A DNA stretch of 64,000 nucleotides from Bacteroidota bacterium (lineage in GTDB: Bacteria > Bacteroidota > Ignavibacteria > Kapaibacteriales > HRBIN21): NCBI GenBank assembly GCA_030550395.1, contig JAUQPL010000001.1:317795-381794 (forward strand). Direction: 5' to 3'. Position numbers and translations under genes: made by a program. Shown piece after piece: positions 1 through 64,000 of this stretch. The notes below the pieces were generated by a model. That model was not told the DNA's origin, made no database searches, and saw only the letters and a list, made by a program, of their open reading frames with translations. The first letter of the stretch is position 1. Each line of letters opens with the position of its first letter.

Positions 1-1050
1 CCATACAACTGTGGTCCACAGATAAACTCCGCTTGCCACGAATTGACCCCTGCCTTCAGTCCCGATGGGCGTTGGCTCCTTTTTGCCTCCAACGGTCATA
101 CGAACGTCGGCGGCTACGACCTCTTCGCCTCCCCTGTTCACCCTGCCTTCTGGCAATGGATTCGCCAAGGGATGCCAGCATTGCCTTCGGATGTCTCACT
201 CCCACAGCCATGGTTCGGGGAAGCGGAAAACCTGGGAATTCCCTTCAATAGCCCCAATGACGAGCTCTCTCCCCTGGCATTAGGGGCGCCTGACTCCCTT
301 CTGTACTGGAGCTCCAATCGGCGAGGAGATTTTGACCTCTACTTCGCTCAACGCTTTGAGCCGCTCGCTACCCCACTCTCCCCAGCTCCACCGCGGACAA
401 TAGAACTTCAGGGACAGGTTCGTGAGCAGGAAACTCAACGCCCCTTGCCCGGAGCTGAAGTGCGCGCCCATCCCCTGGCTGACCCGGCTCCAATTGCAAG
501 GACTACAACGGACAGCACCGGGAGTTATCGCCTGCGCGTCCCTGCCAACACAGAACTGGAGCTCATTGCCCAGGCAGGGGAGGTCTTCTTTGAAATACGT
601 CGTATCCGCACTGGCTCCGCCGATACTGCTTTGCCACCGCTGGAACTCCCAGCCCGATTCTTCCTCCGGCTCAACTTCCCCTTTGACCGCTACGATCAGC
701 CGTACCCATTCGTGCTGGATACCAACGGCATGGAATCCCCCCTCCACTGGCAACAAGCCCTGGACTTACTGGCAGAGAACATACTCCGCTACCGCGATCA
801 ACTCCAACAACTCCTCCTGGTCGGACACACAGACGATATCGGCTCTGCTGAGTACAACCGCTGGCTAGGCAGGAAACGGGTAGAGTTTGTCATCAACGAG
901 CTTATTCGCCGCGGTGTTCCCCGAGAACTCCTGCGAGGGGAATCAGCAGGACAATCGCAACTTCTTCCCCGCGCCAGCAATGAGTCCCCCGAACAATGGC
1001 GCAAACGCTGCCGCCGTGTTGAACTGACGAAGGTACTACGAACTCCATGA
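1..1050 (+). CDS. PorE-like OmpA-family protein (PD40, CRD, OmpA_C), 5' truncated
   Basis: The reading frame is open from the first base, so the N-terminus lies outside the window; the TTG at 43 is internal. Three parts are visible. First comes the end of a WD40/PD40 beta-propeller (a FSPDGRW repeat near bases 55-75). A carboxypeptidase-regulatory-like beta-sandwich follows around bases 400-610 (GQVREQE, GAEVRA, DSTGSYRL). The rest, from about base 650, is a C-terminal OmpA-like peptidoglycan-binding domain (GHTDDIGSAEYN, LGRKRVEFV, RRVEL). This order is the known architecture of PorE, the T9SS lipoprotein that tethers the machinery to peptidoglycan; the TPR region and lipobox of PorE would lie upstream and cannot be checked. 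The next gene starts inside its stop codon (ATGA). A generic Pal-like OmpA protein is the alternative. Confidence 0.8.
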   Translation, partial: PYNCGPQINSACHELTPAFSPDGRWLLFASNGHTNVGGYDLFASPVHPAFWQWIRQGMPALPSDVSLPQPWFGEAENLGIPFNSPNDELSPLALGAPDSLLYWSSNRRGDFDLYFAQRFEPLATPLSPAPPRTIELQGQVREQETQRPLPGAEVRAHPLADPAPIARTTTDSTGSYRLRVPANTELELIAQAGEVFFEIRRIRTGSADTALPPLELPARFFLRLNFPFDRYDQPYPFVLDTNGMESPLHWQQALDLLAENILRYRDQLQQLLLVGHTDDIGSAEYNRWLGRKRVEFVINELIRRGVPRELLRGESAGQSQLLPRASNESPEQWRKRCRRVELTKVLRTP

Positions 1051-3197
1051 CCCTTGCCCGCTCTCCGTCCGCCCGCCGATGGTTTCCCCCGCTGCTCTTG
1101 GTAGGACTCCTGTGGATAGGAGGTTGTGCTTACGTTACCTTCCGCGTCGTCCGCGGACTGCCTTCCCTAGAACAGCTGGAGAACCCTCCTAACGAATTGG
1201 CCACCCGCGTCCTCAGCGCCGATGGAGAGCTCATTGGGCAATTCTTTACCAAACGCCGTGCTTACTTGCCCTTCGATAGCATTCCTCCAGCCTTTCTCCA
1301 CGCTATCATCGCCGCTGAAGACCGTGCCTTCTACCGACACTGGGGCATCCACCTGGCGCGCATCTTCAAAGCCTTCATCAAGAACGTACTCGCCGGCGAT
1401 CTGACCCGAGAAGGTGCCTCCACAATTACGCAGCAACTGGCGCGCAACCTCTACTTCGGACGCGAAGTCACCCTCTGGCGCAAGCTCCGTGAAGCTATCA
1501 CCGCCATTCAACTGGAGCGAACCTATAGCAAGCGTGAAATTTTGGAGATGTACACCAACACGGTCTACTTCGGCCGCGGTGCTTACGGATTAGCCGTTGC
1601 CTCCCAGGTCTACTTTGACAAATCGCCTTCTGAGCTTACATTGGCCGAGTGCGCTTATCTGGTAGCTCTGCTGAAGGCCCCGGAACTGTACGATGCTCGC
1701 CAATTTCCCGAGCGCGCCCTCCAACGGCGCAACCTTGTACTCCGCCTTATGTGGGAAAATGGCTTCATCAGCGAAGCCCAGGCTCGCATGGCGATGCGGG
1801 AGCCCATCCGTCTTGCTGAAGAGTCAACTTTACGAACGAACCTGGAGATAGCACCGCACTTTCTGGAAATGGTCCGCCAAGCTGTCAGCCAAGACTGGCG
1901 TCTGCGGGGATATGACCTTTACCGAGATGGGTTGACCATCTACACCACCCTCAACGCCCGCCTCCAGCGGTATGCCTTCGCCGCCGTCCGCGAACACCTT
2001 GCAGAGTACCAACGCCTCTTTGACCGACTTTGGAAATGGACACCCACTGTGAGCTCACAGCTTCTTGAGCAAGCCATTCGACGCGATCCACGCTACCTGT
2101 CCGCCCCACCGGAAGAACGCGAGCGCATTGCCCAGCAACTTCGCCGCGACCGCCGCTTCGTCGACTCTGTCCGCTACGCCGCCACTCGCATCCAAGTCGG
2201 CTTCGTTGCCCTTGACCTCTCCACAGGCGATATCGTGGCATTAGTAGGAGCTGCCCCTGGAATTCCCGGAGCCCCATATCCAGTGCGCTCCTTTCTCAAC
2301 CACGTTACGCAAATTCGCCGACAGCCAGGGTCAGCATTTAAGCCATTCGTATACGCTGCCGCACTCCGGCATGGACTCTCCCCTGATTCCGTCCTGCCCA
2401 GCGGCCCCTTCCGCTACACCCTGGCCGATGGCTCCCTCTGGCAACCCAAGGGCTCAGGCGAACAGTTCGGGGAAATGGTCTCCCTACGGACAGCCTTGAA
2501 GTATTCCATCAACTCCGTTGCTGCCCGCTTGATTATTCAATACACGACCCCTCGGGAAGTTGCTGACTTAGCCCAGCGAATGGGTATCACAACGCCCTTG
2601 CGCCCTGTCCCTGCCCTGGCACTGGGAGCTTCCGAGGTCAGCCCATTAGAGCTGACGAATGCCTACGCCACAATTGCTCGCCAGGGGATCCGCATAGAGC
2701 CGCGCTTTCTCCTCCGCGTAGAGGACCGCCACGGAAACATCATCGTGGATGAGACAGCTACTCGCTCCGTCTCCGACGCACTCCCTGCGACCGTGGCTCA
2801 GCAACTGACCGCCATGCTGATTTCCGTGGTCGACGGCGGCACCGGCAGCGCTATCCGCCGTTGGTATACCGGCCCCGCCGCTGGCAAAACAGGTACTACG
2901 AACGACTTCGCTGATGCCTGGTTTATTGGCTTCACCCCTGACTTGGTCGCCGGTGTTTGGGTCGGCTTCGATGACCGCCGCATCACTTTTACCGACTGGT
3001 ACGGACAAGGAGGACGCGCCGCTGCCCCAATCTGGGGACGCTTCATGGCGAAAGTTTACACCGACACAACTCGCCTTTACCGCCACCGTAGCTTCACTCT
3101 CCCCGATACCCTGCAACGCCCCCCCGATACCCTGCGCCCCGAATTGCTCCTGAATCCACCTCCCGATTTCCTTCCCTCACCCCCACCGTCCCCATAG
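1047..3197 (+). CDS. mrcA: Penicillin-binding protein 1A (class A PBP)
   Basis: This is a bifunctional peptidoglycan synthase that polymerises lipid II and cross-links stem peptides at the outer face of the inner membrane. An N-terminal membrane anchor spans about residues 13-30. The GT51 transglycosylase domain has the catalytic Glu in EDRAFY (E91), REGASTITQQ near 121-130 and the KREILEMYTN block. The transpeptidase domain carries all three penicillin-binding motifs: SAFK (S429, K432), SIN (S487) and KTGT (K614). A proline-rich tail ends the protein. At 716 aa it is of usual size for the family. The ATG overlaps the stop of the PorE-like gene by 4 nt, so the two are probably co-translated. 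The stop lies 4 bp from the convergent clpS stop, with no hairpin between them. Confidence 0.95.
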   Translation: MTLARSPSARRWFPPLLLVGLLWIGGCAYVTFRVVRGLPSLEQLENPPNELATRVLSADGELIGQFFTKRRAYLPFDSIPPAFLHAIIAAEDRAFYRHWGIHLARIFKAFIKNVLAGDLTREGASTITQQLARNLYFGREVTLWRKLREAITAIQLERTYSKREILEMYTNTVYFGRGAYGLAVASQVYFDKSPSELTLAECAYLVALLKAPELYDARQFPERALQRRNLVLRLMWENGFISEAQARMAMREPIRLAEESTLRTNLEIAPHFLEMVRQAVSQDWRLRGYDLYRDGLTIYTTLNARLQRYAFAAVREHLAEYQRLFDRLWKWTPTVSSQLLEQAIRRDPRYLSAPPEERERIAQQLRRDRRFVDSVRYAATRIQVGFVALDLSTGDIVALVGAAPGIPGAPYPVRSFLNHVTQIRRQPGSAFKPFVYAAALRHGLSPDSVLPSGPFRYTLADGSLWQPKGSGEQFGEMVSLRTALKYSINSVAARLIIQYTTPREVADLAQRMGITTPLRPVPALALGASEVSPLELTNAYATIARQGIRIEPRFLLRVEDRHGNIIVDETATRSVSDALPATVAQQLTAMLISVVDGGTGSAIRRWYTGPAAGKTGTTNDFADAWFIGFTPDLVAGVWVGFDDRRITFTDWYGQGGRAAAPIWGRFMAKVYTDTTRLYRHRSFTLPDTLQRPPDTLRPELLLNPPPDFLPSPPPSP

Positions 3198-3201
3198 AGG
3201 C

Positions 3202-3498
3202 TCAATACTCAATTTGCGTGTGCAGCGCAATCTCCTCCAAAATGCTGCTAACCCGCAAGCACTCCGCTAAACTCCCTTCATACACCGCTGCTTTCCCGCG
3301 AGTGTGTACCTCCCATGTCAAGGCTTCTGCTCGCTCCCGCCCACAGCCTGTCGCCTTCATCAACTGCACGATAACCTCCTCAAAGGTGTGCCAATCATCG
3401 TTGTACAAAATCACCTTTGCCGGAATGTCGACTCCGGTAATATCCTGTTCCAAAACTTCAGACTCCTCCTGCGGTCGGGTAAGTGCACCAACGACCAT
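3202..3498 (-). CDS. clpS: ATP-dependent Clp protease adaptor ClpS
   Basis: ClpS binds the ClpA/ClpC N-domain and delivers N-degron substrates. The core LYNDDWHTFEEVI, the helix with ERAEAL and the VHTRGKA block are diagnostic; the NDD segment and the following helix form the N-degron pocket. The frame opens at 3555, but a TAATTTTG promoter -7 box lies at 3543-3550 over its first codons, so that ATG would fall inside the promoter. Starting at 3498 gives 98 aa, normal for ClpS; 3534 is another possibility. No clpA or clpC gene is present here. Identity is certain; the start is inferred. Confidence 0.9.
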   Translation of the reverse strand: MVVGALTRPQEESEVLEQDITGVDIPAKVILYNDDWHTFEEVIVQLMKATGCGRERAEALTWEVHTRGKAAVYEGSLAECLRVSSILEEIALHTQIEY

Positions 3499-3542
3499 GG
3501 GACAATCAAGAAACGTGGGGAACAAACCGCTCATGACTGTTA

Positions 3543-3550
3543 CAAAATTA
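3543..3550 (-). promoter_or_regulatory. Bacteroidota-type -7 box for clpS
   Basis: On the minus strand the bases read TAATTTTG, a full match to the TAnnTTTG -7 consensus of Bacteroidota primary sigma factors. It lies 45 nt before the preferred clpS start. No convincing TTG -33 element is seen at the usual distance. Confidence 0.45.
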
Positions 3551-3560
3551 GCCAACCCCG

Positions 3561-3568
3561 TATTTTCG
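3561..3568 (+). promoter_or_regulatory. Possible -7 box for the CADD-like gene
   Basis: TATTTTCG differs from TAnnTTTG at one position and lies 44 nt upstream of the forward gene at 3612. With the clpS box it would make a compact divergent promoter in a 113-bp gap. Weak support on its own. Confidence 0.25.
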
Positions 3569-3611
3569 TGCTGCCAAATCAGACCAAAGTAGTCCTCTTT
3601 TGGAGAGCCTA

Positions 3612-4307
3612 ATGATGATACAAGACTTCCTGCAAGCCTTGGACACCGTCATTACAGAGCGCCACATGCTGCATCATCCCTTCTACCAGCTTTGGAACGA
3701 AGGGGCACTGACACTTCCTATCTTGCGGGAATATGCCAAAGAGTACCACTTGCATGTCTATACCTTTCCGACTTTTGTCAGTGCCACGCATGCTCGCTGC
3801 CATGACCTTGCCATTCGGCAGATGCTGCTGGAAAATCTTTTTGAAGAAGAGCATGGTCCGGACAACCATCCGGAGCTGTGGGTGCGCTTTGCTGAGGCCC
3901 TGGGCGTGGAGCGGGGAGAGTTATTCCAGCATCAGTACCTACCCCAGACTCGCATTGCCGTGGAACTCCTGAAGGAGCTTGCTTTCCGTCCTCATCCTGC
4001 CGAGGGACTTGCCGCTCTTTACGCCTACGAATCCCAGGTTCCTGAAGTCGCTGCGGTCAAGCTCGAAGGTCTCCGCCGGTACTACGGTATCACTGATGAG
4101 CGAGCCCTGGCATTTTTCACTGTCCATCTCCATGCGGATGAAATCCATCGCGCCGTGCTCCGGGAGGCCTTAGCCCAGGTGTGTGCGACACCACAAGAGC
4201 AGGAACGCGCCTTGGAAGCTGCCCGTGAAGCCGCTGACGCTTTGAACCTCTTGCTGGACGGTGTCTATCAAACATACTGTCTGACCCCCCAACTGCTGCG
4301 CAACTGA
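3612..4307 (+). CDS. CADD-type p-aminobenzoate synthase (heme-oxygenase-fold diiron protein)
   Basis: This protein matches chlamydial CADD (CT610), an enzyme that makes the folate precursor p-aminobenzoate from its own tyrosine. With the start at ATG 3612 (GGAGAG at 3602-3607) the numbering runs two behind C. trachomatis CADD. Every key residue is present: the sacrificial Tyr (Y25, HPFY motif), metal ligands E79 and H86 (EEEHG..NH), Y139/E140 in YESQ, the amine-donor Lys (K150) and H172/D176/H179 in the VHLHADEIH block. Length is 231 aa, as in CADD. The residue equivalences are recalled from the published family, not computed. PqqC/TenA relatives share the fold but lack this set. Its stop overlaps the next start (TGATG), suggesting co-transcription with the FAD/Fe-S gene, though no functional link is obvious. 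Confidence 0.85.
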   Translation: MMIQDFLQALDTVITERHMLHHPFYQLWNEGALTLPILREYAKEYHLHVYTFPTFVSATHARCHDLAIRQMLLENLFEEEHGPDNHPELWVRFAEALGVERGELFQHQYLPQTRIAVELLKELAFRPHPAEGLAALYAYESQVPEVAAVKLEGLRRYYGITDERALAFFTVHLHADEIHRAVLREALAQVCATPQEQERALEAAREAADALNLLLDGVYQTYCLTPQLLRN

Positions 4308-7072
4308 TGGATGAGCTTGCACCGGAGGTGGAACAGGCACTTCGTTCTGCTCTGCCACAGGGGTGCGTCCACACTGACGAGATTACACGGATAGCCTTCG
4401 CCTCGGATGCAAGCCTATACTGGTATATACCCCGGGCTGTCGTCTTCCCCTGTAGCATTGCTGATATCCAGCAGCTCTTCGCCTGGAGCCGAACCCACAA
4501 GATTCCCTTGACCTTTCGTGCCGCCGGTACGAGCCTGTCTGGACAAGCTGTGACCGAAGGAGTCTTAGTAGAAGTCCGCCGCCACTGGCAACGGTGGGAA
4601 ATTTTGGACGGGGGACGCCGTGTGCGGGTACAAGCAGGAGTACGAGCAGGGCTGATAAACGAACGATTACGCCCCTACTGGCGCCGCCTGGGACCTGACC
4701 CCGCTTCGGTAGAGGTCTGCACTGTCGGAGGCATTGTTGCCAATAACGCCAGCGGGATGTGTTGCGGCACACGGGATACAGCATATCGCACCCTGGAATC
4801 CCTCGTCGTCGTCCTACCCAACGGACTTGTCTTCGATACCGGAGCAGCTGAGGCAGATTGCCTCCTCTGGGAAAAGGCGCCCGCCATTGCTGAAGGACTC
4901 CTCCGTATCCGCCACCATATCCTGAACTCCCCCGGACTCCGGGAACGCATCCGCCGCAAGTACCAGCTGAAGAACACGGTCGGCTATAGCTTGAATGCCT
5001 TCATTGACTACGACAGCCCGACGCATATTCTGGCCCACCTTATGGTCGGCTCAGAAGGTACGCTCGGCTTCTTGGCTGAAATCGTGCTCCGAACTGTACC
5101 GGACCCACCTCTCCGACTAACGGGCTTTGCTCTTTTCCCAACCCCGGAGGAAGCCTGCAGCTGTGTGCCCGCTCTACGGGAACTCGGTGCCGACGCTGTA
5201 GAACTGCTGGACGCTGCCTCCCTACGGGCCCTTGCCGGACGCCCCGGGGTCCCGATCAGCGCAGAACACTGCACACCGACATCTACAGCCTTGCTCTTTG
5301 AGTACCAACGCTTCACCTGGAGCGAACTGGAAGAATGCCAACAGCAGACCGCTGCACGTCTATCCTCAGCATCCCTCCTTGCACCTGTGTTCTTCAGCTC
5401 CGATGGGGCCCCTCATCTGTGGGCAGCCCGGCGCAGCCTGTATCCGACCGTCGCCGCCCGACGCCCACCGGGGACAACCCCCATTAGCGAAGACATCGCC
5501 GTCCCGCTGGAAGCCCTCCCCGATACAATCCACCAGCTCCGCCGCCTCTTCCTCCAGTATGGGTACCCGGATGCCGTCATCTTCGGACACGCCAAAGATG
5601 GAAACCTCCACTTCGTACTGCCCCAACCTTTAACTACTGCGCAGGATACCGAACGCTACGCCGCACTCATGGAGGAAGTTGTGTCCCTGGTCCTCCGTTA
5701 TGGCGGCTCCCTCAAGGCAGAGCACGGAACCGGACGGAACATGGCTCCTTTCGTCCGCGCAGAGTGGGGCGAAGAGGCATACGAACTCATGTGGTTCCTC
5801 AAACGCTTGATTGACCCCGACGGCATTCTCAACCCCGATGTCATCCTTAGCCGCCGGGAACGGCTCCACTTGCAGCATCTCAAGCCCCTCCCAATTACCC
5901 ATTCCGAATTGGACCGCTGCATGGAATGCGGCTTCTGCGAACCGGTCTGCCCAAGCCGAGATCTAACCCTGACTCCCCGGCAACGGATTGTTCTGCTCCG
6001 TCATTGCGACAAGACTTCCCACCGCTTATGGCAGTATGCCCTCATGGATACCTGTGCTACCGATGGGCTCTGCCAACTCCAATGCCCCGTGGGCATTAAC
6101 ACAGGGGATATCATCCGCGCACTCCGGCAGCAACAGCACTCCTCCCTTTCCCACCGATTGGCAAGTGGGCTGGCGCGGCACTTCGGCGCTGTTGATACCC
6201 TCCTGCGCACCCTCCTCCACAGCGGACACGCCGTCTCCCGCCTCCTGGGTTCCCATCGCCTGCATCGGCTGACTACCTACCTCCATCGCTGGAGCAGAGG
6301 CACCTTGCCGCACTGGAGCCCATCCCTCCGACATCCCCTTCCCCGACAGCGGACAACGCTGCCTCTAAAGCCAGGCTCCGCCCTCCTCTTCGTAAGCTGT
6401 CCTGCTCGCTGGTCGGGGGCACCGGAAACGTTGGTCTTGCCCTCCCTTGCCCACCACTGTGGGGAAGAACTTGCCCTCTTCCCTGACTCACACCGATTCT
6501 GCTGCGGTCTACTCTTTGCTTCCAAGGGATTCCACCCGGCTGCCATAAATGCCCTGCGACAGCTCCAGGCAGAGATAACTCGCCTCCAACCGCGGATGGT
6601 CGTCGTAGAAGGCAGTTCCTGTGCCTATTGGCTCAAAAGGCATGGGACCTCGGAGCCGGCAATGCTGATGGACAGTACCGAGTACATAAGCCACCTCCTT
6701 GACCATCGCCCCATCGCACGTCGGCGCAACTGCATTGCTCTGCACATCCCATGCTCAGCTCGCCTGATGGGCATCCAAGAGCACATGCTCCGAGTAGCCC
6801 ACGCCTGCGCCGAACACGTCCTTACTCCGCCACTGCCCGCCTGTTGCGGTGCTGCAGGCGATTTATGGCTCACCCATCCAGAGCTTGCCTCCAGAGCAAT
6901 CCAGAGTCTACAACACTACTGGTACAACGATAGCACCCCAACCGAAGGGTACAGCAGCAATCCACCCTGTGAAATGGCCTTGGAAAGCCTCACCCACTTT
7001 CCGTGGAGGCCGCTGACGGCCCTCTTTGTCTGGGCGACTGCACCGCCGGCACCACAAAGCCCGAAGGTATAA
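4307..7072 (+). CDS. FAD-binding and Fe-S-binding oxidoreductase (D-lactate/2-hydroxyacid dehydrogenase, YdiJ/GlpC-type fusion)
   Basis: The 921-aa protein has an N-terminal PCMH-type FAD domain (GTSLSGQ near 75, VGGIVANNASG near 140, GSEGTLGF near 248). A substrate/FAD-oxidase C domain follows (PISEDIAVP near 392, FGHAKDGNLHF, EHGTGRN near 472). Then come two ferredoxin-like 4Fe-4S motifs (CMECGFCEPVC near 540 and CATDGLCQLQCPVG near 585) and two CCG domains (CPAR/FCCG and CSAR/ACCG). Proteins of this layout oxidise D-lactate or related 2-hydroxy acids and pass electrons to the respiratory chain; the exact substrate cannot be read from sequence. It starts inside the previous stop. Its last 83 bp overlap the 3' end of the convergent GT9 gene. 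Confidence 0.88.
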   Translation: MDELAPEVEQALRSALPQGCVHTDEITRIAFASDASLYWYIPRAVVFPCSIADIQQLFAWSRTHKIPLTFRAAGTSLSGQAVTEGVLVEVRRHWQRWEILDGGRRVRVQAGVRAGLINERLRPYWRRLGPDPASVEVCTVGGIVANNASGMCCGTRDTAYRTLESLVVVLPNGLVFDTGAAEADCLLWEKAPAIAEGLLRIRHHILNSPGLRERIRRKYQLKNTVGYSLNAFIDYDSPTHILAHLMVGSEGTLGFLAEIVLRTVPDPPLRLTGFALFPTPEEACSCVPALRELGADAVELLDAASLRALAGRPGVPISAEHCTPTSTALLFEYQRFTWSELEECQQQTAARLSSASLLAPVFFSSDGAPHLWAARRSLYPTVAARRPPGTTPISEDIAVPLEALPDTIHQLRRLFLQYGYPDAVIFGHAKDGNLHFVLPQPLTTAQDTERYAALMEEVVSLVLRYGGSLKAEHGTGRNMAPFVRAEWGEEAYELMWFLKRLIDPDGILNPDVILSRRERLHLQHLKPLPITHSELDRCMECGFCEPVCPSRDLTLTPRQRIVLLRHCDKTSHRLWQYALMDTCATDGLCQLQCPVGINTGDIIRALRQQQHSSLSHRLASGLARHFGAVDTLLRTLLHSGHAVSRLLGSHRLHRLTTYLHRWSRGTLPHWSPSLRHPLPRQRTTLPLKPGSALLFVSCPARWSGAPETLVLPSLAHHCGEELALFPDSHRFCCGLLFASKGFHPAAINALRQLQAEITRLQPRMVVVEGSSCAYWLKRHGTSEPAMLMDSTEYISHLLDHRPIARRRNCIALHIPCSARLMGIQEHMLRVAHACAEHVLTPPLPACCGAAGDLWLTHPELASRAIQSLQHYWYNDSTPTEGYSSNPPCEMALESLTHFPWRPLTALFVWATAPPAPQSPKV

Positions 7073-8381
7073 CCCGGTGAAGCAAGTGCTCCACTGCTTC
7101 AACGATAGCCCCTGGCGGCATAAACGAAATCCCTTCCAAGGCCGGACTGACCGCCAGCACGAAAGGAACTCCGAACGGATACCATTCCATCACCTTGATA
7201 AGCTCACTGTAAAGTCCCACAACGGGTTTGCCCAACGCCGCAGCAATATGCACAATTGCCGTATCTGGTGTCAGTATCCACGATGCTCCCGCAAGAAGGG
7301 CAATGATCTCCGGCAGACTTCCCCGAAACAGACGACACCGCGGGTGCCTCAGCCAGTCAACAAGGCTCTCTGCCCATCTCCGGTGCTTCGGTGAAGCAAT
7401 GACGAGAAGCTCTACCTCTGGTAATCGCTCAAGCAGCTCACGGCAGACCAACAGGGCATGGTGAGGCATCCAGGAGCGGTTTGCCGTATACGCCGACAAA
7501 TTGATGACAACATACGGACGCCCTGGTAATTCTTGCCACCGTTGGGAGATGTCCCCTTCGGCCGAAACCGGAAATTGCCTCGGGGCACATGTGCCAAGTC
7601 CCCAGCGGTAGAGCTGTTCGAAAACGCGCTCCCATGCGTGCACGGATATGGGCACATAAGGCTGCGGCTGTTGTTCAACGGGAATCGACGGGACAAGGGT
7701 CTGCTGTCCCATCTGCAGAAGAGCTTGCATCCAATGCTGTCGCCAGTGGGACAACTCCAACTGGCGGTGGAACACTTGTCCATAGACCAACGCCCGTTCT
7801 CCATGCCGCGGCACAACGTACTCAGCCCCTGGAGCAATCGCCCGTGCCAAAACGGCTGCTTTACTCATGTGGGTAAAGACCAAAGCGAAGACGACATCGT
7901 ACTCCCCTCGGAGCCGAGCAATAGCTTTGAGCCAGGAGAAATGGGGTGCATGGCGAGGATGCAGAGGGTAGTGAACATCCACGTGGGGGTCTTGGGCAGC
8001 CAACATATCGTTACGCGTGGACGTCACCACAGTAATCCGTGCACCAGGCAATCCCCGCCGCAACCACCGTAGGAGTGGGGTTGTCACGACATAATCCCCC
8101 ACTGCATCATAGCGGAATACCAGCACTGAGCGAACCCGCTCTCCTGGGATAGGCTCTGCGGGGTTAAAGCGTGTCTGAGCACGGAGCAAGCGGAAGAGGA
8201 GTCGCCGTGGCGGTGCTACGTCCGTTCCAGGCTGCTGCACCCAGTCAAAAGGCGGTTGGAAATCCGGTAAGCACGCCGGATGAGCCCAAGGCAAGAGGAC
8301 ATAGGCACGCCTGCGATGCTCAAGCTCCCTCAGCTGTTGTGCCGCCCGTCGGGGCTCTTCCACACATTCCCAGGCTACCAT
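6990..8381 (-). CDS. Glycosyltransferase family 9 (heptosyltransferase-like)
   Basis: GT9 enzymes add heptose or related sugars to the LPS core. About 85 residues of unassigned sequence precede the GT-B fold, which starts at SVLVFRYDAVGDYVVTTP. The C-terminal half has INLSAYTANRSW, LVIASPKH, ILTPDTAIVHIAAALGKP and VVGLYSE. The frame is open back to 8477, but the ATG at 8381 lies 4 bp after the sprA stop, avoids a 92-bp overlap and gives 463 aa. It is the last gene downstream of sprA on this strand. Its acceptor may be a glycan other than LPS core, because the CxPC-type C-terminal motif of WaaF-like enzymes is missing. The 3' end overlaps the convergent FAD/Fe-S gene by 83 bp. Confidence 0.8.
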   Translation of the reverse strand: MVAWECVEEPRRAAQQLRELEHRRRAYVLLPWAHPACLPDFQPPFDWVQQPGTDVAPPRRLLFRLLRAQTRFNPAEPIPGERVRSVLVFRYDAVGDYVVTTPLLRWLRRGLPGARITVVTSTRNDMLAAQDPHVDVHYPLHPRHAPHFSWLKAIARLRGEYDVVFALVFTHMSKAAVLARAIAPGAEYVVPRHGERALVYGQVFHRQLELSHWRQHWMQALLQMGQQTLVPSIPVEQQPQPYVPISVHAWERVFEQLYRWGLGTCAPRQFPVSAEGDISQRWQELPGRPYVVINLSAYTANRSWMPHHALLVCRELLERLPEVELLVIASPKHRRWAESLVDWLRHPRCRLFRGSLPEIIALLAGASWILTPDTAIVHIAAALGKPVVGLYSELIKVMEWYPFGVPFVLAVSPALEGISFMPPGAIVEAVEHLLHRVIPSGFVVPAVQSPRQRGPSAASTESG

Positions 8382-8385
8382 CCCG

Positions 8386-11300
8386 TCACCGACCGCCGGA
8401 AATTCCCAACCGAATGTCCATCCCAATTTGGAAGGTGCTGTATCCCGGCTGCGCTGCTCCCTCGTTGAAAACCCCATCGTACCGCATGAAAAAGGCCGCT
8501 GTCAAACGCTGACTAATCGTATAGCGCGCCCGCGGCTCCACGGTAATCTGCGTGCTGCCATCCACCCGCAGCCCATCGGGACCTCCGGAACGGAATACAT
8601 CGTGCGATGACGTTACGTTCCGTCGCACCGAAGCCAGAAGGCTCAATTCCACGTCGTTTTTCAGCTCCGTCCCAATGAGAGGCACCACCAACCCTCGCCG
8701 CATATGGTTGACTTGGAGCGAGAACTCATGCGAAACTTGCCGCTGCAGAGAGCGAGCCGCTGCTCCCAATTGGTAGCTATAGCGAACATTGTACCGGAGG
8801 ACCGCCGTCGCTGGCCCTCGAAAGACCTTTTCGTCAAAATTGACCGTCACTCCGACGAAGGGTTGGAAATTCGCTTCCACCTGCTGTGCGTCAATGACGC
8901 GTCCTCGATCTGTCAGCCGGGTGTTCTCCCGATACGTGGAAGTGTACGAATGCTCCAGAGACACCCGCTGTGCACTCACCCTACGGAAGAGCCACCATTT
9001 CTCCAGTCCATCCCATCGAAGCATCCAGTTGACTCGGGGCAGAATGAGCGCCAAAGCCCCGGGATACCAGCGGAAACTTTCCACACCTTCACGGAAGGCT
9101 TCAGACAACGCCTGTTGTAAGCGGACATTCCGTTCGGTGGTATCAGCAACGCTGCCAAGGATTGCTTGGCGCCGCTGGTCATACAATTCCAACACCCGCT
9201 CCGGTGTATTACGGAAGAGCGCCAATACCAGAAGCGGAGGCAGAAACAGCGCCGTACGGCTGTATGAATTTGTGATCACAACATTGGTCGGCGTGGGAAC
9301 ACCGTTGGCATCCGTCCGCAAAGTCCAGTTGCGGTTATATGCGAACTCACTCTTCCACGACAGCGTCAACGTTGCTCCTTCCCAGAGGGGACGCGATGTC
9401 CGCATATCCAGAACGCTCCGTTGAGAAAAATTCTCCTGGAGCACTGCGTTGGGCGGGCGACTACCAAGGGTTGTGACAAAGCCCATGAATGGGAATCCCG
9501 AACGCCCCACCACGCGAATGCGACCATGCGGGGCGGCCAAAAGTCCCAACTGGTACGCCATCGTCGGACCGTAAATAGGGTCTTCCGGACGAAACAGGGG
9601 CGCCCGGAACCAGAAATTCGTCAACCCCGTACCTCCCAGAACCCCAGGGTTTAGCGAACTGTTGTCCTGCTGGAAGTTAATCTGGAAGTTGTCGTAATCG
9701 ACAAGCGCACTCCGCAGAACCCGCAGTATCCGAGCAACCGTGCTTGGGGTATCTGCTGAGGATACTTTGCCGAACAAGTGTTCAGCAAGCTGCTTGAGGC
9801 GGAGTGCCGTATTCCAGCGGAATGAGCTCTGCCACTGCGCCTGCTTGACCACGTCCCGGATTGCTGGATCGGGTTGTCGGGGATCGGTCCAGGAGTACGT
9901 CACCGTATAGGAGCCTGTCATATCCACAAAGCGCTGCACTCGCAACAGCTCCGCAATGCGCGGGCGGAAGTTGAACGTGACGTTCTGTCGCACGGAATTG
10001 TCTTCACCCAAGTAGAGGGGGCTACCGCCCCGGAAGAGCATCTGGCGAAAGATTTCCCCACCGGTCCGCTGGCGCCCTGTGAGAGGGTCCAGTTCTATCG
10101 GAACCAGGGTTGCATTAGAGGTCACGGAATAGTCCACCGTCGGATTGAGCAAGCCTCCCTCGCTGAGACGCCACGTTGCCTGCAGCTGTTTCTGAGCCGT
10201 GAATTCGCGCACGACCGGACTGGGAAAGGGTACATCTCGGAGTTGTTCTGTTTGCCGCCCGCGGGTCAGCGTCAGCCCGAATCCGAAAGTGGTTGGCCAC
10301 GGAGCTAACTGCCATGCAGAGAATTCCTGAATTAGCGGGACTTTTGCTCCCCATCCCAGGGGGCGCAGGGCAATAAGGGGTTGCATCTGCACGGCGTATT
10401 GAAGTGTAAGATTCCACCGCCAGCGGAAGCGTTCGGCAATCTGCGGTGAGCGCTCAAATTCCTGGGCGTAGGCGTACCCGATGGTAAACCGGTTGATAAT
10501 ATCCCTGACCCACCAAGTCTTGAAGGGTAAACCGGGACGCAGACCCGTCAATGCCCAGCTATCCTGAACACGGAGCGTCTGACTCCGAAGGCGTATTTCC
10601 TCCCCTGCCTTCGCTGCCTCCTGCGGAGATGCTCCCTGCTGCAAGCGCTGTTGCTGGACGACATTGGCGACTTCCTCCACAGGCATGTCGTTTTGCGGGA
10701 TGAGATGCGGCTTTTCCAGCATCTCTGAGTGTGTGTACGTCAGCGGAATTCGGAGCTCTCGCCAAGAGGCGGGGAAGAATTTTTCCGCCGCTACCGTAAC
10801 GGTTGCGTTCCAAAGACTCCGGAGAATACGGTCCCCGAAGCGCTCCTCCAGCCGATGGAAGCCCGGCTGGGTTCGCATCGCGTTGATGTTCATGGTGGCA
10901 ATGTCTGCCAGTTTAAGGTCTACCGCTGCTACCCCTGCCCAGTCCGATCGGGCATCGGGCTCTGTCAACCGAAGCTCATCCACCCACACTGTTGTTGTCA
11001 GAAAGTTTGGGAAGCGCTCGGCAGGGTTGGCAATTCCAAGACCGATGAACTGTACTTGTGTCAAGCTGGGATTCCCCCGAATTCGCACGCGCCCCAGCTC
11101 ATCCCCCGGTAATGCCGCTTCTACGACCTGCTGCTGGAAGAGCGAATCCCGCAGCGATTTCAATGCTGCCAACTTCTGCAGATCAATCTGGATGTCTTGC
11201 CATCCCTGGAGTAGCGGACGCCGGTACTCGTAGTAGTTGGAGGAGTCTATGCCGAAGCGGAGAAAGACTTCTGCCACAGGTACTTCACTCCGTCCTATCC

Positions 11301-14300
11301 GGAAGGGCATGCTACCATCGCCGTGGACAAAGAATTTTAGCCTCCGGTAGTACAGCAGATCCAGCCGCTGTGGAAATAGCCGCACCGCCATACGCTCATC
11401 CCCGTAACGCAGGTTCCGGATTCGGAGAACGAGCGATTGTTCGTTGAGCCGAATATCCCGCGTAGGGTCAGGATTGCTCAACTGCCGTGGGGGAAGGACC
11501 CCCGGCGGCATCGTATAGTAGTCTGGCGGACCGCTGTTTTCCTCGCGGCTGACGAAGGCGATCTCCAAGACAGAATCCGCATCGGTAGCAGCCGCCTGGA
11601 AGGGATGACGCCTCTGCCACAGGGACCCCACAAGGCGCCAATCTGCTATCCGGACCGTCAGGGCTCCTCCCTTGACCCAAAGGCGGGCATACTGCACGTT
11701 GGAAAAAAGAGGATTCCCCACCACGCGATCGGGGCGCCGCAAGGGGATACGGTAGAGATACCATCCATTGCTCCCACCACCGACAATTTGCGGGTTGGTC
11801 GCCGGATTAGGATCTAAGCGGATTTCGTAGCTGAAATAGCTGTTTTCCTGCATGAGGGATTGCCCATTGTTGGGATTGAGCACCTCCGTATCAGGGAACT
11901 GTCCCAGCTCCGAGCGGGAGTTGCCCTCAGGGTTGTTGTACCGCTCAAAATCCGCCTGAGTCAGCAACCCCGGGTCCTTAGTGTAGTCAAAGGAAAAGTT
12001 ATCCCGCGCCGGATCCTCCTCCAGCGACAACGGGAATGGCGCGCGGGCGCGCTCGGCCGCATCGTCCAACCCGTCTAAACCCACATCTTCCCCTGCGTCC
12101 AGAATCCCATTGGGCAGCGGAGCTGCTGAAGTGATACCGTCCTCGGTGTCCAGCTTCCCGTTAGGGATGATGTCCTCGCTGATTTGCCCCAAATCAATGA
12201 AGAGCCGAGCATCGGGCTCGGCCTGCTCGATGCGCATCATGATTTCAAGATACTCGAAGTTCTCGGCGTCAAGATTGAGCGGATACGACGACAGCAGTCG
12301 TGTCATCCCAGCCCAGATTCGACGCCGATTTTCCGGCTGCCGTGCGAAAGCCGTCGTGGAATCAAAAAGCGGATTTCGGAAGTCAACAAACGCCGGATTC
12401 GGGTTATAGATGCCCCGTTCATCCGGGCGGAAGACAATGGAGAGTGCCCGCAAATTGCTCTGCCCCGGAATGACATCCCGGTTCGGATAGACCTCCCGGA
12501 TAGGTGTCTCTGGAAGGAAGTACTGGTACCAGAAGAGCTTACCTCGGTAAAGCGCAACCGTAGGAGCATCAGGTCCGATCTCGGGATCAACCGGCGGCGA
12601 AGAATGGCGCCAATACCCCGGAAACATCCCCAACGGGAACCGACGGTCCGCCCCTTCAAAGTCATCAAGGTAAACAACCGGGGCGTTGTTATCAGAGGCA
12701 ACCTCCGAGCGCCGTGTATTGGGGTTGGGGAGCATCTGCGCCAGCTCGGCTCGCAGCACCAAACGCGAGGGCTCCTTGGTATCCACAAACGGAAGGGTGC
12801 GGAGCAGATTCGTCAGCCATGGGGTCTCCCACTGCAGGTTAAAGTCTGTCCCCACCATCCAATTGGAAACGGGTTCATCCCCCAGACGGACTCGGTCGAT
12901 GAGGGCAGCCTGGTGATAGAACATTGTCGTGAATCCCCAGGTCGCTTTCAGCAAACGCCGATTGAGTACGAGCATATCTCCCCGAAGTCCCAGAAGGGTC
13001 CGAGCCCCGATGGAGAAGAGGTCGCGGGGCTCGTATTCCACCTCTACGTTCGCATTCGGCAACAGGGCACGGGGATTACGGAGAATGACCTCCCCACTGT
13101 AGTACTGCACGGTGTAATCCTCTCCTTCCTTCAGGAGTTGCCCGTCTAAGTAGACACGGACACTGCCCGGCTCTAGATTGAAAGCGTTCAAGGATATGCG
13201 AGCGCCCGCCGAACCGGTCACTTCGCCAGCAATAATGAATCGGTCTCGGTCCGTCTGCAGGCGGGCTGCCTCAACCGTTGTGTCATAGATAGCGCCGTAG
13301 ACGTAGCGTTCTGCTAAGGACGGCGTCCCACGAGCAGCGAAATACTGACGGAGCCCTTCCCGGAAAGGCTCTAACGAAGGGAAGATAATCTCCCCCGTCT
13401 GGGCATTGAAAAACGGCGATTGGACCCCTGTGTCAAAGACCCCATCCGGCGTTGGATCTCCCGTTGCATTGTTGACGCGATCTACGCCCAGAATTGTGAC
13501 CAGCTTGTCCGGGCTTCCCTCAAGCACCTCCGTTGAATCATTGCTCTGCCGGACGTACCAGACCCGAACGGTGAGTTCCTGGACATTGCGCGTCCCGATC
13601 GGGTAAATATTCCGAAGCTGCCGCGCCCAGAGGGTTCGGAACCCTGGCTGTAGATTCGGACGATATACCAGCTTGAGCACCAGGGTGTCCCGCTCCCCAG
13701 CGGTGTTTGCAAAGGTACCGTAGACCTGATCATCGTCGGGACTTTCAGTCGGTCCTTCAATGCGATAGGCAACCGCATAGGTGCGGTCCTGCCGCAGGTT
13801 GAGCAATGTCAACAGCCCCAAGTGAGGATTGAAGCGATAATGCGAGGAATCCAAGCGCACGAAGCGCCCGCGCTCGACCTCCCCGGCAACAACGTTTGCT
13901 CTCTTGGACTGCTCGGGATATCGCTGCCCAATGGCAACGGGCGGAAGGTCTGCAAACGCAATTGCTTCGGCCGCCTGCGTGACCCGTAAATCTGTCGTGC
14001 TCTCCCAGACCTCAATCTCTTTGACCCGTAGCGGCGCTGCTGAGGCGGGGACAACCGGAGTAGCGTATCGGAAATACTCTCGGTAGACGGCCCGGTAAGC
14101 CGTGTCCAGGAAGAAGTGATTACGGGCGTAATCATATGCCCGAAGTGCAAAGCGCTGCCGAAGCGCTCCACCTTGGATACGCGTCGTCCGCCGCTCTGCC
14201 CGCTTCTGGGCGGCAACGGTTTTGAGGAAAAGCGGACCAAACTGGAAATCGGAACGGATTCCAAACAGAGCCTGCGCGCCTCCGATGAGCGTTGAAGGGG

Positions 14301-15042
14301 TCTGGAAGTTGACGTTCCCGACCTCAACCTTACGGACGACGTCGTCATCGTAGCCTTCATATCCAATACGGAACTTGTTGTCAAACTCAAACATGCGGTG
14401 AGAGCCCCAATCCACGCCCAACCGGACCTTGTCCCCGATGCGCCCGGAGACGTTCAGGTTGATGGACTGGGAAAAGATGGGACTGGACTGCACCTGCCCT
14501 GTTGCCGAAGCCGTCCCTAAGCGCTGCCAATCCCAGCGCCATCCTGCCCGGATGTTGACATCCCCAGCAACCGAAATGCTGATTTCCGGCTTGCCGAAAA
14601 GCCTCAGCAAGGGGTTAGGAGGAAGGGGAATGGTAAGGGTAGCAATTTGTCCCAAGAGTTGATTCCGCTCTTGTGGAGATAGCGCCAAACGGATATCGTA
14701 GCTCTGCCACAAGGAGTCCCAAATACGGTCCTGCCACAGACGTTGGCGCCACTGCAAATACTCCTCCAAGCTCCACACCGCCGGTGGCAGCAGCTCAATA
14801 CCGTCATAGAGGAGGCGACGACGCCACTGCCACGTGGTGGTATCAAATTCGTAATGCTCTTCCCATACCGCCCGTTGCCCGGGACCGATCCCTTCTGGAC
14901 GAGCCCGATACTGCCAAAGCTCTCTACCGCGGGGGAATCTCTGGTTTGTGTCCACCTGTGCCCAACAAAGCCCTCCAGCAAGGGCTAAGAAAAGACAGCG
15001 TCCCCACCAAGTGTACAGCCCCAGAGCATTCCTATGGCTCAT
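8386..15042 (-). CDS. sprA: SprA (Sov) T9SS outer-membrane translocon
   Basis: A 2218-aa outer-membrane protein matching SprA/Sov, the very large beta-barrel that forms the T9SS conduit. A Sec signal peptide ending LCWAQ follows the ATG at 15042; the frame is open to 15087 but the extra residues are not signal-like. SprA-type segments include SISVAGDVNIRAGWRW, INLNVSGRIGDKV, EFDNKFRIGYEGYDDDVV, VEVEYEPRD, YLDDFEGADRR, VWVDELRLTE and many aromatic beta-strand repeats to the end (ISQRLTAAFFMRYD). Length is near the usual 2300-2500 aa, and no frameshift is apparent. It sits between the cation-efflux gene and a GT9 gene, all on one strand. No other T9SS gene is adjacent, but several candidates occur elsewhere in the window. 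Confidence 0.95.
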   Translation of the reverse strand: MSHRNALGLYTWWGRCLFLALAGGLCWAQVDTNQRFPRGRELWQYRARPEGIGPGQRAVWEEHYEFDTTTWQWRRRLLYDGIELLPPAVWSLEEYLQWRQRLWQDRIWDSLWQSYDIRLALSPQERNQLLGQIATLTIPLPPNPLLRLFGKPEISISVAGDVNIRAGWRWDWQRLGTASATGQVQSSPIFSQSINLNVSGRIGDKVRLGVDWGSHRMFEFDNKFRIGYEGYDDDVVRKVEVGNVNFQTPSTLIGGAQALFGIRSDFQFGPLFLKTVAAQKRAERRTTRIQGGALRQRFALRAYDYARNHFFLDTAYRAVYREYFRYATPVVPASAAPLRVKEIEVWESTTDLRVTQAAEAIAFADLPPVAIGQRYPEQSKRANVVAGEVERGRFVRLDSSHYRFNPHLGLLTLLNLRQDRTYAVAYRIEGPTESPDDDQVYGTFANTAGERDTLVLKLVYRPNLQPGFRTLWARQLRNIYPIGTRNVQELTVRVWYVRQSNDSTEVLEGSPDKLVTILGVDRVNNATGDPTPDGVFDTGVQSPFFNAQTGEIIFPSLEPFREGLRQYFAARGTPSLAERYVYGAIYDTTVEAARLQTDRDRFIIAGEVTGSAGARISLNAFNLEPGSVRVYLDGQLLKEGEDYTVQYYSGEVILRNPRALLPNANVEVEYEPRDLFSIGARTLLGLRGDMLVLNRRLLKATWGFTTMFYHQAALIDRVRLGDEPVSNWMVGTDFNLQWETPWLTNLLRTLPFVDTKEPSRLVLRAELAQMLPNPNTRRSEVASDNNAPVVYLDDFEGADRRFPLGMFPGYWRHSSPPVDPEIGPDAPTVALYRGKLFWYQYFLPETPIREVYPNRDVIPGQSNLRALSIVFRPDERGIYNPNPAFVDFRNPLFDSTTAFARQPENRRRIWAGMTRLLSSYPLNLDAENFEYLEIMMRIEQAEPDARLFIDLGQISEDIIPNGKLDTEDGITSAAPLPNGILDAGEDVGLDGLDDAAERARAPFPLSLEEDPARDNFSFDYTKDPGLLTQADFERYNNPEGNSRSELGQFPDTEVLNPNNGQSLMQENSYFSYEIRLDPNPATNPQIVGGGSNGWYLYRIPLRRPDRVVGNPLFSNVQYARLWVKGGALTVRIADWRLVGSLWQRRHPFQAAATDADSVLEIAFVSREENSGPPDYYTMPPGVLPPRQLSNPDPTRDIRLNEQSLVLRIRNLRYGDERMAVRLFPQRLDLLYYRRLKFFVHGDGSMPFRIGRSEVPVAEVFLRFGIDSSNYYEYRRPLLQGWQDIQIDLQKLAALKSLRDSLFQQQVVEAALPGDELGRVRIRGNPSLTQVQFIGLGIANPAERFPNFLTTTVWVDELRLTEPDARSDWAGVAAVDLKLADIATMNINAMRTQPGFHRLEERFGDRILRSLWNATVTVAAEKFFPASWRELRIPLTYTHSEMLEKPHLIPQNDMPVEEVANVVQQQRLQQGASPQEAAKAGEEIRLRSQTLRVQDSWALTGLRPGLPFKTWWVRDIINRFTIGYAYAQEFERSPQIAERFRWRWNLTLQYAVQMQPLIALRPLGWGAKVPLIQEFSAWQLAPWPTTFGFGLTLTRGRQTEQLRDVPFPSPVVREFTAQKQLQATWRLSEGGLLNPTVDYSVTSNATLVPIELDPLTGRQRTGGEIFRQMLFRGGSPLYLGEDNSVRQNVTFNFRPRIAELLRVQRFVDMTGSYTVTYSWTDPRQPDPAIRDVVKQAQWQSSFRWNTALRLKQLAEHLFGKVSSADTPSTVARILRVLRSALVDYDNFQINFQQDNSSLNPGVLGGTGLTNFWFRAPLFRPEDPIYGPTMAYQLGLLAAPHGRIRVVGRSGFPFMGFVTTLGSRPPNAVLQENFSQRSVLDMRTSRPLWEGATLTLSWKSEFAYNRNWTLRTDANGVPTPTNVVITNSYSRTALFLPPLLVLALFRNTPERVLELYDQRRQAILGSVADTTERNVRLQQALSEAFREGVESFRWYPGALALILPRVNWMLRWDGLEKWWLFRRVSAQRVSLEHSYTSTYRENTRLTDRGRVIDAQQVEANFQPFVGVTVNFDEKVFRGPATAVLRYNVRYSYQLGAAARSLQRQVSHEFSLQVNHMRRGLVVPLIGTELKNDVELSLLASVRRNVTSSHDVFRSGGPDGLRVDGSTQITVEPRARYTISQRLTAAFFMRYDGVFNEGAAQPGYSTFQIGMDIRLGISGGR

Positions 15043-15172
15043 TTCCACTTCCGACGGCTCAACTCCGCTGCGACACTGACGACTCACATCTCTAACGGTG
15101 GTAGCTCTGGAGCACTCCGATCCCTGCTCTCCTGTGGGACATATCCACTTTCTGACGCAGCCCCGTTCTCCA

Positions 15173-16111
15173 TCACAAAGGCGCTAAGTCCTGGCACCGA
15201 GGACGGCGGAAGTCATCATGGGTTGGCGCATGCTCCTCGCCCTCCAGATGGGTCATAATATCGGCTCGGGTGGCAACAGCTTCGGCAACACGCTCTTCGG
15301 CTTCTGTGGCCAGCTTATGTGCCTGCTCAATCGGAGTTCCGTCGGCAAACTGGAGGTGGAAATCAATATAGACCTGCGGGCCGACCTCCCGCAGGCGAAA
15401 GCGATGATACCGAAGCCCATGCTCAGCACAGAAATCTTCTAATGCCCGCCGAGCCCGCTGCTCCAGCTCCGGATTCGTCTGGTCCATGAGCCCATAAATA
15501 GCTCCACGAACCAACTGCACACCCTCTTTGGCCAGGTGAATCCCAACGAGACATCCCAGCAGTGGATCCATTATCCACCATTCCGTCGCATTGATTAGAA
15601 GCAACCCAAGGACAGCCCCGGCGCTGGTCCAGACATCGGCTAGGACATGCTTTCCATCGGCAATGAGCAGGGGGGAGCGAGAGCGTTTCCCTTCGCGAAC
15701 CAGCAGTATGCCCAAGACCAAATTTGCCACCGCCGCCAGCAACGTGAAGGCGATCCCCTCGCCTATATGCTGCAACACAACGCCTGTGAAGAGCTTTTCC
15801 ACTGCTGTCATTGCAATAGCGGCAGCAGCTATCACGATCAGCCCCCCTTCAACCCCTGCGGAAAAGTACATCGCCTTGAAGTGCCCGAAAGGATGTTCCC
15901 GGTCTGGAGGACGGAAGCTCACCCGGAGCGCATACCACGCTAGCGCAACTGCCAAGACATGGACAACCGACTCCAGCGCATCTGAGAAGATCACAACGGA
16001 ACCCGTCACGATGTAGGCAGCCCACTTTGCCCCCAGAATTGCAATCCCTAACGCCAGAGAAGCATTCATCAGGCGGACATGGTTCTGGGGCGGTGCGGCT
16101 TCCAGCTGCAT
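15173..16111 (-). CDS. Cation diffusion facilitator family transporter
   Basis: An inner-membrane divalent-metal/proton antiporter of 312 aa with about six helices and a cytoplasmic C-terminal ferredoxin-like domain ([20 protein letters not shown]). Metal-site positions are SDALES in TM2 and HVLADVWTS in TM5. The TM2 motif is DxxxS rather than the DxxxD of zinc exporters such as YiiP, so substrate choice may differ (iron, manganese or other); a subfamily with DALES is known. HPFGH follows TM3. It lies 15 bp downstream of rho and about 130 bp upstream of sprA, where I see no promoter. Confidence 0.88.
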
Positions 16112-16126
16112 GACCCCAAGCCGGAT

Positions 16127-17476
16127 TTACTCGGTAATCAGAGTGTTGATCGTCGCCAGGAATTCCCGATTGTTCCGGGTCCGGCGCATGTGCTCCAACA
16201 ATAGCTCCATAGCCTCCACAGGGGGAAGCTCGCTTAAGACCTTTCGCAAGATCCAAACCCGATTGAGCTCCTCCGGTGTCAAGAGTAGCTCTTCCCGGCG
16301 CGTACCCGAGCGATTTAGATCAATGGCAGGAAAGATTCGCCGCTCAGCCAGCTTGCGGTCCAGGACCAACTCCATGTTGCCGGTACCCTTGAACTCTTCA
16401 AAGATCACCTCGTCCATACGGCTGCCTGTTTCAATGAGCGCTGTGGCAATGACTGTCAAGGATCCCCCCTCTTCAACCTTCCGTGCCGCACCAAAGAAAC
16501 GCTTTGGACGATGGAGAGCATTGGCGTCAACTCCACCGGAGAGGATCTTTCCCGAATGAGGAATCACGGTGTTGTTTGCCCGCGCCAGACGCGTGATAGA
16601 ATCCAGCAGGATCACCACATCGTGCTTGCACTCCACCAAACGCTTCGCTTTCTCCAGTACGATATCGGCAACCTGCACATGACGCTCCGGCGGTTCATCA
16701 AAGGTAGAGGAAATCACTTCTGCCCCTCGGACGGAGCGCTGCATGTCGGTAACCTCCTCTGGGCGTTCGTCAATCAAAAGAATAATGAGTTTGACCTCAG
16801 GGTGATTGCGGCTAATGGCATTTGCTATCTGCTGTAAGAGAATGGTTTTCCCCGACTTCGGTGGAGCAACGATAAGTCCACGCTGTCCCTTGCCAATGGG
16901 GCACAGCAGGTCAATGATGCGGGTAGAATACTCATTCGGTACCGTCTCCAACCGAAAGCGTTCCGTGGGGTAGACGGGGGTCAAATCCTCAAACACCGGG
17001 CGGTCCTTGACCGCCTCCGGCGGCAGGTAGTTGACGGATTCAATCTTGAGCAAGGCAAAGTAGCGTTCCCCCTCCCTCGGTGGACGAACATGCCCCCGAA
17101 TGGTATCCCCAGTCCGCAAGCCAAAGCGCTTGATTTGCGAAGGCGAGACATAGGCGTCATCGGGCGAAGGTAGATAACTGGACTCGGGCGAGCGCAGAAA
17201 ACCATATCCTCCGTCAGAGGCGATTTCCAAGACTCCCTCCACAATGGAGACCCCAACTTCCTCGGCAGCTCGCGCTTGCTGTTCCCGAAGTAGCTGCCCT
17301 TGAGCCTCCAGGATGCGGAAGATCAAATCCTGCTTCCGCATATCAGCATAGTTGGGGATGCCGAGTGCACGAGCAATCTCAAAAAGCTCCGCAATCTTCC
17401 GGTTCCGCAGCGTCTCAACGTCAAAGACAGGAAGGGTCTCCGCTACCGGTCCATTTGTTCCTTCCCGCTCTTCCAT
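16127..17476 (-). CDS. rho: Transcription termination factor Rho
   Basis: A hexameric RNA helicase that terminates transcription. The N-terminal Rho-N helical domain covers about residues 20-65 ([14 protein letters not shown]). The OB/cold-shock RNA-binding domain covers about 77-150 ([24 protein letters not shown]). The RecA-like ATPase has Walker A PPKSGKT at 205-211, [12 protein letters not shown], the Walker B region [14 protein letters not shown] and the Q/R-loop region [15 protein letters not shown]. At 449 aa it is standard, without the long insertions of some Bacteroidota Rho proteins. The scarcity of U-tract hairpins in this window fits heavy use of Rho-dependent termination. Confidence 0.97.
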
Positions 17477-17805
17477 CCTTGTTGCCCACTCCAGTTGACC
17501 GACATATGTTCGTTACCCGCCTGACCCCTGGACTTCCTGCCCGTCTCTACTCCAAACGGTACAGCCCGAGGAAGTAGACACTGCACGTGGAAGGATTCTG
17601 GAAGCCGTCGTGACCACCCCATTCCGTCAGGCGCGCAAGTATAGACGCATGACTACTGCCCCCATTGCTTTCCCACACCACAGTATCCCCGATACAGCAT
17701 CCTTTTCTCCGACCCAGGCATAGAATCATCGGTAAGCCCGTCCACGTTTTGCACACCACCTACAGCCTATCTGGCAAGTATGCACCCTTAGAAAGGCAGA
17801 CCACA
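17477..17805. other. Gene-poor stretch upstream of rho
   Basis: This 329-bp gap between rho and the methyltransferase-like gene has no convincing reading frame, tRNA or long hairpin. A 5-bp GTATC/GATAC dyad occurs near 17683-17695. It probably holds the rho promoter and leader, but I find no TAnnTTTG box on the minus strand. Confidence 0.4.
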
Positions 17806-18525
17806 CTACAGCCACGAGGTCCAATGCTTCAGCGCACGTAGCCCGAGAAGGAGTCCTGTCACTACGCCAAGCGCATACCACCATGGCATCGGAAGCCCCA
17901 GAGTTCCCGTCCAGCGCCACTGGAGCAAGGCTTCCATAACAGCAAAGCTCGCCACCGCCGTCCACCAGGTGGAGTATTCCCGTCGTAGGACAGAACGCCA
18001 CCGGAACGGGAGCTCTGCAGGGCGGTAGCGGCAGAAACACAGAAGCAGCGCGGGGGTCTGTTCTGCCCAGCTTTGGAAACGAGCCCCAAAACGCCGTTGG
18101 AGAAAGGCCTCCTCCGCCAGCATAATGCGCTCGTACACCAGCGCGAACATCATCATCCCCACAAGCCACAGCCACCAAATTGCCGGACGCAGAAGGACCC
18201 CAGACCACATAAGGGCATTGGCTGCATAGAGAGGATGCCGCAGCAGCGAATAGGCTCCCGTGGTGTTCAGCTCCTCTGCAACCTGTTCCCGTCGGTTCCG
18301 TCCCGAGGTTCCCTCAGGGACTTTACCCACAATCCACACACGCAGACATGCACCAGCACTGAGCATCAACAGGCATCCAATCTGCCACCACCCGGATCGG
18401 GCAAGTGGAGGGACGGTTTCCCATCGGATTGCAATGACACTTATCGGGAGCAGAAGGAGGGGGATCCATCCCCGATGTCGGAACAACCACTCCCCCTGCC
18501 GCCGAAGCGTTTCTGTAAGCACCAC
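17806..18525 (-). CDS. Isoprenylcysteine carboxyl methyltransferase-family membrane protein (LmtA-like?)
   Basis: A 239-aa integral membrane protein with about six hydrophobic segments. The conserved core GTSGRNRREQVAEELNTTG plus YSLLRHPLYAAN and EEAFLQRRFGARF is the S-adenosylmethionine-binding signature of the ICMT/PEMT family. The NTTG-Y-RHPLY version recalls the lipid A 1-phosphate methyltransferase LmtA of Leptospira, which would fit the LPS genes around, but this is recall-based. The frame extends to a GTG at 18573; I prefer the GTG at 18525 because AGGGAG lies six bases before it. It is divergent from the ATP synthase cluster. Confidence 0.72.
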   Translation of the reverse strand: MVLTETLRRQGEWLFRHRGWIPLLLLPISVIAIRWETVPPLARSGWWQIGCLLMLSAGACLRVWIVGKVPEGTSGRNRREQVAEELNTTGAYSLLRHPLYAANALMWSGVLLRPAIWWLWLVGMMMFALVYERIMLAEEAFLQRRFGARFQSWAEQTPALLLCFCRYRPAELPFRWRSVLRREYSTWWTAVASFAVMEALLQWRWTGTLGLPMPWWYALGVVTGLLLGLRALKHWTSWL

Positions 18526-18613
18526 TTGAATCTCCCTTTCGCCCGAGCATAAGGAACGCAAGAAGGCGTCCACTTCGTGTAAAGACTTCGGAAAGTATCT
18601 GCAGAGAAAGGGC

Positions 18614-18621
18614 TAATTTTG
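18614..18621 (+). promoter_or_regulatory. -7 box for the ATP synthase cluster
   Basis: TAATTTTG matches TAnnTTTG exactly and lies 37 nt before the GTG at 18658. A transcript starting about seven bases later would exclude the upstream in-frame TTG at 18619 as a start. No clear -33 TTG is present. Confidence 0.45.
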
Positions 18622-18657
18622 TATGCTGAACTTGTCCCCGCCTCTCTTGTTGCAACG

Positions 18658-18906
18658 GTGGCAGCAAACACACAAGCGTCAGGAAAGCCGCCGATATGGA
18701 AAGAGCTGCTACCATATGCCAACCTTGGAATGACCATCGCGATTGCGTTGGTGGGCTGTGGTGCTGTCGGTTGGTGGCTGGATCAACAGCTCCGGAGTTC
18801 TCCAATCGGGCTCTTGAGCGGACTTGGCGTTGGCTGTGCCGTTGCCATGCGGGAAATCTGGAAGCTCATTCGCAAGCTCAACCGAAAGGAGGGATTCCAC
18901 CTATGA
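18658..18906 (+). CDS. AtpZ/AtpI-like small membrane protein
   Basis: An 82-aa protein with two transmembrane helices separated by WWLDQQLRSSP, the pattern of AtpZ/AtpI (F0F1-ATPase subunit family; assembly or Mg2+/Ca2+ transport helpers). A short basic tail (KLIRKLNRKEG) follows. It opens the ATP synthase cluster. The GTG at 18658 gives about 23 residues before the first helix; the TTG at 18619 has a nearby AGAAAGGG but overlaps the proposed promoter. The stop overlaps the next ATG (ATGA). Confidence 0.75.
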   Translation: MAANTQASGKPPIWKELLPYANLGMTIAIALVGCGAVGWWLDQQLRSSPIGLLSGLGVGCAVAMREIWKLIRKLNRKEGFHL

Positions 18907-19220
18907 GTTTAGACACACTGACCGGGACCGCATGGGGGCTTGGGTTGTGTGTGGGGAACTTTGCTACTGCCTATCTTATCGCCCGATGGGCATTCCGTCG
19001 CTCCCTTCGGAGCTTTCTCCGATGGGTTCTCGGCGGAATGGTTGTGCGCCTGCTCCTCACCAGCGCCCTTGCCCTGTATCTGCTGACAGTTGTCCACGTT
19101 GAACCACTGAGCTTTGCGCTCTCCTTTACCCTTGGTGTCAGCGTGCTCTTGACAGCAGAAATTCTGGACTTCCACCGTCGCTATGAGACCTTTCGTCTCC
19201 GCCCGCTCACCACGAGGTAG
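18903..19220 (+). CDS. Small membrane protein of the ATP synthase cluster (AtpI-like)
   Basis: A 105-aa protein with three to four hydrophobic segments (GLGLCVGNFATAYLIA, VVRLLLTSALALYLLTVV, LSFALSFTLGVSVLL) and a charged tail. It sits between the AtpZ-like gene and atpB, a position used by ATP synthase subunit I/AtpI proteins, and starts inside the previous stop (ATGA). Sequence evidence for the family is slight, so function is inferred from position. Confidence 0.65.
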   Translation: MSLDTLTGTAWGLGLCVGNFATAYLIARWAFRRSLRSFLRWVLGGMVVRLLLTSALALYLLTVVHVEPLSFALSFTLGVSVLLTAEILDFHRRYETFRLRPLTTR

Positions 19221-19232
19221 GAAACCACTGCC

Positions 19233-20159
19233 ATGAGCGCTGCCCATACCAGATCGGATGGGAATGTCTTCACGCACCTGCTCGGGGAGTTAGGGGATCA
19301 CCACGGCTTTTACGTGGGTCCGTACAAGGTTGCTGAGCTCCCGATTATCCTTTGGGACAACGGACAGCTCCATATCTACCCCTCCTCCGCAGCTATGGAA
19401 GCAGGCCGATTGTACCGCATGGAGCAAGGACATCCGGTACGGGTTACCGATGGACAGAAACCGACATTGGACCTGTCCATCACCAACTTGGTCGTGTACC
19501 AGTGGATTGGCATTGCACTCCTGGGACTTTTCCTCTGGCGTTCCTTGCGGCGCTACCGTCAGAACCCCTTAGAGCCACCTCGTGGGCTGCAGAACGCAAT
19601 AGAGGCAATCGTCGTGTTCCTCCGCGATGAGGTTGTCCGCCCCAACATTGGCTCTACTGGTCTTGCCAATGGCTTGCTCCCATACTTCCTGACGCTCTTC
19701 TTCTTCATCCTCATCCTAAACCTCCTGGGGCTGATTCCGGGTGGACACACGGCAACGGGCTCGCTCGCCGTCACAGGAGCATTAGCCTTGACTGCCTTCG
19801 TCGTCATCAACGGAGGAGCTATCGCAACCATCGGATTCAAGAAATGGCTTCAACATCTTCTCGGCGGAGGACCCCTATGGCTGAGTCCTATCCTTGTGCC
19901 GATTGAAATCATCGGGATGTTTGCTAAAGCCTTTGCTCTCTGTGTCCGATTGTTTGCGAATATGACCGCAGGACATATCGCCCTGCTGTCACTGGTCGGA
20001 TTGATCTTCTTCTTCGAGACAGTGCTTATCGCGCCGATATCGGTTGCGTTCTCTGTGTTTGTATACTGTCTAGAAACCCTGGTGGCATTCTTGCAAGCGT
20101 ACATCTTTACGATTTTAACGGCTGTCTTTCTAGGTTTAGCCAGTGAAGAGACGCACTAA
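19233..20159 (+). CDS. atpB: ATP synthase F0 subunit a
   Basis: The stator subunit forming the proton half-channels against the c-ring. It has the essential arginine (R239) in LCVRLFANMTAGH and the hydrophobic helices LPYFLTLFFFILILNLLGLIPG and ISVAFSVFVYCLETLVAFLQAYIF. At 308 aa it carries an N-terminal extension of about 80 residues (HHGFYVGPYKVAELP, ILWDNGQLHIY) as in Bacteroidota/Chlorobi homologues. It lies 12 bp after the preceding gene and 76 bp before atpE. Confidence 0.96.
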   Translation: MSAAHTRSDGNVFTHLLGELGDHHGFYVGPYKVAELPIILWDNGQLHIYPSSAAMEAGRLYRMEQGHPVRVTDGQKPTLDLSITNLVVYQWIGIALLGLFLWRSLRRYRQNPLEPPRGLQNAIEAIVVFLRDEVVRPNIGSTGLANGLLPYFLTLFFFILILNLLGLIPGGHTATGSLAVTGALALTAFVVINGGAIATIGFKKWLQHLLGGGPLWLSPILVPIEIIGMFAKAFALCVRLFANMTAGHIALLSLVGLIFFFETVLIAPISVAFSVFVYCLETLVAFLQAYIFTILTAVFLGLASEETH

Positions 20160-20235
20160 CAAGGAAACCAGCGGCTGCCAATAGCAGTCGTCAGAATAAG
20201 GGTATGGTTCCACAAACACATGCAGGGATAGACCC

Positions 20236-20466
20236 ATGGAACTCGGATTGGCGTGGTTAGCTGCAGGTATCGGGGTTGGCATTAGTGTCTTGGGCGCTGG
20301 CACAGGCATTGGACGCTTAGGAGCGGCAGCTCTGGAGGCCGCCAGCCGACAGCCGGAAACAGCCGCCGAGACCCGTACGCTCATGCTCATCGCTGCTGCC
20401 CTCATTGAGGGAATTGCCCTGATCGCCTGCATCGTCTGTATCCTACTGGCGGTTAAAACTGCCTAA
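20236..20466 (+). CDS. atpE: ATP synthase F0 subunit c
   Basis: A 76-aa hairpin protein of the rotor ring. Helix 1 has the GxGxGxG packing motif (GAGTGIG, 20-26), the polar loop is SRQPE (37-41) and helix 2 carries the ion-binding Glu (E58) in ALIEGIAL. The Gln and Glu-Ser/Thr ligands of sodium-type rings are absent, so protons are the likely coupling ion. AGGGA lies a few bases before the ATG. Confidence 0.96.
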   Translation: MELGLAWLAAGIGVGISVLGAGTGIGRLGAAALEAASRQPETAAETRTLMLIAAALIEGIALIACIVCILLAVKTA

Positions 20467-20488
20467 CCTCTGCGGGGGAGGATAGACC

Positions 20489-20986
20489 ATGCCGAACTTT
20501 TTGGAGGTTTCTCCAGGGTTGCTCTTCTGGACGCTGGTCAATTTTGGAATCTTCCTGATACTGGTAGCCCGCTATGCGTGGAAACCCCTTCTGCAGGCCC
20601 TAGAGCAGCGGGAGCAACGCATTGCCGAATCTTTGAACTATGCGGAGCAGGCACGTCGGGAAGCTGAACGGCTGCTCCAAGAGGCTCAAGAACAACTGCG
20701 GGTTGCTCAACAAGAGATGCAGCGCTTAGTCCGGGAAGGCAAACAACAGGCGGAAGCCTTCCTGCGAGAAGCCGCAGAGCAGGCTGAACATATCAAGCGA
20801 CAAAAACTCGAGGAAGCCGAGCGCGAAATCCACCGACAACTGGAACGCGCTTATGCTCAGCTATACGCTGATGTGGTAAACTTAGTACTGGAAGGCACAA
20901 CTCAGCTGCTCCAGCAGACATTGGATTCCACTGCCCATCGGCAATTAGTGGAGTCCTTCCTTGCAGAAGTTGCACGGCACAACTGA
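20489..20986 (+). CDS. atpF: ATP synthase F0 subunit b
   Basis: Peripheral-stalk subunit of 165 aa with one N-terminal membrane helix (GLLFWTLVNFGIFLILVARYAW) followed by a long charged coiled coil (REQRIAESLNYAEQARREAERL onward) that reaches F1 and binds delta. Length is typical. It lies between atpE and atpH with 4-22 bp spacing. Confidence 0.95.
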   Translation: MPNFLEVSPGLLFWTLVNFGIFLILVARYAWKPLLQALEQREQRIAESLNYAEQARREAERLLQEAQEQLRVAQQEMQRLVREGKQQAEAFLREAAEQAEHIKRQKLEEAEREIHRQLERAYAQLYADVVNLVLEGTTQLLQQTLDSTAHRQLVESFLAEVARHN

Positions 20987-20990
20987 CCGA

Positions 20991-21590
20991 ATGTCCCCGT
21001 TGCGGATTGCTCGGCGATATGCCACTGCGCTCCTGAAAATGGCACAGGAGCAGGGAGAGCATGACCGTATCTACGACGAACTCCAACAACTGCGTGCTGT
21101 CATCCAGAGCTCGTCCGAGCTGCGCGCCTTCCTGCGCAATCCCATCATTCGCAGCGAGCGGAAACGAGCCGTCCTGGACGAGCTATTCCGCAGCCGAGTC
21201 CACCCACTGCTCCTCCACTTCCTCTTTCTGCTGGTGGACAAGCGCAGGGAAGCACTCCTTCTGGATATCATCACCGCATACGAGGAACTCTACTTCCAGT
21301 ACACCGATCGCTTAGCTGTCACGGTCCGCTCCGCCATCCCTTTACCAGAGGACTTACAGGAGAGGCTCATAACTGCATTGCACGAGCGGACAGGTAAGAC
21401 CATTGTTCCTCACTTCCAGGTTCGTCCAGAACTCCTCGGGGGTGTCCAACTCCAGATTGGGGACACCATCATTGACGGCACCTTACGTCACGCCTTGAAG
21501 CGCCTCCATCAACATCTTCTACAGAATATCCCGGCTCACTGGTCCTCTCACTCTGGTCAAGTAAGTCTCCCCACAAACCACGAACCATGA
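20991..21590 (+). CDS. atpH: ATP synthase F1 subunit delta
   Basis: OSCP-type subunit of 199 aa linking F1 to the b stalk. [12 protein letters not shown] near the N-terminus and [13 protein letters not shown] are characteristic, as is the C-terminal [20 protein letters not shown] motif. The ATG at 20991 lies four bases after the atpF stop and gives a normal N-terminus. The stop overlaps the atpA ATG (ATGA). Confidence 0.95.
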
Positions 21591-23149
21591 TTGAACTGCG
21601 CCCGGAAGAAATCTCAACTATCCTACGCCGTCAACTGAGCGGCTTTGAAAAAGAGGTAGACATCTACGACGCCGGGACCGTTCTCCAAGTTGGCGACGGG
21701 GTCGCCCGCGTCTACGGGCTCCGCCAATCAATGATATCAGAATTGGTGGAATTCCCCAACGGCGTTGTGGGCATGATCCTCAACCTGGAGGAGGATCACG
21801 TCGGTGTTATCCTCTTTGGGGACGACCGATTAGTAAAGGAAGGCGACATTGTCCGCCGTACCGGACGCGTCGCATCCGTACCGGTGGGCGAAGAGCTTTT
21901 GGGACGCGTGGTCAATCCTTTAGGGATTCCGCTGGATGGGAAAGGCCCTATTAATGCCAAACAGTACCTGCCAATTGAACGGAAAGCTGTTGGGGTCATT
22001 TACCGACAACCGGTCAAGGAACCGCTCCAGACAGGCATTAAAGCCATTGACGCCCTCATTCCGATTGGACGGGGACAGCGGGAGCTTATCATCGGAGACC
22101 GCCAAACGGGAAAGACTGCTTTAGCTATTGACACAATCATCAACCAAAAGTACACTCACACACCGGAGGCACAGCGGCGCGGGATTAAACCCGTTTACTG
22201 CATCTACGTCGCTATCGGACAGAAAGCCTCCACCGTTGCCAATGTCGTGGCGACCCTGCGGGAATACGGGGCAATGGACTATACGATCGTCGTCGCAGCA
22301 AACGCCTCTGACCCTGCTCCGCTGCAGTATATTGCCCCGTACTGTGGAGCTTCCATGGGCGAATATTTCCGGGATACAGGTCGTCATGCACTCATCGTCT
22401 ACGACGACCTTTCCAAACAAGCAGCCGCTTACCGACAGGTTTCTCTCCTCCTGCGTCGCCCACCAGGGCGGGAAGCCTATCCCGGAGACATCTTCTACGT
22501 CCACAGCCGCCTCCTTGAACGCGCCGCCAAACTCAGCGACGAACTGGGCGGCGGATCACTTACCGCCCTGCCTATCATCGAAACACAGGCAGGCGACGTT
22601 GCTGCCTACATTCCTACCAACGTGATCTCCATTACCGATGGGCAGATCTACTTGGAAACTGGACTCTTCAACGCAGGAATCCGCCCAGCAATGAACATTG
22701 GGATCTCCGTCTCTCGAGTCGGCGGTAATGCACAAATCAAAGCGATGAAGCGGGTTGCCGGTCCACTCAAGATCGAGCTGGCAATGTACCGCGAACTGGA
22801 AGCCTTCGCAAAATTTGGCTCTGACCTGGATCCCACAACACAGAGACAGCTACGGCGCGGTGCCCGGCTGGTGGAAATCCTCAAGCAACCACAGTACTGC
22901 CCAATGCCCGTGGAGGAGCAGATCGCTATCCTCTACGCCGCAACCAATGGATGGCTAGATGAACTGCCAGTGGAGCTGATCTCCTCCTTTGAGCGGGAAT
23001 TCCTGGAGTACCTACGAACCTTCCACCGACACGACATTCTGGAAGCGATTCTGGACACGCAAGATCTCACCCCGCAAATTACACAGCGACTCGATGAAGC
23101 GCTCCAACGCTTTAGTGCGGAATTCCGCAAACAGCACCTATCAGCATGA
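21587..23149 (+). CDS. atpA: ATP synthase F1 subunit alpha
   Basis: Non-catalytic nucleotide-binding F1 subunit of 520 aa. Walker A GDRQTGKT is at 170-177. [30 protein letters not shown]-type [10 protein letters not shown] and GISVSRVGG are all as in the family; the Arg of SRVGG is the arginine finger to the beta catalytic site. Its stop overlaps the hldD ATG, so an unrelated gene is translationally coupled to it. The beta and epsilon genes are not in this window. Confidence 0.98.
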
Positions 23150-24111
23150 AGATCTTGCTGACCGGTGGAGCCGGCTTTATCGGAAGCTGCTTCCTGTGGA
23201 AGCTCAACCAAGAGGGAATTACCGACGTCATCGTTGTGGATAACCTTCATAACGACCGTAAATGGCGGAACCTCCTTGGGAAACGCTTTCGGGAATTTGT
23301 CTCCAAAGATGCACTTTTCCCAAGGCTCCTTCGCGGGGACTTTGGGCACCTGGATGCCATCGTCCACTTAGGAGCACGGACTGACACGACTAACACTGAG
23401 CTTGCCACCCTGCTGATGGACAATTACGAATACAGCAAGACCTTAGCACGGTACGCCGTCGAACACGGTATCCGCTTCCTCTACGCCAGTAGTGCCGCCA
23501 CATACGGTGCCGGTGAACAGGGATTCCAGGAATGCCAGCTCTGGCAACTGCACCCGCTCAATGCCTACGGCTTCTCCAAGCACCTCTTCGACTGCTGGGC
23601 AGCAGCTGAAGGAATTCTGGATCAGGCCGTGGGAGTAAAACTCTTTAACGTCTATGGCCCAAACGAGTATCACAAGGGACCCATGGCAAGCCTGGTTTGG
23701 AAGGGCTTCCAACAAATCCAACACAGTGGACGCCTGCGGCTCTATAAATCCCACGTGCCTCAATACAGCGATGGGGAACAAAAGCGGGACTTCGTCTACG
23801 TTAAAGATGTCGTGGAAGTCCTCTGGAAACTCCTACTCCATCGAGAGCTCCATGGGCTATACAACGTCGGCACTGGTCAGGCACGAAGCTGGAATGAACT
23901 TGCCCAAGCCCTCTTCGCTGCCATGGGTCGCACACCGGAAATAGAGTATGTCCCCATGCCTGAAGAACTCCGCTCGCAATATCAGAACTTTACTCAGGCT
24001 GACATCACAAAGCTCCAGCACAGCCCTGCCGCTCACCTGTTTACTCCTCTGGAGGAAGGAGTGCAGGACTACGTACAGGGATATCTTCTTTCCGGACGCT
24101 TGTACCTTTAA
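23146..24111 (+). CDS. hldD: ADP-L-glycero-D-manno-heptose 6-epimerase
   Basis: The last step of ADP-heptose synthesis for LPS inner core. A short-chain dehydrogenase/epimerase fold: nucleotide-binding GGAGFIG at 7-13, [14 protein letters not shown], catalytic Tyr/Lys in AYGFSKH, and the HldD-specific [12 protein letters not shown] and [14 protein letters not shown] blocks. At 321 aa it is typical. It lies inside the ATP synthase operon, overlapping atpA by 4 nt and ending 15 bp before atpG. The two GT9 transferases in the window are plausible users of its product. Other ADP-heptose genes (gmhA, hldE) are not present here. Confidence 0.95.
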
Positions 24112-24126
24112 AGCAGTGCCATCGCG

Positions 24127-25011
24127 ATGGCAACGCTTCGGGACATTCGGCGCCGTATCCAGGCTGTTCGCAATACAGCAAAGATCACTGCAGCAATGCG
24201 AATGGTCTCGGCAGCCAAGCTCCGTCGAGCTCAGGAAGCCATTTGGGCTGCCCGTCCCTATGCCCGAAAGCTTACAGAAATCCTCTGGCACCTGGCCGGA
24301 ACGACCCAGGACTTCGTCCATCCCTTCTTTGAACGCCGCAAGGAGCTGTCCAGAATTGCCCTCATAGTGGTTACCGCCGACCGAGGACTCTGCGGTAGTT
24401 TCAACAACAACGTTCTCCGCGCCGCTGTCCAGCACATTGAACGATTCCACCAGGACTTTCCTCGGGCTACGGTCGAAATTCTTGCCGTTGGGCGCCGGGG
24501 GCTGAACTTTTTCCGCAAACGTGCTCGTGAAGTCATCGCTTATGAAAAACCGGATGCTTTCTCGCCCCTTCGCTACACAACAGCCCAAGAACTGTCTCGC
24601 TTCGTCATGGACGCTTATCTGACGGGGCATTACGATCGGGTGGAGGCCATCTACAACGAATTCCGCTCCATCCTCCGTCAAGAAGTTCGCCATGAGCTGA
24701 TTCTTCCCATCCTTCCACCAGAGGGTCAACAGCAGCCCCACCGTACGGAGTACATCTATGAGCCTTCGCAGGCGGACATTCTGAATGCTCTGCTACCACT
24801 ATCGGTCCAGACTCAGCTGTGGCGCATTCTCTTGGATTCCCACACCGCCGAACACGCCGCACGGATGCTGGCGATGGAAAACGCCACAACCAATGCTTAC
24901 GAGCTCATTCGCCACCTGCAGCTTCAGTACAACAAAGAACGGCAGGCCTCCATTACAAAAGAGATGGTGGAAATCACCAGCGGTGCGGAAGCACTACGCT
25001 CACACGGATAG
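24127..25011 (+). CDS. atpG: ATP synthase F1 subunit gamma
   Basis: The central rotor shaft, 294 aa. The N-terminal helix TLRDIRRRIQAVRNTAKITAAM is conserved, with MVSAAKLRRAQ, ADRGLCGSFNN and the C-terminal helix ATTNAYELIRHLQLQYNKERQASITKE region. It is separated from atpA by hldD. No atpD or atpC follows: the next gene is an acyl-CoA synthetase, so beta and epsilon must be encoded elsewhere, as is usual in Chlorobi and many Bacteroidota. Confidence 0.96.
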   Translation: MATLRDIRRRIQAVRNTAKITAAMRMVSAAKLRRAQEAIWAARPYARKLTEILWHLAGTTQDFVHPFFERRKELSRIALIVVTADRGLCGSFNNNVLRAAVQHIERFHQDFPRATVEILAVGRRGLNFFRKRAREVIAYEKPDAFSPLRYTTAQELSRFVMDAYLTGHYDRVEAIYNEFRSILRQEVRHELILPILPPEGQQQPHRTEYIYEPSQADILNALLPLSVQTQLWRILLDSHTAEHAARMLAMENATTNAYELIRHLQLQYNKERQASITKEMVEITSGAEALRSHG

Positions 25012-25034
25012 TCAGACCAAAGAAACAGCCAACC

Positions 25035-27206
25035 ATGTACTGCAGCACGCCTCCAGAGACTCAGGAGAGCAAGATAGATGTACGTCCGCTCTTAGAACCC
25101 CGCTCCATTGCTGTCATCGGAGCTTCCCGACAGCCCCAGACCGTCGGCTGGCTTGTGTTTGATAATCTCCTCTCCGGCGGCTACACCGGGGTCGTTTACC
25201 CTGTCAATCCCCACGCCCACGCTATCCGAGGAGTGCGAGCCTACCCTACCATTGAGGCCATCCCGGATCCAATTGAGCTTGCAATCATCACCGTGCCAGC
25301 GCCTTCTGTTGCCGACGTCTTGGAATCCTGTGGTCACCAAGGGGTCCGCGCCGCTATCGTTATCAGCGCCGGCTTTAAGGAAATCGGCCCTGAAGGGATA
25401 GCTCGAGAGGAACGCCTCCGCGCTATCGCCCGTCGCTATAGGATTGCCCTCCTGGGCCCCAATTGCCTTGGGCTTATGAACACCGACCCGGCGATTCAAC
25501 TAAATGCCACGTTTGGTCAAACAATGGCTCAGCGCGGGACAATTGGCTTCATCAGCCAAAGCGGGGCTCTTTGTGCCGCTGTCCTTGACTACACCCGGGC
25601 GCATAACATTGGACTCAGCAAGGTCATTAGCCTCGGAAACAAAGCAGGGGCAACAGAGGTAGACTTCCTCGACTACCTCTGGCGCGATCCGCATACAACG
25701 GTGATTCTGCTCTACATTGAGGAGCTATCCGATGGACGTGCTTTCCTGGAGTTAGCCCATCGGATTACCAGTGACACCGAAAATCCCAAACCTATCCTCG
25801 CTCTAAAAGCCGGACGCACTATCGCCGGTGCCCGTGCTGTAGCTTCCCATACGGGCTCCTTGGCGGGAAGTGACGAAGTTTACCAAGCTCTTTTCAAGCA
25901 AGCAGGGGTGCTGCGGGTGGAAACAGTGGAAGACCTCTTTGAATACGCTCTCGCCTTCGCTAATCAGCCCATCCCCAAAGGCTCACGAGTCGCCATCGTC
26001 ACCAACGCTGGGGGTCCGGGTATCATGGCGGCGGATACTTGTATTCAATACGGGCTGGAGGTTCCGCCCGTTCCTCAGCCCGAGCGTTTCCGCCACCAAT
26101 GTCACCTACCCACCCACGCTGGGGTTACCAACCCAATTGATCTCATCGCCGACGCCCGCTCCGAACGGTATGCCTGCGTGTTAGATGCTCTGCTGTACGA
26201 TCCTACGTTCGACGCATTGCTCATCCTCTTCGTCCCCATTCCCACAGCGGACATTGAAACTATTGCGCAAGTCATCATTGACGCTGCCCGCCGCCGACTC
26301 AAACCCATCGTGGCATGCTTCATGGGGGTTGTTGACGTTGGACCGGCAAAAGCTGCCCTACGGGCCGCCGGTGTACCTTGTTACGACTTCCCCGAGGACG
26401 CTGCCCGCGCATTAGCAGCGATGGCATGGTACGCACGGTGGCGCGCTCGTCCCGTGACAGGATACCGTACCTTTGATGTCCGGTGTACAGAGGCAACTCA
26501 GCTCCTGGAGAGTGCTCAACCGAATGCGAACGGCTTTATTCCTGAAGACATCGCCTTTCGGATCTTGGAATGCTACGGCTTTGCCCTCCTCCCCTGGGCT
26601 GTCGCCCACTCGCCAGAGCAAGCAGCTGAGGTTGCGACTCAGTTGGGCTTCCCCGTCGCTCTCAAGGTGCTTTCGCCCGACATTATCCACAAATTTGACA
26701 TCGGTGGCGTCGTGCTCCACGTGGATTCTCCTGAGAGCGCTCGCCGTGCGTTTGACCAAATCCACAAGGCGATCCTCGAGCACTCCCCAGGAGCTCGCTT
26801 TGACGGCGTGCTCGTCCAGAAGATGGGGGAGCGCGGACACGAACTTATTCTAGGCGTCAAGCGGGACGAACAGTTCGGTCCCATCGTCATGGTCGGGCTG
26901 GGAGGCATTTACGTGGAAATCTTCCGTGACGTAGCCTTCCGCATCGCTCCTCTGCGCGAACGGAGTGCCCACCTAATGCTGGAAGAAACTCGCGCTGCAG
27001 CTCTCCTCCGTGGTGCCCGTGGACAACCCCCTGCCGACATTGATACCGTAGCGGAATACCTTCTCCGCCTCTCCCAACTGTCGCTGGAGCAGCCTGAGAT
27101 TGAAGAATTAGATATCAACCCCCTGTTGGTCTATCCACGGGGCAATGGAGCTGTCGTTGTGGACGTCCGTATCGCTGTCCGTCGAAACGACAAGACGCCC
27201 CTGTGA
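25035..27206 (+). CDS. ADP-forming acetate/acyl-CoA synthetase (fused alpha-beta)
   Basis: A 723-aa enzyme interconverting acyl-CoA + ADP + Pi with acid + CoA + ATP, giving ATP by substrate-level phosphorylation. Order: CoA-binding Rossmann domain (IAVIGASRQPQTVG), succinyl-CoA-ligase-like domain with LGPNCLGLMN and FISQSGALC, the SHTGS segment near residue 272 bearing the likely phospho-histidine, then an ATP-grasp domain (GFPVALKVLSPDIIHK, ELILGVKRDEQFGPIV, ELDINPLLV). The frame is open upstream to 24819 inside atpG; the ATG at 25035, 23 bp after atpG, is the sensible start. Substrate range (acetate, branched or aryl acids) cannot be told. The stop overlaps the radA GTG. Confidence 0.92.
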   Translation: MYCSTPPETQESKIDVRPLLEPRSIAVIGASRQPQTVGWLVFDNLLSGGYTGVVYPVNPHAHAIRGVRAYPTIEAIPDPIELAIITVPAPSVADVLESCGHQGVRAAIVISAGFKEIGPEGIAREERLRAIARRYRIALLGPNCLGLMNTDPAIQLNATFGQTMAQRGTIGFISQSGALCAAVLDYTRAHNIGLSKVISLGNKAGATEVDFLDYLWRDPHTTVILLYIEELSDGRAFLELAHRITSDTENPKPILALKAGRTIAGARAVASHTGSLAGSDEVYQALFKQAGVLRVETVEDLFEYALAFANQPIPKGSRVAIVTNAGGPGIMAADTCIQYGLEVPPVPQPERFRHQCHLPTHAGVTNPIDLIADARSERYACVLDALLYDPTFDALLILFVPIPTADIETIAQVIIDAARRRLKPIVACFMGVVDVGPAKAALRAAGVPCYDFPEDAARALAAMAWYARWRARPVTGYRTFDVRCTEATQLLESAQPNANGFIPEDIAFRILECYGFALLPWAVAHSPEQAAEVATQLGFPVALKVLSPDIIHKFDIGGVVLHVDSPESARRAFDQIHKAILEHSPGARFDGVLVQKMGERGHELILGVKRDEQFGPIVMVGLGGIYVEIFRDVAFRIAPLRERSAHLMLEETRAAALLRGARGQPPADIDTVAEYLLRLSQLSLEQPEIEELDINPLLVYPRGNGAVVVDVRIAVRRNDKTPL

Positions 27207-28555
27207 AAGCACGTACGGTATACATCTGCCAGAACTGCGGTGCAACCTCTGCCCGCTGGATTGGACGTTGCCCTGTCTGTGGAGAGTGGGACACTTTCGT
27301 TGAAGAGCGGCGCGAAACGGGAGAGCACCGCTCTGAGCCTCAGACTAAGGCAGCATCCCCAACTCTTCTTGCCGAGGTTGGTTCCCAGAAAACTGAACGC
27401 CTCCGCAGCGGAATTGGAGAGCTTGACCGTGTCACTGGAGGGGGCTTTGTTCCTGGCACGTTGACCCTCTTGGCCGGGGATCCTGGAGTCGGGAAATCAA
27501 CTCTTCTACTCCAGGTCTGCGCTCAGTTAAAGGCAATCCAAGCACTCTACATCTCCGGCGAGGAATCGCTGGAACAGCTACGCTTGCGTGCCGAGCGTCT
27601 TGGGACATTGCCCCCCACATTGCTGGTACTGGCGGAAACAGAATTAGAAGCTGTTGAACAGGCTATCCTCGAAGCTCAGGCACAGTTCGTGGTCATTGAT
27701 TCTATCCAAACCCTCCACAGTCCTGCCCTAGAATCGCCTCCTGGCTCAGTAACGCAAGTTCGCGAAGCTGCCCTCCGACTTCAACGGCTGGCAAAGCAAA
27801 CGGGGTCCATTATTCTGGCTATTGGACACGTAACGAAAGAAGGACTTGTTGCGGGTCCGAAAGTTTTAGAGCACATCGTTGACACCGTGCTCCAGTTTGA
27901 AGGGGAAGTTCCTTACGCATACCGTGTCTTGCGCGCGGTCAAGAACCGTTTCGGTCCAACCCATGAGCTTGGCTTCTTTGAAATGACAGCCTCGGGATTG
28001 CGGGAACTGCCCAATCCTTCAGTGCTGTTTTTGAGTAATGACACAGAGATGGAGTCAGGGGTGGCTATTGCCACTGTCTTGGAGGGAACTCGTCCCTTAG
28101 TAGTGGAAGTACAAGCGTTGGTAACTCCAAGCGCATATGCTGTACCTCAACGCAGTATTACCGGATACGACTACCGACGACTGCAGATGATCATGGCTGT
28201 TTTGGAGCGACGGTTGGGTATTGGACTACGACAGTATGATCTCTTTGCCAACATCGTCGGTGGACTACGCTTAGAAGATCCCGCCCTGGATGCGGCGTTG
28301 GCGTTAGCAATTGTTAGCTCCTACCGGGATATTCCCCTCCCTCCACAGACAGCCGTTTTCGGTGAATTAGGGCTCACTGGGGAACTGCGTCCTGTGCGCT
28401 TGCCTGAAATTCGCCTGCGGGAAGCTCATCGTATTGGCATTCGTCGCCTTCTCCTCCCGAAGGCGAACGCTGAAGCTCTGTCCTATGCTTCCCCTGAGCT
28501 GGAACTCATCCCTATTGAGCGACTTTCCTTAGCCCTGACCCTCTTGTTCCCTTGA
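27203..28555 (+). CDS. radA: DNA repair protein RadA
   Basis: A RecA-like branch-migration ATPase of recombinational repair. It has an N-terminal Cys4 zinc motif (C9, C12, C23, C26), Walker A GDPGVGKS at 92-99, the RadA-specific KNRFG motif, and a C-terminal Lon-protease-like domain (VEVQALVTPS, GLRLEDPALDAALALAIVSS). Length 450 aa is normal. It begins with a GTG overlapping the previous stop by 4 nt. Confidence 0.96.
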   Translation: MKARTVYICQNCGATSARWIGRCPVCGEWDTFVEERRETGEHRSEPQTKAASPTLLAEVGSQKTERLRSGIGELDRVTGGGFVPGTLTLLAGDPGVGKSTLLLQVCAQLKAIQALYISGEESLEQLRLRAERLGTLPPTLLVLAETELEAVEQAILEAQAQFVVIDSIQTLHSPALESPPGSVTQVREAALRLQRLAKQTGSIILAIGHVTKEGLVAGPKVLEHIVDTVLQFEGEVPYAYRVLRAVKNRFGPTHELGFFEMTASGLRELPNPSVLFLSNDTEMESGVAIATVLEGTRPLVVEVQALVTPSAYAVPQRSITGYDYRRLQMIMAVLERRLGIGLRQYDLFANIVGGLRLEDPALDAALALAIVSSYRDIPLPPQTAVFGELGLTGELRPVRLPEIRLREAHRIGIRRLLLPKANAEALSYASPELELIPIERLSLALTLLFP

Positions 28556-28583
28556 AGATGTCCCATCCCTTGTTGGAGGCAAA

Positions 28584-29228
28584 ATGCCTGTCCGTCCCTC
28601 CGAACTAAAAGCCCTCACGGAGTTGACCGACGAAGACCTGATGAGACTGTTCCAGCAAGATAACTCCGAAGCCGCCTACACCGTCCTGGTTCGCCGTTAC
28701 AGGTCTCCCATCACGAATTTCCTCTACCGATTCGTGGGCAACTACGACGATGCCTTGGACTTGGCCCAGGAAACTTTCCTGCGTCTGTACAAGTATAAGC
28801 ACACGTATCACTCGGTCCAACGCTTCTCGACATGGCTCTATACGATTGCAACCAATGTTGCCCGCACGTTCTATCAGCAGCGGAACCGGTACTCGACGGC
28901 CTCCCTTACCTCTATGCAATCCAGCGAGGAGGAAGAGCCATCGGAATGGGAAATCCCCGACACCAGCTATATACCCGACCAGAGGGTGGACTCCACGTAT
29001 ATTGCTCAGCGCATCCAGAAGGCACTTATGCAATTGCCCCCCGTCTTCCGGGAAGCTATCGTGCTTCGGGAAATCCTGGAGTTGTCGTACGAGGAAATTG
29101 CCGAAGTCATGCAGACAGAGTTAGGCACGGTTAAATCTCGCATTAACCGGGCCCGGCAGCGCCTACAAGAACTTCTGCGGGATGTTTACGAAGAGTTATA
29201 CGGAACCCCAACTTCCCAAGCAGAATAA
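28584..29228 (+). CDS. ECF-type RNA polymerase sigma factor
   Basis: A sigma-70 family protein of 214 aa with region 2 (FLYRFVGNYDDALDLAQETFLRLY, FSTWLYTIATNVAR) and region 4 (ALMQLPPVFREAIVLREILELSYEEIAEVM, LGTVKSRINRAR helix-turn-helix). An acidic linker (SSEEEEPSEWE) joins them. A strong GGAGG at 28575-28579 sits four bases before the ATG, unusual in this window. The downstream single-span membrane protein begins three bases after its stop and may be its regulator. Regulon unknown. Confidence 0.9.
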   Translation: MPVRPSELKALTELTDEDLMRLFQQDNSEAAYTVLVRRYRSPITNFLYRFVGNYDDALDLAQETFLRLYKYKHTYHSVQRFSTWLYTIATNVARTFYQQRNRYSTASLTSMQSSEEEEPSEWEIPDTSYIPDQRVDSTYIAQRIQKALMQLPPVFREAIVLREILELSYEEIAEVMQTELGTVKSRINRARQRLQELLRDVYEELYGTPTSQAE

Positions 29229-29231
29229 GCC

Positions 29232-29687
29232 ATGAACGAGCGTGAACACAAGAATCAACCCTTGCTCAAAGCATTCCTCTCTTCTGTTCCTGTACCGGAG
29301 GATTTTGAGCTACAACTTTGGATCCGCCGTGCTCTCCGTGAGCTCCCCTCTGTCCATATCCCCGATACCTTTGAAGAAGCTTTGTGGCAACGCATCCACG
29401 CCGAGCAACAGATAAACTCCTGGCGTCATGGGCTTGCAATCTCCGTCCTCCTCACTGCCCTCTGGGGTGGGATACTGGGCCTTTGGCCCGCCAGCCGTTC
29501 CTCCACATCTGTAACTCAGACCGCTCCTTTACGAGGGGTTGTTGTCACGGAACCTCTGCTCATCCCAGCGGACCAACGCTTTATAGAAATATCCCCGCAA
29601 CCACCACGCAAACCTTCCTTACAACCCCAGCGCTCCTTAATGCCCATACCTGGCGGCACAAATCCTCTCCCACCGCCGGAGGAATAA
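29232..29687 (+). CDS. Putative anti-sigma-like single-span membrane protein
   Basis: A 151-aa protein with a charged cytoplasmic N-terminus (PEDFELQLWIRRALRELP, DTFEEALWQRIHAEQ), one membrane helix near residues 66-82 (GLAISVLLTALWGGILGL) and a proline-rich extracytoplasmic tail. Its position right after an ECF sigma gene is that of an anti-sigma factor, but no zinc-binding HxxxCxxC motif is present. Function is inferred from position only. Confidence 0.6.
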   Translation: MNEREHKNQPLLKAFLSSVPVPEDFELQLWIRRALRELPSVHIPDTFEEALWQRIHAEQQINSWRHGLAISVLLTALWGGILGLWPASRSSTSVTQTAPLRGVVVTEPLLIPADQRFIEISPQPPRKPSLQPQRSLMPIPGGTNPLPPPEE

Positions 29688-29758
29688 GCTCCTCCCACCA
29701 CCACAGAGGAGGTTCCTTAACCTTGCATCAGAGGAGCACGGGAAGGATATCCCTTTCT

Positions 29759-29784
29759 GCATTTTCCCTCCTTTCGGAAAATGC
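29759..29784. terminator. Hairpin between convergent genes
   Basis: GCATTTTCC and GGAAAATGC form a perfect 9-bp stem with an 8-nt loop. There is no U-tract on either side. It lies between the converging anti-sigma-like and HAAO genes and could stop or protect both transcripts. Confidence 0.45.
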
Positions 29785-29796
29785 AACCCCGCGCCA

Positions 29797-29830
29797 GGTA
29801 CCCGGCGGGCGAATACTCGCCCGGGGTACC
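29797..29830. terminator. GC-rich hairpin between convergent genes
   Basis: GGTACCC...GGGCGA pairs with TCGCCC...GGGTACC around a small internal bulge, giving about 13 pairs. It is next to the hairpin at 29759-29784; together they look like a bidirectional transcript-end structure. Confidence 0.45.
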
Positions 29831-29867
29831 CATAGACGCGAGGCACACAGCTTCCACTGCTGTCTTC

Positions 29868-30395
29868 TTAGCGCACCGGTTGGGGTGGTTCCATGACCGC
29901 TCCGCAATTCTTACAGGTGCGGAGCTCTACAGAGCCGTAGAAGCGCTCAAAGACGCGTGGAAGCTGTTCAACAATGTCACGGACATGGAGGAATTCTTCG
30001 TAAAGCTTATCCCCACACCGCTCACAGAACCACATGAAACCGTCCAATTCGTCAGGGCGCCGCTTGCGTTCAATGACCAGCCCAACAGTGTTCGCTGGGC
30101 GCTGCGGCGAGTGGGGCACCCGTGGTGGAAGGAGAAAGATTTCCCCTTGCCGGATCGGGATATCCTTGGGCTGCCCGTCCTCAATTACCTTAAGCACGAT
30201 ATCACCCTCCAACTGGTAGAAGAACTCCTCCCCCTCATCGTAGTGGTAGTCCTTCCGGGCGTTAGGACCACCCACAACCATAATGATGAAGTCCTGATTG
30301 TCTGTGTAGACAACCGCGTTGCCCACCGGCGGCTTGAGCAAGTGGCGATGTTCTTCTATCCATTGCTGGAAGTTGATCGGCGGGAGCAGGGGCAT
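29868..30395 (-). CDS. nbaC: 3-hydroxyanthranilate 3,4-dioxygenase
   Basis: A cupin-fold Fe(II) ring-cleavage enzyme that makes the quinolinate precursor for NAD from 3-hydroxyanthranilate. With the ATG at 30395 (GAGG seven bases upstream) numbering matches the Cupriavidus enzyme: iron ligands H51, E57 and H95, substrate-binding R47 and R99. A C-terminal rubredoxin-like site has CERC (124-127) and CKNC (161-164). Length 175 aa fits the bacterial type. The frame continues to 30467, but the extra residues are not conserved-looking. Kynurenine 3-monooxygenase, the preceding pathway step, is partly present at the right end of the window. Confidence 0.95.
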
Positions 30396-30504
30396 GGGGT
30401 CCTCACTTTCTGTCAAACTTTCCTCAACTGGCTCTTTTGGGGTACGCAATTTACGGAAATTCGGCACTTAGGCTATAACACCCAATTCATTGAGGCACAC
30501 CAAG

Positions 30505-32484
30505 TTATGGCTTAGGACGTGGAGCCTTCTCTGGGGCCTCTTCCGAATCCCCTGGGGATGGTACTACATCAGGGAGAATTGAGGGCTGGGGAGCCGACTC
30601 CTGTAAAACCGGTTGCGCCGGCGGCTTGGCCGGCGAAGAAGGGGGTGTCGGTGGAGCGGGGTAACGCTGTAGAATCGCCTCCGGTGCAACTCCCTCACGG
30701 CGGGCACGGGCATGGGCAACGCTTAGCCGGATATCGGCAGCGTATTCCGACGTTGGGTATTGCTGGAGCAAAAGCTCATAATAAAACAAAGCGCTATCCA
30801 CCTGCCGCAATGGAGGATGTTCGTACATCCACCCTAACGCATACAATGCCTTGGGAGCATAAGGAGATGCTGGGAAGCGCTCTACCAGGCGGTATAACTG
30901 TTGACGAGCAAGGGTATACTCCCCAATGCGCCACAGGCGCATGCCGGATTCATAGAGCTCAGCCGCCGTGTCAATCAAGGCTTCTGGCGTAAACCCTAAC
31001 AACCGCTGTGCTTCCTGACCGTAGGGAGCCGCAGGACAGCAAGCCGCAAGCTCTTCCAAGAGAGAGTCTCTCAAAGCTGGCTCCGACACCGATAAAGCCA
31101 AAGCCAAGGTAGCCCGAGATCGGTATAGACCCGTATCCGGCGCCACCTGCAAAGCTCGACGATAGAAAAGCTCTGCAGAATCCGCATTCCCGATATTCGT
31201 GTGAACACGCGCCAGTTCGTAGTAGGCCTGACTCAGACGCGCCCGAAGGCTGTCAGAGAGGCTACTTGGCTCGGTTCCCCGAGCGCTGGAAAGTGTCGCC
31301 ATTGCTTGTTCCCAGCGGGCCAGCAGTTCGCTATAGCGGCGTGCCTTTTGGAAGACAGGCGAGCGTGTAACACTGGCGCGAGCAAACAAACGTTGTGCCT
31401 GCCGATACTGTCCATTGCGAAGGAGCTGCATCCCATATTCGTACTGCACCGCCAAGAGTGCAGGGTTTCCAGCAAAGGCGGAATCTGCTCGCCGTTCTAT
31501 GCGAGCGAGGGTGTCTTCGGAAGTTCCCATGCGGCGACGGAACGCAAGTTCCTGAGCTAACGTATAGCCCAGCCATTGCTCATACCGTCGGGATCGGGCA
31601 AGCTTTGTGAGGATTTCCTCTGCCTCGCGGAAACGTCCGCTCCGCGCAAGCGAAGCAGCTCGGTAAAGCTGGGCTTCATACTCCACAACTACCGTTGGAT
31701 TGTATCGGAGGACTTCCGCAAAGGCAGTGGCTGCCTGCTCGAACTGTCCTATGCGATAGTAAAGTGCCCCAATCTCCCACTGCCACCGCGCCCGTTGCTC
31801 CCCGTCGGGGGCAATCAACACTGCCTGCCGATACGGGCGGAAAGCCGCTTCTAAATCACCCTGGCTGAGTGCGAACTCTGCTTGCAGTCGGAAGGCTTCG
31901 CTGAGAACATCGTATCGCTTGTAGTACCACCCGATATCAATCGCACGAGAAAGAGCCTGCTGTCCTAAAGTGTACTTGCGTTGCATCAGATACGCCTTCG
32001 CCAGCAGCAATTGGGCATCAGGAGCAAGATCACCGGTCGGAAAGAGCTGCAGCAGTTCCTGGCATTTGATCTGGGCTGGTAGCCACTCGCTCCGGTAGAA
32101 AAACGCCTGAGCCATCATCAGGAGAGCATCCTCCACGAACTCTGAGCGGGTGCGAAATGCCAAAATCTTAGAGCCCTTCTGCAGAATGGAATCCAAGCGC
32201 TTGTGGACAGGTTGTAGCTTTGCAGGCTCAATGACAAATTCCTGCAGAAAAGGGGGGATTTCCCCTGCCTGTGTGCCCGGGATGATGGAGGGATCAGGAA
32301 CTAATACGCGTGGGCGTTGCACACGCCGTGTCTCATCGTAGTAGCTGAACTCCTCTTCCACCTCGCTCATGAGGCGCCGCATGTTGTAGACGGTGTTGAA
32401 ATACGCCTCGGCATTCCACCATAGCTGGCACCCCGCGCTCAACAGAGTACCTACGCTAAGGAAGAGCGCAGCTCTATGTCCCAT
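30505..32484 (-). CDS. TPR lipoprotein, PorW/SprE-like
   Basis: A 659-aa protein with a lipoprotein signal (SVGTLLSAGC, Cys19). It has at least ten degenerate tetratricopeptide repeats (DLAPDAQLLLAKAYLMQRKY, ALYYRIGQFEQAATAFAEVLRYNP, ALYALGWMYEHPPLRQVDSALFYY) and a proline-rich C-terminus. AYFNTVYNMRRL just after the lipobox is typical of FCB-group outer-membrane TPR lipoproteins. T9SS PorW/SprE is such a protein, and SprA is in this window, so a T9SS role is possible but not shown. BamD-like function is the alternative. The ATG at 32484 is preferred over the GTG at 32493; its 5' end overlaps the M61 gene by 34 bp. Confidence 0.7.
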   Translation of the reverse strand: MGHRAALFLSVGTLLSAGCQLWWNAEAYFNTVYNMRRLMSEVEEEFSYYDETRRVQRPRVLVPDPSIIPGTQAGEIPPFLQEFVIEPAKLQPVHKRLDSILQKGSKILAFRTRSEFVEDALLMMAQAFFYRSEWLPAQIKCQELLQLFPTGDLAPDAQLLLAKAYLMQRKYTLGQQALSRAIDIGWYYKRYDVLSEAFRLQAEFALSQGDLEAAFRPYRQAVLIAPDGEQRARWQWEIGALYYRIGQFEQAATAFAEVLRYNPTVVVEYEAQLYRAASLARSGRFREAEEILTKLARSRRYEQWLGYTLAQELAFRRRMGTSEDTLARIERRADSAFAGNPALLAVQYEYGMQLLRNGQYRQAQRLFARASVTRSPVFQKARRYSELLARWEQAMATLSSARGTEPSSLSDSLRARLSQAYYELARVHTNIGNADSAELFYRRALQVAPDTGLYRSRATLALALSVSEPALRDSLLEELAACCPAAPYGQEAQRLLGFTPEALIDTAAELYESGMRLWRIGEYTLARQQLYRLVERFPASPYAPKALYALGWMYEHPPLRQVDSALFYYELLLQQYPTSEYAADIRLSVAHARARREGVAPEAILQRYPAPPTPPSSPAKPPAQPVLQESAPQPSILPDVVPSPGDSEEAPEKAPRPKP

Positions 32485-34349
32485 GGCGACCACAAGCTCA
32501 CTAATACGCCATCGCCAGGTATACAGGGCAAAGGTTCACGCAACCACTGCTGGACAAAGCCCTGAGATTGCCCATCTTCTGAAGCCCGCGCACGGAGGCG
32601 GGCACGATAGTATGGACGGGGAGTCAGGCGGGTTGTGTATACCCGTCCCTCATTCACAGCAACGATCTCCAATGCCCCCTCTACCATACCGACAAAGGCA
32701 TTCCATTGAGCAATTGTGCGGACCCGTACCCCATTAACTGCCAAAATCTCGTCCCCGACCGCTAACCCAGCATGGGCAGCAGGAGAGAACTCCTCTACCG
32801 CCTCAACCCAGAGTCCCCCATTCTGCTCCCGGAGCGAGATTCCTGTAAAGCGAGTACCTGGAATTTGCCCAAGGACGGCATGCTCACCAATCAGACGCTC
32901 GGGAGCAATGCCCTTAACCCACTGTAATTCCAGCCCAATCAGAGGGAGAACGTCCTCATACGGAAGTTCGCCGCGGTCGGTAAGCCACTCCCACAACAGC
33001 GGGCGGAGTTCCACACCTGTGGCTGCTTCCAGCTCTGAGAAAAGCTCTTCTTCCGTGAAACCCCGGTCAGGCATCTGCTGCGCTCGGCGCCATAAAGCCT
33101 GCAGCCCGTCCTGAAGGCGCTTCTTCCCTCCCGTCTGCGCCAGGATCCACGCATCCAACAGCCAGGCAATGAGGGCTCCCTTGAGGTAATAGGACGGAAA
33201 GCGATTCAAACCGTCCGGACTCTGCCCGTACAGTTTCACCCAAGCTAAGAGGCTACTATCCCGCACAGAGAGAAAGAAGCGCCCAGGAACATGTGCCAAT
33301 TTTTCCACCTCCGCCTCTAAATGGAGTAGCAGTTCCCGCTGCGTCAGATAGCCACACCAGTACGGCAGGAGTATTTCGTAATAGCTGGTTACCCCTTCCA
33401 CAAGCCAGAGCAACGGTGTGTACTGCTCCCGCTCGTAATCAAATGGACCCAATCCCTCCGGACGGATGCGCTTTCCATTCCATGCATGGAAGAATTCATG
33501 GCAGAGAAGGCGCAGAAAGCGATGGGCACCTGCTAACTCCCGTAATGCCGAAGGATCCACGGCAATAACCTGGGAACGAGCGTGTTCCAATCCCCCAAAA
33601 GCTTCCGGCAGAAAGTGAAAGATAAAAACGTAGCGATCGTACGGCAATTCCCCTCCCCAAAATGCCCCGACAACACGGACGACTCGCTCCGTACACCGAA
33701 CAACCCACTCCTCGTCAACAGGCTCATTAGCCAAGATTGCGACCTCATGGAGGCGATTGCCTACAGAGAAAGCGTGAACGCTGTGCGAACCAACCTGGAT
33801 TGGCGAGTCTGCTAAGACATCGTAAGTTACGGCCCCCAAACGAGGGGGAAATCCATGGTCAACGGGTGAGAGCGAAGTTGTGATTCGCTGCCACTGGGCG
33901 GGCTCAAAGTCTACAACAACATGGTGAGGCTCATGCTGGCGTCCTTCCACGTAAGGAAGGCAATTAGAGGGCATAACGAAGGCATACCATCGGCTCACGT
34001 GCGTCGTCCGCACCGAACGTTCATTGCCGAAGTAGACGGCTTTCAGGTAGAGCTTCTCCGCCCCTTCGCAAAAGACACGGAAACGGTTCTTCGCCCGCCA
34101 CTCCACATCCAGTGGACGCCCTCGCTCATCTAGAACCCCTTCCAAGGTGAAGTTCGTTGCAAAGTCCCGAATCTTATAGCTACCCGGCGTCCACGAGGGT
34201 AACACGAAGTCCAGGGACAAGGCCCCGCGGGTGGCGACTTCCATACGGATGTCTAGCAAATGTCGCGCAGCCCGCTCAAAGGACAGCACATAGCAAATAT
34301 CGGCGGGCAAACCGAAAACTTCTGCATCTCGCTGGTCAATCCGATACAT
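32451..34349 (-). CDS. M61-family (glycyl aminopeptidase-like) metallopeptidase with PDZ domain
   Basis: A 632-aa peptidase. The N-terminal beta-domain has LDFVLPSWTPGSYKIRDFA. The gluzincin domain has GGLEHARS, then zinc motif HEFFHAWNGKRIRP (HExxH with the distal Glu in LLWLVEGVTSYYE). A PDZ domain follows (SPAAHAGLAVGDEILAVNGV). This order is that of family M61. No signal peptide is evident, so it may be cytosolic. The frame is open to 34688, but the ATG at 34349, overlapping rlmB by 14 nt, gives the family-like N-terminus. Confidence 0.9.
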   Translation of the reverse strand: MYRIDQRDAEVFGLPADICYVLSFERAARHLLDIRMEVATRGALSLDFVLPSWTPGSYKIRDFATNFTLEGVLDERGRPLDVEWRAKNRFRVFCEGAEKLYLKAVYFGNERSVRTTHVSRWYAFVMPSNCLPYVEGRQHEPHHVVVDFEPAQWQRITTSLSPVDHGFPPRLGAVTYDVLADSPIQVGSHSVHAFSVGNRLHEVAILANEPVDEEWVVRCTERVVRVVGAFWGGELPYDRYVFIFHFLPEAFGGLEHARSQVIAVDPSALRELAGAHRFLRLLCHEFFHAWNGKRIRPEGLGPFDYEREQYTPLLWLVEGVTSYYEILLPYWCGYLTQRELLLHLEAEVEKLAHVPGRFFLSVRDSSLLAWVKLYGQSPDGLNRFPSYYLKGALIAWLLDAWILAQTGGKKRLQDGLQALWRRAQQMPDRGFTEEELFSELEAATGVELRPLLWEWLTDRGELPYEDVLPLIGLELQWVKGIAPERLIGEHAVLGQIPGTRFTGISLREQNGGLWVEAVEEFSPAAHAGLAVGDEILAVNGVRVRTIAQWNAFVGMVEGALEIVAVNEGRVYTTRLTPRPYYRARLRARASEDGQSQGFVQQWLREPLPCIPGDGVLVSLWSPWDIELRSSLA

Positions 34350-35136
34350 AAGGGTCTTCCGTCGAATGCACCGCCAATTGCTCCCGATAGTATCGCTGAC
34401 GCTGGATTTCAAAAAGCACAACTGCAGTAGCTGCAGCAGCATTAAGCGAGGTAACCCGTCCCCTGAGAGGAATCCGCACAACGATATCGCAAAGGGAGCG
34501 AATCCCGGGGCGCATACCCCGATGTTCATTGCCAATAACAAGCACAATTGGGCGATCGTAGAGTTCCTCGCAATAGAGATGCTCTCCATCGGGAGCCGTA
34601 CCGACAACCCACCAGCCCTGCTCCTGTAAAGTCCGGAGCGCAAAAGCAAGATTCGGCACGACCGCCACAGGCAAGCTCGCAAGGGCACCTGCAGAAGCCT
34701 TCAGGGCTGCCGGTGTAATCGGCGCCGAGTGGTGTCGCGGAAGCACTATACCATGAGCTCCCGCAGCCTCGGCACACCGGGCAATTGCCCCGAGGTTTTG
34801 GGGGTCCTCAATACCATCCAACGCCACCAACAGGCCTATCGTTCCTGCAGGAGCCCCTGTGACAAGCCGCTCCAACGTTGCAGGAGGAATCGGGGCCATC
34901 AAGGCAAGGACCCCTTGGGTTGAACGTATGTCTACCCCAAGAGCACGAACATGCTGAGCGAAACGCTGCCGATCCAATGCAACGCAGGGAACATGGGCAC
35001 GGCGTGCCGCCTGTCGCACACTTTCTTCTACCCCACTTCCGTGCAGCACATACACCTTCTGTACGCGCCCTTCCCGGCGGAGAGCCTCTTCCACAGGGCG
35101 GCGGCCATAGATGTACATCCCTGCAGCCTCGGCCAT
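34336..35136 (-). CDS. rlmB: TrmH/SpoU-family rRNA 2'-O-methyltransferase (RlmB-like)
   Basis: A SPOUT methyltransferase of 266 aa. The N-terminal RNA-binding domain starts YIYGRRPVEEAL. The catalytic domain has the three SpoU motifs: ALDGIEDPQNLGAIARCAEA, VLVIGNEHRGMRPGI and VTSLNAAAATAVVLFEI. RlmB methylates 23S rRNA G2251; a tRNA target cannot be excluded. The ATG at 35136 lies 22 bp after rpsP; the frame extends to 35187 inside rpsP. Confidence 0.88.
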   Translation of the reverse strand: MAEAAGMYIYGRRPVEEALRREGRVQKVYVLHGSGVEESVRQAARRAHVPCVALDRQRFAQHVRALGVDIRSTQGVLALMAPIPPATLERLVTGAPAGTIGLLVALDGIEDPQNLGAIARCAEAAGAHGIVLPRHHSAPITPAALKASAGALASLPVAVVPNLAFALRTLQEQGWWVVGTAPDGEHLYCEELYDRPIVLVIGNEHRGMRPGIRSLCDIVVRIPLRGRVTSLNAAAATAVVLFEIQRQRYYREQLAVHSTEDPYVSD

Positions 35137-35158
35137 AGAAGCACCAAGTTCACACTGG

Positions 35159-35554
35159 CTATGCCGCCTCTTCTGCTGCCGCAGCACGCCGACGCTCGCG
35201 CTGCCGGCGACGCTCCTTCAGCCGGAAGTATCTCTGAGACACCCGTTCCTTGTGTTCAGCAACCCGACGTTCAATTTCCTCGGCTGGAAGCCCCGCCTTC
35301 AGAAGGCGACGCCGTAATAGGATCCCCTCGTAGCTTAGGAGAAGGCGCACAATGTGGGTCGGACGCGCCCCAACTTCCAGCCAATAAAGCGCCCGGTCTG
35401 GTCTGATGACAATCGTGCTCGGAGACGTATTCGGATCATAGTAACCAATGCGCTCAATGAAGCGCCCATCACGCGGGGAACGGTTGTCTGCGGCAACAAT
35501 ATCGTAGAAGGCATAGTTGCGCCGCCCACGGCGACGCAGTCGTAGCTTCACCAT
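35159..35554 (-). CDS. rpsP: 30S ribosomal protein bS16
   Basis: Small-subunit assembly protein, core residues 1-80 (VKLRLRRRGRRNYAFYDIVAADNRSPRDG region, ERIGYYDPNT, ALYWLEVGARPT). At 131 aa it is longer than the usual 80-90: the last 40-odd residues are a basic, then alanine-rich tail (RERRRAAAAEEAA). It follows ffh by 11 bp, the common ffh-rpsP order. Confidence 0.95.
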   Translation of the reverse strand: MVKLRLRRRGRRNYAFYDIVAADNRSPRDGRFIERIGYYDPNTSPSTIVIRPDRALYWLEVGARPTHIVRLLLSYEGILLRRRLLKAGLPAEEIERRVAEHKERVSQRYFRLKERRRQRERRRAAAAEEAA

Positions 35555-35565
35555 CCCAGACTCAC

Positions 35566-36882
35566 TTAATTGTTCAACAGACCCTTCATGCTAAGACCAA
35601 GCGGCAGACGCCCCTGCTTCCACTGCCGCAGAATCTTTCGCATCTGCTCAAGGTGAGCAACAAGACGATTGACCTCCTGGACCGTTGTACCACTTCCCCG
35701 GGCAATACGCCGACGGCGGGAGGCATTTAAAATGTGCGGATTCCTCCGCTCCTCCGGCGTCATTGACAAGATGATTGCCTCCGCCCGAACGAGAGCTTTC
35801 GGGTCCAGCTGAACTACCTTGAGCCATTGTGGGGCCCCCGGCAACAGACGCACTATCTCCGAAAGAGAACCCATCGCCCGTATGGAACGCAGATACTCCA
35901 GGAGGGTCTCAAAGGTCACCTCATCGGATTGCTGTGACGGCTGTCTTACAAGCTCTACCTGTTGGAAGCGCTCCACCAAGGTTGCCACATCTCCCATCCC
36001 CAGGATGCGGCAGACAATCCGTTCGGGGTGGAATGGTTCTAGGGCTTCCGGGCGCTCTCCTGTACCAATGAATTTGATCGGCACCCCCGTTGCCGCCCGT
36101 AACGAAAGTGCTGCCCCCCCACGGGCATCCCCATCCAGCTTCGTCAGTATGATTCCAGTCAACCCTATGGCTTGGTGGAAGCTCTCTGCGGTCGGCAAGG
36201 CATCCTGCCCTGCCATAGCATCACCGACGAGCAAGACCTCCTCCGGCTGAAATACCTCCCGCAGCTGCCGGAGCTCTTCCATCAGCTCTGCATCTACAGC
36301 AAAGCGACCTGCCGTGTCCGCAATGACGACATCGCGGGCCGAAAGCCGTGCATGCCGTACGGCTGCTTCCACGAGCGCTTTGGGATCTGGCACCCCTGCA
36401 AGGCGGAAGAAGGGCACCCCAATTGTTGCTGCTAAGTGCTCCAATTGCTCCTGCGCTGCTGGGCGGCGCATATCGCACGAGACCAGCAATGGATGGCGCC
36501 CACGCTGGCGTAAGTAAAGGGCAAGCTTGGCAGCTGTTGTCGTCTTCCCCGCGCCGTGGAGGCCTACAATGAGAATGCGCGTCGGAGGCTTGGATGCGCT
36601 ACGAAGCGGCACCCATTGCTTGCCCAACAGCCCCACAAGCTCATCGTATATAAGCTTGAGCAAAAACTGCTCGGGCAATAGCATGGATGGTAGTGAAGCT
36701 CCAACTGCCCGCAAGCGGATACGCTGCACTAACTCGCGTACCAGACTGGTATGGACATCCGCCTCTAACAGGGTTCGCCGCAGTTCCTGAAGAGGTTCCT
36801 CTAATTCCTCGGGGCTTAGTGTCCGCACTCCCCGTAATCGGCGTATAACTGCCTGCAGCCGCTCAGTCAACTGTTCGAACAT
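35566..36882 (-). CDS. ffh: Signal recognition particle protein Ffh
   Basis: The SRP GTPase that targets membrane proteins co-translationally. N domain near 1-85; G domain with P-loop GLHGAGKTT, DMRRPAAQEQL, DTAGR and TKLDGDARGG; C-terminal methionine-poor M domain ending KQGRLPLGLSMKG. Ffh usually has more methionines in the signal-binding groove. ATG 36882 follows GGGGA; ATG 36888 is two codons earlier. First gene of an ffh-rpsP-rlmB-M61-TPR run. No 4.5S RNA was recognised nearby. Confidence 0.95.
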   Translation of the reverse strand: MFEQLTERLQAVIRRLRGVRTLSPEELEEPLQELRRTLLEADVHTSLVRELVQRIRLRAVGASLPSMLLPEQFLLKLIYDELVGLLGKQWVPLRSASKPPTRILIVGLHGAGKTTTAAKLALYLRQRGRHPLLVSCDMRRPAAQEQLEHLAATIGVPFFRLAGVPDPKALVEAAVRHARLSARDVVIADTAGRFAVDAELMEELRQLREVFQPEEVLLVGDAMAGQDALPTAESFHQAIGLTGIILTKLDGDARGGAALSLRAATGVPIKFIGTGERPEALEPFHPERIVCRILGMGDVATLVERFQQVELVRQPSQQSDEVTFETLLEYLRSIRAMGSLSEIVRLLPGAPQWLKVVQLDPKALVRAEAIILSMTPEERRNPHILNASRRRRIARGSGTTVQEVNRLVAHLEQMRKILRQWKQGRLPLGLSMKGLLNN

Positions 36883-36910
36883 GAGCATCCCCAGCTTTTC
36901 AGCAAGGTTA

Positions 36911-36918
36911 CAAAACTA
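36911..36918 (-). promoter_or_regulatory. -7 box for the ffh operon
   Basis: The minus strand reads TAGTTTTG, an exact TAnnTTTG match, 28 nt before the ffh start. A 13-bp palindrome (CCTTCC-A-GGAAGG, 36925-36937) lies just upstream, where the -33 spacer would be, and could be an operator. Confidence 0.45.
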
Positions 36919-36968
36919 CGCCATCCTTCCAGGAAGGTACCCCCTCCAAATAAACCCCGATGCTCCTC

Positions 36969-36999
36969 TTGACAGTTTTAGCCCAACTTCGTAATTTTG
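36969..36999 (+). promoter_or_regulatory. Promoter for the amidohydrolase gene
   Basis: TTGACA (36969-36974), a 17-bp spacer and TAATTTTG (36992-36999). This is the best promoter in the window: it fits both the classical -35/-10 pattern and the Bacteroidota TTG/TAnnTTTG pattern. Transcription should begin near 37006, leaving a leader of about 160 nt. Confidence 0.65.
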
Positions 37000-37049
37000 C
37001 ACTGCCTCCTAATGGCCTCCTTTGTGGTGGTGAAAGGTGGGAAGGGGAG

Positions 37050-37079
37050 TACCCCTCGGCAGCCAACTGCTGAGGGGTA
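37050..37079 (+). promoter_or_regulatory. Leader hairpin before the amidohydrolase gene
   Basis: TACCCCTCGGCAG and CTGCTGAGGGGTA pair over 13 positions (one G-T) around a CCAA loop, followed by CCTACTTTTAT. It lies between the promoter at 36969 and the coding start at 37169, so it may act as an attenuator or mRNA stabiliser rather than an end-of-gene terminator. Confidence 0.5.
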
Positions 37080-37168
37080 TCCTACTTTTATAAGGCCGGG
37101 TCCCGCACTGGTATTTGCAGCTGTGCGTCAACAGTCGCAGGGTGGTAAGTCGATGTAGGGTAGTCCTC

Positions 37169-38449
37169 ATGAAGCGCATCATAGGGGTGCTTTGCACTAT
37201 CTCCTGGGGACTGGCTCAGATTCCAGGCAACCCTCAGCAGCAGCCGGTCGCCTTGGTGAATGCAACATTGCACACTGTAACACAGGGCACCATTGAGAAC
37301 GGAACGCTCGTATTTGACAATGGGCGCATCGTCGCTGTCGGCACCAAGGTAGAGATTCCCTCCAACGCTCGACGTATTGATTGCACAGGCAAACAGGTAT
37401 ATCCGGGCTTCATCACGGCATACTCCCAGTTGGGTCTTGTTGAGATTGATGCTGCCCGCGCCACGCGGGACGTTGCCGAGGTTGGGGACTTCAATTCCAA
37501 CGTGATTGCCGCAACAGCGTATAATGTTGAAAGCGAGATCCTCCCCACGGTTCGAGCCAACGGAGTCCTTATTGCCCACATAGTCCCATTGGGCGGACTT
37601 GTGACGGGGCGCAGTTCTATCGTTTCCTTGGATGGATGGAATGCTCCCGAAGCCACGCTCCGCCGAGTAGCCGGTCTCGTGGTCTCCTTCCCTTCACTCA
37701 GTCTCCGGCAAGCGTGGTGGGATCGCCGTCCGGCAGAGGAGCGCCAAAAAGAACAGCAGAAGCAGCTCCAGAAGTTGTACGACTTCTTCGAGCAAGCTCG
37801 CCAATATGCACGGGCTGCTGCAGCAGGAATGCTCCGTGAGCGTGATCTCCGGCTGGAAGCTATACGCGCGGCGTTCACAGACTCTTTACCAGTCTTCATA
37901 CTGGCCGACGAATACCCACAGCTACTGGAGGCACTCCGCTTTGCTCGGCATTTCGGACTCCGCCCCGTCCTTGTCGGGGCAGCCGATGCTTGGCGCTGCC
38001 TGGAAGAAATTCGCTCTGCCGGTGCTTCCATTATCCTCCGCCGGGTCCACCGCCTACCCCAACGGGATGAAGAGCCATTGGATATTGCCTACCGCCTTCC
38101 CGCTCTTCTGGAACAGGCGGGCATCCGTTTCGCTATTGCCGAGGATCACACGTGGCCTCAGCGTAATCTGCCCTTCAACGTTGGCACAGCTATCGCCTTC
38201 GGACTCTCACGAGAAGCAGCTCTGCGTTCCGTCACCCTGTGGGCCGCCCAAATACTGGGCGTTGACGACCGCCTGGGCTCACTGGAGATCGGCAAAGATG
38301 CCACTCTCATCGTTTGCTCCGGTGATCCCTTTGACGTTCGCACCAATCGGGTCGAATATGCTTTCATCCAAGGACGGGCTGTAGACCTCCAAAGTCGTCA
38401 TACGCGCTTGGCTGAGAAATACCGCCAACGCTACCGTCCCCAGCGATGA
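37169..38449 (+). CDS. Exported amidohydrolase-like protein lacking the HxH metal motif
   Basis: A 426-aa secreted protein with a signal peptide (MKRIIGVLCTISWGLAQ). The amidohydrolase scaffold is clear: VNATLHTVTQGTIENGTLVFDNGRIVAVG, KQVYPGFITAY, and the C-terminal LRSVTLWAAQILGVDDRLGSLEIGKDA with DATLIVCSGDPFD. Where metal-dependent members have GxIDAHxH the sequence is GFITAYSQLG, and the later His position in an IHADR-like block is ILADEYP. Loss of these ligands suggests a non-hydrolytic or differently acting protein. The ATG at 37169 is chosen for the signal peptide. The stop overlaps the next ATG (ATGA). Confidence 0.8.
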   Translation: MKRIIGVLCTISWGLAQIPGNPQQQPVALVNATLHTVTQGTIENGTLVFDNGRIVAVGTKVEIPSNARRIDCTGKQVYPGFITAYSQLGLVEIDAARATRDVAEVGDFNSNVIAATAYNVESEILPTVRANGVLIAHIVPLGGLVTGRSSIVSLDGWNAPEATLRRVAGLVVSFPSLSLRQAWWDRRPAEERQKEQQKQLQKLYDFFEQARQYARAAAAGMLRERDLRLEAIRAAFTDSLPVFILADEYPQLLEALRFARHFGLRPVLVGAADAWRCLEEIRSAGASIILRRVHRLPQRDEEPLDIAYRLPALLEQAGIRFAIAEDHTWPQRNLPFNVGTAIAFGLSREAALRSVTLWAAQILGVDDRLGSLEIGKDATLIVCSGDPFDVRTNRVEYAFIQGRAVDLQSRHTRLAEKYRQRYRPQR

Positions 38450-39339
38450 TAGAAGGACAGCTACTGGAGCACTTCCCTGTTGCCATTCCCGCCCAGACTC
38501 GCTCCCTCTTCCGGCGCCGCCTATCAGCGGAGGAGTTCTCCCGATTCTGCCGTGTACGCCTCTTCAGCATTACGTACTGGAGCCAGGGGTTGCGAATCCG
38601 GGGCTATCTTGCGCTGCCGGCCGACCTTTCCGAACCAGCACCGGCTATCATCTTTAACCATGGTGGGAGCGGAGAACGGTCTGCTTTAACCCCGCACACG
38701 GCTGCAGCTACCATCGGGTTATTCGCCGCATGGGGCTATGTTGCCATCGCCAGCCAATACCGCGGCATCGGGGGTAGCGAAGGGCAGGAAGAATGGGGAG
38801 GTGCCGACGTAGATGATGCCTTAGCCCTATTGCCCCTTTTGGAACGGCTCCCCGAGGTTGACCCCGACCGCATCGGGCTTGTTGGTGGCAGCCGTGGCGG
38901 GATGATGGCCCTGCAGATGCTACGGCGCACCACCCGTTTCCGAGCAGCCGTTACCATTGGAGCTCCTACTATGCTCCATGCTCTACCCCTGACTGATCCT
39001 CTCTACCGTACGATGCTCCGCTTTCTCCCGCCAGGGGTTTCCCCCTCCACTGCCGCCGCTGAACGCTCCGCACTTCTGTGGGCTGAGGAACTTTGCAAGA
39101 CTACTCCACTTCTGGTTCTCCACGGCACGGGAGATCGACGGGTTTCGCCCGAACACGCTCTCTACTTTGCGCTCGCTCTCCAGAGAGTACGTCACCCCTA
39201 CAAGCTTATCCTCTACGACCATGCAGACCACGTCTTAGCAGGGCGCTGGGCAGAAAGCACCGCCGATATCCGCTGGTGGCTGGATCACTATGTCCGCCAC
39301 CGTGCCCCGCTGCCCAAGGTCGGACCCCACGGCGCCTGA
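38446..39339 (+). CDS. Alpha/beta hydrolase (S9/dienelactone-hydrolase-like)
   Basis: A 297-aa serine hydrolase. Nucleophile elbow GGSRGG, oxyanion region IIFNHGGSG, acid in HGTGDRRVSPEHA and the catalytic His in DHADHVLAGRW are all visible. RGYLALPADLSEPAP resembles the entry strand of prolyl-oligopeptidase/acetyl-xylan-esterase-like enzymes. No signal peptide. It is coupled to the amidohydrolase by ATGA, so the two may act on a related amide or ester. The last 52 bp overlap the convergent GT9 gene. Confidence 0.85.
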   Translation: MIEGQLLEHFPVAIPAQTRSLFRRRLSAEEFSRFCRVRLFSITYWSQGLRIRGYLALPADLSEPAPAIIFNHGGSGERSALTPHTAAATIGLFAAWGYVAIASQYRGIGGSEGQEEWGGADVDDALALLPLLERLPEVDPDRIGLVGGSRGGMMALQMLRRTTRFRAAVTIGAPTMLHALPLTDPLYRTMLRFLPPGVSPSTAAAERSALLWAEELCKTTPLLVLHGTGDRRVSPEHALYFALALQRVRHPYKLILYDHADHVLAGRWAESTADIRWWLDHYVRHRAPLPKVGPHGA

Positions 39340-40385
39340 ATCTTTCCGTGCTGAGCACGGATGTGCTCCCGGAGTATCTCCAGGGCATGCAAGACATGGT
39401 GCGGCTGAAGAAGTTTCATGCAATGGAAATGCCCAAGCGGGCAGCGCTCTCTCCCAATATGCGTGCACGGGCGGCACGGAAGCGGATACTGAACCACCTC
39501 GTGCAATACGCCAAAGGGACGGAACCCAAGCTCTGGCACCGTTGAGCCAAAGAGCACAACCACCGGGGTTCGCCGAGCCGCTGCCAGATGGAGTACGCCG
39601 CTATCATTCCCCACGGCAACATCTACCGAATCCAATACCCGGGCAAGTTCCAGCAGCGACGGCGTAACGACGAGTTCCCTTACGGAACCAATGGCTTTAG
39701 CCATCAACCGTGCCTCTGCCCCCGCAGAGGGCTCCCCGATGAGAACAACCTCGCATCCTCGCTGGGATAGAAGGCGTCCAAGAGCAATGAAGGAATCCGA
39801 CATCCAACGCTTTGTCACATGCCGTGCTCCCGGGATGAGAGCAATTCGCTGGAAATCCGAGGGCAACCGACGAAGCGTCGGCGGATAAACCCGCGCTGTG
39901 CGTTCTTCAGGAAGCCAACACTCCAGCCCTTCTCCATCCTCACGAACTCCTAAGGCAGCAACGGCCCGGCGGTAGCGCTCCGGTACGGGAAGCAGTTCCC
40001 ACCAGCCCCACCGCTTTGCCCAAAGGAGCAACGTCTTCCGCCAACGCTGCTTCGGGGCACGGAAAAGCCGTGCCCGACTTCCCCAGCGAAGATACCAGCT
40101 CCGCCAATTCCGATGCAGGTCTATAATCCATAGCTCCTCCCTCGGGTTGCGCAGTCCCTCCCGCAACCGCCGTCGCTCCCTGCCTGCTTGCCAAAAGGCC
40201 CCCTCAGCCTCATACGGCACAACAGCGGTTACCCGTGGATTGTACATGACCACTTCCTGGTACTGCCGCCGGACTACAACAACTACCTCTGCCTCCGAGA
40301 ATCGGTACCGAAGCTGGCGCAGTAGAGGGGTCATCAGCAGCACATCCCCCAGCGAACTGAGCCGGATGACAGCAATTCGAAGCAT
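39288..40385 (-). CDS. LPS heptosyltransferase (GT9, WaaF-like)
   Basis: A 365-aa GT-B enzyme transferring heptose from ADP-heptose to the LPS core. N-terminal IAVIRLSSLGDVLLMTPLLRQL, donor-site region IALIPGARHVTKRW, then VGNDSGVLHLAAARRTPVVVLFGST. The C-terminal GFRPFG, PCRPC, RCPLGHFHCM motif is typical of WaaF-type proteins. The ATG at 40385 lies two bases after the dtd stop. HldD, which makes the donor sugar, is encoded at 23146. Confidence 0.9.
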   Translation of the reverse strand: MLRIAVIRLSSLGDVLLMTPLLRQLRYRFSEAEVVVVVRRQYQEVVMYNPRVTAVVPYEAEGAFWQAGRERRRLREGLRNPREELWIIDLHRNWRSWYLRWGSRARLFRAPKQRWRKTLLLWAKRWGWWELLPVPERYRRAVAALGVREDGEGLECWLPEERTARVYPPTLRRLPSDFQRIALIPGARHVTKRWMSDSFIALGRLLSQRGCEVVLIGEPSAGAEARLMAKAIGSVRELVVTPSLLELARVLDSVDVAVGNDSGVLHLAAARRTPVVVLFGSTVPELGFRPFGVLHEVVQYPLPCRPCTHIGRERCPLGHFHCMKLLQPHHVLHALEILREHIRAQHGKIQAPWGPTLGSGARWRT

Positions 40386-40387
40386 CC

Positions 40388-40837
40388 TCACGCCCCCGCC
40401 TCTCGCTCTATCCAAATCGTGACAGGTCCATCATTGAGCAACTCCACCTCCATCATGGCGCCAAAAATGCCCTCGGCAACGGAAACTGGATAACGACGGC
40501 AGAGTTGGACAAACTCCTCGTAAAGCTGTCGGGCCTGTTCCGGTGGTGCCGCATCCGTGAAACTCGGACGGAATCCACGGCGAACGTCCCCGTAGAGGGT
40601 GAATTGTGAAACGATGAGGAGCCCACCACCGACCTCTTGCACCGAACAGTTCATCCGCCCCTCGGCATCGGGGAAAACACGTAGATGCACAAGCTTATGC
40701 GCCATCCACTGTAAAACGCTCACCGTATCACTATGGGCAAAGCCAGCAAAAACCAACAGCCCATGTCCAATTTCCCCGACAACGCTTCCATTGACTCGCA
40801 CACGGGCGTAGCGCACTCGCTGCACCAAGGCACGCAT
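40388..40837 (-). CDS. dtd: D-aminoacyl-tRNA deacylase
   Basis: A 149-aa editing enzyme that removes D-amino acids (and glycine from tRNA-Ala). It starts MRALVQRVRYARV and contains the catalytic SQFTLYGD block, RRGFRPSF and the C-terminal cross-subunit NDGPVTIWIE (Gly-cisPro type). The frame is open upstream, but the ATG at 40837 gives the exact family N-terminus. It sits between a small membrane-protein gene and the GT9 gene. Confidence 0.95.
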   Translation of the reverse strand: MRALVQRVRYARVRVNGSVVGEIGHGLLVFAGFAHSDTVSVLQWMAHKLVHLRVFPDAEGRMNCSVQEVGGGLLIVSQFTLYGDVRRGFRPSFTDAAPPEQARQLYEEFVQLCRRYPVSVAEGIFGAMMEVELLNDGPVTIWIEREAGA

Positions 40838-40842
40838 GCGTT

Positions 40843-41052
40843 CTATCCTACACCAAACGGATATCCATTCCCACCGGCAATCCCCTTCTGACGCCACCGC
40901 CGAAGCACGTATGCCACCAGCGGCGGGGCAAAAACTAATACCAGCAACACAACGCCAGTAAGCCAGTAGACCACCGCAGCGACCGCAACACCGGCCAGAA
41001 GGAGGAGAATTGAAACAAGCCACACCAGCCGTTCCGTTTCGCGCTCACGCAT
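40843..41052 (-). CDS. Small two-helix membrane protein
   Basis: A 69-aa protein: charged start (RERETER), a long hydrophobic stretch likely forming two helices (LVWLVSILLLLAGVAVAAVVYWL and VVLLVLVFAPPLVAYVL), and a basic tail (RRWRQKG). It overlaps the methyltransferase stop by 8 nt and ends 5 bp before dtd. No family recognised. Confidence 0.55.
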   Translation of the reverse strand: MRERETERLVWLVSILLLLAGVAVAAVVYWLTGVVLLVLVFAPPLVAYVLRRWRQKGIAGGNGYPFGVG

Positions 41053-42478
41053 GGTCGTTCTGAGCAATAAGCGTCTGCAATCCCCGCGGTATCTGTGAAT
41101 GGAGTTGTCCCCGGCCGTAGAGTCCACATCCCAATTCGAACCGGCGATACCGCACGTGGACAAAACCTGGTTCGACATCAGCAAGAATGTTTTGCGACTG
41201 ACCATTTACGAATCGCAACGCCGCAGCACGCTCCGGAAGTTCGAGGACGTTCCGCCGCGCTTCCCGTCCCAAAAGCTGCAGTGCTGCTGTCTTCGGCTTG
41301 ATATGCTTCCGCTTGTAGCTAAGAAGCGGAATCCCGACGCTCTCGGGAATAACTCCCGCTGGGGATTCAACCTCTGGAAGCGCCATCCACAGAGTCTCCT
41401 GACCCCGCATCCAATAGCGGTATGCGGCAAACAACTCCGGCGCGAAACCAAAACGCTGGCATAATGCGGCAATGCCCTCCGTTCGCGTCGCTGGCTCCAT
41501 AGGTACACGAGGCTTCAGCACCGATGGCAACGCAGATGCGGGCATGGGGACATCCGTACGGCGGATGCGGGCCACGAAAAACCCTCCCGTGTCATTTAGG
41601 TGGGGCCAGAAACGAAGCGCGTATCCCACATCGTGTCGCAAGCTCTTTCCTGCCCACTGCGTAACCCCCGGCATTGCTCGCAGACCGGCGATAGAGAAGG
41701 GTTCAACAACTCCGTAATCGCCCAGTACCGCATCCAACACCATTTCGTTTTCCTCTGGGGCAAAGGTACAGGTGCTATAGACGACGATACCCCCTGGCTT
41801 GACCAACTGAAGGGCTCGTCGTAACAATGCCCGCTGGAGTGCAGCACATGCCCGTCGGAAGCGCTCCGTCACGGGGCGCCAGCGCTGACTAGGCTTGCGA
41901 ACTGTTCCCTCACCCGTACATGGGGCATCAACTAAAACACGGTCCCAGATCCCTTCGGGAGCCGGGAAAAGACGCCCATCATACCATGTGACAACCACAT
42001 TCAACAATCCCAGCCGATCAACCGTTGCCCGTAAGCTGGAAAGGCGCTCCATCTGCCGCTCGTTTGCAATCACAACCCCTGTCGGACGGAGTCGCACGGC
42101 AATTTGCGCTGTCTTTCCTCCAGGGGCCGCACACAGGTCAAGAATACGTTCCCCCGGCTGTGGATCTAAGGCAACAACGGCCGACATGGCAATTTCCTCT
42201 TGCACGTAGTACCATCCCGCTACGAACGGCAGTGTCGCCCCTGGACGCTCTCCATTCAGCAGGCGGAATGCTCCCGGATACCAGGAAATAGGCTCAAGCC
42301 GCAAGCCCTCCTCTGCACAGTATGCCTGGAACTCCTCTACCGTCGCCTTGATCGGATTGACCCAAAGGCAAGGCGTCAAGGGAGTATACAAACACGCCCA
42401 CAAAGCTTGGGGATCATCCACCAGCGGCATGTACCGTCGGAAAGCTTCCTCCCATCCCGCACGCTCCATTGCTGCCAT
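41045..42478 (-). CDS. RsmB/NOP-family RNA cytosine-5 methyltransferase (RsmF-like)
   Basis: A 477-aa m5C methyltransferase. The SAM-binding motif is LDLCAAPGGKTAQIA, motif IV VDAPCTGEG and motif VI VYSTCTFAPEENE, which holds the catalytic Cys. A C-terminal extension with GYKRKHIKPK-like and RFELGCGLYGRG segments resembles the PUA-like part of RsmF/YebU, acting on 16S rRNA C1407. The target is inferred from layout. The frame is open to 42640 across the divergent permease start; ATG 42478 is chosen to avoid that overlap, with 42469 also possible. Confidence 0.87.
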   Translation of the reverse strand: MAAMERAGWEEAFRRYMPLVDDPQALWACLYTPLTPCLWVNPIKATVEEFQAYCAEEGLRLEPISWYPGAFRLLNGERPGATLPFVAGWYYVQEEIAMSAVVALDPQPGERILDLCAAPGGKTAQIAVRLRPTGVVIANERQMERLSSLRATVDRLGLLNVVVTWYDGRLFPAPEGIWDRVLVDAPCTGEGTVRKPSQRWRPVTERFRRACAALQRALLRRALQLVKPGGIVVYSTCTFAPEENEMVLDAVLGDYGVVEPFSIAGLRAMPGVTQWAGKSLRHDVGYALRFWPHLNDTGGFFVARIRRTDVPMPASALPSVLKPRVPMEPATRTEGIAALCQRFGFAPELFAAYRYWMRGQETLWMALPEVESPAGVIPESVGIPLLSYKRKHIKPKTAALQLLGREARRNVLELPERAAALRFVNGQSQNILADVEPGFVHVRYRRFELGCGLYGRGQLHSQIPRGLQTLIAQNDHA

Positions 42479-42516
42479 CTTTTGGACTTGGTCGCACTCA
42501 ATGACGTGTGACGGAC

Positions 42517-42524
42517 TAAATTTG
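42517..42524 (+). promoter_or_regulatory. -7 box for the permease/GldLM-like operon
   Basis: TAAATTTG matches TAnnTTTG exactly and lies 24 nt before the ATG at 42549. TTGGTC at 42488-42493 might be the -33 element, though the 23-bp spacer is long. Confidence 0.45.
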
Positions 42525-42548
42525 TAGCCATAGGCAAACCACAGCTCA

Positions 42549-43631
42549 ATGTGTCGTCTGACGACATACCTGCTTCGCCAGATCGGAGCCGTCTTTGTCT
42601 TTACGCTCGTGGCGCTATGTCTGATCTTCGTCATCGTCAACCTGATTGAAAATTTAGACGACTTCCTCGATACCGGTACTCCAGCGGCGGTTATCGCTGA
42701 GTACTACGTGATTTTCCTGCCAGAGATGCTCAAGTATCTGGCTCCCGTTGCCACGCTTTTGGCATGCTTGTTCGGTATCGGACGGCTGACACAACGCCAC
42801 GAGATCACCGCCATGAAAGCCGCTGGGGTAGGTTTGCCCCAGCTTGGGGCCCCTATCTTCGGAGCAGCAGTGCTATTGAGTTGCGCACAACTACTCCTCA
42901 ACGGCTGGATCGTACCGCGGGCAACCGAACGCAAGCTGGCCATTGAACGGCGTTACTTACAACGCTCACTGCAAAGTCGCATACTGTTCAACATAGCCTT
43001 CCGAGATAGCCCGAGCCTCATTGTTCTCCTGCACCGTTACGAACCCGACGAGTACCGGGCATACGGGGTAGCAGTAGAGGAGTTTACCGCGGACACCTAC
43101 TCCCCTCGGTGGAAGCGGCGGATGGAAGCTGAAGAAATGGTATGGGATAGCGCTACCGGACGGTGGCACTTGTTTCGGGTCCTCGAGCGAACTTACGGCG
43201 ATACAGTCCAGACTGTTACTATCGCCGAAACGACATTAGTGCTCCGCCTTACTCATCAGACTATTCTCCGCCTCCAGCGTACCCCTGCAGAAATGACCCT
43301 GCCGGAGTTGCGGCACTACATTGCTACGCTCTCCACTGGAGGACAGGACGTCCGCCCCCTACAGGTCAACTACTACAGCGAGTATGCTCTGCCCTTTGCC
43401 CACTTAATCGTAGCTCTGCTTTCCGTTCCCCTGGCAGCTGTCTATCGCCGCGCTGGATTAGCAGCGCAATTTGGAACAGCCGCCGTACTCGCCTTCACAT
43501 ACATGGTTCTCACCCGTATTAGCCAAACCCTCGGTGCCGTCACCCCTTTCCCACCACCGATTGCCGGCTGGCTGACCAATGGCGTGTTCCTCATCGCTGG
43601 AGGTGTAATCCTATGGCGGACACGAACGTAA
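42549..43631 (+). CDS. LptF/LptG-family permease (YjgP/YjgQ)
   Basis: Inner-membrane component of the LPS transporter, which extracts LPS with LptB. Length 360 aa. Three helices come first (VFVFTLVALCLIFVIVNLIENLDDF, PEMLKYLAPVATLLACLFGIGRL), with the QRHEITAMKAAGV coupling motif after helix 2. A periplasmic beta-jellyroll segment follows near 140-250, then three C-terminal helices (YALPFAHLIVALLSVPLAAVYRR). A single gene serves here; LptF and LptG are not told apart. The next gene starts 19 bp before its end. Confidence 0.9.
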   Translation: MCRLTTYLLRQIGAVFVFTLVALCLIFVIVNLIENLDDFLDTGTPAAVIAEYYVIFLPEMLKYLAPVATLLACLFGIGRLTQRHEITAMKAAGVGLPQLGAPIFGAAVLLSCAQLLLNGWIVPRATERKLAIERRYLQRSLQSRILFNIAFRDSPSLIVLLHRYEPDEYRAYGVAVEEFTADTYSPRWKRRMEAEEMVWDSATGRWHLFRVLERTYGDTVQTVTIAETTLVLRLTHQTILRLQRTPAEMTLPELRHYIATLSTGGQDVRPLQVNYYSEYALPFAHLIVALLSVPLAAVYRRAGLAAQFGTAAVLAFTYMVLTRISQTLGAVTPFPPPIAGWLTNGVFLIAGGVILWRTRT

Positions 43632-44386
43632 AGGAGCTGCTCTACGAAAAAGCTCAACAACTCTTGAGCCAGCATGGGAGGCTCTACACTCTGCTTGTAA
43701 CGCTGCGTTGGGCTACTACCGGCGCTGACGATGGGGGGATACCAAGGCAGGGTTGGTGGCGCGGTGGAATCCGATGGCTGGAGGCAGTGGTTGTGCCTTT
43801 CTATATGCCGTGGGCAAGCGGATTTGTCTTCCTGGGTGCTGCCGTGCTGCTGCTCTTACTGGGCATCCGCCGCTTCACCGGTGTTATTGGCGAGGAACCC
43901 ATCATCGCTGCCTTCGTTGCCGAAGGCTTTTTCCTGCTCGTGCTCTTCCTGCTTCTCCTCCTTGCCCCCGGCTCTCCATCATCCACCCGCAGTGACGAAC
44001 TATCAACCCTTGTCCACGACCTCAACGATATCGCAACGGACATAACCCGCATCGTGGAGAGCCACGATCAACTCTTGCAGCGTTGGCAGGAAAGTACAGA
44101 GTCCCAGTCCATCGCTCTCCAGAGACTCGACCAATTGCTCCAAAAGCTCCAGCAGCTCCCGTTACCAGGGGCGGCTCTTGTGGCGGAGCTCCAGCAGCTC
44201 CAGCAAGCCCTCTCCCAACTGAACGCTACCATACGGCAGACGGTGGACGAACTCCAGCACTGGCGGAACCAGCAGCTACAGAGCCTGGTCCAACAGGAAC
44301 TGGCACGAATACTGGCAACCTACGCACGGACAGTCGCTGCCCCTGACTCTGGCTCACCTTCTGGGGAATCATCCCACCATGCGTAG
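43613..44386 (+). CDS. Two-helix membrane protein with coiled coil, GldL-like candidate
   Basis: A 257-aa protein with two adjacent membrane helices (about 65-86 and 97-119) and then some 120 residues of Gln/Leu-rich coiled coil. This is the layout of GldL/PorL, the cytoplasmic-membrane half of the T9SS motor. Helix 2 holds a lone buried glutamate (E104, FVAEGFF), like the proton-path Glu of GldL, and helix 1 ends in two arginines (R86, R87). An N-terminal amphipathic stretch of about 60 residues precedes helix 1, which GldL lacks. The gene overlaps both neighbours, and the next one looks GldM-like. Sequence identity to known GldL appears low; a generic coiled-coil membrane protein is the alternative. 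Confidence 0.5.
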   Translation: MADTNVKELLYEKAQQLLSQHGRLYTLLVTLRWATTGADDGGIPRQGWWRGGIRWLEAVVVPFYMPWASGFVFLGAAVLLLLLGIRRFTGVIGEEPIIAAFVAEGFFLLVLFLLLLLAPGSPSSTRSDELSTLVHDLNDIATDITRIVESHDQLLQRWQESTESQSIALQRLDQLLQKLQQLPLPGAALVAELQQLQQALSQLNATIRQTVDELQHWRNQQLQSLVQQELARILATYARTVAAPDSGSPSGESSHHA

Positions 44387-45785
44387 CCCTGTGCCTCACC
44401 AAGGGGAGCTCCTCTTCGTACTTGCTCTGCTGCTGCTCCTCTTTGCCCTCCTGGATATGCCCCTTTCAGAATCCCCGCGCTCATCGCCACGCTTGGTGGG
44501 GTCCACAACCACACCAGCGGTGGAATTCTCTCTGAGCCGCTTTGAGCTTCAGTGCATCATAGAGGACAGCCTCGGCAAGCGCCGATTGGTAAAGCATGAT
44601 TCGCTCCTTGTGCTGTCATATTCTCGCCCTTTGGAACATCTCTCCATCCGTGTGACGGTGGATTCTGCGGGGCATTTAGTGTGGCACTCTACTCACCCGG
44701 AGGCAGCTCGACCGATCAGAATAAAGCCGTATGGAGAACAACGGCGCGTAGAACTCGTATGGCACTTCCCCTGGCAGAAGCCTATACTACCCCCTGGGGA
44801 ACATGTCTACTGGCTTCGCATCCGAGCCTCGTATGCCACAGAACAGGGCACCCAAACCGAGCAATTAACAGCGCGACTCCGTGTGCTCGTCGTCACTGCA
44901 GCTCCCCTCCCCGCCTCCCCCTCTCCTGTAATGGGATCGGTATCTCCCCAACCGCTCAGTCTTGTGCCAATAATCCCGCTCATCGAGGTCCCGCCTCACG
45001 CCCTCTGGGAAAATGAAGTTGTGGTCTACGGCCTGAATCTGGCAACGGACTTAGCTTCTGCACCGCAGATTTCTATTAGCGGAGCACCCAACGGTAATGC
45101 TACCACCCGGGTGGATCCGAAGCTGAATCGCTTACTTCTCAGCGGAAAGGCTCCTTCAGAAGGGGAAATGCAGGTATCCATAACTTTGGCTCGCCGCAGT
45201 GACGGGGAACGCGCCACTGCTTACTTTTCCATCGTCGCACATCCCCTTCCCTCTCCCCATGTCCCCAAGGAAATGTATCCCGAACGGACGTACACTCTGC
45301 AGCCCAATCTCCAACTCCAGGGGCAAATCGCAAGGGCAGAACTCTACGACAATCGGCAGCATCTACTTCGACGCTCCTCTCCTGGCACACCGTTTACTTT
45401 CACCCCCGAACTCTCCGACACTGGTACGACACTTTTATTCCGTCGCTTCGTCAATGAGCAGCTTCTCGACGAGACCCCTATCCTCATCCGTGACTATCCG
45501 CCTCCGGAAATCCTGAACACCTCTCGCGAGAAGGAAGGGCTAAAAGTCCGCACTCGCTGCTTCGGGACTGTAGAAGGTAGGCCGAATCAATGCCAACTAA
45601 CCGTATATGGTCCCGGGAAAGCCCGAGAACTATACGGGGACAAAAGATACTACACCAAGGAGCCGTACGGAACCACGGTTGAGCAAGTCTTTCTGGTGGA
45701 AGGCCCCGACTTGAGTAGAGTCGAACTACTCATCCGCGACCGTGCCGGACGCCAAACCCAGTGGAGCCAGAAGGCGCCTCGTTAA
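44379..45785 (+). CDS. Single-span periplasmic beta-domain protein, GldM-like candidate
   Basis: A 468-aa protein with one N-terminal membrane helix (residues 11-28, ELLFVLALLLLLFALLDMP) and a periplasmic part built of beta-rich domains. IPLIEVPPHALWENEVVVYGLN recalls the GldM segment where a VLYRG-type motif starts domain D3, and the YFSIVAHPLPSPHVPKE stretch resembles its FRVKxxPxPxP junction to D4. GldM/PorM has the same topology and a length near 510 aa. The helical D1 domain of GldM is not obvious. The gene overlaps the GldL-like gene by 8 nt. It ends 6 bp from the convergent murD stop. Homology is inferred from layout and weak motifs. Confidence 0.5.
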   Translation: MRSPVPHQGELLFVLALLLLLFALLDMPLSESPRSSPRLVGSTTTPAVEFSLSRFELQCIIEDSLGKRRLVKHDSLLVLSYSRPLEHLSIRVTVDSAGHLVWHSTHPEAARPIRIKPYGEQRRVELVWHFPWQKPILPPGEHVYWLRIRASYATEQGTQTEQLTARLRVLVVTAAPLPASPSPVMGSVSPQPLSLVPIIPLIEVPPHALWENEVVVYGLNLATDLASAPQISISGAPNGNATTRVDPKLNRLLLSGKAPSEGEMQVSITLARRSDGERATAYFSIVAHPLPSPHVPKEMYPERTYTLQPNLQLQGQIARAELYDNRQHLLRRSSPGTPFTFTPELSDTGTTLLFRRFVNEQLLDETPILIRDYPPPEILNTSREKEGLKVRTRCFGTVEGRPNQCQLTVYGPGKARELYGDKRYYTKEPYGTTVEQVFLVEGPDLSRVELLIRDRAGRQTQWSQKAPR

Positions 45786-45791
45786 GCCCCC

Positions 45792-47141
45792 TTACGAAAG
45801 CTCCTCCGGTAACGCCCACACGGCACGACGGAAGACCTCGCCCCGATGCTCGAAGTTGACAAACATATCAAAAGACTTGCACGCCGGAGAAAAGAGAACA
45901 ACGTCCCCTGGTTGCGCAGCGTATGCCGCAATACGCACCGCCTCTTCCAGAGATCCCGCTTTCTGGCAGCGCACCATAACACAGAAATGGTTGTACAACG
46001 CTTCAGCCTCTTCGCCAATAGCGATGAGGAGGCGGACTCGCTGCCGGACCAACTCGTCCAGGAAACTATAATCGTTGTGCTCTCCACGTCCACCGGCAAT
46101 CCAGAGCAGAGGCTGTGCGAAGCTAGACAAGGCATACCAGGCGGCGTTGACGTTTGTAGCCTTGGAGTCGTTGACGAAGTCCACCCCCCTCCAGCGGCGG
46201 ACGAACTCCAGCCGATGCTCCACACCGGCAAATTGCATGAGGCTGTCTCGGATATCCTCGTTCCGGATTTCCAGTGCCCGCGCCGCCACCGCCGCTGCCA
46301 GGGAGTTGTAGAGATTATGCACCCCTGGCAATCGCAGCTCATCAGTCCGCATGAGTACTTCCTCTTTATGCTGCCACACAACCACAATGGCTGTGCCCCG
46401 GACATAGGCGCCCGGCTGCACGGGCTGCCGTCCAAAGTACGCACAGCTGGCCTTTGTCCGCTGCGCCGCTGCCCGAGCAAGCGGATCGTCAGCGTTCAAA
46501 ATTAGAAAATCCCCCGGGCCTTGCCGCTCTGTAATGCTCCATTTCGCCTGACAATACGCCTCAAAGCTGCCATGGTAGTCCAGATGATCGGGCGTGATGT
46601 TGAGGAGTATCGTTATGTCCGGACGGAACACTGAGCTAAAGTGCAACTGATAACTGCTGACCTCCAACACAACGATGGCCTCCTCTGCAATACCCTGAAG
46701 CACAAGAGCTGACAACGGGGTCCCAATATTTCCTCCCACGACCGCTTTCCTGCCTGACCGCTGGAGGAGAAATCCCAATAGTGCCGTCGTTGTCGTTTTG
46801 CCATTGGTCCCCGTCACAGCAACAACCCTCTGCCCCGACAGGAACTGCCAGGCAAACTCCAACTCCGATACAATTGGGATTCCACGACGCAGAGCTTCCT
46901 GAACAATTGGTGTATGCGGAGCAATCCCCGGCGAAATCACCCACAGGTCTGCTCGGAAGACTCGGTCACTATGCCCCCCAAACTCAGCTGGAATACCCCA
47001 TTCAGCAAACGCTGCTGCTGCCTCCTGGCATTCTGTTGCTGGCCTGCGCTCGGAGACAAACACGCGCATTCCCCGAGCATGTGCCAGACGGGCTGCAGCC
47101 TGTCCACTGCGCCCAGCCCCTAATACCACAACCTCACTCAT
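45792..47141 (-). CDS. murD: UDP-N-acetylmuramoyl-L-alanine--D-glutamate ligase
   Basis: A cytoplasmic Mur ligase adding D-Glu in peptidoglycan precursor synthesis. Rossmann-like start VVVLGAGRSGQAAARLA; ATP-binding GTNGKTTTTALLG near 112-124; EVSSYQL; NITPDHLDYHGSF; HRLEFV and NDSKATNVNA in the third domain. Length 449 aa is normal. It is not in a dcw cluster here: its neighbours are an EEP-family lipoprotein and proline dehydrogenase. The ATG overlaps the preceding gene by 8 nt. Confidence 0.97.
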   Translation of the reverse strand: MSEVVVLGAGRSGQAAARLAHARGMRVFVSERRPATECQEAAAAFAEWGIPAEFGGHSDRVFRADLWVISPGIAPHTPIVQEALRRGIPIVSELEFAWQFLSGQRVVAVTGTNGKTTTTALLGFLLQRSGRKAVVGGNIGTPLSALVLQGIAEEAIVVLEVSSYQLHFSSVFRPDITILLNITPDHLDYHGSFEAYCQAKWSITERQGPGDFLILNADDPLARAAAQRTKASCAYFGRQPVQPGAYVRGTAIVVVWQHKEEVLMRTDELRLPGVHNLYNSLAAAVAARALEIRNEDIRDSLMQFAGVEHRLEFVRRWRGVDFVNDSKATNVNAAWYALSSFAQPLLWIAGGRGEHNDYSFLDELVRQRVRLLIAIGEEAEALYNHFCVMVRCQKAGSLEEAVRIAAYAAQPGDVVLFSPACKSFDMFVNFEHRGEVFRRAVWALPEELS

Positions 47142-48048
47142 GGTCTGGGAAAGTCACATCAAATTGGGCAACAACCGGACAATGATCAGACAAACGCTCC
47201 GCCTGTTCAAAAGGATAGCGGGCATAGACATTGACTACCTGTGCACTTCCATCATGGTAGCGCCGGGCAAAGGAACGGCTGACTACAATGTGATCAATCG
47301 TATACGCCCTCGCATATCGGCAGCTCCGCAAATGCTCCGTCACGAACACCAGTTCAGGGTGCTCTACCAAAGGAGTTAGCGTAGGATATTGCTTCCGACG
47401 CGGGGTGTCGTTGAAATCACCAACGATGACCACATCCCGTTCTGAAGTTGCCGCATAGAGAGAATCCACCCAACGGACAAGGTGTTGAACTTGGAGCAAG
47501 CGCAGCTGTCGGGAAAGCTGGCGCATTTGCTCTGTGCTGTCATACCGAGAGGTGGATTTCAAATGGACCACCATGAGGTAAAAATCCGTCTTCCCTACCT
47601 GGCAATAGGCAAGCAATCCTGGACGAGTCCGCCCCGGTTGGAGCATCAACGGCGTGTACTCCCCGAGAACTTGGACCTTCAACCCCCGTCGGTAGAGAAG
47701 CGCCAAGTTCTGCTGCCCCCCAAGCGAGCCTACAAAGCCTGTAAACTCTGGCAGAAAGCGTAACAGCCGTTCAAGGGCTCGCCTGTTCTCTACTTCCTGC
47801 AGCCCTAAAATGTCCACCCCCGACCTCCGGATCGTCTCCGCCAAGCGCATGAGATCTTCCTCCGTCCGCGGTTTACGGTCGTTTATCCCATCGCCGAACC
47901 ATTCCACATTGAAGGTCCCCAGCGTTAGTGTCTTTTCTGTTCGCTCCTGATCGGGTTTTCGGCCTGCGGAATAGCACCCACCAACGACGCTAAGAAGGCT
48001 CAGCACAAGGAGGAGAATGTGGGGCCGGATCAGCGCTCTTTGCCTCAT
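47134..48048 (-). CDS. Endonuclease/exonuclease/phosphatase-family lipoprotein
   Basis: A 304-aa predicted lipoprotein: ATG 48048, hydrophobic stretch LLLVLSLLSVVGGC with Cys25. The EEP fold follows with LGTFNVEWFGDG, LGLQEVENRRAL (metal Glu), VVHLKST, VIVGDFNDTP and the final LSDHCPVVAQF (catalytic Asp-His). Such exported proteins hydrolyse extracellular nucleic acids or phosphoesters; the substrate is unknown. The frame is open to 48138. ATGA overlap with the proline dehydrogenase stop. Confidence 0.85.
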   Translation of the reverse strand: MRQRALIRPHILLLVLSLLSVVGGCYSAGRKPDQERTEKTLTLGTFNVEWFGDGINDRKPRTEEDLMRLAETIRRSGVDILGLQEVENRRALERLLRFLPEFTGFVGSLGGQQNLALLYRRGLKVQVLGEYTPLMLQPGRTRPGLLAYCQVGKTDFYLMVVHLKSTSRYDSTEQMRQLSRQLRLLQVQHLVRWVDSLYAATSERDVVIVGDFNDTPRRKQYPTLTPLVEHPELVFVTEHLRSCRYARAYTIDHIVVSRSFARRYHDGSAQVVNVYARYPFEQAERLSDHCPVVAQFDVTFPDHE

Positions 48049-48956
48049 CGCTGTTGGTCTCTCCGGAAGAGGGCACGGACAATGTGGGCGACGATATTCG
48101 GGTTTTCCCGCAGCCGGCGCAACGAGTAAGCGTACCAATGCTCACCGAAGGGAATATAGACACGGACCGGATGCCCCTGGCGTCGGAGAAGTTCACGACG
48201 GTCGGGACGGACTCCTAAGAGCATTTGGAACTCGTACCGCTGCGGTGGGACCTCATAACGCCGGAGGGCTTCAATAGCAAAGCAGATGAGCTCTTCATCG
48301 TGTGTGGCAATTGCTGTCGGCACTCCGTACTGCAGCAACAGCTCCAGGAGTTGCTTATAGTTTTCCTGGATTTCCCGCCGACTCTGATACGCAATCTCAG
48401 GCGGCTCAATGTAAATCCCTTTGCACAGCCGGATTGCCGGTCGGAGGGGCAGCAAGCTTTCTATATCCGCACGACTCCTCCGAAGGTACGCCTGGATGAC
48501 GATACCGATGTTCTCATATCCTGCACTGCGAAGGCGACGGTAGAAGTCCAACGTCACGTCCGTATAAGGGGAATTCTCCATGTCAATGCGCACGAAAAGC
48601 TCCCTCTGTTGAGCCTGTTCCACGAGCATCCGCAGAAGACCATAGCTGCCCTCCGGATCAATATCTACCCCCAACGCCGTCAACTTGACCGACAGGTACG
48701 CCGGTAACCGATGCTGAGCAATGGCGTCCAGGACAGCAAGTCCTTGCTCTGCGTACTGCTGTGCCTGCTCCCAGGTGGTGACGAACTCACCGAGCACATC
48801 CAGTGTGCTCCGGATGCCACGAGCAGCAAATTGCTGAGCTACCTGAATTGCTTCCTCCTGCGTGGTTCCGGCAATGTAGCGCCGCGCAACCAGCCAGACA
48901 AACCGCCGGGGCAACACAGGGAGAAGGCGTGCAAGAGCTGCTGAGATCCTCGCCAC
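48045..48956 (-). CDS. Proline dehydrogenase
   Basis: A monofunctional FAD-dependent enzyme oxidising proline to pyrroline-5-carboxylate, with a beta/alpha barrel of about 300 aa. Recognised by LPRRFVWLVARRYIAGTT, LDVLGEFV, LSVKLTALGVD, VRIDMENSPY, GIVIQAYLRR, RLCKGIYIEP, IATHDEELI, FQMLLGVRPD and VRVYIPFGEHWYAYSLRRL. The GTG at 48956 (AAGGA nine bases upstream) avoids overlap with the upstream gene; a GTG at 49001 is the alternative. The P5C dehydrogenase is not adjacent. Confidence 0.92.
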   Translation of the reverse strand: MARISAALARLLPVLPRRFVWLVARRYIAGTTQEEAIQVAQQFAARGIRSTLDVLGEFVTTWEQAQQYAEQGLAVLDAIAQHRLPAYLSVKLTALGVDIDPEGSYGLLRMLVEQAQQRELFVRIDMENSPYTDVTLDFYRRLRSAGYENIGIVIQAYLRRSRADIESLLPLRPAIRLCKGIYIEPPEIAYQSRREIQENYKQLLELLLQYGVPTAIATHDEELICFAIEALRRYEVPPQRYEFQMLLGVRPDRRELLRRQGHPVRVYIPFGEHWYAYSLRRLRENPNIVAHIVRALFRRDQQR

Positions 48957-48970
48957 TTGGCAGTATCCTT

Positions 48971-51442
48971 TTATCGGACAAGCCTGACAGGGATCCCCCA
49001 CCGCCCTTGAGCTGAGGTCAAGTACAGAAGGTAAACCCCATCTGCAAGCCCAGCCGGCAGCGGTACTCGCACCAGGTGCTCGCCCTCAGACACCTGTTCC
49101 CACCGAAGCTCTTGGACTACCTGTCCCAGCAAGGTCATCAGCCGTAGTTGCACCTGGAATAGTGGTTCGGGTAGCTGCACCCGCAGCCAAAGCCCGTTGC
49201 CTTGATCGGAGAAAGGCTGGATCCGGACTGTGGACTGCACGGGGAAGAACTCCACAGAGATAGGAGGTTCGATGACGAACGGGGCTGCACTCTGCACACT
49301 CTGGTCCATATTGGCAAGGTTGCGCAGACGGACCAATGCCTGCTCTGTGGGTGTATTGGGAACCGTCCATTCATACTGCATCACTGTTGCGTCCTGCGTC
49401 GCTCGGATCGTCCTCCAGCTTTGCCCACCATCTGTAGAGTACTCAATCCGGATACGGCTTACGAAATCCGACTGCCAGCGGATCCACTGCTTCGTTCCCG
49501 CCGCCCAGCGCTCACCCCCATTTGGTACCAACAAGGATAGCTGGGGGATCCCAATGGCAAAGAACGGGCTTTGGTCTGCTACCGTTGGATCGGCCGTGTC
49601 CTCAATTCGGATTACTGCCCGATCTGTCTGCACCATCGGGACGGTCCATACATAGGAACGTCCCGAGGTTGCCGGCACCAAGGTGTCCCAGCTTGCTCCT
49701 CCATTGGAACTGAACAGAAGGCGGACAACCGAGACCAATGTGGCTGACCATTCAATATTGACCTGCTCCCTCTGTCCATAGCGTTCTCCGCCGACAGGAC
49801 GGGATAGACGCAGCTCAGGTATCTGGATAGCAAAGCTTGCCAGCGTAGTATCCCCAACGGCAGGGTCTGCCGTATTGTAAATCCGGAGCCATACAACTGG
49901 AATGTTGGCTCGGGGCAATTCCCAGCGGTAGCTCCGCTGGGTTGCCGCAATACCGGTAGCAATACGTTCCCACGTCCGCATGCTATCGGTCGAATACTCC
50001 AGCGTAACATTCTGCACCTGAGCCGAAGTCCAGCGAATCTCCAGCTGTGAACCGCCTCGGAACGACTGCTTCCCAACCGGGTGCTGCAACAAAAGCAATG
50101 GTGTTGATGGCTGGGCTAAACATGCCTCTGCCCGACTATTCCGGAGCACTACAGCAACTCGCTGACGGAAGGTCAAAGCAACAGAGGGCTGAACCAAATG
50201 GCAGTAGCTCATAATGCTACCACCATCCCACGATGGACGGGGGATGATCGGGGACCGATAACAGGCATCCGGAGTGGGATAGGGATTGCCATCCTGCGTC
50301 ACACATGTATCCAGCGGTGGGCTCCAATAGCAAGCATGGGTATGCGGGGCTCCGAATACATGTCCGATTTCATGAGCCACTACGTGCACGTCCCACGTAT
50401 AGCCCAGCGTTGGATACGCGTAAGTACCTCGGATACCACTGACGCTATAAGCGCTGCCTGGAGAACAGAGGGTATTCAGCCGTGCGATACCCCCGACCAT
50501 AGTGCCACCAGGAGCTGTCATCACGTGTACCAAATCCCGCTCCACACTGCGACGGTGTTGGTTCCAATACGCAGACACCTCGCCTAAAAGCGCTCCGATG
50601 TCGTTATCGTTCTGGTACGGGTCCTCCTCGCCATCGGGCGGTTCCATCCAGATGAGAATCCAGGGCAGGAGGAAAGTCACATTAAGCTCGTCCTCGTAGA
50701 TACGAGCGACCATGGCAAACAGAGAGGCAATGTAGGCCGCCACTCGGTCATAGTCCCGATTGAGCCGCACATAGAGCGAAGAAGTGGCTTCTACAGCCAC
50801 TCGCGCTTGCCGCAATGTCGTAAAGTGTGGTATCGGCTGGGTCGGCTCTTTTATCATGCGGAGTTGTTCCCAGTAGTCACTCATCTGCTCAATAGCACAG
50901 AGCCATTGGGACAGTTGGCTCTGTGTAGTCAATTCCCCCAGCACGTGCTCCCGTTCGTTGCCCCAGCGCTGTCCGCTGGGGACGAATTCCCAAAGGCGTC
51001 CGTTTCTCCGGCGGATGAATCCATAGAGCTCCCCGCCAACCACGCTCAGAGTAACTTGCGAGCCCGGCTCGCCGAGGATATGTCCGTGGAACACGTACTG
51101 TGTAATCCCCTGCATCGGCTCCAGCTGTTCCGGCTGTCCATCCCGTGCTGGGCGAACACCCCGCCACCACTGCGTCTGCGCATCCACCACCGACCGCGCC
51201 CGCCGCAGGTGCACAGTTGCCTCCTCCCCATATCCGACGGGGAAATCGCTCAGCCTTAACTCCGCCTGCGGAAGCATCGCCACCGCCTGCAAAACCAGCC
51301 CCCGCACCCAATACCCTCCCACTGGCTGCACCTGCAACAGATTTTCCGCCGGCCGCAGGAACAGCCGTGCCGATATGTGCTCCTGCGCTATTCCCACAAT
51401 GCTACCGAGCACCACTCCAAGTCCGAAGAACACCCAACGCAT
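48971..51442 (-). CDS. Secreted reprolysin-like metalloprotease with T9SS-type C-terminal sorting domain
   Basis: An 823-aa exported protein. A signal peptide (FFGLGVVLGSIVGIAQ) and propeptide-like region lead to a metzincin domain with HExxHxxGxxH at 357-367 (HEIGHVFGAPH) and a Met-turn in SIMSYCH. Three related beta-sandwich repeats follow, each with a GGxRY/GGERW start and EYSTDxGxSW core (about 470-740). The last 75 or so residues (LRLMTLLGQVV, LADGVYLLYL, PVRLVR) have the T9SS type A sorting-domain pattern, so the protein is probably carried across the outer membrane by the SprA translocon encoded at 8386. ATG 51442 is chosen for the signal peptide; the frame reaches 51535. Confidence 0.88.
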   Translation of the reverse strand: MRWVFFGLGVVLGSIVGIAQEHISARLFLRPAENLLQVQPVGGYWVRGLVLQAVAMLPQAELRLSDFPVGYGEEATVHLRRARSVVDAQTQWWRGVRPARDGQPEQLEPMQGITQYVFHGHILGEPGSQVTLSVVGGELYGFIRRRNGRLWEFVPSGQRWGNEREHVLGELTTQSQLSQWLCAIEQMSDYWEQLRMIKEPTQPIPHFTTLRQARVAVEATSSLYVRLNRDYDRVAAYIASLFAMVARIYEDELNVTFLLPWILIWMEPPDGEEDPYQNDNDIGALLGEVSAYWNQHRRSVERDLVHVMTAPGGTMVGGIARLNTLCSPGSAYSVSGIRGTYAYPTLGYTWDVHVVAHEIGHVFGAPHTHACYWSPPLDTCVTQDGNPYPTPDACYRSPIIPRPSWDGGSIMSYCHLVQPSVALTFRQRVAVVLRNSRAEACLAQPSTPLLLLQHPVGKQSFRGGSQLEIRWTSAQVQNVTLEYSTDSMRTWERIATGIAATQRSYRWELPRANIPVVWLRIYNTADPAVGDTTLASFAIQIPELRLSRPVGGERYGQREQVNIEWSATLVSVVRLLFSSNGGASWDTLVPATSGRSYVWTVPMVQTDRAVIRIEDTADPTVADQSPFFAIGIPQLSLLVPNGGERWAAGTKQWIRWQSDFVSRIRIEYSTDGGQSWRTIRATQDATVMQYEWTVPNTPTEQALVRLRNLANMDQSVQSAAPFVIEPPISVEFFPVQSTVRIQPFSDQGNGLWLRVQLPEPLFQVQLRLMTLLGQVVQELRWEQVSEGEHLVRVPLPAGLADGVYLLYLTSAQGRWGIPVRLVR

Positions 51443-51479
51443 CGCCAAACTTCCACAGAGCTTTTGAAACTTCAAGCCA

Positions 51480-51512
51480 CAAAAATACAAACCCCTCTGC
51501 CTCCGACTCCAA
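51480..51512 (-). promoter_or_regulatory. Promoter for the metalloprotease operon
   Basis: On the minus strand TTGGAG (51512-51507), a 19-bp spacer and TATTTTTG (51487-51480) fit the Bacteroidota TTG/TAnnTTTG pattern. The box lies 37 nt before the start at 51442. Confidence 0.5.
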
Positions 51513-51583
51513 TAGCATCTGCTCTCAGCCCACAAAATTGGCCCCCTGAGCGTCTATTACTGCCCACGGGAAGCTCGGCCGTT

Positions 51584-54016
51584 ATGGGACAGAAGAAGAA
51601 AGCACCCGCACAGAGATCATCCCAACGCCCTTCACGCACTTCCTCGTCCAAGCGCCCTACTGCTGCGTCGGAAGCCCCCTCAGCTCCCCACCTGCTCGTT
51701 GTAGAGTCACCTGCCAAAGCCCGCACCATTGAGCGCTACTTAGGTGCTGGGTATACCGTGCAAGCCTCCTTAGGCCACATTAAAGACCTGCCCGAACATA
51801 GCCTTGGCGTCAATATTGCCAATGGCTTCCAGCCACAGTACCAGATTCTGCCCTCTCGCCGCGCCATTCTTCGCCAGCTACAGAGCTTGGCTCAGCGTGC
51901 CCAGGACGTATTACTGGCCACCGACCCTGACCGAGAAGGCGAAGCCATTGCATGGCATATTGCCGAGGAGCTGCGGGCATACAACAAGAATATCCGTCGT
52001 GTGCTCTTTCACGAGATTACCCGAAGCGGCATTCAACAGGGGATCGCTCAGCCCCGAGAGTTGGACTATGCATTGGTGCTCTCCCAGCAAGCTCGTCGAG
52101 TTATGGATCGGCTCATTGGCTATGAAGTCTCTCCATGGTTAAGCAATGCACTGGCTCACGAAGTTGCACACTCCCTCTCTGCTGGACGGGTTCAGTCCGT
52201 AGCTCTTCGCCTCATCTGTGAGCGTGAAGAACTCATTGAGCGCTTTCAGCCGATTCCTTTCTGGACATTGCGAGCTCGCTTTGCTTTACCATCCGGAGAG
52301 GAATTCTGGGCAGAGCTGACGGAGTATGAGGGCCTTCCGATCCGAAATCCCGAGGGCTCCGCGCACGAATACACCCCCGAGGAACTCCGAGAGCGGCACT
52401 ACATCCGCTCGGAAGAGGAAGCCAAACGGCTGGCCGACGCCGTGCACGCATGCTCCCTGTGGGAAATCACAGAGGTACGCAAACGGCGTCTCAAGCGCTC
52501 TCCGCCTCCACCCTTTACTACCAGCCTCCTGCAACAAGAAGCTTCCCGCCGACTTGGCCTTTCCCCACGGCAGACAATGCGCCTGGCACAGCAGCTCTAC
52601 GAAGGCGTCCCCGTGGGAAGTGAGGGACCGGTGGGCCTCATCACCTACATGCGTACCGACTCTATGCGCATCAGCCATGAAGCGCAGAAGGCCGCCCGCC
52701 AGACAATTGCGAAAATGTTCGGGCCCGACTACCTGCCCGCTGAACCACCACACTACAGCAGTAAGTCCGCCCATGTTCAAGATGCCCACGAAGCCATTCG
52801 CCCTACACATATGGAGTATACCCCTGACCGCGTGCGCCCACATCTGCCCGAAGACCTAGCAGCACTCTATGAGCTCATCTACACCCGCTTCCTCGCCTCC
52901 CAAATGGTCCCGGCCGAACTGGAAAGCACAACGGTGCTCATTTGCCAGAACGATTTCGTCTTCCGGGCCAGTGGGAGCATCCTCCTCTTTGATGGCTTCC
53001 TGCGGGCATACACCGAGCTATCCGATAGCGACGAACCGGAAGAACAGCAGAGGCTGCCTACGGGAATTGCCGAGGGAATCGTGCTCCAGTTGCAGGAAGT
53101 GCTTCCGAAAGCCTCTCAGACCAAACCTCCGACACGATATACAGAAGCCACCTTGGTCAAAGAGCTAGACGAAAAGGGTATCGGACGCCCGAGCACGTAC
53201 GCTACTATCGTAAGCACTCTCTTTGAACGCCGCTATGTTCAACGGCAGCGCCGCTACTTGATCCCGACCCCTCTCGGACGCAAAGTCAATGAAATCCTCC
53301 TCACCTTCTTCCCAGACATTTTCGCCGTGAACTTCACCGCTACGATGGAGGAACAGTTGGATGCCATTGCAGAAGGTCGCATGGATTATCGGACCGTGCT
53401 GGAGAGCTTCTACACCCCCTTCCGCCAAGCCTTGGACCAGGCTCGTGCGTTAGCACGCTCGCCCTTCTTGTGTCCTCAGTGCGGGACCTCTATGCAGGTG
53501 GAGCGCTCGCGCCGGGGCACACGCTATCTCCGCTGCCCTTCATGCGGCACAACACAGCCCCTCCCTAAACCAGCAGAAGCCACGCCCGTTGTGGAAGAGC
53601 ACATCCGCTGCCCTGAATGTGGGGCTCCAATGGTACGGCGGCAAAGCAAGTACGGCACCTTCTACGGATGCTCTCGCTACCCCGACTGCACGGGGACTCG
53701 TCCCATGAGCTCTGGCGTCCGCTGCCCACAGTGCGGTGAAGGGGAATTGATAGAGCGCATGGACCGCCACCGGCGACGCTTCTGGGGCTGCTCCCGCTAC
53801 CCTAGCTGCCGATACGCTCAACGACGCCGTCCGATTCCCCATCCCTGCCCTCACTGCCACCATCCGTTCGTGGAAGAGGATGGACGATGGGAAGACGGTG
53901 AATGGCGTATCCTCTGGCGTTGCCCCCAGTGCCGGCTTACACTTGAACCCGTCACTGACTCGGCCACCTCTGTCCCCTCCTCTACCGACCCCACTGCGAT
54001 GTCGGGCAGACCATAA
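51584..54016 (+). CDS. topA: DNA topoisomerase I
   Basis: A type IA topoisomerase of 810 aa that relaxes negative supercoils. TOPRIM domain with LVVESPAKA and TDPDREGEAIAWH; catalytic Tyr in LITYMRTDSMR (Y355); GIGRPSTYATIV. Four Cys4 zinc-ribbon segments close the protein (CPQC/CPSC, CPEC/CSRYPDC, CPQC/CSRYPSC, CPHC/CPQC), joined by basic linkers. A low-complexity Ser/Arg/Lys N-terminus of about 35 residues comes before the TOPRIM. The ATG at 51584 is chosen; the frame is open to 51377 within the divergent protease gene. Confidence 0.97.
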   Translation: MGQKKKAPAQRSSQRPSRTSSSKRPTAASEAPSAPHLLVVESPAKARTIERYLGAGYTVQASLGHIKDLPEHSLGVNIANGFQPQYQILPSRRAILRQLQSLAQRAQDVLLATDPDREGEAIAWHIAEELRAYNKNIRRVLFHEITRSGIQQGIAQPRELDYALVLSQQARRVMDRLIGYEVSPWLSNALAHEVAHSLSAGRVQSVALRLICEREELIERFQPIPFWTLRARFALPSGEEFWAELTEYEGLPIRNPEGSAHEYTPEELRERHYIRSEEEAKRLADAVHACSLWEITEVRKRRLKRSPPPPFTTSLLQQEASRRLGLSPRQTMRLAQQLYEGVPVGSEGPVGLITYMRTDSMRISHEAQKAARQTIAKMFGPDYLPAEPPHYSSKSAHVQDAHEAIRPTHMEYTPDRVRPHLPEDLAALYELIYTRFLASQMVPAELESTTVLICQNDFVFRASGSILLFDGFLRAYTELSDSDEPEEQQRLPTGIAEGIVLQLQEVLPKASQTKPPTRYTEATLVKELDEKGIGRPSTYATIVSTLFERRYVQRQRRYLIPTPLGRKVNEILLTFFPDIFAVNFTATMEEQLDAIAEGRMDYRTVLESFYTPFRQALDQARALARSPFLCPQCGTSMQVERSRRGTRYLRCPSCGTTQPLPKPAEATPVVEEHIRCPECGAPMVRRQSKYGTFYGCSRYPDCTGTRPMSSGVRCPQCGEGELIERMDRHRRRFWGCSRYPSCRYAQRRRPIPHPCPHCHHPFVEEDGRWEDGEWRILWRCPQCRLTLEPVTDSATSVPSSTDPTAMSGRP

Positions 54017-54025
54017 AGGGAACCC

Positions 54026-54586
54026 ATGCTGGACCGCATCCAGATTGTCCTGGGCGATATCACGCAAGAGCAGGTCGATGCCATCGTCAATGCTGCAAAT
54101 CCAGCCCTGTTACCGGGTGGTGGGGTCTGTGGGGCAATCCACCGTGCAGCTGGCCCGGAATTGGCTGAAGAGTGCCGCCGCCTAGGCGGCTGCGCCCCTG
54201 GAGATGCCAAGTTAACCCACGGCTACCGCTTACCAGCCCGCTACGTGATCCATACAGTCGGCCCTATCTGGCACGGCGGGACCTACGGTGAAGACGCTGT
54301 CTTAGCCTCATGCTACCGACGCACCCTTGAGCTTGCCCATCAGCACGGAATCCGTACCCTCGCCTTCCCCTCTATCAGCACCGGAGCATACGGCTTCCCC
54401 GTCGAACGCGCTTGCCGCATCGCCCTCCAGGAAATTCTAGCAGGGCTGCAGCGCTACCCTGATCTGGAACAAGTGCGCATCGTCTGCTTCGACCAACACA
54501 CCTATCGCTGCTACTGCCAAGCATACCAGGAACTGGCTCAGCACAACGCATGGAAATCCGATTCTGGGGAGCTGCCCAAACAGTAA
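54026..54586 (+). CDS. Macro-domain protein (ADP-ribose/O-acetyl-ADP-ribose hydrolase-like)
   Basis: A 186-aa single macro domain of the YmdB/MacroD type. It binds ADP-ribose and can remove it from proteins or hydrolyse O-acetyl-ADP-ribose. Motifs: GDITQEQVDAIVNAANPALLPGGGVCGAIHRAAG, then CAPGDAKLTHGYRLPARYVIHTVGP and FPSISTGAYGFP. It follows topA by 9 bp and overlaps the beta-CASP gene by 37 bp. Confidence 0.93.
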   Translation: MLDRIQIVLGDITQEQVDAIVNAANPALLPGGGVCGAIHRAAGPELAEECRRLGGCAPGDAKLTHGYRLPARYVIHTVGPIWHGGTYGEDAVLASCYRRTLELAHQHGIRTLAFPSISTGAYGFPVERACRIALQEILAGLQRYPDLEQVRIVCFDQHTYRCYCQAYQELAQHNAWKSDSGELPKQ

Positions 54587-55926
54587 CGGGCTCCCTCCAT
54601 ATCCTGCACTGCAACGGACACACACTCCTTCTGGACTGCGGACTCTTCCAAGGTCGCCGCGCAGAAACAAATGAACGGAATCGCACCTTCCCCGTTCCAC
54701 CTGCCCGAGTTCACGCTGTCATTCTCTCTCACGCTCACCTGGACCACTCAGGGAACCTACCGACACTGGTCAAAGCCGGTTTTCCCGGTCTCATCTACGC
54801 TACTCCAGCCACCGCAGACCTCTGCGCCATTATGTTGACCGATAGCGCCCACATTCACGTCAAAGACGCGGAATTCCTCTACCACCAGCGCGGCGAGAGG
54901 ATAGAGCCACTCTACACACCAGAGGATATCCCGAGAACGTTGGCGCGCTTTTTCCCTGTCAATTACGACGAGCGTGTCCGTATCCTCCCTGGTGTTACAC
55001 TCTGCTTCCGCCAAGCAGGACATATCCTCGGCTCTGCCCAAGTTCTGCTGGAGATCGTGGAAAACGGACGGACTCTCCGGCTCGGCTTTACGGGAGACCT
55101 GGGACGCTCTTCTCCCACACTGCTTCCTCCACCGGCCGCTCCCGAAGCCGTTGATGTCCTTATTGCCGAATCCACCTACGCGGGGCGCCGCCACGAGGCA
55201 ACAGAAAGTGTTCGCGCCAAGCTTCACGCCCTCTTCCACGAAATTGCCTCCCAGCGGGGGATTCTCCTGATTCCTGCCTTCGCTGTCGGACGGACACAAG
55301 AGCTGCTCTTCCATCTGAATGCCTTAGCAAATGCCGGTGAGCTACCCGATATGCCCATCTTCGTCGATAGCCCCTTAGCCGAACAAGCTACGCGCGTTTT
55401 CTTCCGCTATCGCGCTGAATTCAACACGACAGTGCAGGACCTCCTGCGAACGGACCCGGATCCGTTCAGCTTCCCACAGCTCCGCTTCACCCGCAGCGTG
55501 GAAGAATCTAAAGCCATTCGCCATGTGGACCCTCCATACGCTGTTATCGCCGGCTCCGCAATGTGTGAATCTGGCCGTATTCTCCACCATCTCCGGCATC
55601 ACATCGGCAATCCTCGCACAACTGTCCTTTTCGTAGGTTTCAACGCGGCTCACACCTTGGGGCGCCGGCTGGTTGAGGGCGAAAAACAGGTTCGTATCTT
55701 CGGAGAGCTCCACACCGTACGAGCCCGCATCTTAGAAATGTCCGGATTGAGTGCCCATGCCGATGGAGAAGAGCTCCTGCAGTATTTTTGCTTGCTTCCA
55801 TCAACAACTCTGATTGTCCTCGTCCATGGCGAACCCTCTTCCCAGCAGCTTCTGCAACGACAACTCCAACAGGAAGGCTTCTCGCAGGTCCTCATTCCCC
55901 AACCGGGACAATGGCTGAGGCTGTAG
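54550..55926 (+). CDS. MBL-fold beta-CASP ribonuclease
   Basis: A 458-aa metallo-beta-lactamase/beta-CASP nuclease of the TTHA0252/YsfA type, processing RNA. Zinc ligands H61, H63, D65, H66 (HAHLDH); [23 protein letters not shown]; beta-CASP motifs [35 protein letters not shown] and [10 protein letters not shown]. It starts [15 protein letters not shown], the family N-terminus, overlapping the macro-domain gene by 37 bp. It ends 16 bp inside the NUDIX-TadA gene, so these genes are probably co-translated. Confidence 0.93.
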
Positions 55927-56798
55927 TACCGGTGGAGGTTGTCGCCGCTGTCCTCCTTGCGGACGGACACGTTCTTCTGTGCCGACGCTCTCCCAACGTT
56001 GCCTATCCGCTCCAGTGGGAGTTCCCTGGTGGGAAGGTTGAGCCTGGGGAAAGCCCCGAGGAAGCCCTTTGCCGAGAGCTTGCCGAGGAGCTGGGAATCC
56101 ACGCAACCGTGGGCCAAGAATTGTGGCAGACAGAGTATGCTTACCCCGATGGTCGGCACTTCCTCCTCCGTTTTTTCTCGGTCACGCATTGGGAGGGGAC
56201 ACCTACCCCCCGGGTCGGTGTAGACAAACTGGCATGGGTACTCCCTACCGCCGTGGGAATGTATCCGATCCTGGAGGGCGACCGAGAGTTCGCTATCGTA
56301 CTTCCATGGCTCCTTCAGCCAGAGTCGTACGACGCTGATGCCATCTTCATGCGAATTGCCCTTCTGGAAGCTCAACGAGCATACACTCAGGGAGAAGTAC
56401 CCGTTGGAGCGGTTATCGTCCGCCAAGGACGGATTATTGCCCGTGGTCGCAATGCCGTAGAGCATGGTAGGGACGCTACCCTCCATGCGGAAATAGTAGC
56501 AATCCGCCAAGCATCCGCTGCCATAGGACGGCGCTTAGAAGAATGCACGCTGTACGTAACCCTTGAGCCCTGCCCAATGTGCGCCGGTGCGATTGTCTGG
56601 GCACGCATCCCTCGGGTGGTCTACGGCGCCCCTGACCTGCGGGCAGGCGCTTGCGGTACGTTATACAACATTGTGCAAGACGAGCGCCTTAACCATCGCT
56701 GTTCCCTTCGCAGCGGTGTCTTAGCGGAGGAATCCGCTCACCTACTGCGGAGTTTCTTCCGACAATTGCGCGAGGAAGACCGTGCAGTGGACCCCTGA
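55911..56798 (+). CDS. NUDIX hydrolase-TadA deaminase fusion
   Basis: One 295-aa frame with two enzymes. Residues 5-135 are a MutT/NudG-like NUDIX domain with a complete box (41-63: G-x5-E-x7-REL-AEE-LGI), expected to hydrolyse oxidised or modified (d)NTPs. Residues 146-290 are a tRNA adenosine-34 deaminase (TadA): zinc ligands H192 with catalytic E194 (HAE) and C221/C224 (PCPMC), plus EVPVGAVIV. No stop codon lies between. M147 would be a normal TadA start, so a separate TadA may also be made. The gene overlaps the beta-CASP gene by 16 bp; rsmI starts 17 bp before its end. Confidence 0.9.
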
Positions 56799-57510
56799 AC
56801 CCGTACAGAATAAGCTCTACGTCGTTCCCACACCGATTGGCAACCGGGGGGATATTACCCTGCGAGCGCTCCATATCCTACGGAGTGTTTCCGCCATTGC
56901 GTGTGAGGATACGCGACACACCGGGCAACTCCTCAAAGCATACGGAATCATCCCACGCCGCCTTCTCCGGTGCGATGAACACACCGAAGTGCAGTGCGCA
57001 GAAACCATTCTCCAGCTCCTCCGCAATGGGGATAGCGTTGCTCTCGTCTCCGATGCTGGAACCCCAGGGATTTCCGATCCGGGCTCCTTCCTCATCCGAC
57101 GAGTCGTAGAATCCGGCTATAGCCTGACGGTTCTGCCGGGTGCTGTCGCGCTGATCCCCGCCTTGGTCGGCAGTACTCTACCGACACAACCGTTTGTCTT
57201 CTGGGGCTTTCTGCCCGCCCGCGGAAGCGCTCGGCAACAGCGTTTAGCCGATATCGCCGCCTGTCCGTGGACAAGTGTGCTTTACGAGGCTCCCCACCGT
57301 CTCCTCCGCCTGCTGGAGGAGCTCTGCAGGCTTAGCGCCTCACATCGGCGCGTCTGCATTGCCCGTGAGCTGAGTAAGCTACACGAAGAATTTCTCCGGG
57401 GCACCTTAGCGGAATGTTACCAGCTCCTGCAACAACGTCAACCTCTGCGCGGAGAATATGTCCTCATCCTTGAGGGATGCCGCCGTGAAGGGAATCCTCA
57501 TCACATTTGA
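56782..57510 (+). CDS. rsmI: 16S rRNA (cytidine1402-2'-O)-methyltransferase
   Basis: A 242-aa tetrapyrrole-methylase-fold enzyme. [44 protein letters not shown] and [14 protein letters not shown] are the RsmI signature. A GTG start at 56782 overlaps the NUDIX-TadA gene by 17 bp. Together with TadA and the beta-CASP nuclease it forms an RNA-maturation group. Confidence 0.95.
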
Positions 57511-58123
57511 AGGTCTGGACGGCTGCGGTAAGTCTACTCAAGTACACCGCTTAGCAGAGCGTCTTCAGCAGTTGGGCTATCAACCGATTATCGTGCGTGA
57601 ACCTGGGGCTACCCCGCTGTCGGAACGGATCCGCCACCTCCTGCTGGATGCCAGCGCTGACATTACTCCCCTTGCCGAAATGCTTCTATTCAACGCCGCA
57701 CGCGCCCAATTGGTAGATACTGTCCTCCGTCCTGCCCTGGAAACTGGCTCGATCGTGCTCTGTGACCGCTTTGCTGACTCCACTACGGCATATCAAGGAT
57801 ACGGGCGAGGTTTACCCATAGAGCTTGTGCTGGCTTGCAATCAGATTGCAACCAGGGGGTTAACGCCGACCCTGACTTTCTTCCTGGATGTTCCCGTCGA
57901 ATTAGCTTTCCAGCGCCATCGGAGTTCAGACCGCATGGAGCGGGCAGGTCGGGACTTCTTTGAACGGGTACGGAACGGTTACTGGGAGATCGCCCGCCGG
58001 CAACCGGAACGTATCATTTGCATCGATGCTACTCGCCCTCCAGAGGAAGTTCACACCACCATCTGGGAACACGTCCGCCAGTACCTACCCTCGGAAGCCT
58101 CAGCGTCGGAGGGCTTCTACTAA
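57485..58123 (+). CDS. tmk: Thymidylate kinase
   Basis: A 212-aa kinase phosphorylating dTMP to dTDP. P-loop [11 protein letters not shown] (8-18), VREPGATPLSERIR, DRFADSTTAYQGYGR and the lid region SSDRMERAGRDFFERVR. The start is taken as GTG 57485 with GAGGG eight bases upstream; an ATG at 57458 would lengthen the overlap with rsmI from 26 to 53 bp. The 3' end overlaps the convergent lipoprotein gene by 24 bp. Confidence 0.96.
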   Translation: MKGILITFEGLDGCGKSTQVHRLAERLQQLGYQPIIVREPGATPLSERIRHLLLDASADITPLAEMLLFNAARAQLVDTVLRPALETGSIVLCDRFADSTTAYQGYGRGLPIELVLACNQIATRGLTPTLTFFLDVPVELAFQRHRSSDRMERAGRDFFERVRNGYWEIARRQPERIICIDATRPPEEVHTTIWEHVRQYLPSEASASEGFY

Positions 58124-58588
58124 CACCTGCTCTAGGCTTTTGTCTGGTGGCAATTCGCCAAGAATGCTGCCGACGATATTTCCCTCCGCCGCGATGAAGA
58201 AGGAGGGCAACCGCTGAATGTGAAGCCAGTGCTCATGGGGATGCTTATCCCCAGTCCCGTGCATGGCATAGATCTCGCAGTCTTCGGCACGCACGCCGGC
58301 CTCTGCCAGTATCCGCATAAAGTGAGGGAAAAGTTTCTGCGTTCCGACACAGGAGCAGGTCGGTTTGACGTAGACGTAGAATCGGTGGTAGCCTGGGCGA
58401 TATGCCGCGCGGATATCATCCAGCAAAGCTGTGTCGGGCTGGTAGGAGTGGAACTCCGCGCTAAACCAAGCAAAACCTGGCGTTGTCTGCAACTGTTCCA
58501 GTGTGAGCCGTTCCGCCGTGTATTCCGGCTGTGTACTTGTCGCGCACCCAAGGGCTATGACAGCGGCACCGACGGCGATATACCACAT
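58100..58588 (-). CDS. Thioredoxin-like lipoprotein with CxC motif
   Basis: A 162-aa predicted lipoprotein: ATG 58588 with GGGGA upstream, signal IALGC (Cys15). VYVKPTCSCVGTQ, a following helix and LPSFFI (cis-Pro position) suggest a thioredoxin fold, with CSC (78-80) where CxxC would be. The HGTGDKHPHEH stretch could bind metal. Function unknown; a periplasmic redox or metallochaperone role is a guess. It lies just downstream of tRNA-Pro on the same strand; the frame runs on through the tRNA, which is not coding. Confidence 0.65.
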   Translation of the reverse strand: MWYIAVGAAVIALGCATSTQPEYTAERLTLEQLQTTPGFAWFSAEFHSYQPDTALLDDIRAAYRPGYHRFYVYVKPTCSCVGTQKLFPHFMRILAEAGVRAEDCEIYAMHGTGDKHPHEHWLHIQRLPSFFIAAEGNIVGSILGELPPDKSLEQVLVEALRR

Positions 58589-58620
58589 CTGTCCCCGATT
58601 CCCTTCGTCCACCTCTCCAG

Positions 58621-58696
58621 TCGGGGCGGTGGGATTTGAACCCACGACCTCCTGGTCCCAAACCAGGCGCGCTATGCCAGGCTGCGCTACGCCCCG
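58621..58696 (-). tRNA. tRNA-Pro(TGG)
   Basis: The minus strand folds as a full cloverleaf of 76 nt: acceptor CGGGGCG/CGCCCCG, D-stem GCGC/GCGC, anticodon stem CCTGG/CCAGG with loop TTTGGGA (anticodon TGG), variable AGGTC, T-stem GTGGG/CCCAC with TTCAAAT, discriminator A. The 3' CCA is not encoded. Confidence 0.97.
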
Positions 58697-58704
58697 AGGG
58701 TAGC

Positions 58705-58712
58705 CGAAATTA
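58705..58712 (-). promoter_or_regulatory. -7 box for tRNA-Pro
   Basis: TAATTTCG on the minus strand, one base off TAnnTTTG, ends nine bases before the mature tRNA 5' end, the expected distance for a tRNA transcription start. Confidence 0.4.
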
Positions 58713-58755
58713 GTAAATCCTCCCTCTACCACCGCCGCGTTTGTTGGAATTGTTC

Positions 58756-58763
58756 TAATTTTC
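58756..58763 (+). promoter_or_regulatory. Possible -7 box for the MoxR gene
   Basis: TAATTTTC, one base off TAnnTTTG, 17 nt before the ATG at 58780. No -33 element at a good distance. Confidence 0.25.
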
Positions 58764-58779
58764 CCCTGCCGTAGCGGCT

Positions 58780-60090
58780 ATGTCTCAACGAGAAACGATG
58801 ACGGACTTTCAGACCTGGAGCTACGAAGCACTCTCGCGCGAATTCAAATATGCCGTGGACTTCGTCTGCCGGCGTGTTGTCAATCGTGAGGAAGTCGTCG
58901 AACAAGCCTTCTGTGCTCTCCTGACTGGCGAGCATCTCCTGCTGCAAAGCCGCACCGGTGTTGGCAAAAGCCTATTAGCGGAGCAGATCTTCCGCATGTT
59001 CTCCGGCGCCCGCGTCTTCCGTGTCCAAGCAAGCAAAGAACAACAACCGGACACCTATTTCGGGGCCTTAGACATTGAAGAGCTTAAGCGCGGACGCATC
59101 GTGCACAACATCGAAGGCTCCATCGTCGACTGTGAATTTGCCTTCATTGATGAGATCTTTGACGCCAACGACTTCACGCTTCGGGCTTTACTTTCCGTTC
59201 TCAATGAACGACAACTCATGCGGGGGGTTCAGAATGTCCCCGCAAAACTCCATACCGTCATTGCAGCAACGAATTATCTGCGCGTGAGCGACATTACCGA
59301 AGCCATTCTGGACCGCTTCCTCTACAAAGCCGTCATCCTGCCGGATAAAGACCCACACGTGCAGTACAAGATTGCCCACCAGTTTCTGCTCCACGGAGGA
59401 AAACCCGCACAACCTCTGCGAACTATTCCCTTCGCCCTCCTCCAGTATGTCCACAGCATTGCAACAGGGCAGCATCCCGAACGACAGATTACCATCAGCC
59501 CGGAGCTGATCTACTTTGCAAACCTGGTGATCCGCTACTACGAAGTGCTGCGTAACCGAGCTCTCCGTGAGCACTATCGAGGAGGAACACCACCGATTGA
59601 CTACTACATCTCCCCACGAACACAAGCAAAATCACTGAACTTACTGCGTGCCATTGCCCTCCTCCATGGACGCGATACCGTCTCCACAGAAGATGTCGGT
59701 AAGCTCTATTTCATCTTTGCAACCGTCGGTGTACCAGAAGAGGTGGAGCTTTTCCGCAAGGCATACACGACCGTTCTCCACTCACTCCATGCCTCCAACG
59801 GTTTTGAGCAACTCCGTCTTCTACTGGCATTTGAGTCGCTTTTAGAACAACTTCAGCAAGACCACAGTCTCCTATTCCGACCCTTGAGCAGCATCGCACA
59901 ATCCCCCCTTCGGAAAACCTTCTTGGACTGGCTGAAGGAGACCTTCGGAGGAGCCGACCATACAGTTCAGCAGAACAAGCGCCTACTGGAACAATTCCTC
60001 CGCGACTTTGTCCCTGCCTGTGAGGAAGTCCGCGAACTGAAACAGGCACTGGAGCGTGAGCTGACGCAATTCCTCCGCAGCATAGAGTAA
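58780..60090 (+). CDS. MoxR/RavA-family AAA+ ATPase
   Basis: A 436-aa ATPase with a P-loop SRTGVGKS (58-65; the first Gly replaced by Ser), PDTYFGALDIEEL, Walker B AFIDEIFDAN, sensor IAATNYLRVSD and an arginine-finger region ILDRFLYK. A helical C-terminal part of about 150 residues follows. MoxR proteins act as chaperones in assembly of metal or envelope complexes, often beside a VWA-domain gene; none is present here. It is followed by rpoN after 84 bp. Confidence 0.85.
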   Translation: MSQRETMTDFQTWSYEALSREFKYAVDFVCRRVVNREEVVEQAFCALLTGEHLLLQSRTGVGKSLLAEQIFRMFSGARVFRVQASKEQQPDTYFGALDIEELKRGRIVHNIEGSIVDCEFAFIDEIFDANDFTLRALLSVLNERQLMRGVQNVPAKLHTVIAATNYLRVSDITEAILDRFLYKAVILPDKDPHVQYKIAHQFLLHGGKPAQPLRTIPFALLQYVHSIATGQHPERQITISPELIYFANLVIRYYEVLRNRALREHYRGGTPPIDYYISPRTQAKSLNLLRAIALLHGRDTVSTEDVGKLYFIFATVGVPEEVELFRKAYTTVLHSLHASNGFEQLRLLLAFESLLEQLQQDHSLLFRPLSSIAQSPLRKTFLDWLKETFGGADHTVQQNKRLLEQFLRDFVPACEEVRELKQALERELTQFLRSIE

Positions 60091-60104
60091 GCCAGCCCGC
60101 CTAC

Positions 60105-60133
60105 TTGGCAAAAGAGCCTTTTTCGTAGTTTCG
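60105..60133 (+). promoter_or_regulatory. Possible promoter for rpoN
   Basis: TTGGCA (60105-60110) and TAGTTTCG (60126-60133, one base off TAnnTTTG) with a short 15-bp spacer, 41 nt before the ATG. Weak. Confidence 0.3.
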
Positions 60134-60174
60134 TACCCAAATCCTTCCAGGAGCTGACTGCCGGGAATAAGGAA

Positions 60175-61854
60175 ATGAGAGCCCCGCAGAAACTCCAGCT
60201 GACTCAGGGTCTTCGGCATGAGCTGAAGCTCAATCCGGCGTTAGTGCTGCAGCAGACCCACTTCCAACGTCTGTTGGAGCTCCCCGTGGAAGAAATTGCC
60301 GAGGAGCTGATGAATCTGCTGGCGGAAAATCCTTACCTGGAAGAAGCCTCCCCAGGGGAAGCAACGGAAGAGGACACCTCTGCCGAAGGCTCCTTTCCTG
60401 AAGCCCCTGACGAAGGGCCCGACAACGAAGCTCCAGAACTGTTTCGCACAGAGGCCATAACCGCCTACGATGTCCAGCAAGATCCTTTCGCCTATTACAG
60501 CATGTTCTGGCACGAACCGTACGCCTCCTCTACCACTGACACCTCTGAGGAAGAGGAGGAAGCCGAGTGGCAACTACCGGAAGCACAGCAGAGTTTCTAT
60601 GAAGCACTCCTAAAGCAGCTCCCATTGCTGAATCTTTCTCCCGAAGAGACAATTTTCGCAGAGGAGCTCATCGGGAGCCTGGATCCCAATGGATACCTCC
60701 GGGAGAGTTTGGAGACAGTGCTGAAACAGACCAACGCCCGCATAGCAGAGATTAACCACGAGCGGCTTACCCAGTACAACAGCTCCCAACTGTCCGGGAA
60801 CCCCGCCCAGCGATATGCTCTGGACCCTGTCGCTGCCCACATAGTACTGCATCGCGAGCTTCCCACCATCCCTCTCCTGACCCCCCTGACCCCTGAGCAG
60901 GCAGAGCAGCTCCTGAAGCGCCTCCAACGCGAATTAGATCCGCCTGGAATCGGAGCTCGCAACCTTCAAGAGTGCCTCCTGGCACAACTGGAATCCCGTC
61001 CATTGCGCACGGACGCCGAGCGCTGGGCATACCGCATCCTGAAAGAAGCTTTCCCTGCCCTTGCCCGCCGCACCTGGCGTGAGCTCCTCCGCCACTTCGG
61101 TGGGGAATTGACCCCCGATATGCTCCAGCAAGCCTACGACGTTATCCGGCACTTGAGTCCACGACCAGGAGTTGCTGCCTCCGGTGAGCTTCCGATCACT
61201 GTTTTGCCCGACTTTACCATTACACACGACCCCGAAACTGGCGAACTCCGCCTTACGATCAACGACAGCATCCTCCCAACGCTTAGCGTCAATACCCTAC
61301 TGCAGCGCCTTAAAAGGCTCCCCCGCAAGGTCCGCTCCCGACACTACAAGGAACAACAAGCCCGCCAATTCCTCCGCCAAAACTACGTGAAGTCCCGTGC
61401 CATCGTCAGTGCACTCCAACAGCGCCGGGAAACTCTCCTGAAGGTCATGACTGCCATCCTCAAACTACAGCGCGATTTCTTTGAGCAGGGTCTTAAACAC
61501 CTCAAGCCAATGATCTACGCTGACATAGCACGGGAGACAGGCTTAGACACCTCCACCGTTTGCCGCGCTGTGGCAAATAAGTATGTGCAGACGGACTTCG
61601 GTATCTTCGCTCTTAAAGACCTTTTCACCGAGGCACTGCCCCAGAGCAGCGGCGAAGGAGAAGTTTCCGCTGAAGTAGTCAAGCAAAAGCTACGCGAGCT
61701 CCTGGAACACGAAGACCGCCAGAATCCCCTCAGTGATAAGCAGCTGGCTCAAAAGCTTGACCAGATGGGCTACAAAGTTGCCCGGCGAACAGTAGCTAAA
61801 TACCGGGAGGAGATGGGCTTTCCTCCCGTCTGGAAGCGGAAGGCGCTCCGATGA
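60175..61854 (+). CDS. rpoN: RNA polymerase sigma-54 factor
   Basis: A 559-aa sigma-54. N-terminal activator-binding region I (LTQGLRHELKLNPALVLQQ) is divergent from the usual Gln/Leu-rich LxMTPQL form. An acidic region II near 60-120 follows, then core-binding domain (DPPGIGARNLQECLLAQL), helix-turn-helix (MIYADIARETGLDTSTVCRAVANKY, where the template-strand contact helix reads TSTVCRAV) and the RpoN box ARRTVAKYREEMG near the C-terminus. No enhancer-binding activator is encoded in the window. The stop overlaps the pyrD ATG. Confidence 0.95.
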   Translation: MRAPQKLQLTQGLRHELKLNPALVLQQTHFQRLLELPVEEIAEELMNLLAENPYLEEASPGEATEEDTSAEGSFPEAPDEGPDNEAPELFRTEAITAYDVQQDPFAYYSMFWHEPYASSTTDTSEEEEEAEWQLPEAQQSFYEALLKQLPLLNLSPEETIFAEELIGSLDPNGYLRESLETVLKQTNARIAEINHERLTQYNSSQLSGNPAQRYALDPVAAHIVLHRELPTIPLLTPLTPEQAEQLLKRLQRELDPPGIGARNLQECLLAQLESRPLRTDAERWAYRILKEAFPALARRTWRELLRHFGGELTPDMLQQAYDVIRHLSPRPGVAASGELPITVLPDFTITHDPETGELRLTINDSILPTLSVNTLLQRLKRLPRKVRSRHYKEQQARQFLRQNYVKSRAIVSALQQRRETLLKVMTAILKLQRDFFEQGLKHLKPMIYADIARETGLDTSTVCRAVANKYVQTDFGIFALKDLFTEALPQSSGEGEVSAEVVKQKLRELLEHEDRQNPLSDKQLAQKLDQMGYKVARRTVAKYREEMGFPPVWKRKALR

Positions 61855-62966
61855 ACCTTCTCTACCGCCTTCTGCGGTGGGGACACCGTTTTCCTTCTTT
61901 CCTCCTTCCATCCCCGTTCGCAGTAGCCCTCCACAGCTGGGGACGGCGTGTACTCTGGAGCTGGATCACCCATTGCCATATCCCCGTCCTCCCCTTCACT
62001 CCCCCCCCCTCAGGAGAGCGCCACTGCTGGGGACTCCGATTCCGCTCCCCACTTTTCAACGCCGCCGGCGTATTCAAGTACGGCGAGGGCTACGAACTAT
62101 CCTACTGGCATGGTTCCGGGGCATATTTACTGGGGACAATTACCGCCCTACCTCGCCGTGGAATTAAACGCTGGGGAATCCGTCAACCTTTTCTCAGCCT
62201 CCCTCGCTCTTGTGCCGCTCTCAACACTTTGGGACTCCCCAACCCGGGACACCATGCCGCCGCGCGCATCGTAGAACGCCTTCCCCGATACCCGGGCTTC
62301 CCCATTGGTGTAAGCGTCGCCTTAGACCCCGAACTGAAACTCTCAGAAGCCCTCCAGCGCCTGCTGGAAGGACTCCGTCTGTATAGCGCCGCTGGCGTCG
62401 ATTTCATCGAGCTCAACGAGAGCTGCCCCAATATCCCCCATGACCCGTCATGGCGGGCACTGGAATTCCGTCTGCGCTGGATAGCTGAACACTTCCTCTC
62501 CCGCCGAGAACGCTCGCTTCCTGTGGTGGTGAAGATCTCCACAGACACACCGGTGGAAGTATTACCAGCGTTACTGGAACTTCTGCTGCAACTTGGCTAC
62601 GATGGTATCACCATTGGCAATACGTCCACAGCCTATGAGGCACTATTGCCTACCATTGCTCCCTCGGAACGGCATCTCTATACATGGTTTTGGCATCGCT
62701 TCGGTGGCGGGATCAGCGGAGCCCCACTTGCTCATCGCCGCCGACAGCTTATCAGCTTGAGCGCTCAGTGGATTGCCCGCCACGCAACAGCACGTGAATT
62801 CCACCTCCTGGCCGTCGGCGGCATTATGAATCCTACGGACCTCCGCGAAGTTCTCTCCGCTGGAGCAAGCCTTGCCCAATGGTATACTGGTTATCTCCAC
62901 GCCCTCGCCACCCACGGTGACGCCGTCTACCGATGGATGTCCTCCTCCTGTTGCGCTCACCCATGA
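61851..62966 (+). CDS. pyrD: Dihydroorotate dehydrogenase (class 2-like, divergent)
   Basis: FMN enzyme of pyrimidine synthesis, 371 aa. N-terminal helices (LLYRLLRWGHRFP) suggest membrane association as in quinone-linked class 2 enzymes. FMN/substrate motifs: FNAAGVFKYGEGYEL, ALNTLGLPNPG, FIELNESCPNIPH, VVVKISTDTP, ITIGNTS, GGGISGAPL and AVGGIMNP. The NESCPN block resembles class 1 more than the NVSSPN of class 2, so the catalytic base is uncertain. ATGA overlap with rpoN and with the next gene. Confidence 0.85.
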   Translation: MNLLYRLLRWGHRFPSFLLPSPFAVALHSWGRRVLWSWITHCHIPVLPFTPPPSGERHCWGLRFRSPLFNAAGVFKYGEGYELSYWHGSGAYLLGTITALPRRGIKRWGIRQPFLSLPRSCAALNTLGLPNPGHHAAARIVERLPRYPGFPIGVSVALDPELKLSEALQRLLEGLRLYSAAGVDFIELNESCPNIPHDPSWRALEFRLRWIAEHFLSRRERSLPVVVKISTDTPVEVLPALLELLLQLGYDGITIGNTSTAYEALLPTIAPSERHLYTWFWHRFGGGISGAPLAHRRRQLISLSAQWIARHATAREFHLLAVGGIMNPTDLREVLSAGASLAQWYTGYLHALATHGDAVYRWMSSSCCAHP

Positions 62967-63280
62967 TCCGACGCTTGTTCGCAGCAGGTATCGCTTTCCT
63001 GACCGTTTCTTGCCATTCAGGATGGGACACAGAAGAGGAGCGATTTGCCCAGACATATGCAGAAATTCTGGTCGTTCGGGAACTCTATCCAGACACTGCA
63101 CTTGGCAATGCCCGCGTGCGGACTCTCCTACGGCAATACGGCTACCGCGGGGAAGAGGAATTCCGACAACACTTCCTCACTTTTGCCCGTGAACCAGCAC
63201 GGCTACGCCGAATTCTGGACTCAGCCGCTACCCGTGCCGAACGGATGCTCCAGGATTCGCTCCGGTACCGCCCCCGCTAA
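62963..63280 (+). CDS. Small lipoprotein (DUF4296-like?)
   Basis: A 105-aa protein with signal FLTVSC (lipidated Cys17) and a helical acidic/basic body (EEERFAQTYAEILVVRELYP, EEEFRQHFLTFAREPARLRRIL). Size and build recall the DUF4296 lipoproteins of Bacteroidota, but that is by eye. It begins in the pyrD stop (ATGA). Its last 60 bp overlap the convergent kynurenine monooxygenase gene. Confidence 0.65.
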   Translation: MIRRLFAAGIAFLTVSCHSGWDTEEERFAQTYAEILVVRELYPDTALGNARVRTLLRQYGYRGEEEFRQHFLTFAREPARLRRILDSAATRAERMLQDSLRYRPR

Positions 63281-64000
63281 AAGCGCCGGATCGCACGGCG
63301 GCAGTTCCTCCACCAGCTTTTCCATCATCTGCTGGAATGAAGGTGCTTGCCAGTCCGACTCCGACTCTGTTCGCTCTAAAAGTATCTCCAAAATGCGCTC
63401 CTGAAGCCGACCACGCCGCAGCGCTTCAGCATAAGGCATATGAGTGAACGTAACCATTGTGTAGAGCGGAACAAAACGGTCAGGGTATCGGTCGGCAAGA
63501 TACTGCTCCAGCTTTTTCCGTAACTGAAACCGAGGGTGGAGCACGCCATCCCGCATTTCTACAAAGTTCTCCAGTGCCAGTTGAGCAATAGCATCAGCGC
63601 TCGGCTTACGGAAGCGCTCAAAGGCACGGAAAGCTGTCGACCAATCCGGATCATATTGCCGGAGAAATTCCAGCAGGACGACACAATCTTCAAACCCTGC
63701 ATTCATTCCCTGCCCGTAGAAGGGAACGATTGCATGGGCAGCGTCACCCAACAGGAGGACCTTACCATCATAGCTCCACGGAAAACAGCGTATCGTCAGC
63801 AGGCTCCCCGTGGGATTGACAAAGAACTCCTCCGTCAGTTTCGGCATAAGCGGAACAGTATCAGGGAATTCACTCCGGAAGAAGTGACGCACATCCTCCT
63901 CCGTCCGCAACGCTGCAAATGACAGCTCCCCTTCCAAGGGGAAGAAGAGGGTGCACGTAAAGCTACCATCAGGGTTCGGAAGGGCAATCAGCATGAAGGA
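63221..64000 (-). CDS. kmo: Kynurenine 3-monooxygenase, 5' truncated by the window edge
   Basis: The C-terminal 260 residues of an FAD monooxygenase that hydroxylates kynurenine to 3-hydroxykynurenine. MLIALPNPDGSFTCTLF is the KMO signature, and VLLGDAAHAIVPFYGQGMNAG is the second FAD-binding motif. The frame stays open through the window end, so the first FAD motif (GxGxxG) lies outside. It belongs to the kynurenine route to NAD with the dioxygenase at 29868. Overlaps the lipoprotein gene tail to tail by 60 bp. Confidence 0.93.
   Translation of the reverse strand, partial: SFMLIALPNPDGSFTCTLFFPLEGELSFAALRTEEDVRHFFRSEFPDTVPLMPKLTEEFFVNPTGSLLTIRCFPWSYDGKVLLLGDAAHAIVPFYGQGMNAGFEDCVVLLEFLRQYDPDWSTAFRAFERFRKPSADAIAQLALENFVEMRDGVLHPRFQLRKKLEQYLADRYPDRFVPLYTMVTFTHMPYAEALRRGRLQERILEILLERTESESDWQAPSFQQMMEKLVEELPPCDPALLAGAVPERILEHPFGTGSG

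Follow-up and report, generated by a model that had tools for sequence, protein, structure and literature searches.

The 64,000-nt stretch of DNA analysed here (the window) is part of contig C14 in a genome of 1.94 Mb that is 99% complete. It contains two overlapping genes, designated here LL and MM, which follow a gene for an LPS export permease. The features of the window discussed below are these:

8386..15087, minus strand: sprA, the T9SS outer-membrane translocon (TIGR04189, 943.8 bits)
30505..32493, minus strand: SprE/PorW-like TPR protein (NF052312, 6.6e-31, below cut-off)
42549..43631, plus strand: LptG-like permease for LPS export; 19-nt overlap with LL (Pfam LptF_LptG, NCBIfam LptG)
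43613..44386, plus strand: LL, candidate GldL-like stator protein, 257 aa (ORF; GldL profile match; orthologues across the order)
43811..43867, plus strand: LL transmembrane helix 1, about residues 67-85 by hydropathy; G75-A76 invariant and R87, just after the helix, nearly invariant in the alignment
43901..43957, plus strand: LL transmembrane helix 2, about residues 97-115 (hydropathy, alignment)
43922..43924, plus strand: codon for LL Glu104, invariant in 28 LL sequences; it falls on the Glu in TMH2 of GldL (F. johnsoniae E49)
43982..44338, plus strand: LL cytoplasmic coiled-coil helices, residues 124-242 (AlphaFold2)
44379..45785, plus strand: MM, candidate GldM-like axle/periplasmic shaft protein, 468 aa (ORF; present in 60 of 61 genomes from the order; aligns weakly and colinearly with GldM D2-D3)
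44400..44450, plus strand: MM N-terminal membrane helix, residues 8-24 by AlphaFold2, about 11-29 by hydropathy, with a conserved motif
44526..44897, plus strand: MM domain 1, beta-rich, residues 50-173 (AlphaFold2)
44958..45488, plus strand: MM domains 2-3, the part aligned to GldM D2-D3, residues 194-370 (AlphaFold2 and profile alignment)
45507..45767, plus strand: MM domain 4, beta, residues 377-463 (AlphaFold2)

A preliminary description of this DNA had proposed that the two genes encode a divergent GldL/GldM pair coupled by overlap to an LptF/G permease. The gene arrangement that it gave is borne out: both ORFs were confirmed and overlap by 8 nt, and the permease matches Pfam LptF_LptG at 2.1e-77, its best NCBIfam model being LptG (3.2e-61; 206.9 bits, below the cut-off of 240). 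The topologies that it gave are upheld as well. Hydropathy places two membrane helices in LL, with Glu104, invariant in the alignment of 28 sequences, in the second; a long coiled coil follows. Besides E104, residues G47, G51, V72, G75, A76 and L108 are invariant in this alignment, and the AlphaFold2 model (pLDDT 83.8) has long helices up to residue 242, including 124-181 and 187-242. For MM, hydropathy and AlphaFold2 place a single N-terminal helix, in which alignment reveals the conserved motif E10/Y12-F13/L15-Y16-L17, ahead of a beta-rich periplasmic part; the model (pLDDT 88.1) consists of this helix and four beta domains.

LL has no convincing match to any curated family in Pfam or NCBIfam. 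In particular, the cut-off of TIGR03513 (GldL) is not reached: hmmscan gives no match for LL, and there is none at its place in the genome. A PDB profile search with the LL alignment returned only coiled-coil matches, and Foldseek with the LL model returned no match. However, profile-profile comparison with GldL, using reference GldL and GldM sets drawn from Bacteroidota genomes, lies well above the controls. Both membrane helices align, Glu on Glu, with a P value of 3.1e-5; with 100 sequences this becomes 2.4e-7 (hhalign score 56.2), whereas none of 60 column-shuffled controls exceeded 21.4 and the reversed profile reached 27.8. When 23 conserved neighbourhood families are compared with GldL, LL ranks first (48.7; next 23.9), and its membrane core alone keeps the match (3.7e-5). 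The canonical GldL HMM also matches LL orthologues directly, at best with 2.5e-6. These comparisons support the view that LL is a distant GldL homologue. (A separate GldL match of 0.0356, within a 1178-aa frame at locus L001, was rejected as chance; 9 of 14 control genomes also score at that threshold.)

With GldL/PorL (TIGR03513), LL shares two adjacent membrane helices, a strictly conserved Glu in TMH2, a long cytoplasmic helical tail, a similar length, and a gene that precedes that of the M partner. It differs in having about 60 extra conserved N-terminal residues before helix 1, which starts near residue 67 in LL but within about the first 30 residues of canonical GldL. Work on GldL has indicated that E49 is strictly conserved and essential for secretion, while E59 is needed for gliding only (PMC8986121). 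The LL of the window has no acidic residue 10 positions after E104, where GldL has E59; this absence might, rather speculatively, fit a motor that serves secretion only.

The case for MM is weaker. MM does not reach the cut-off of TIGR03517 (GldM) and has no convincing curated match in Pfam or NCBIfam. A PDB profile search with its alignment gave nothing significant, GldM/PorM not being among the reported matches, and the 50 Foldseek matches listed are generic multi-Ig chains only, with no GldM/PorM. Against the GldM profile, MM scores 33.9-37.8, colinear over D2-D3, compared with a maximum of 21.3 for shuffled and 18.5 for reversed profiles; it also ranks first against GldM among the 23 neighbourhood families (31.6-33.1), although the margin over the next (25) is modest. 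This similarity, which falls short of that between LL and GldL, is suggestive but not conclusive. The overall design is common to MM and GldM/PorM (TIGR03517): a single N-terminal helix followed by four domains in the periplasm. The difference lies in the first of these domains, which is predicted to be beta in MM, whereas D1 of GldM is a five-helix domain (helices 1-5; domain limits in PMC5790014).

Locus L104, in genome G164 from a different class, also encodes divergent GldL/GldM proteins. It carries an L-M pair like LL/MM, with intermediate scores against the canonical profiles (2.8e-7 for GldL and 8.7e-10 for GldM); unlike LL/MM, this pair sits near a GldK-like gene. The match of its M protein (380 aa) starts only at GldM position 232, so that this protein, too, is without the helical D1, and D1 therefore appears to be replaceable. 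The proposal of a divergent GldL/GldM pair thus stands for LL as a distant homologue and, less firmly, for MM as the neighbourhood family that scores best against GldM; it does not stand for MM as a GldM over its full length. Because some defining features of each curated family were looked for in LL and MM and not found, the pair is reported as a divergent variant rather than as a member of either.

The pairing of the two genes is a conserved property. LL adjoins MM, on its upstream side, in 27 of 30 loci examined, and MM directly follows LL in 62 of the 70 loci in which the LL gene has a visible downstream neighbour; some families retain both genes but have them at separate places. (A narrower LL alignment was the seed for the profile scan of the genomes' contigs.) The gene ahead of LL is LptG in at least 30 of 69 loci, and a flippase-like gene often accompanies it; 30 is a lower bound, because the non-overlap filter removed the LptG that overlaps LL in the window itself. 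There the tie of the pair is to LptG, not to any T9SS gene. Nor is there a gldK-L-M-N operon, of which only the order of L before M is kept: GldK and GldN HMMs gave no match around LL/MM, and comparison of the GldK and GldN profiles with the neighbouring families gave nothing convincing. A different arrangement is seen in genome G010 (locus L060), where a flippase-like gene, LptG, LL, MM, P1 (described below), the PorU-like sortase and a TPR protein lie in this order on one strand. This contiguous cluster, found in one genome only, is the strongest direct link between LL/MM and the T9SS.

Relatives recorded as Candidatus Kapaibacterium, Kapabacteria or 'Ignavibacteria' carry the same gene, so that the host is a Kapabacteria-type member of the Bacteroidota in their broad sense. 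Elsewhere in the class, related pairs are accompanied by predicted secreted or barrel-like proteins that belong to no known family. At L264:1318-10192 (minus strand; family f46), LL, MM, a P2-type gene and a second MM-like gene (MM2) follow one another in a run that also includes two secreted proteins without a known family; these look like two adjacent motor pairs. Family f13, which has several GldL-core genes per genome, contains shorter LL-MM pairs beside predicted outer-membrane barrel-like proteins without Pfam matches (L263:9877-14676 and L258:6850-11744). Kapabacteria-type LL-MM neighbourhoods were also seen in contigs labelled Bradyrhizobiaceae (L184) and Desulfobulbaceae (L209), which are probably misbinned or mislabelled.

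A T9SS is present in this genome. SprA lies in the window, as had been noted; a PorU/PorU2-related C25 sortase lies elsewhere on the same contig, and the genome has 27 matches to the sorting domain (CTD) at E<=0.001, 19 of them over the cut-off. The sorting-domain cargo that had been placed within the window was not confirmed, though these matches lie elsewhere in the genome: the candidate at 48971-51535 (minus strand) is a large secreted protein that carries the zinc-protease motif HExxHxxGxxH, and its apparent CTD-like end stays below the sorting-domain threshold. No canonical gldL or gldM turned up elsewhere: GldL, GldM and GldN have no match over cut-off in this genome. The statement in the preliminary description that the pair is separate from gldK/gldN is not borne out as it stands: it assumes a gldN, which is undetectable in the genome, and the one match to GldK, an FGE-sulfatase-type domain encoded on another contig, stays below cut-off. 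In one family of the order, no GldK was found in the sampled members; three complete-looking genomes of family f2 (G006, G015 and G022) have SprA and LL/MM with no GldK match at all. GldN was found in none of 20 genomes sampled from this class versus 18 of 60 others, and canonical GldL is not found over cut-off in the class. SprA is present in 148 of the class's 149 genomes, and therefore co-occurrence with it cannot separate hypotheses within the class.

Two further kinds of protein that have the same core, P1 and P2, are picked up by the LL profile as well. In this genome, P1 and its neighbour are as follows:

L245:9799-11163 (C14:417298-418662 in the genome), minus strand: P1, four-helix GldL-core paralogue, 454 aa, with the core and its transmembrane Glu at the C-terminal end
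L245:4049-9742: PorU-like C25 sortase, 1897 aa, with P1 directly upstream

Ahead of its core, P1 carries a further pair of N-terminal helices and a cytoplasmic segment, an order of parts reminiscent of MotA; its transmembrane Glu is invariant in 38 sequences. It occurs in 60 of the 61 genomes of the order, and five of the six own-order loci inspected, including that of this genome, have it directly upstream of the C25 sortase. Within the genus, P1 is conserved at 79-85%, compared with 32-53% for MM. Against GldL, however, the P1 core scores far lower than LL. Most of the order also has P2, of about 340 aa, but it was not detected in this genome; at L247:9248-15153, P2 is followed by an AAA ATPase and then a BNR-repeat secreted protein. 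The argument that a T9SS makes the LL/MM pair necessary holds in that a T9SS is present, but it overlooked P1, a second protein with the GldL core, directly upstream of the PorU-like sortase.

Taken together, these observations argue that LL and MM probably form a proton-driven stator/axle pair of the GldLM type, though a highly divergent one, and that this pair is most likely the T9SS inner-membrane motor of this lineage, the role in the T9SS being suggested by genomic context. As far as the sequences and the monomer models go, the pair would work like GldLM. By analogy, five LL subunits would ring two MM helices, and cycles of protonation at LL Glu104 would produce relative rotation; the periplasmic shaft of MM beta domains could then transmit force to the SprA machinery in the outer membrane and to the C25 sortase. 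MotAB, ExbBD and TolQR follow the same general plan, in which an ion-driven ring encloses a dimeric axle, a likeness by analogy only: LL, MM and P1 have no Pfam match to MotA/ExbB/TolQ or MotB/ExbD/TolR at the thresholds used.

The same genes could be read differently. LL/MM might be a GldLM-type motor for another envelope task, such as LPS/O-antigen export or surface-polymer attachment, with P1, beside the PorU-like sortase, driving the T9SS. The frequent LptG and flippase-like neighbours of LL would suit such a task, as would the company of secreted or barrel-like proteins kept by related pairs elsewhere in the class, while P1 has the same core and Glu, the position upstream of PorU, the wide distribution and the better conservation within the genus. 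Nevertheless, no GldM-like partner of P1's own is evident at loci of this order, the P1 core lies far below LL in the comparison with GldL, and the single cluster of L060 suggests one system; we consider this division of labour unlikely. Still less likely is a merely structural analogy, in which LL and MM would form a membrane scaffold, or a separate motor of the 5:2 type, that came to a GldLM-like topology by convergence. Neither protein has a curated match, the multi-Ig shape of MM is generic, and the coiled coil of LL draws matches to unrelated ones; yet the similarity between LL and GldL resides in the membrane core, not in the coil, exceeds the shuffled, reversed and neighbour-family controls, and is also seen in the direct matches of the GldL HMM to LL orthologues. 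That the two have nothing to do with each other or with any motor, and are simply membrane proteins, is very improbable given the invariant buried Glu, the order-wide conservation, the pairing and the co-occurrence with the T9SS. There is also a broader version of the motor reading, which we regard as conceivable though doubtful, in which the Kapabacteria T9SS is run by diversified GldL-core stators, namely LL/MM and P1 coupled to the PorU-like sortase, often with P2, and without a recognisable GldN ring part. If true, this would be a multi-stator T9SS, perhaps one that couples secretion to LPS attachment.

Surveys of the T9SS rest on the TIGRFAM GldK-N profiles, and the system has been described as confined to Bacteroidetes sensu stricto (PMC4793230), although reviews assign it to the FCB superphylum as a whole. 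Within the part of the literature covered, we found no paper describing GldL or GldM in Kapabacteria or Ignavibacteria. SprA is nearly class-wide, but no canonical GldL match reaches the cut-off and, in the sampled members, GldN was not found, so that the motor was missing on paper, and LL/MM is a candidate for it. As a GldLM-type motor, the pair would suggest that the two helices, the one Glu and the beta shaft are constrained, while the helical D1 can be replaced; the position of P1 beside the sortase raises the question of multiple stators. Elsewhere in the window, one ORF at 55788-56798 (plus strand) combines an N-terminal NUDIX domain with a C-terminal domain of the cytidine-deaminase type.
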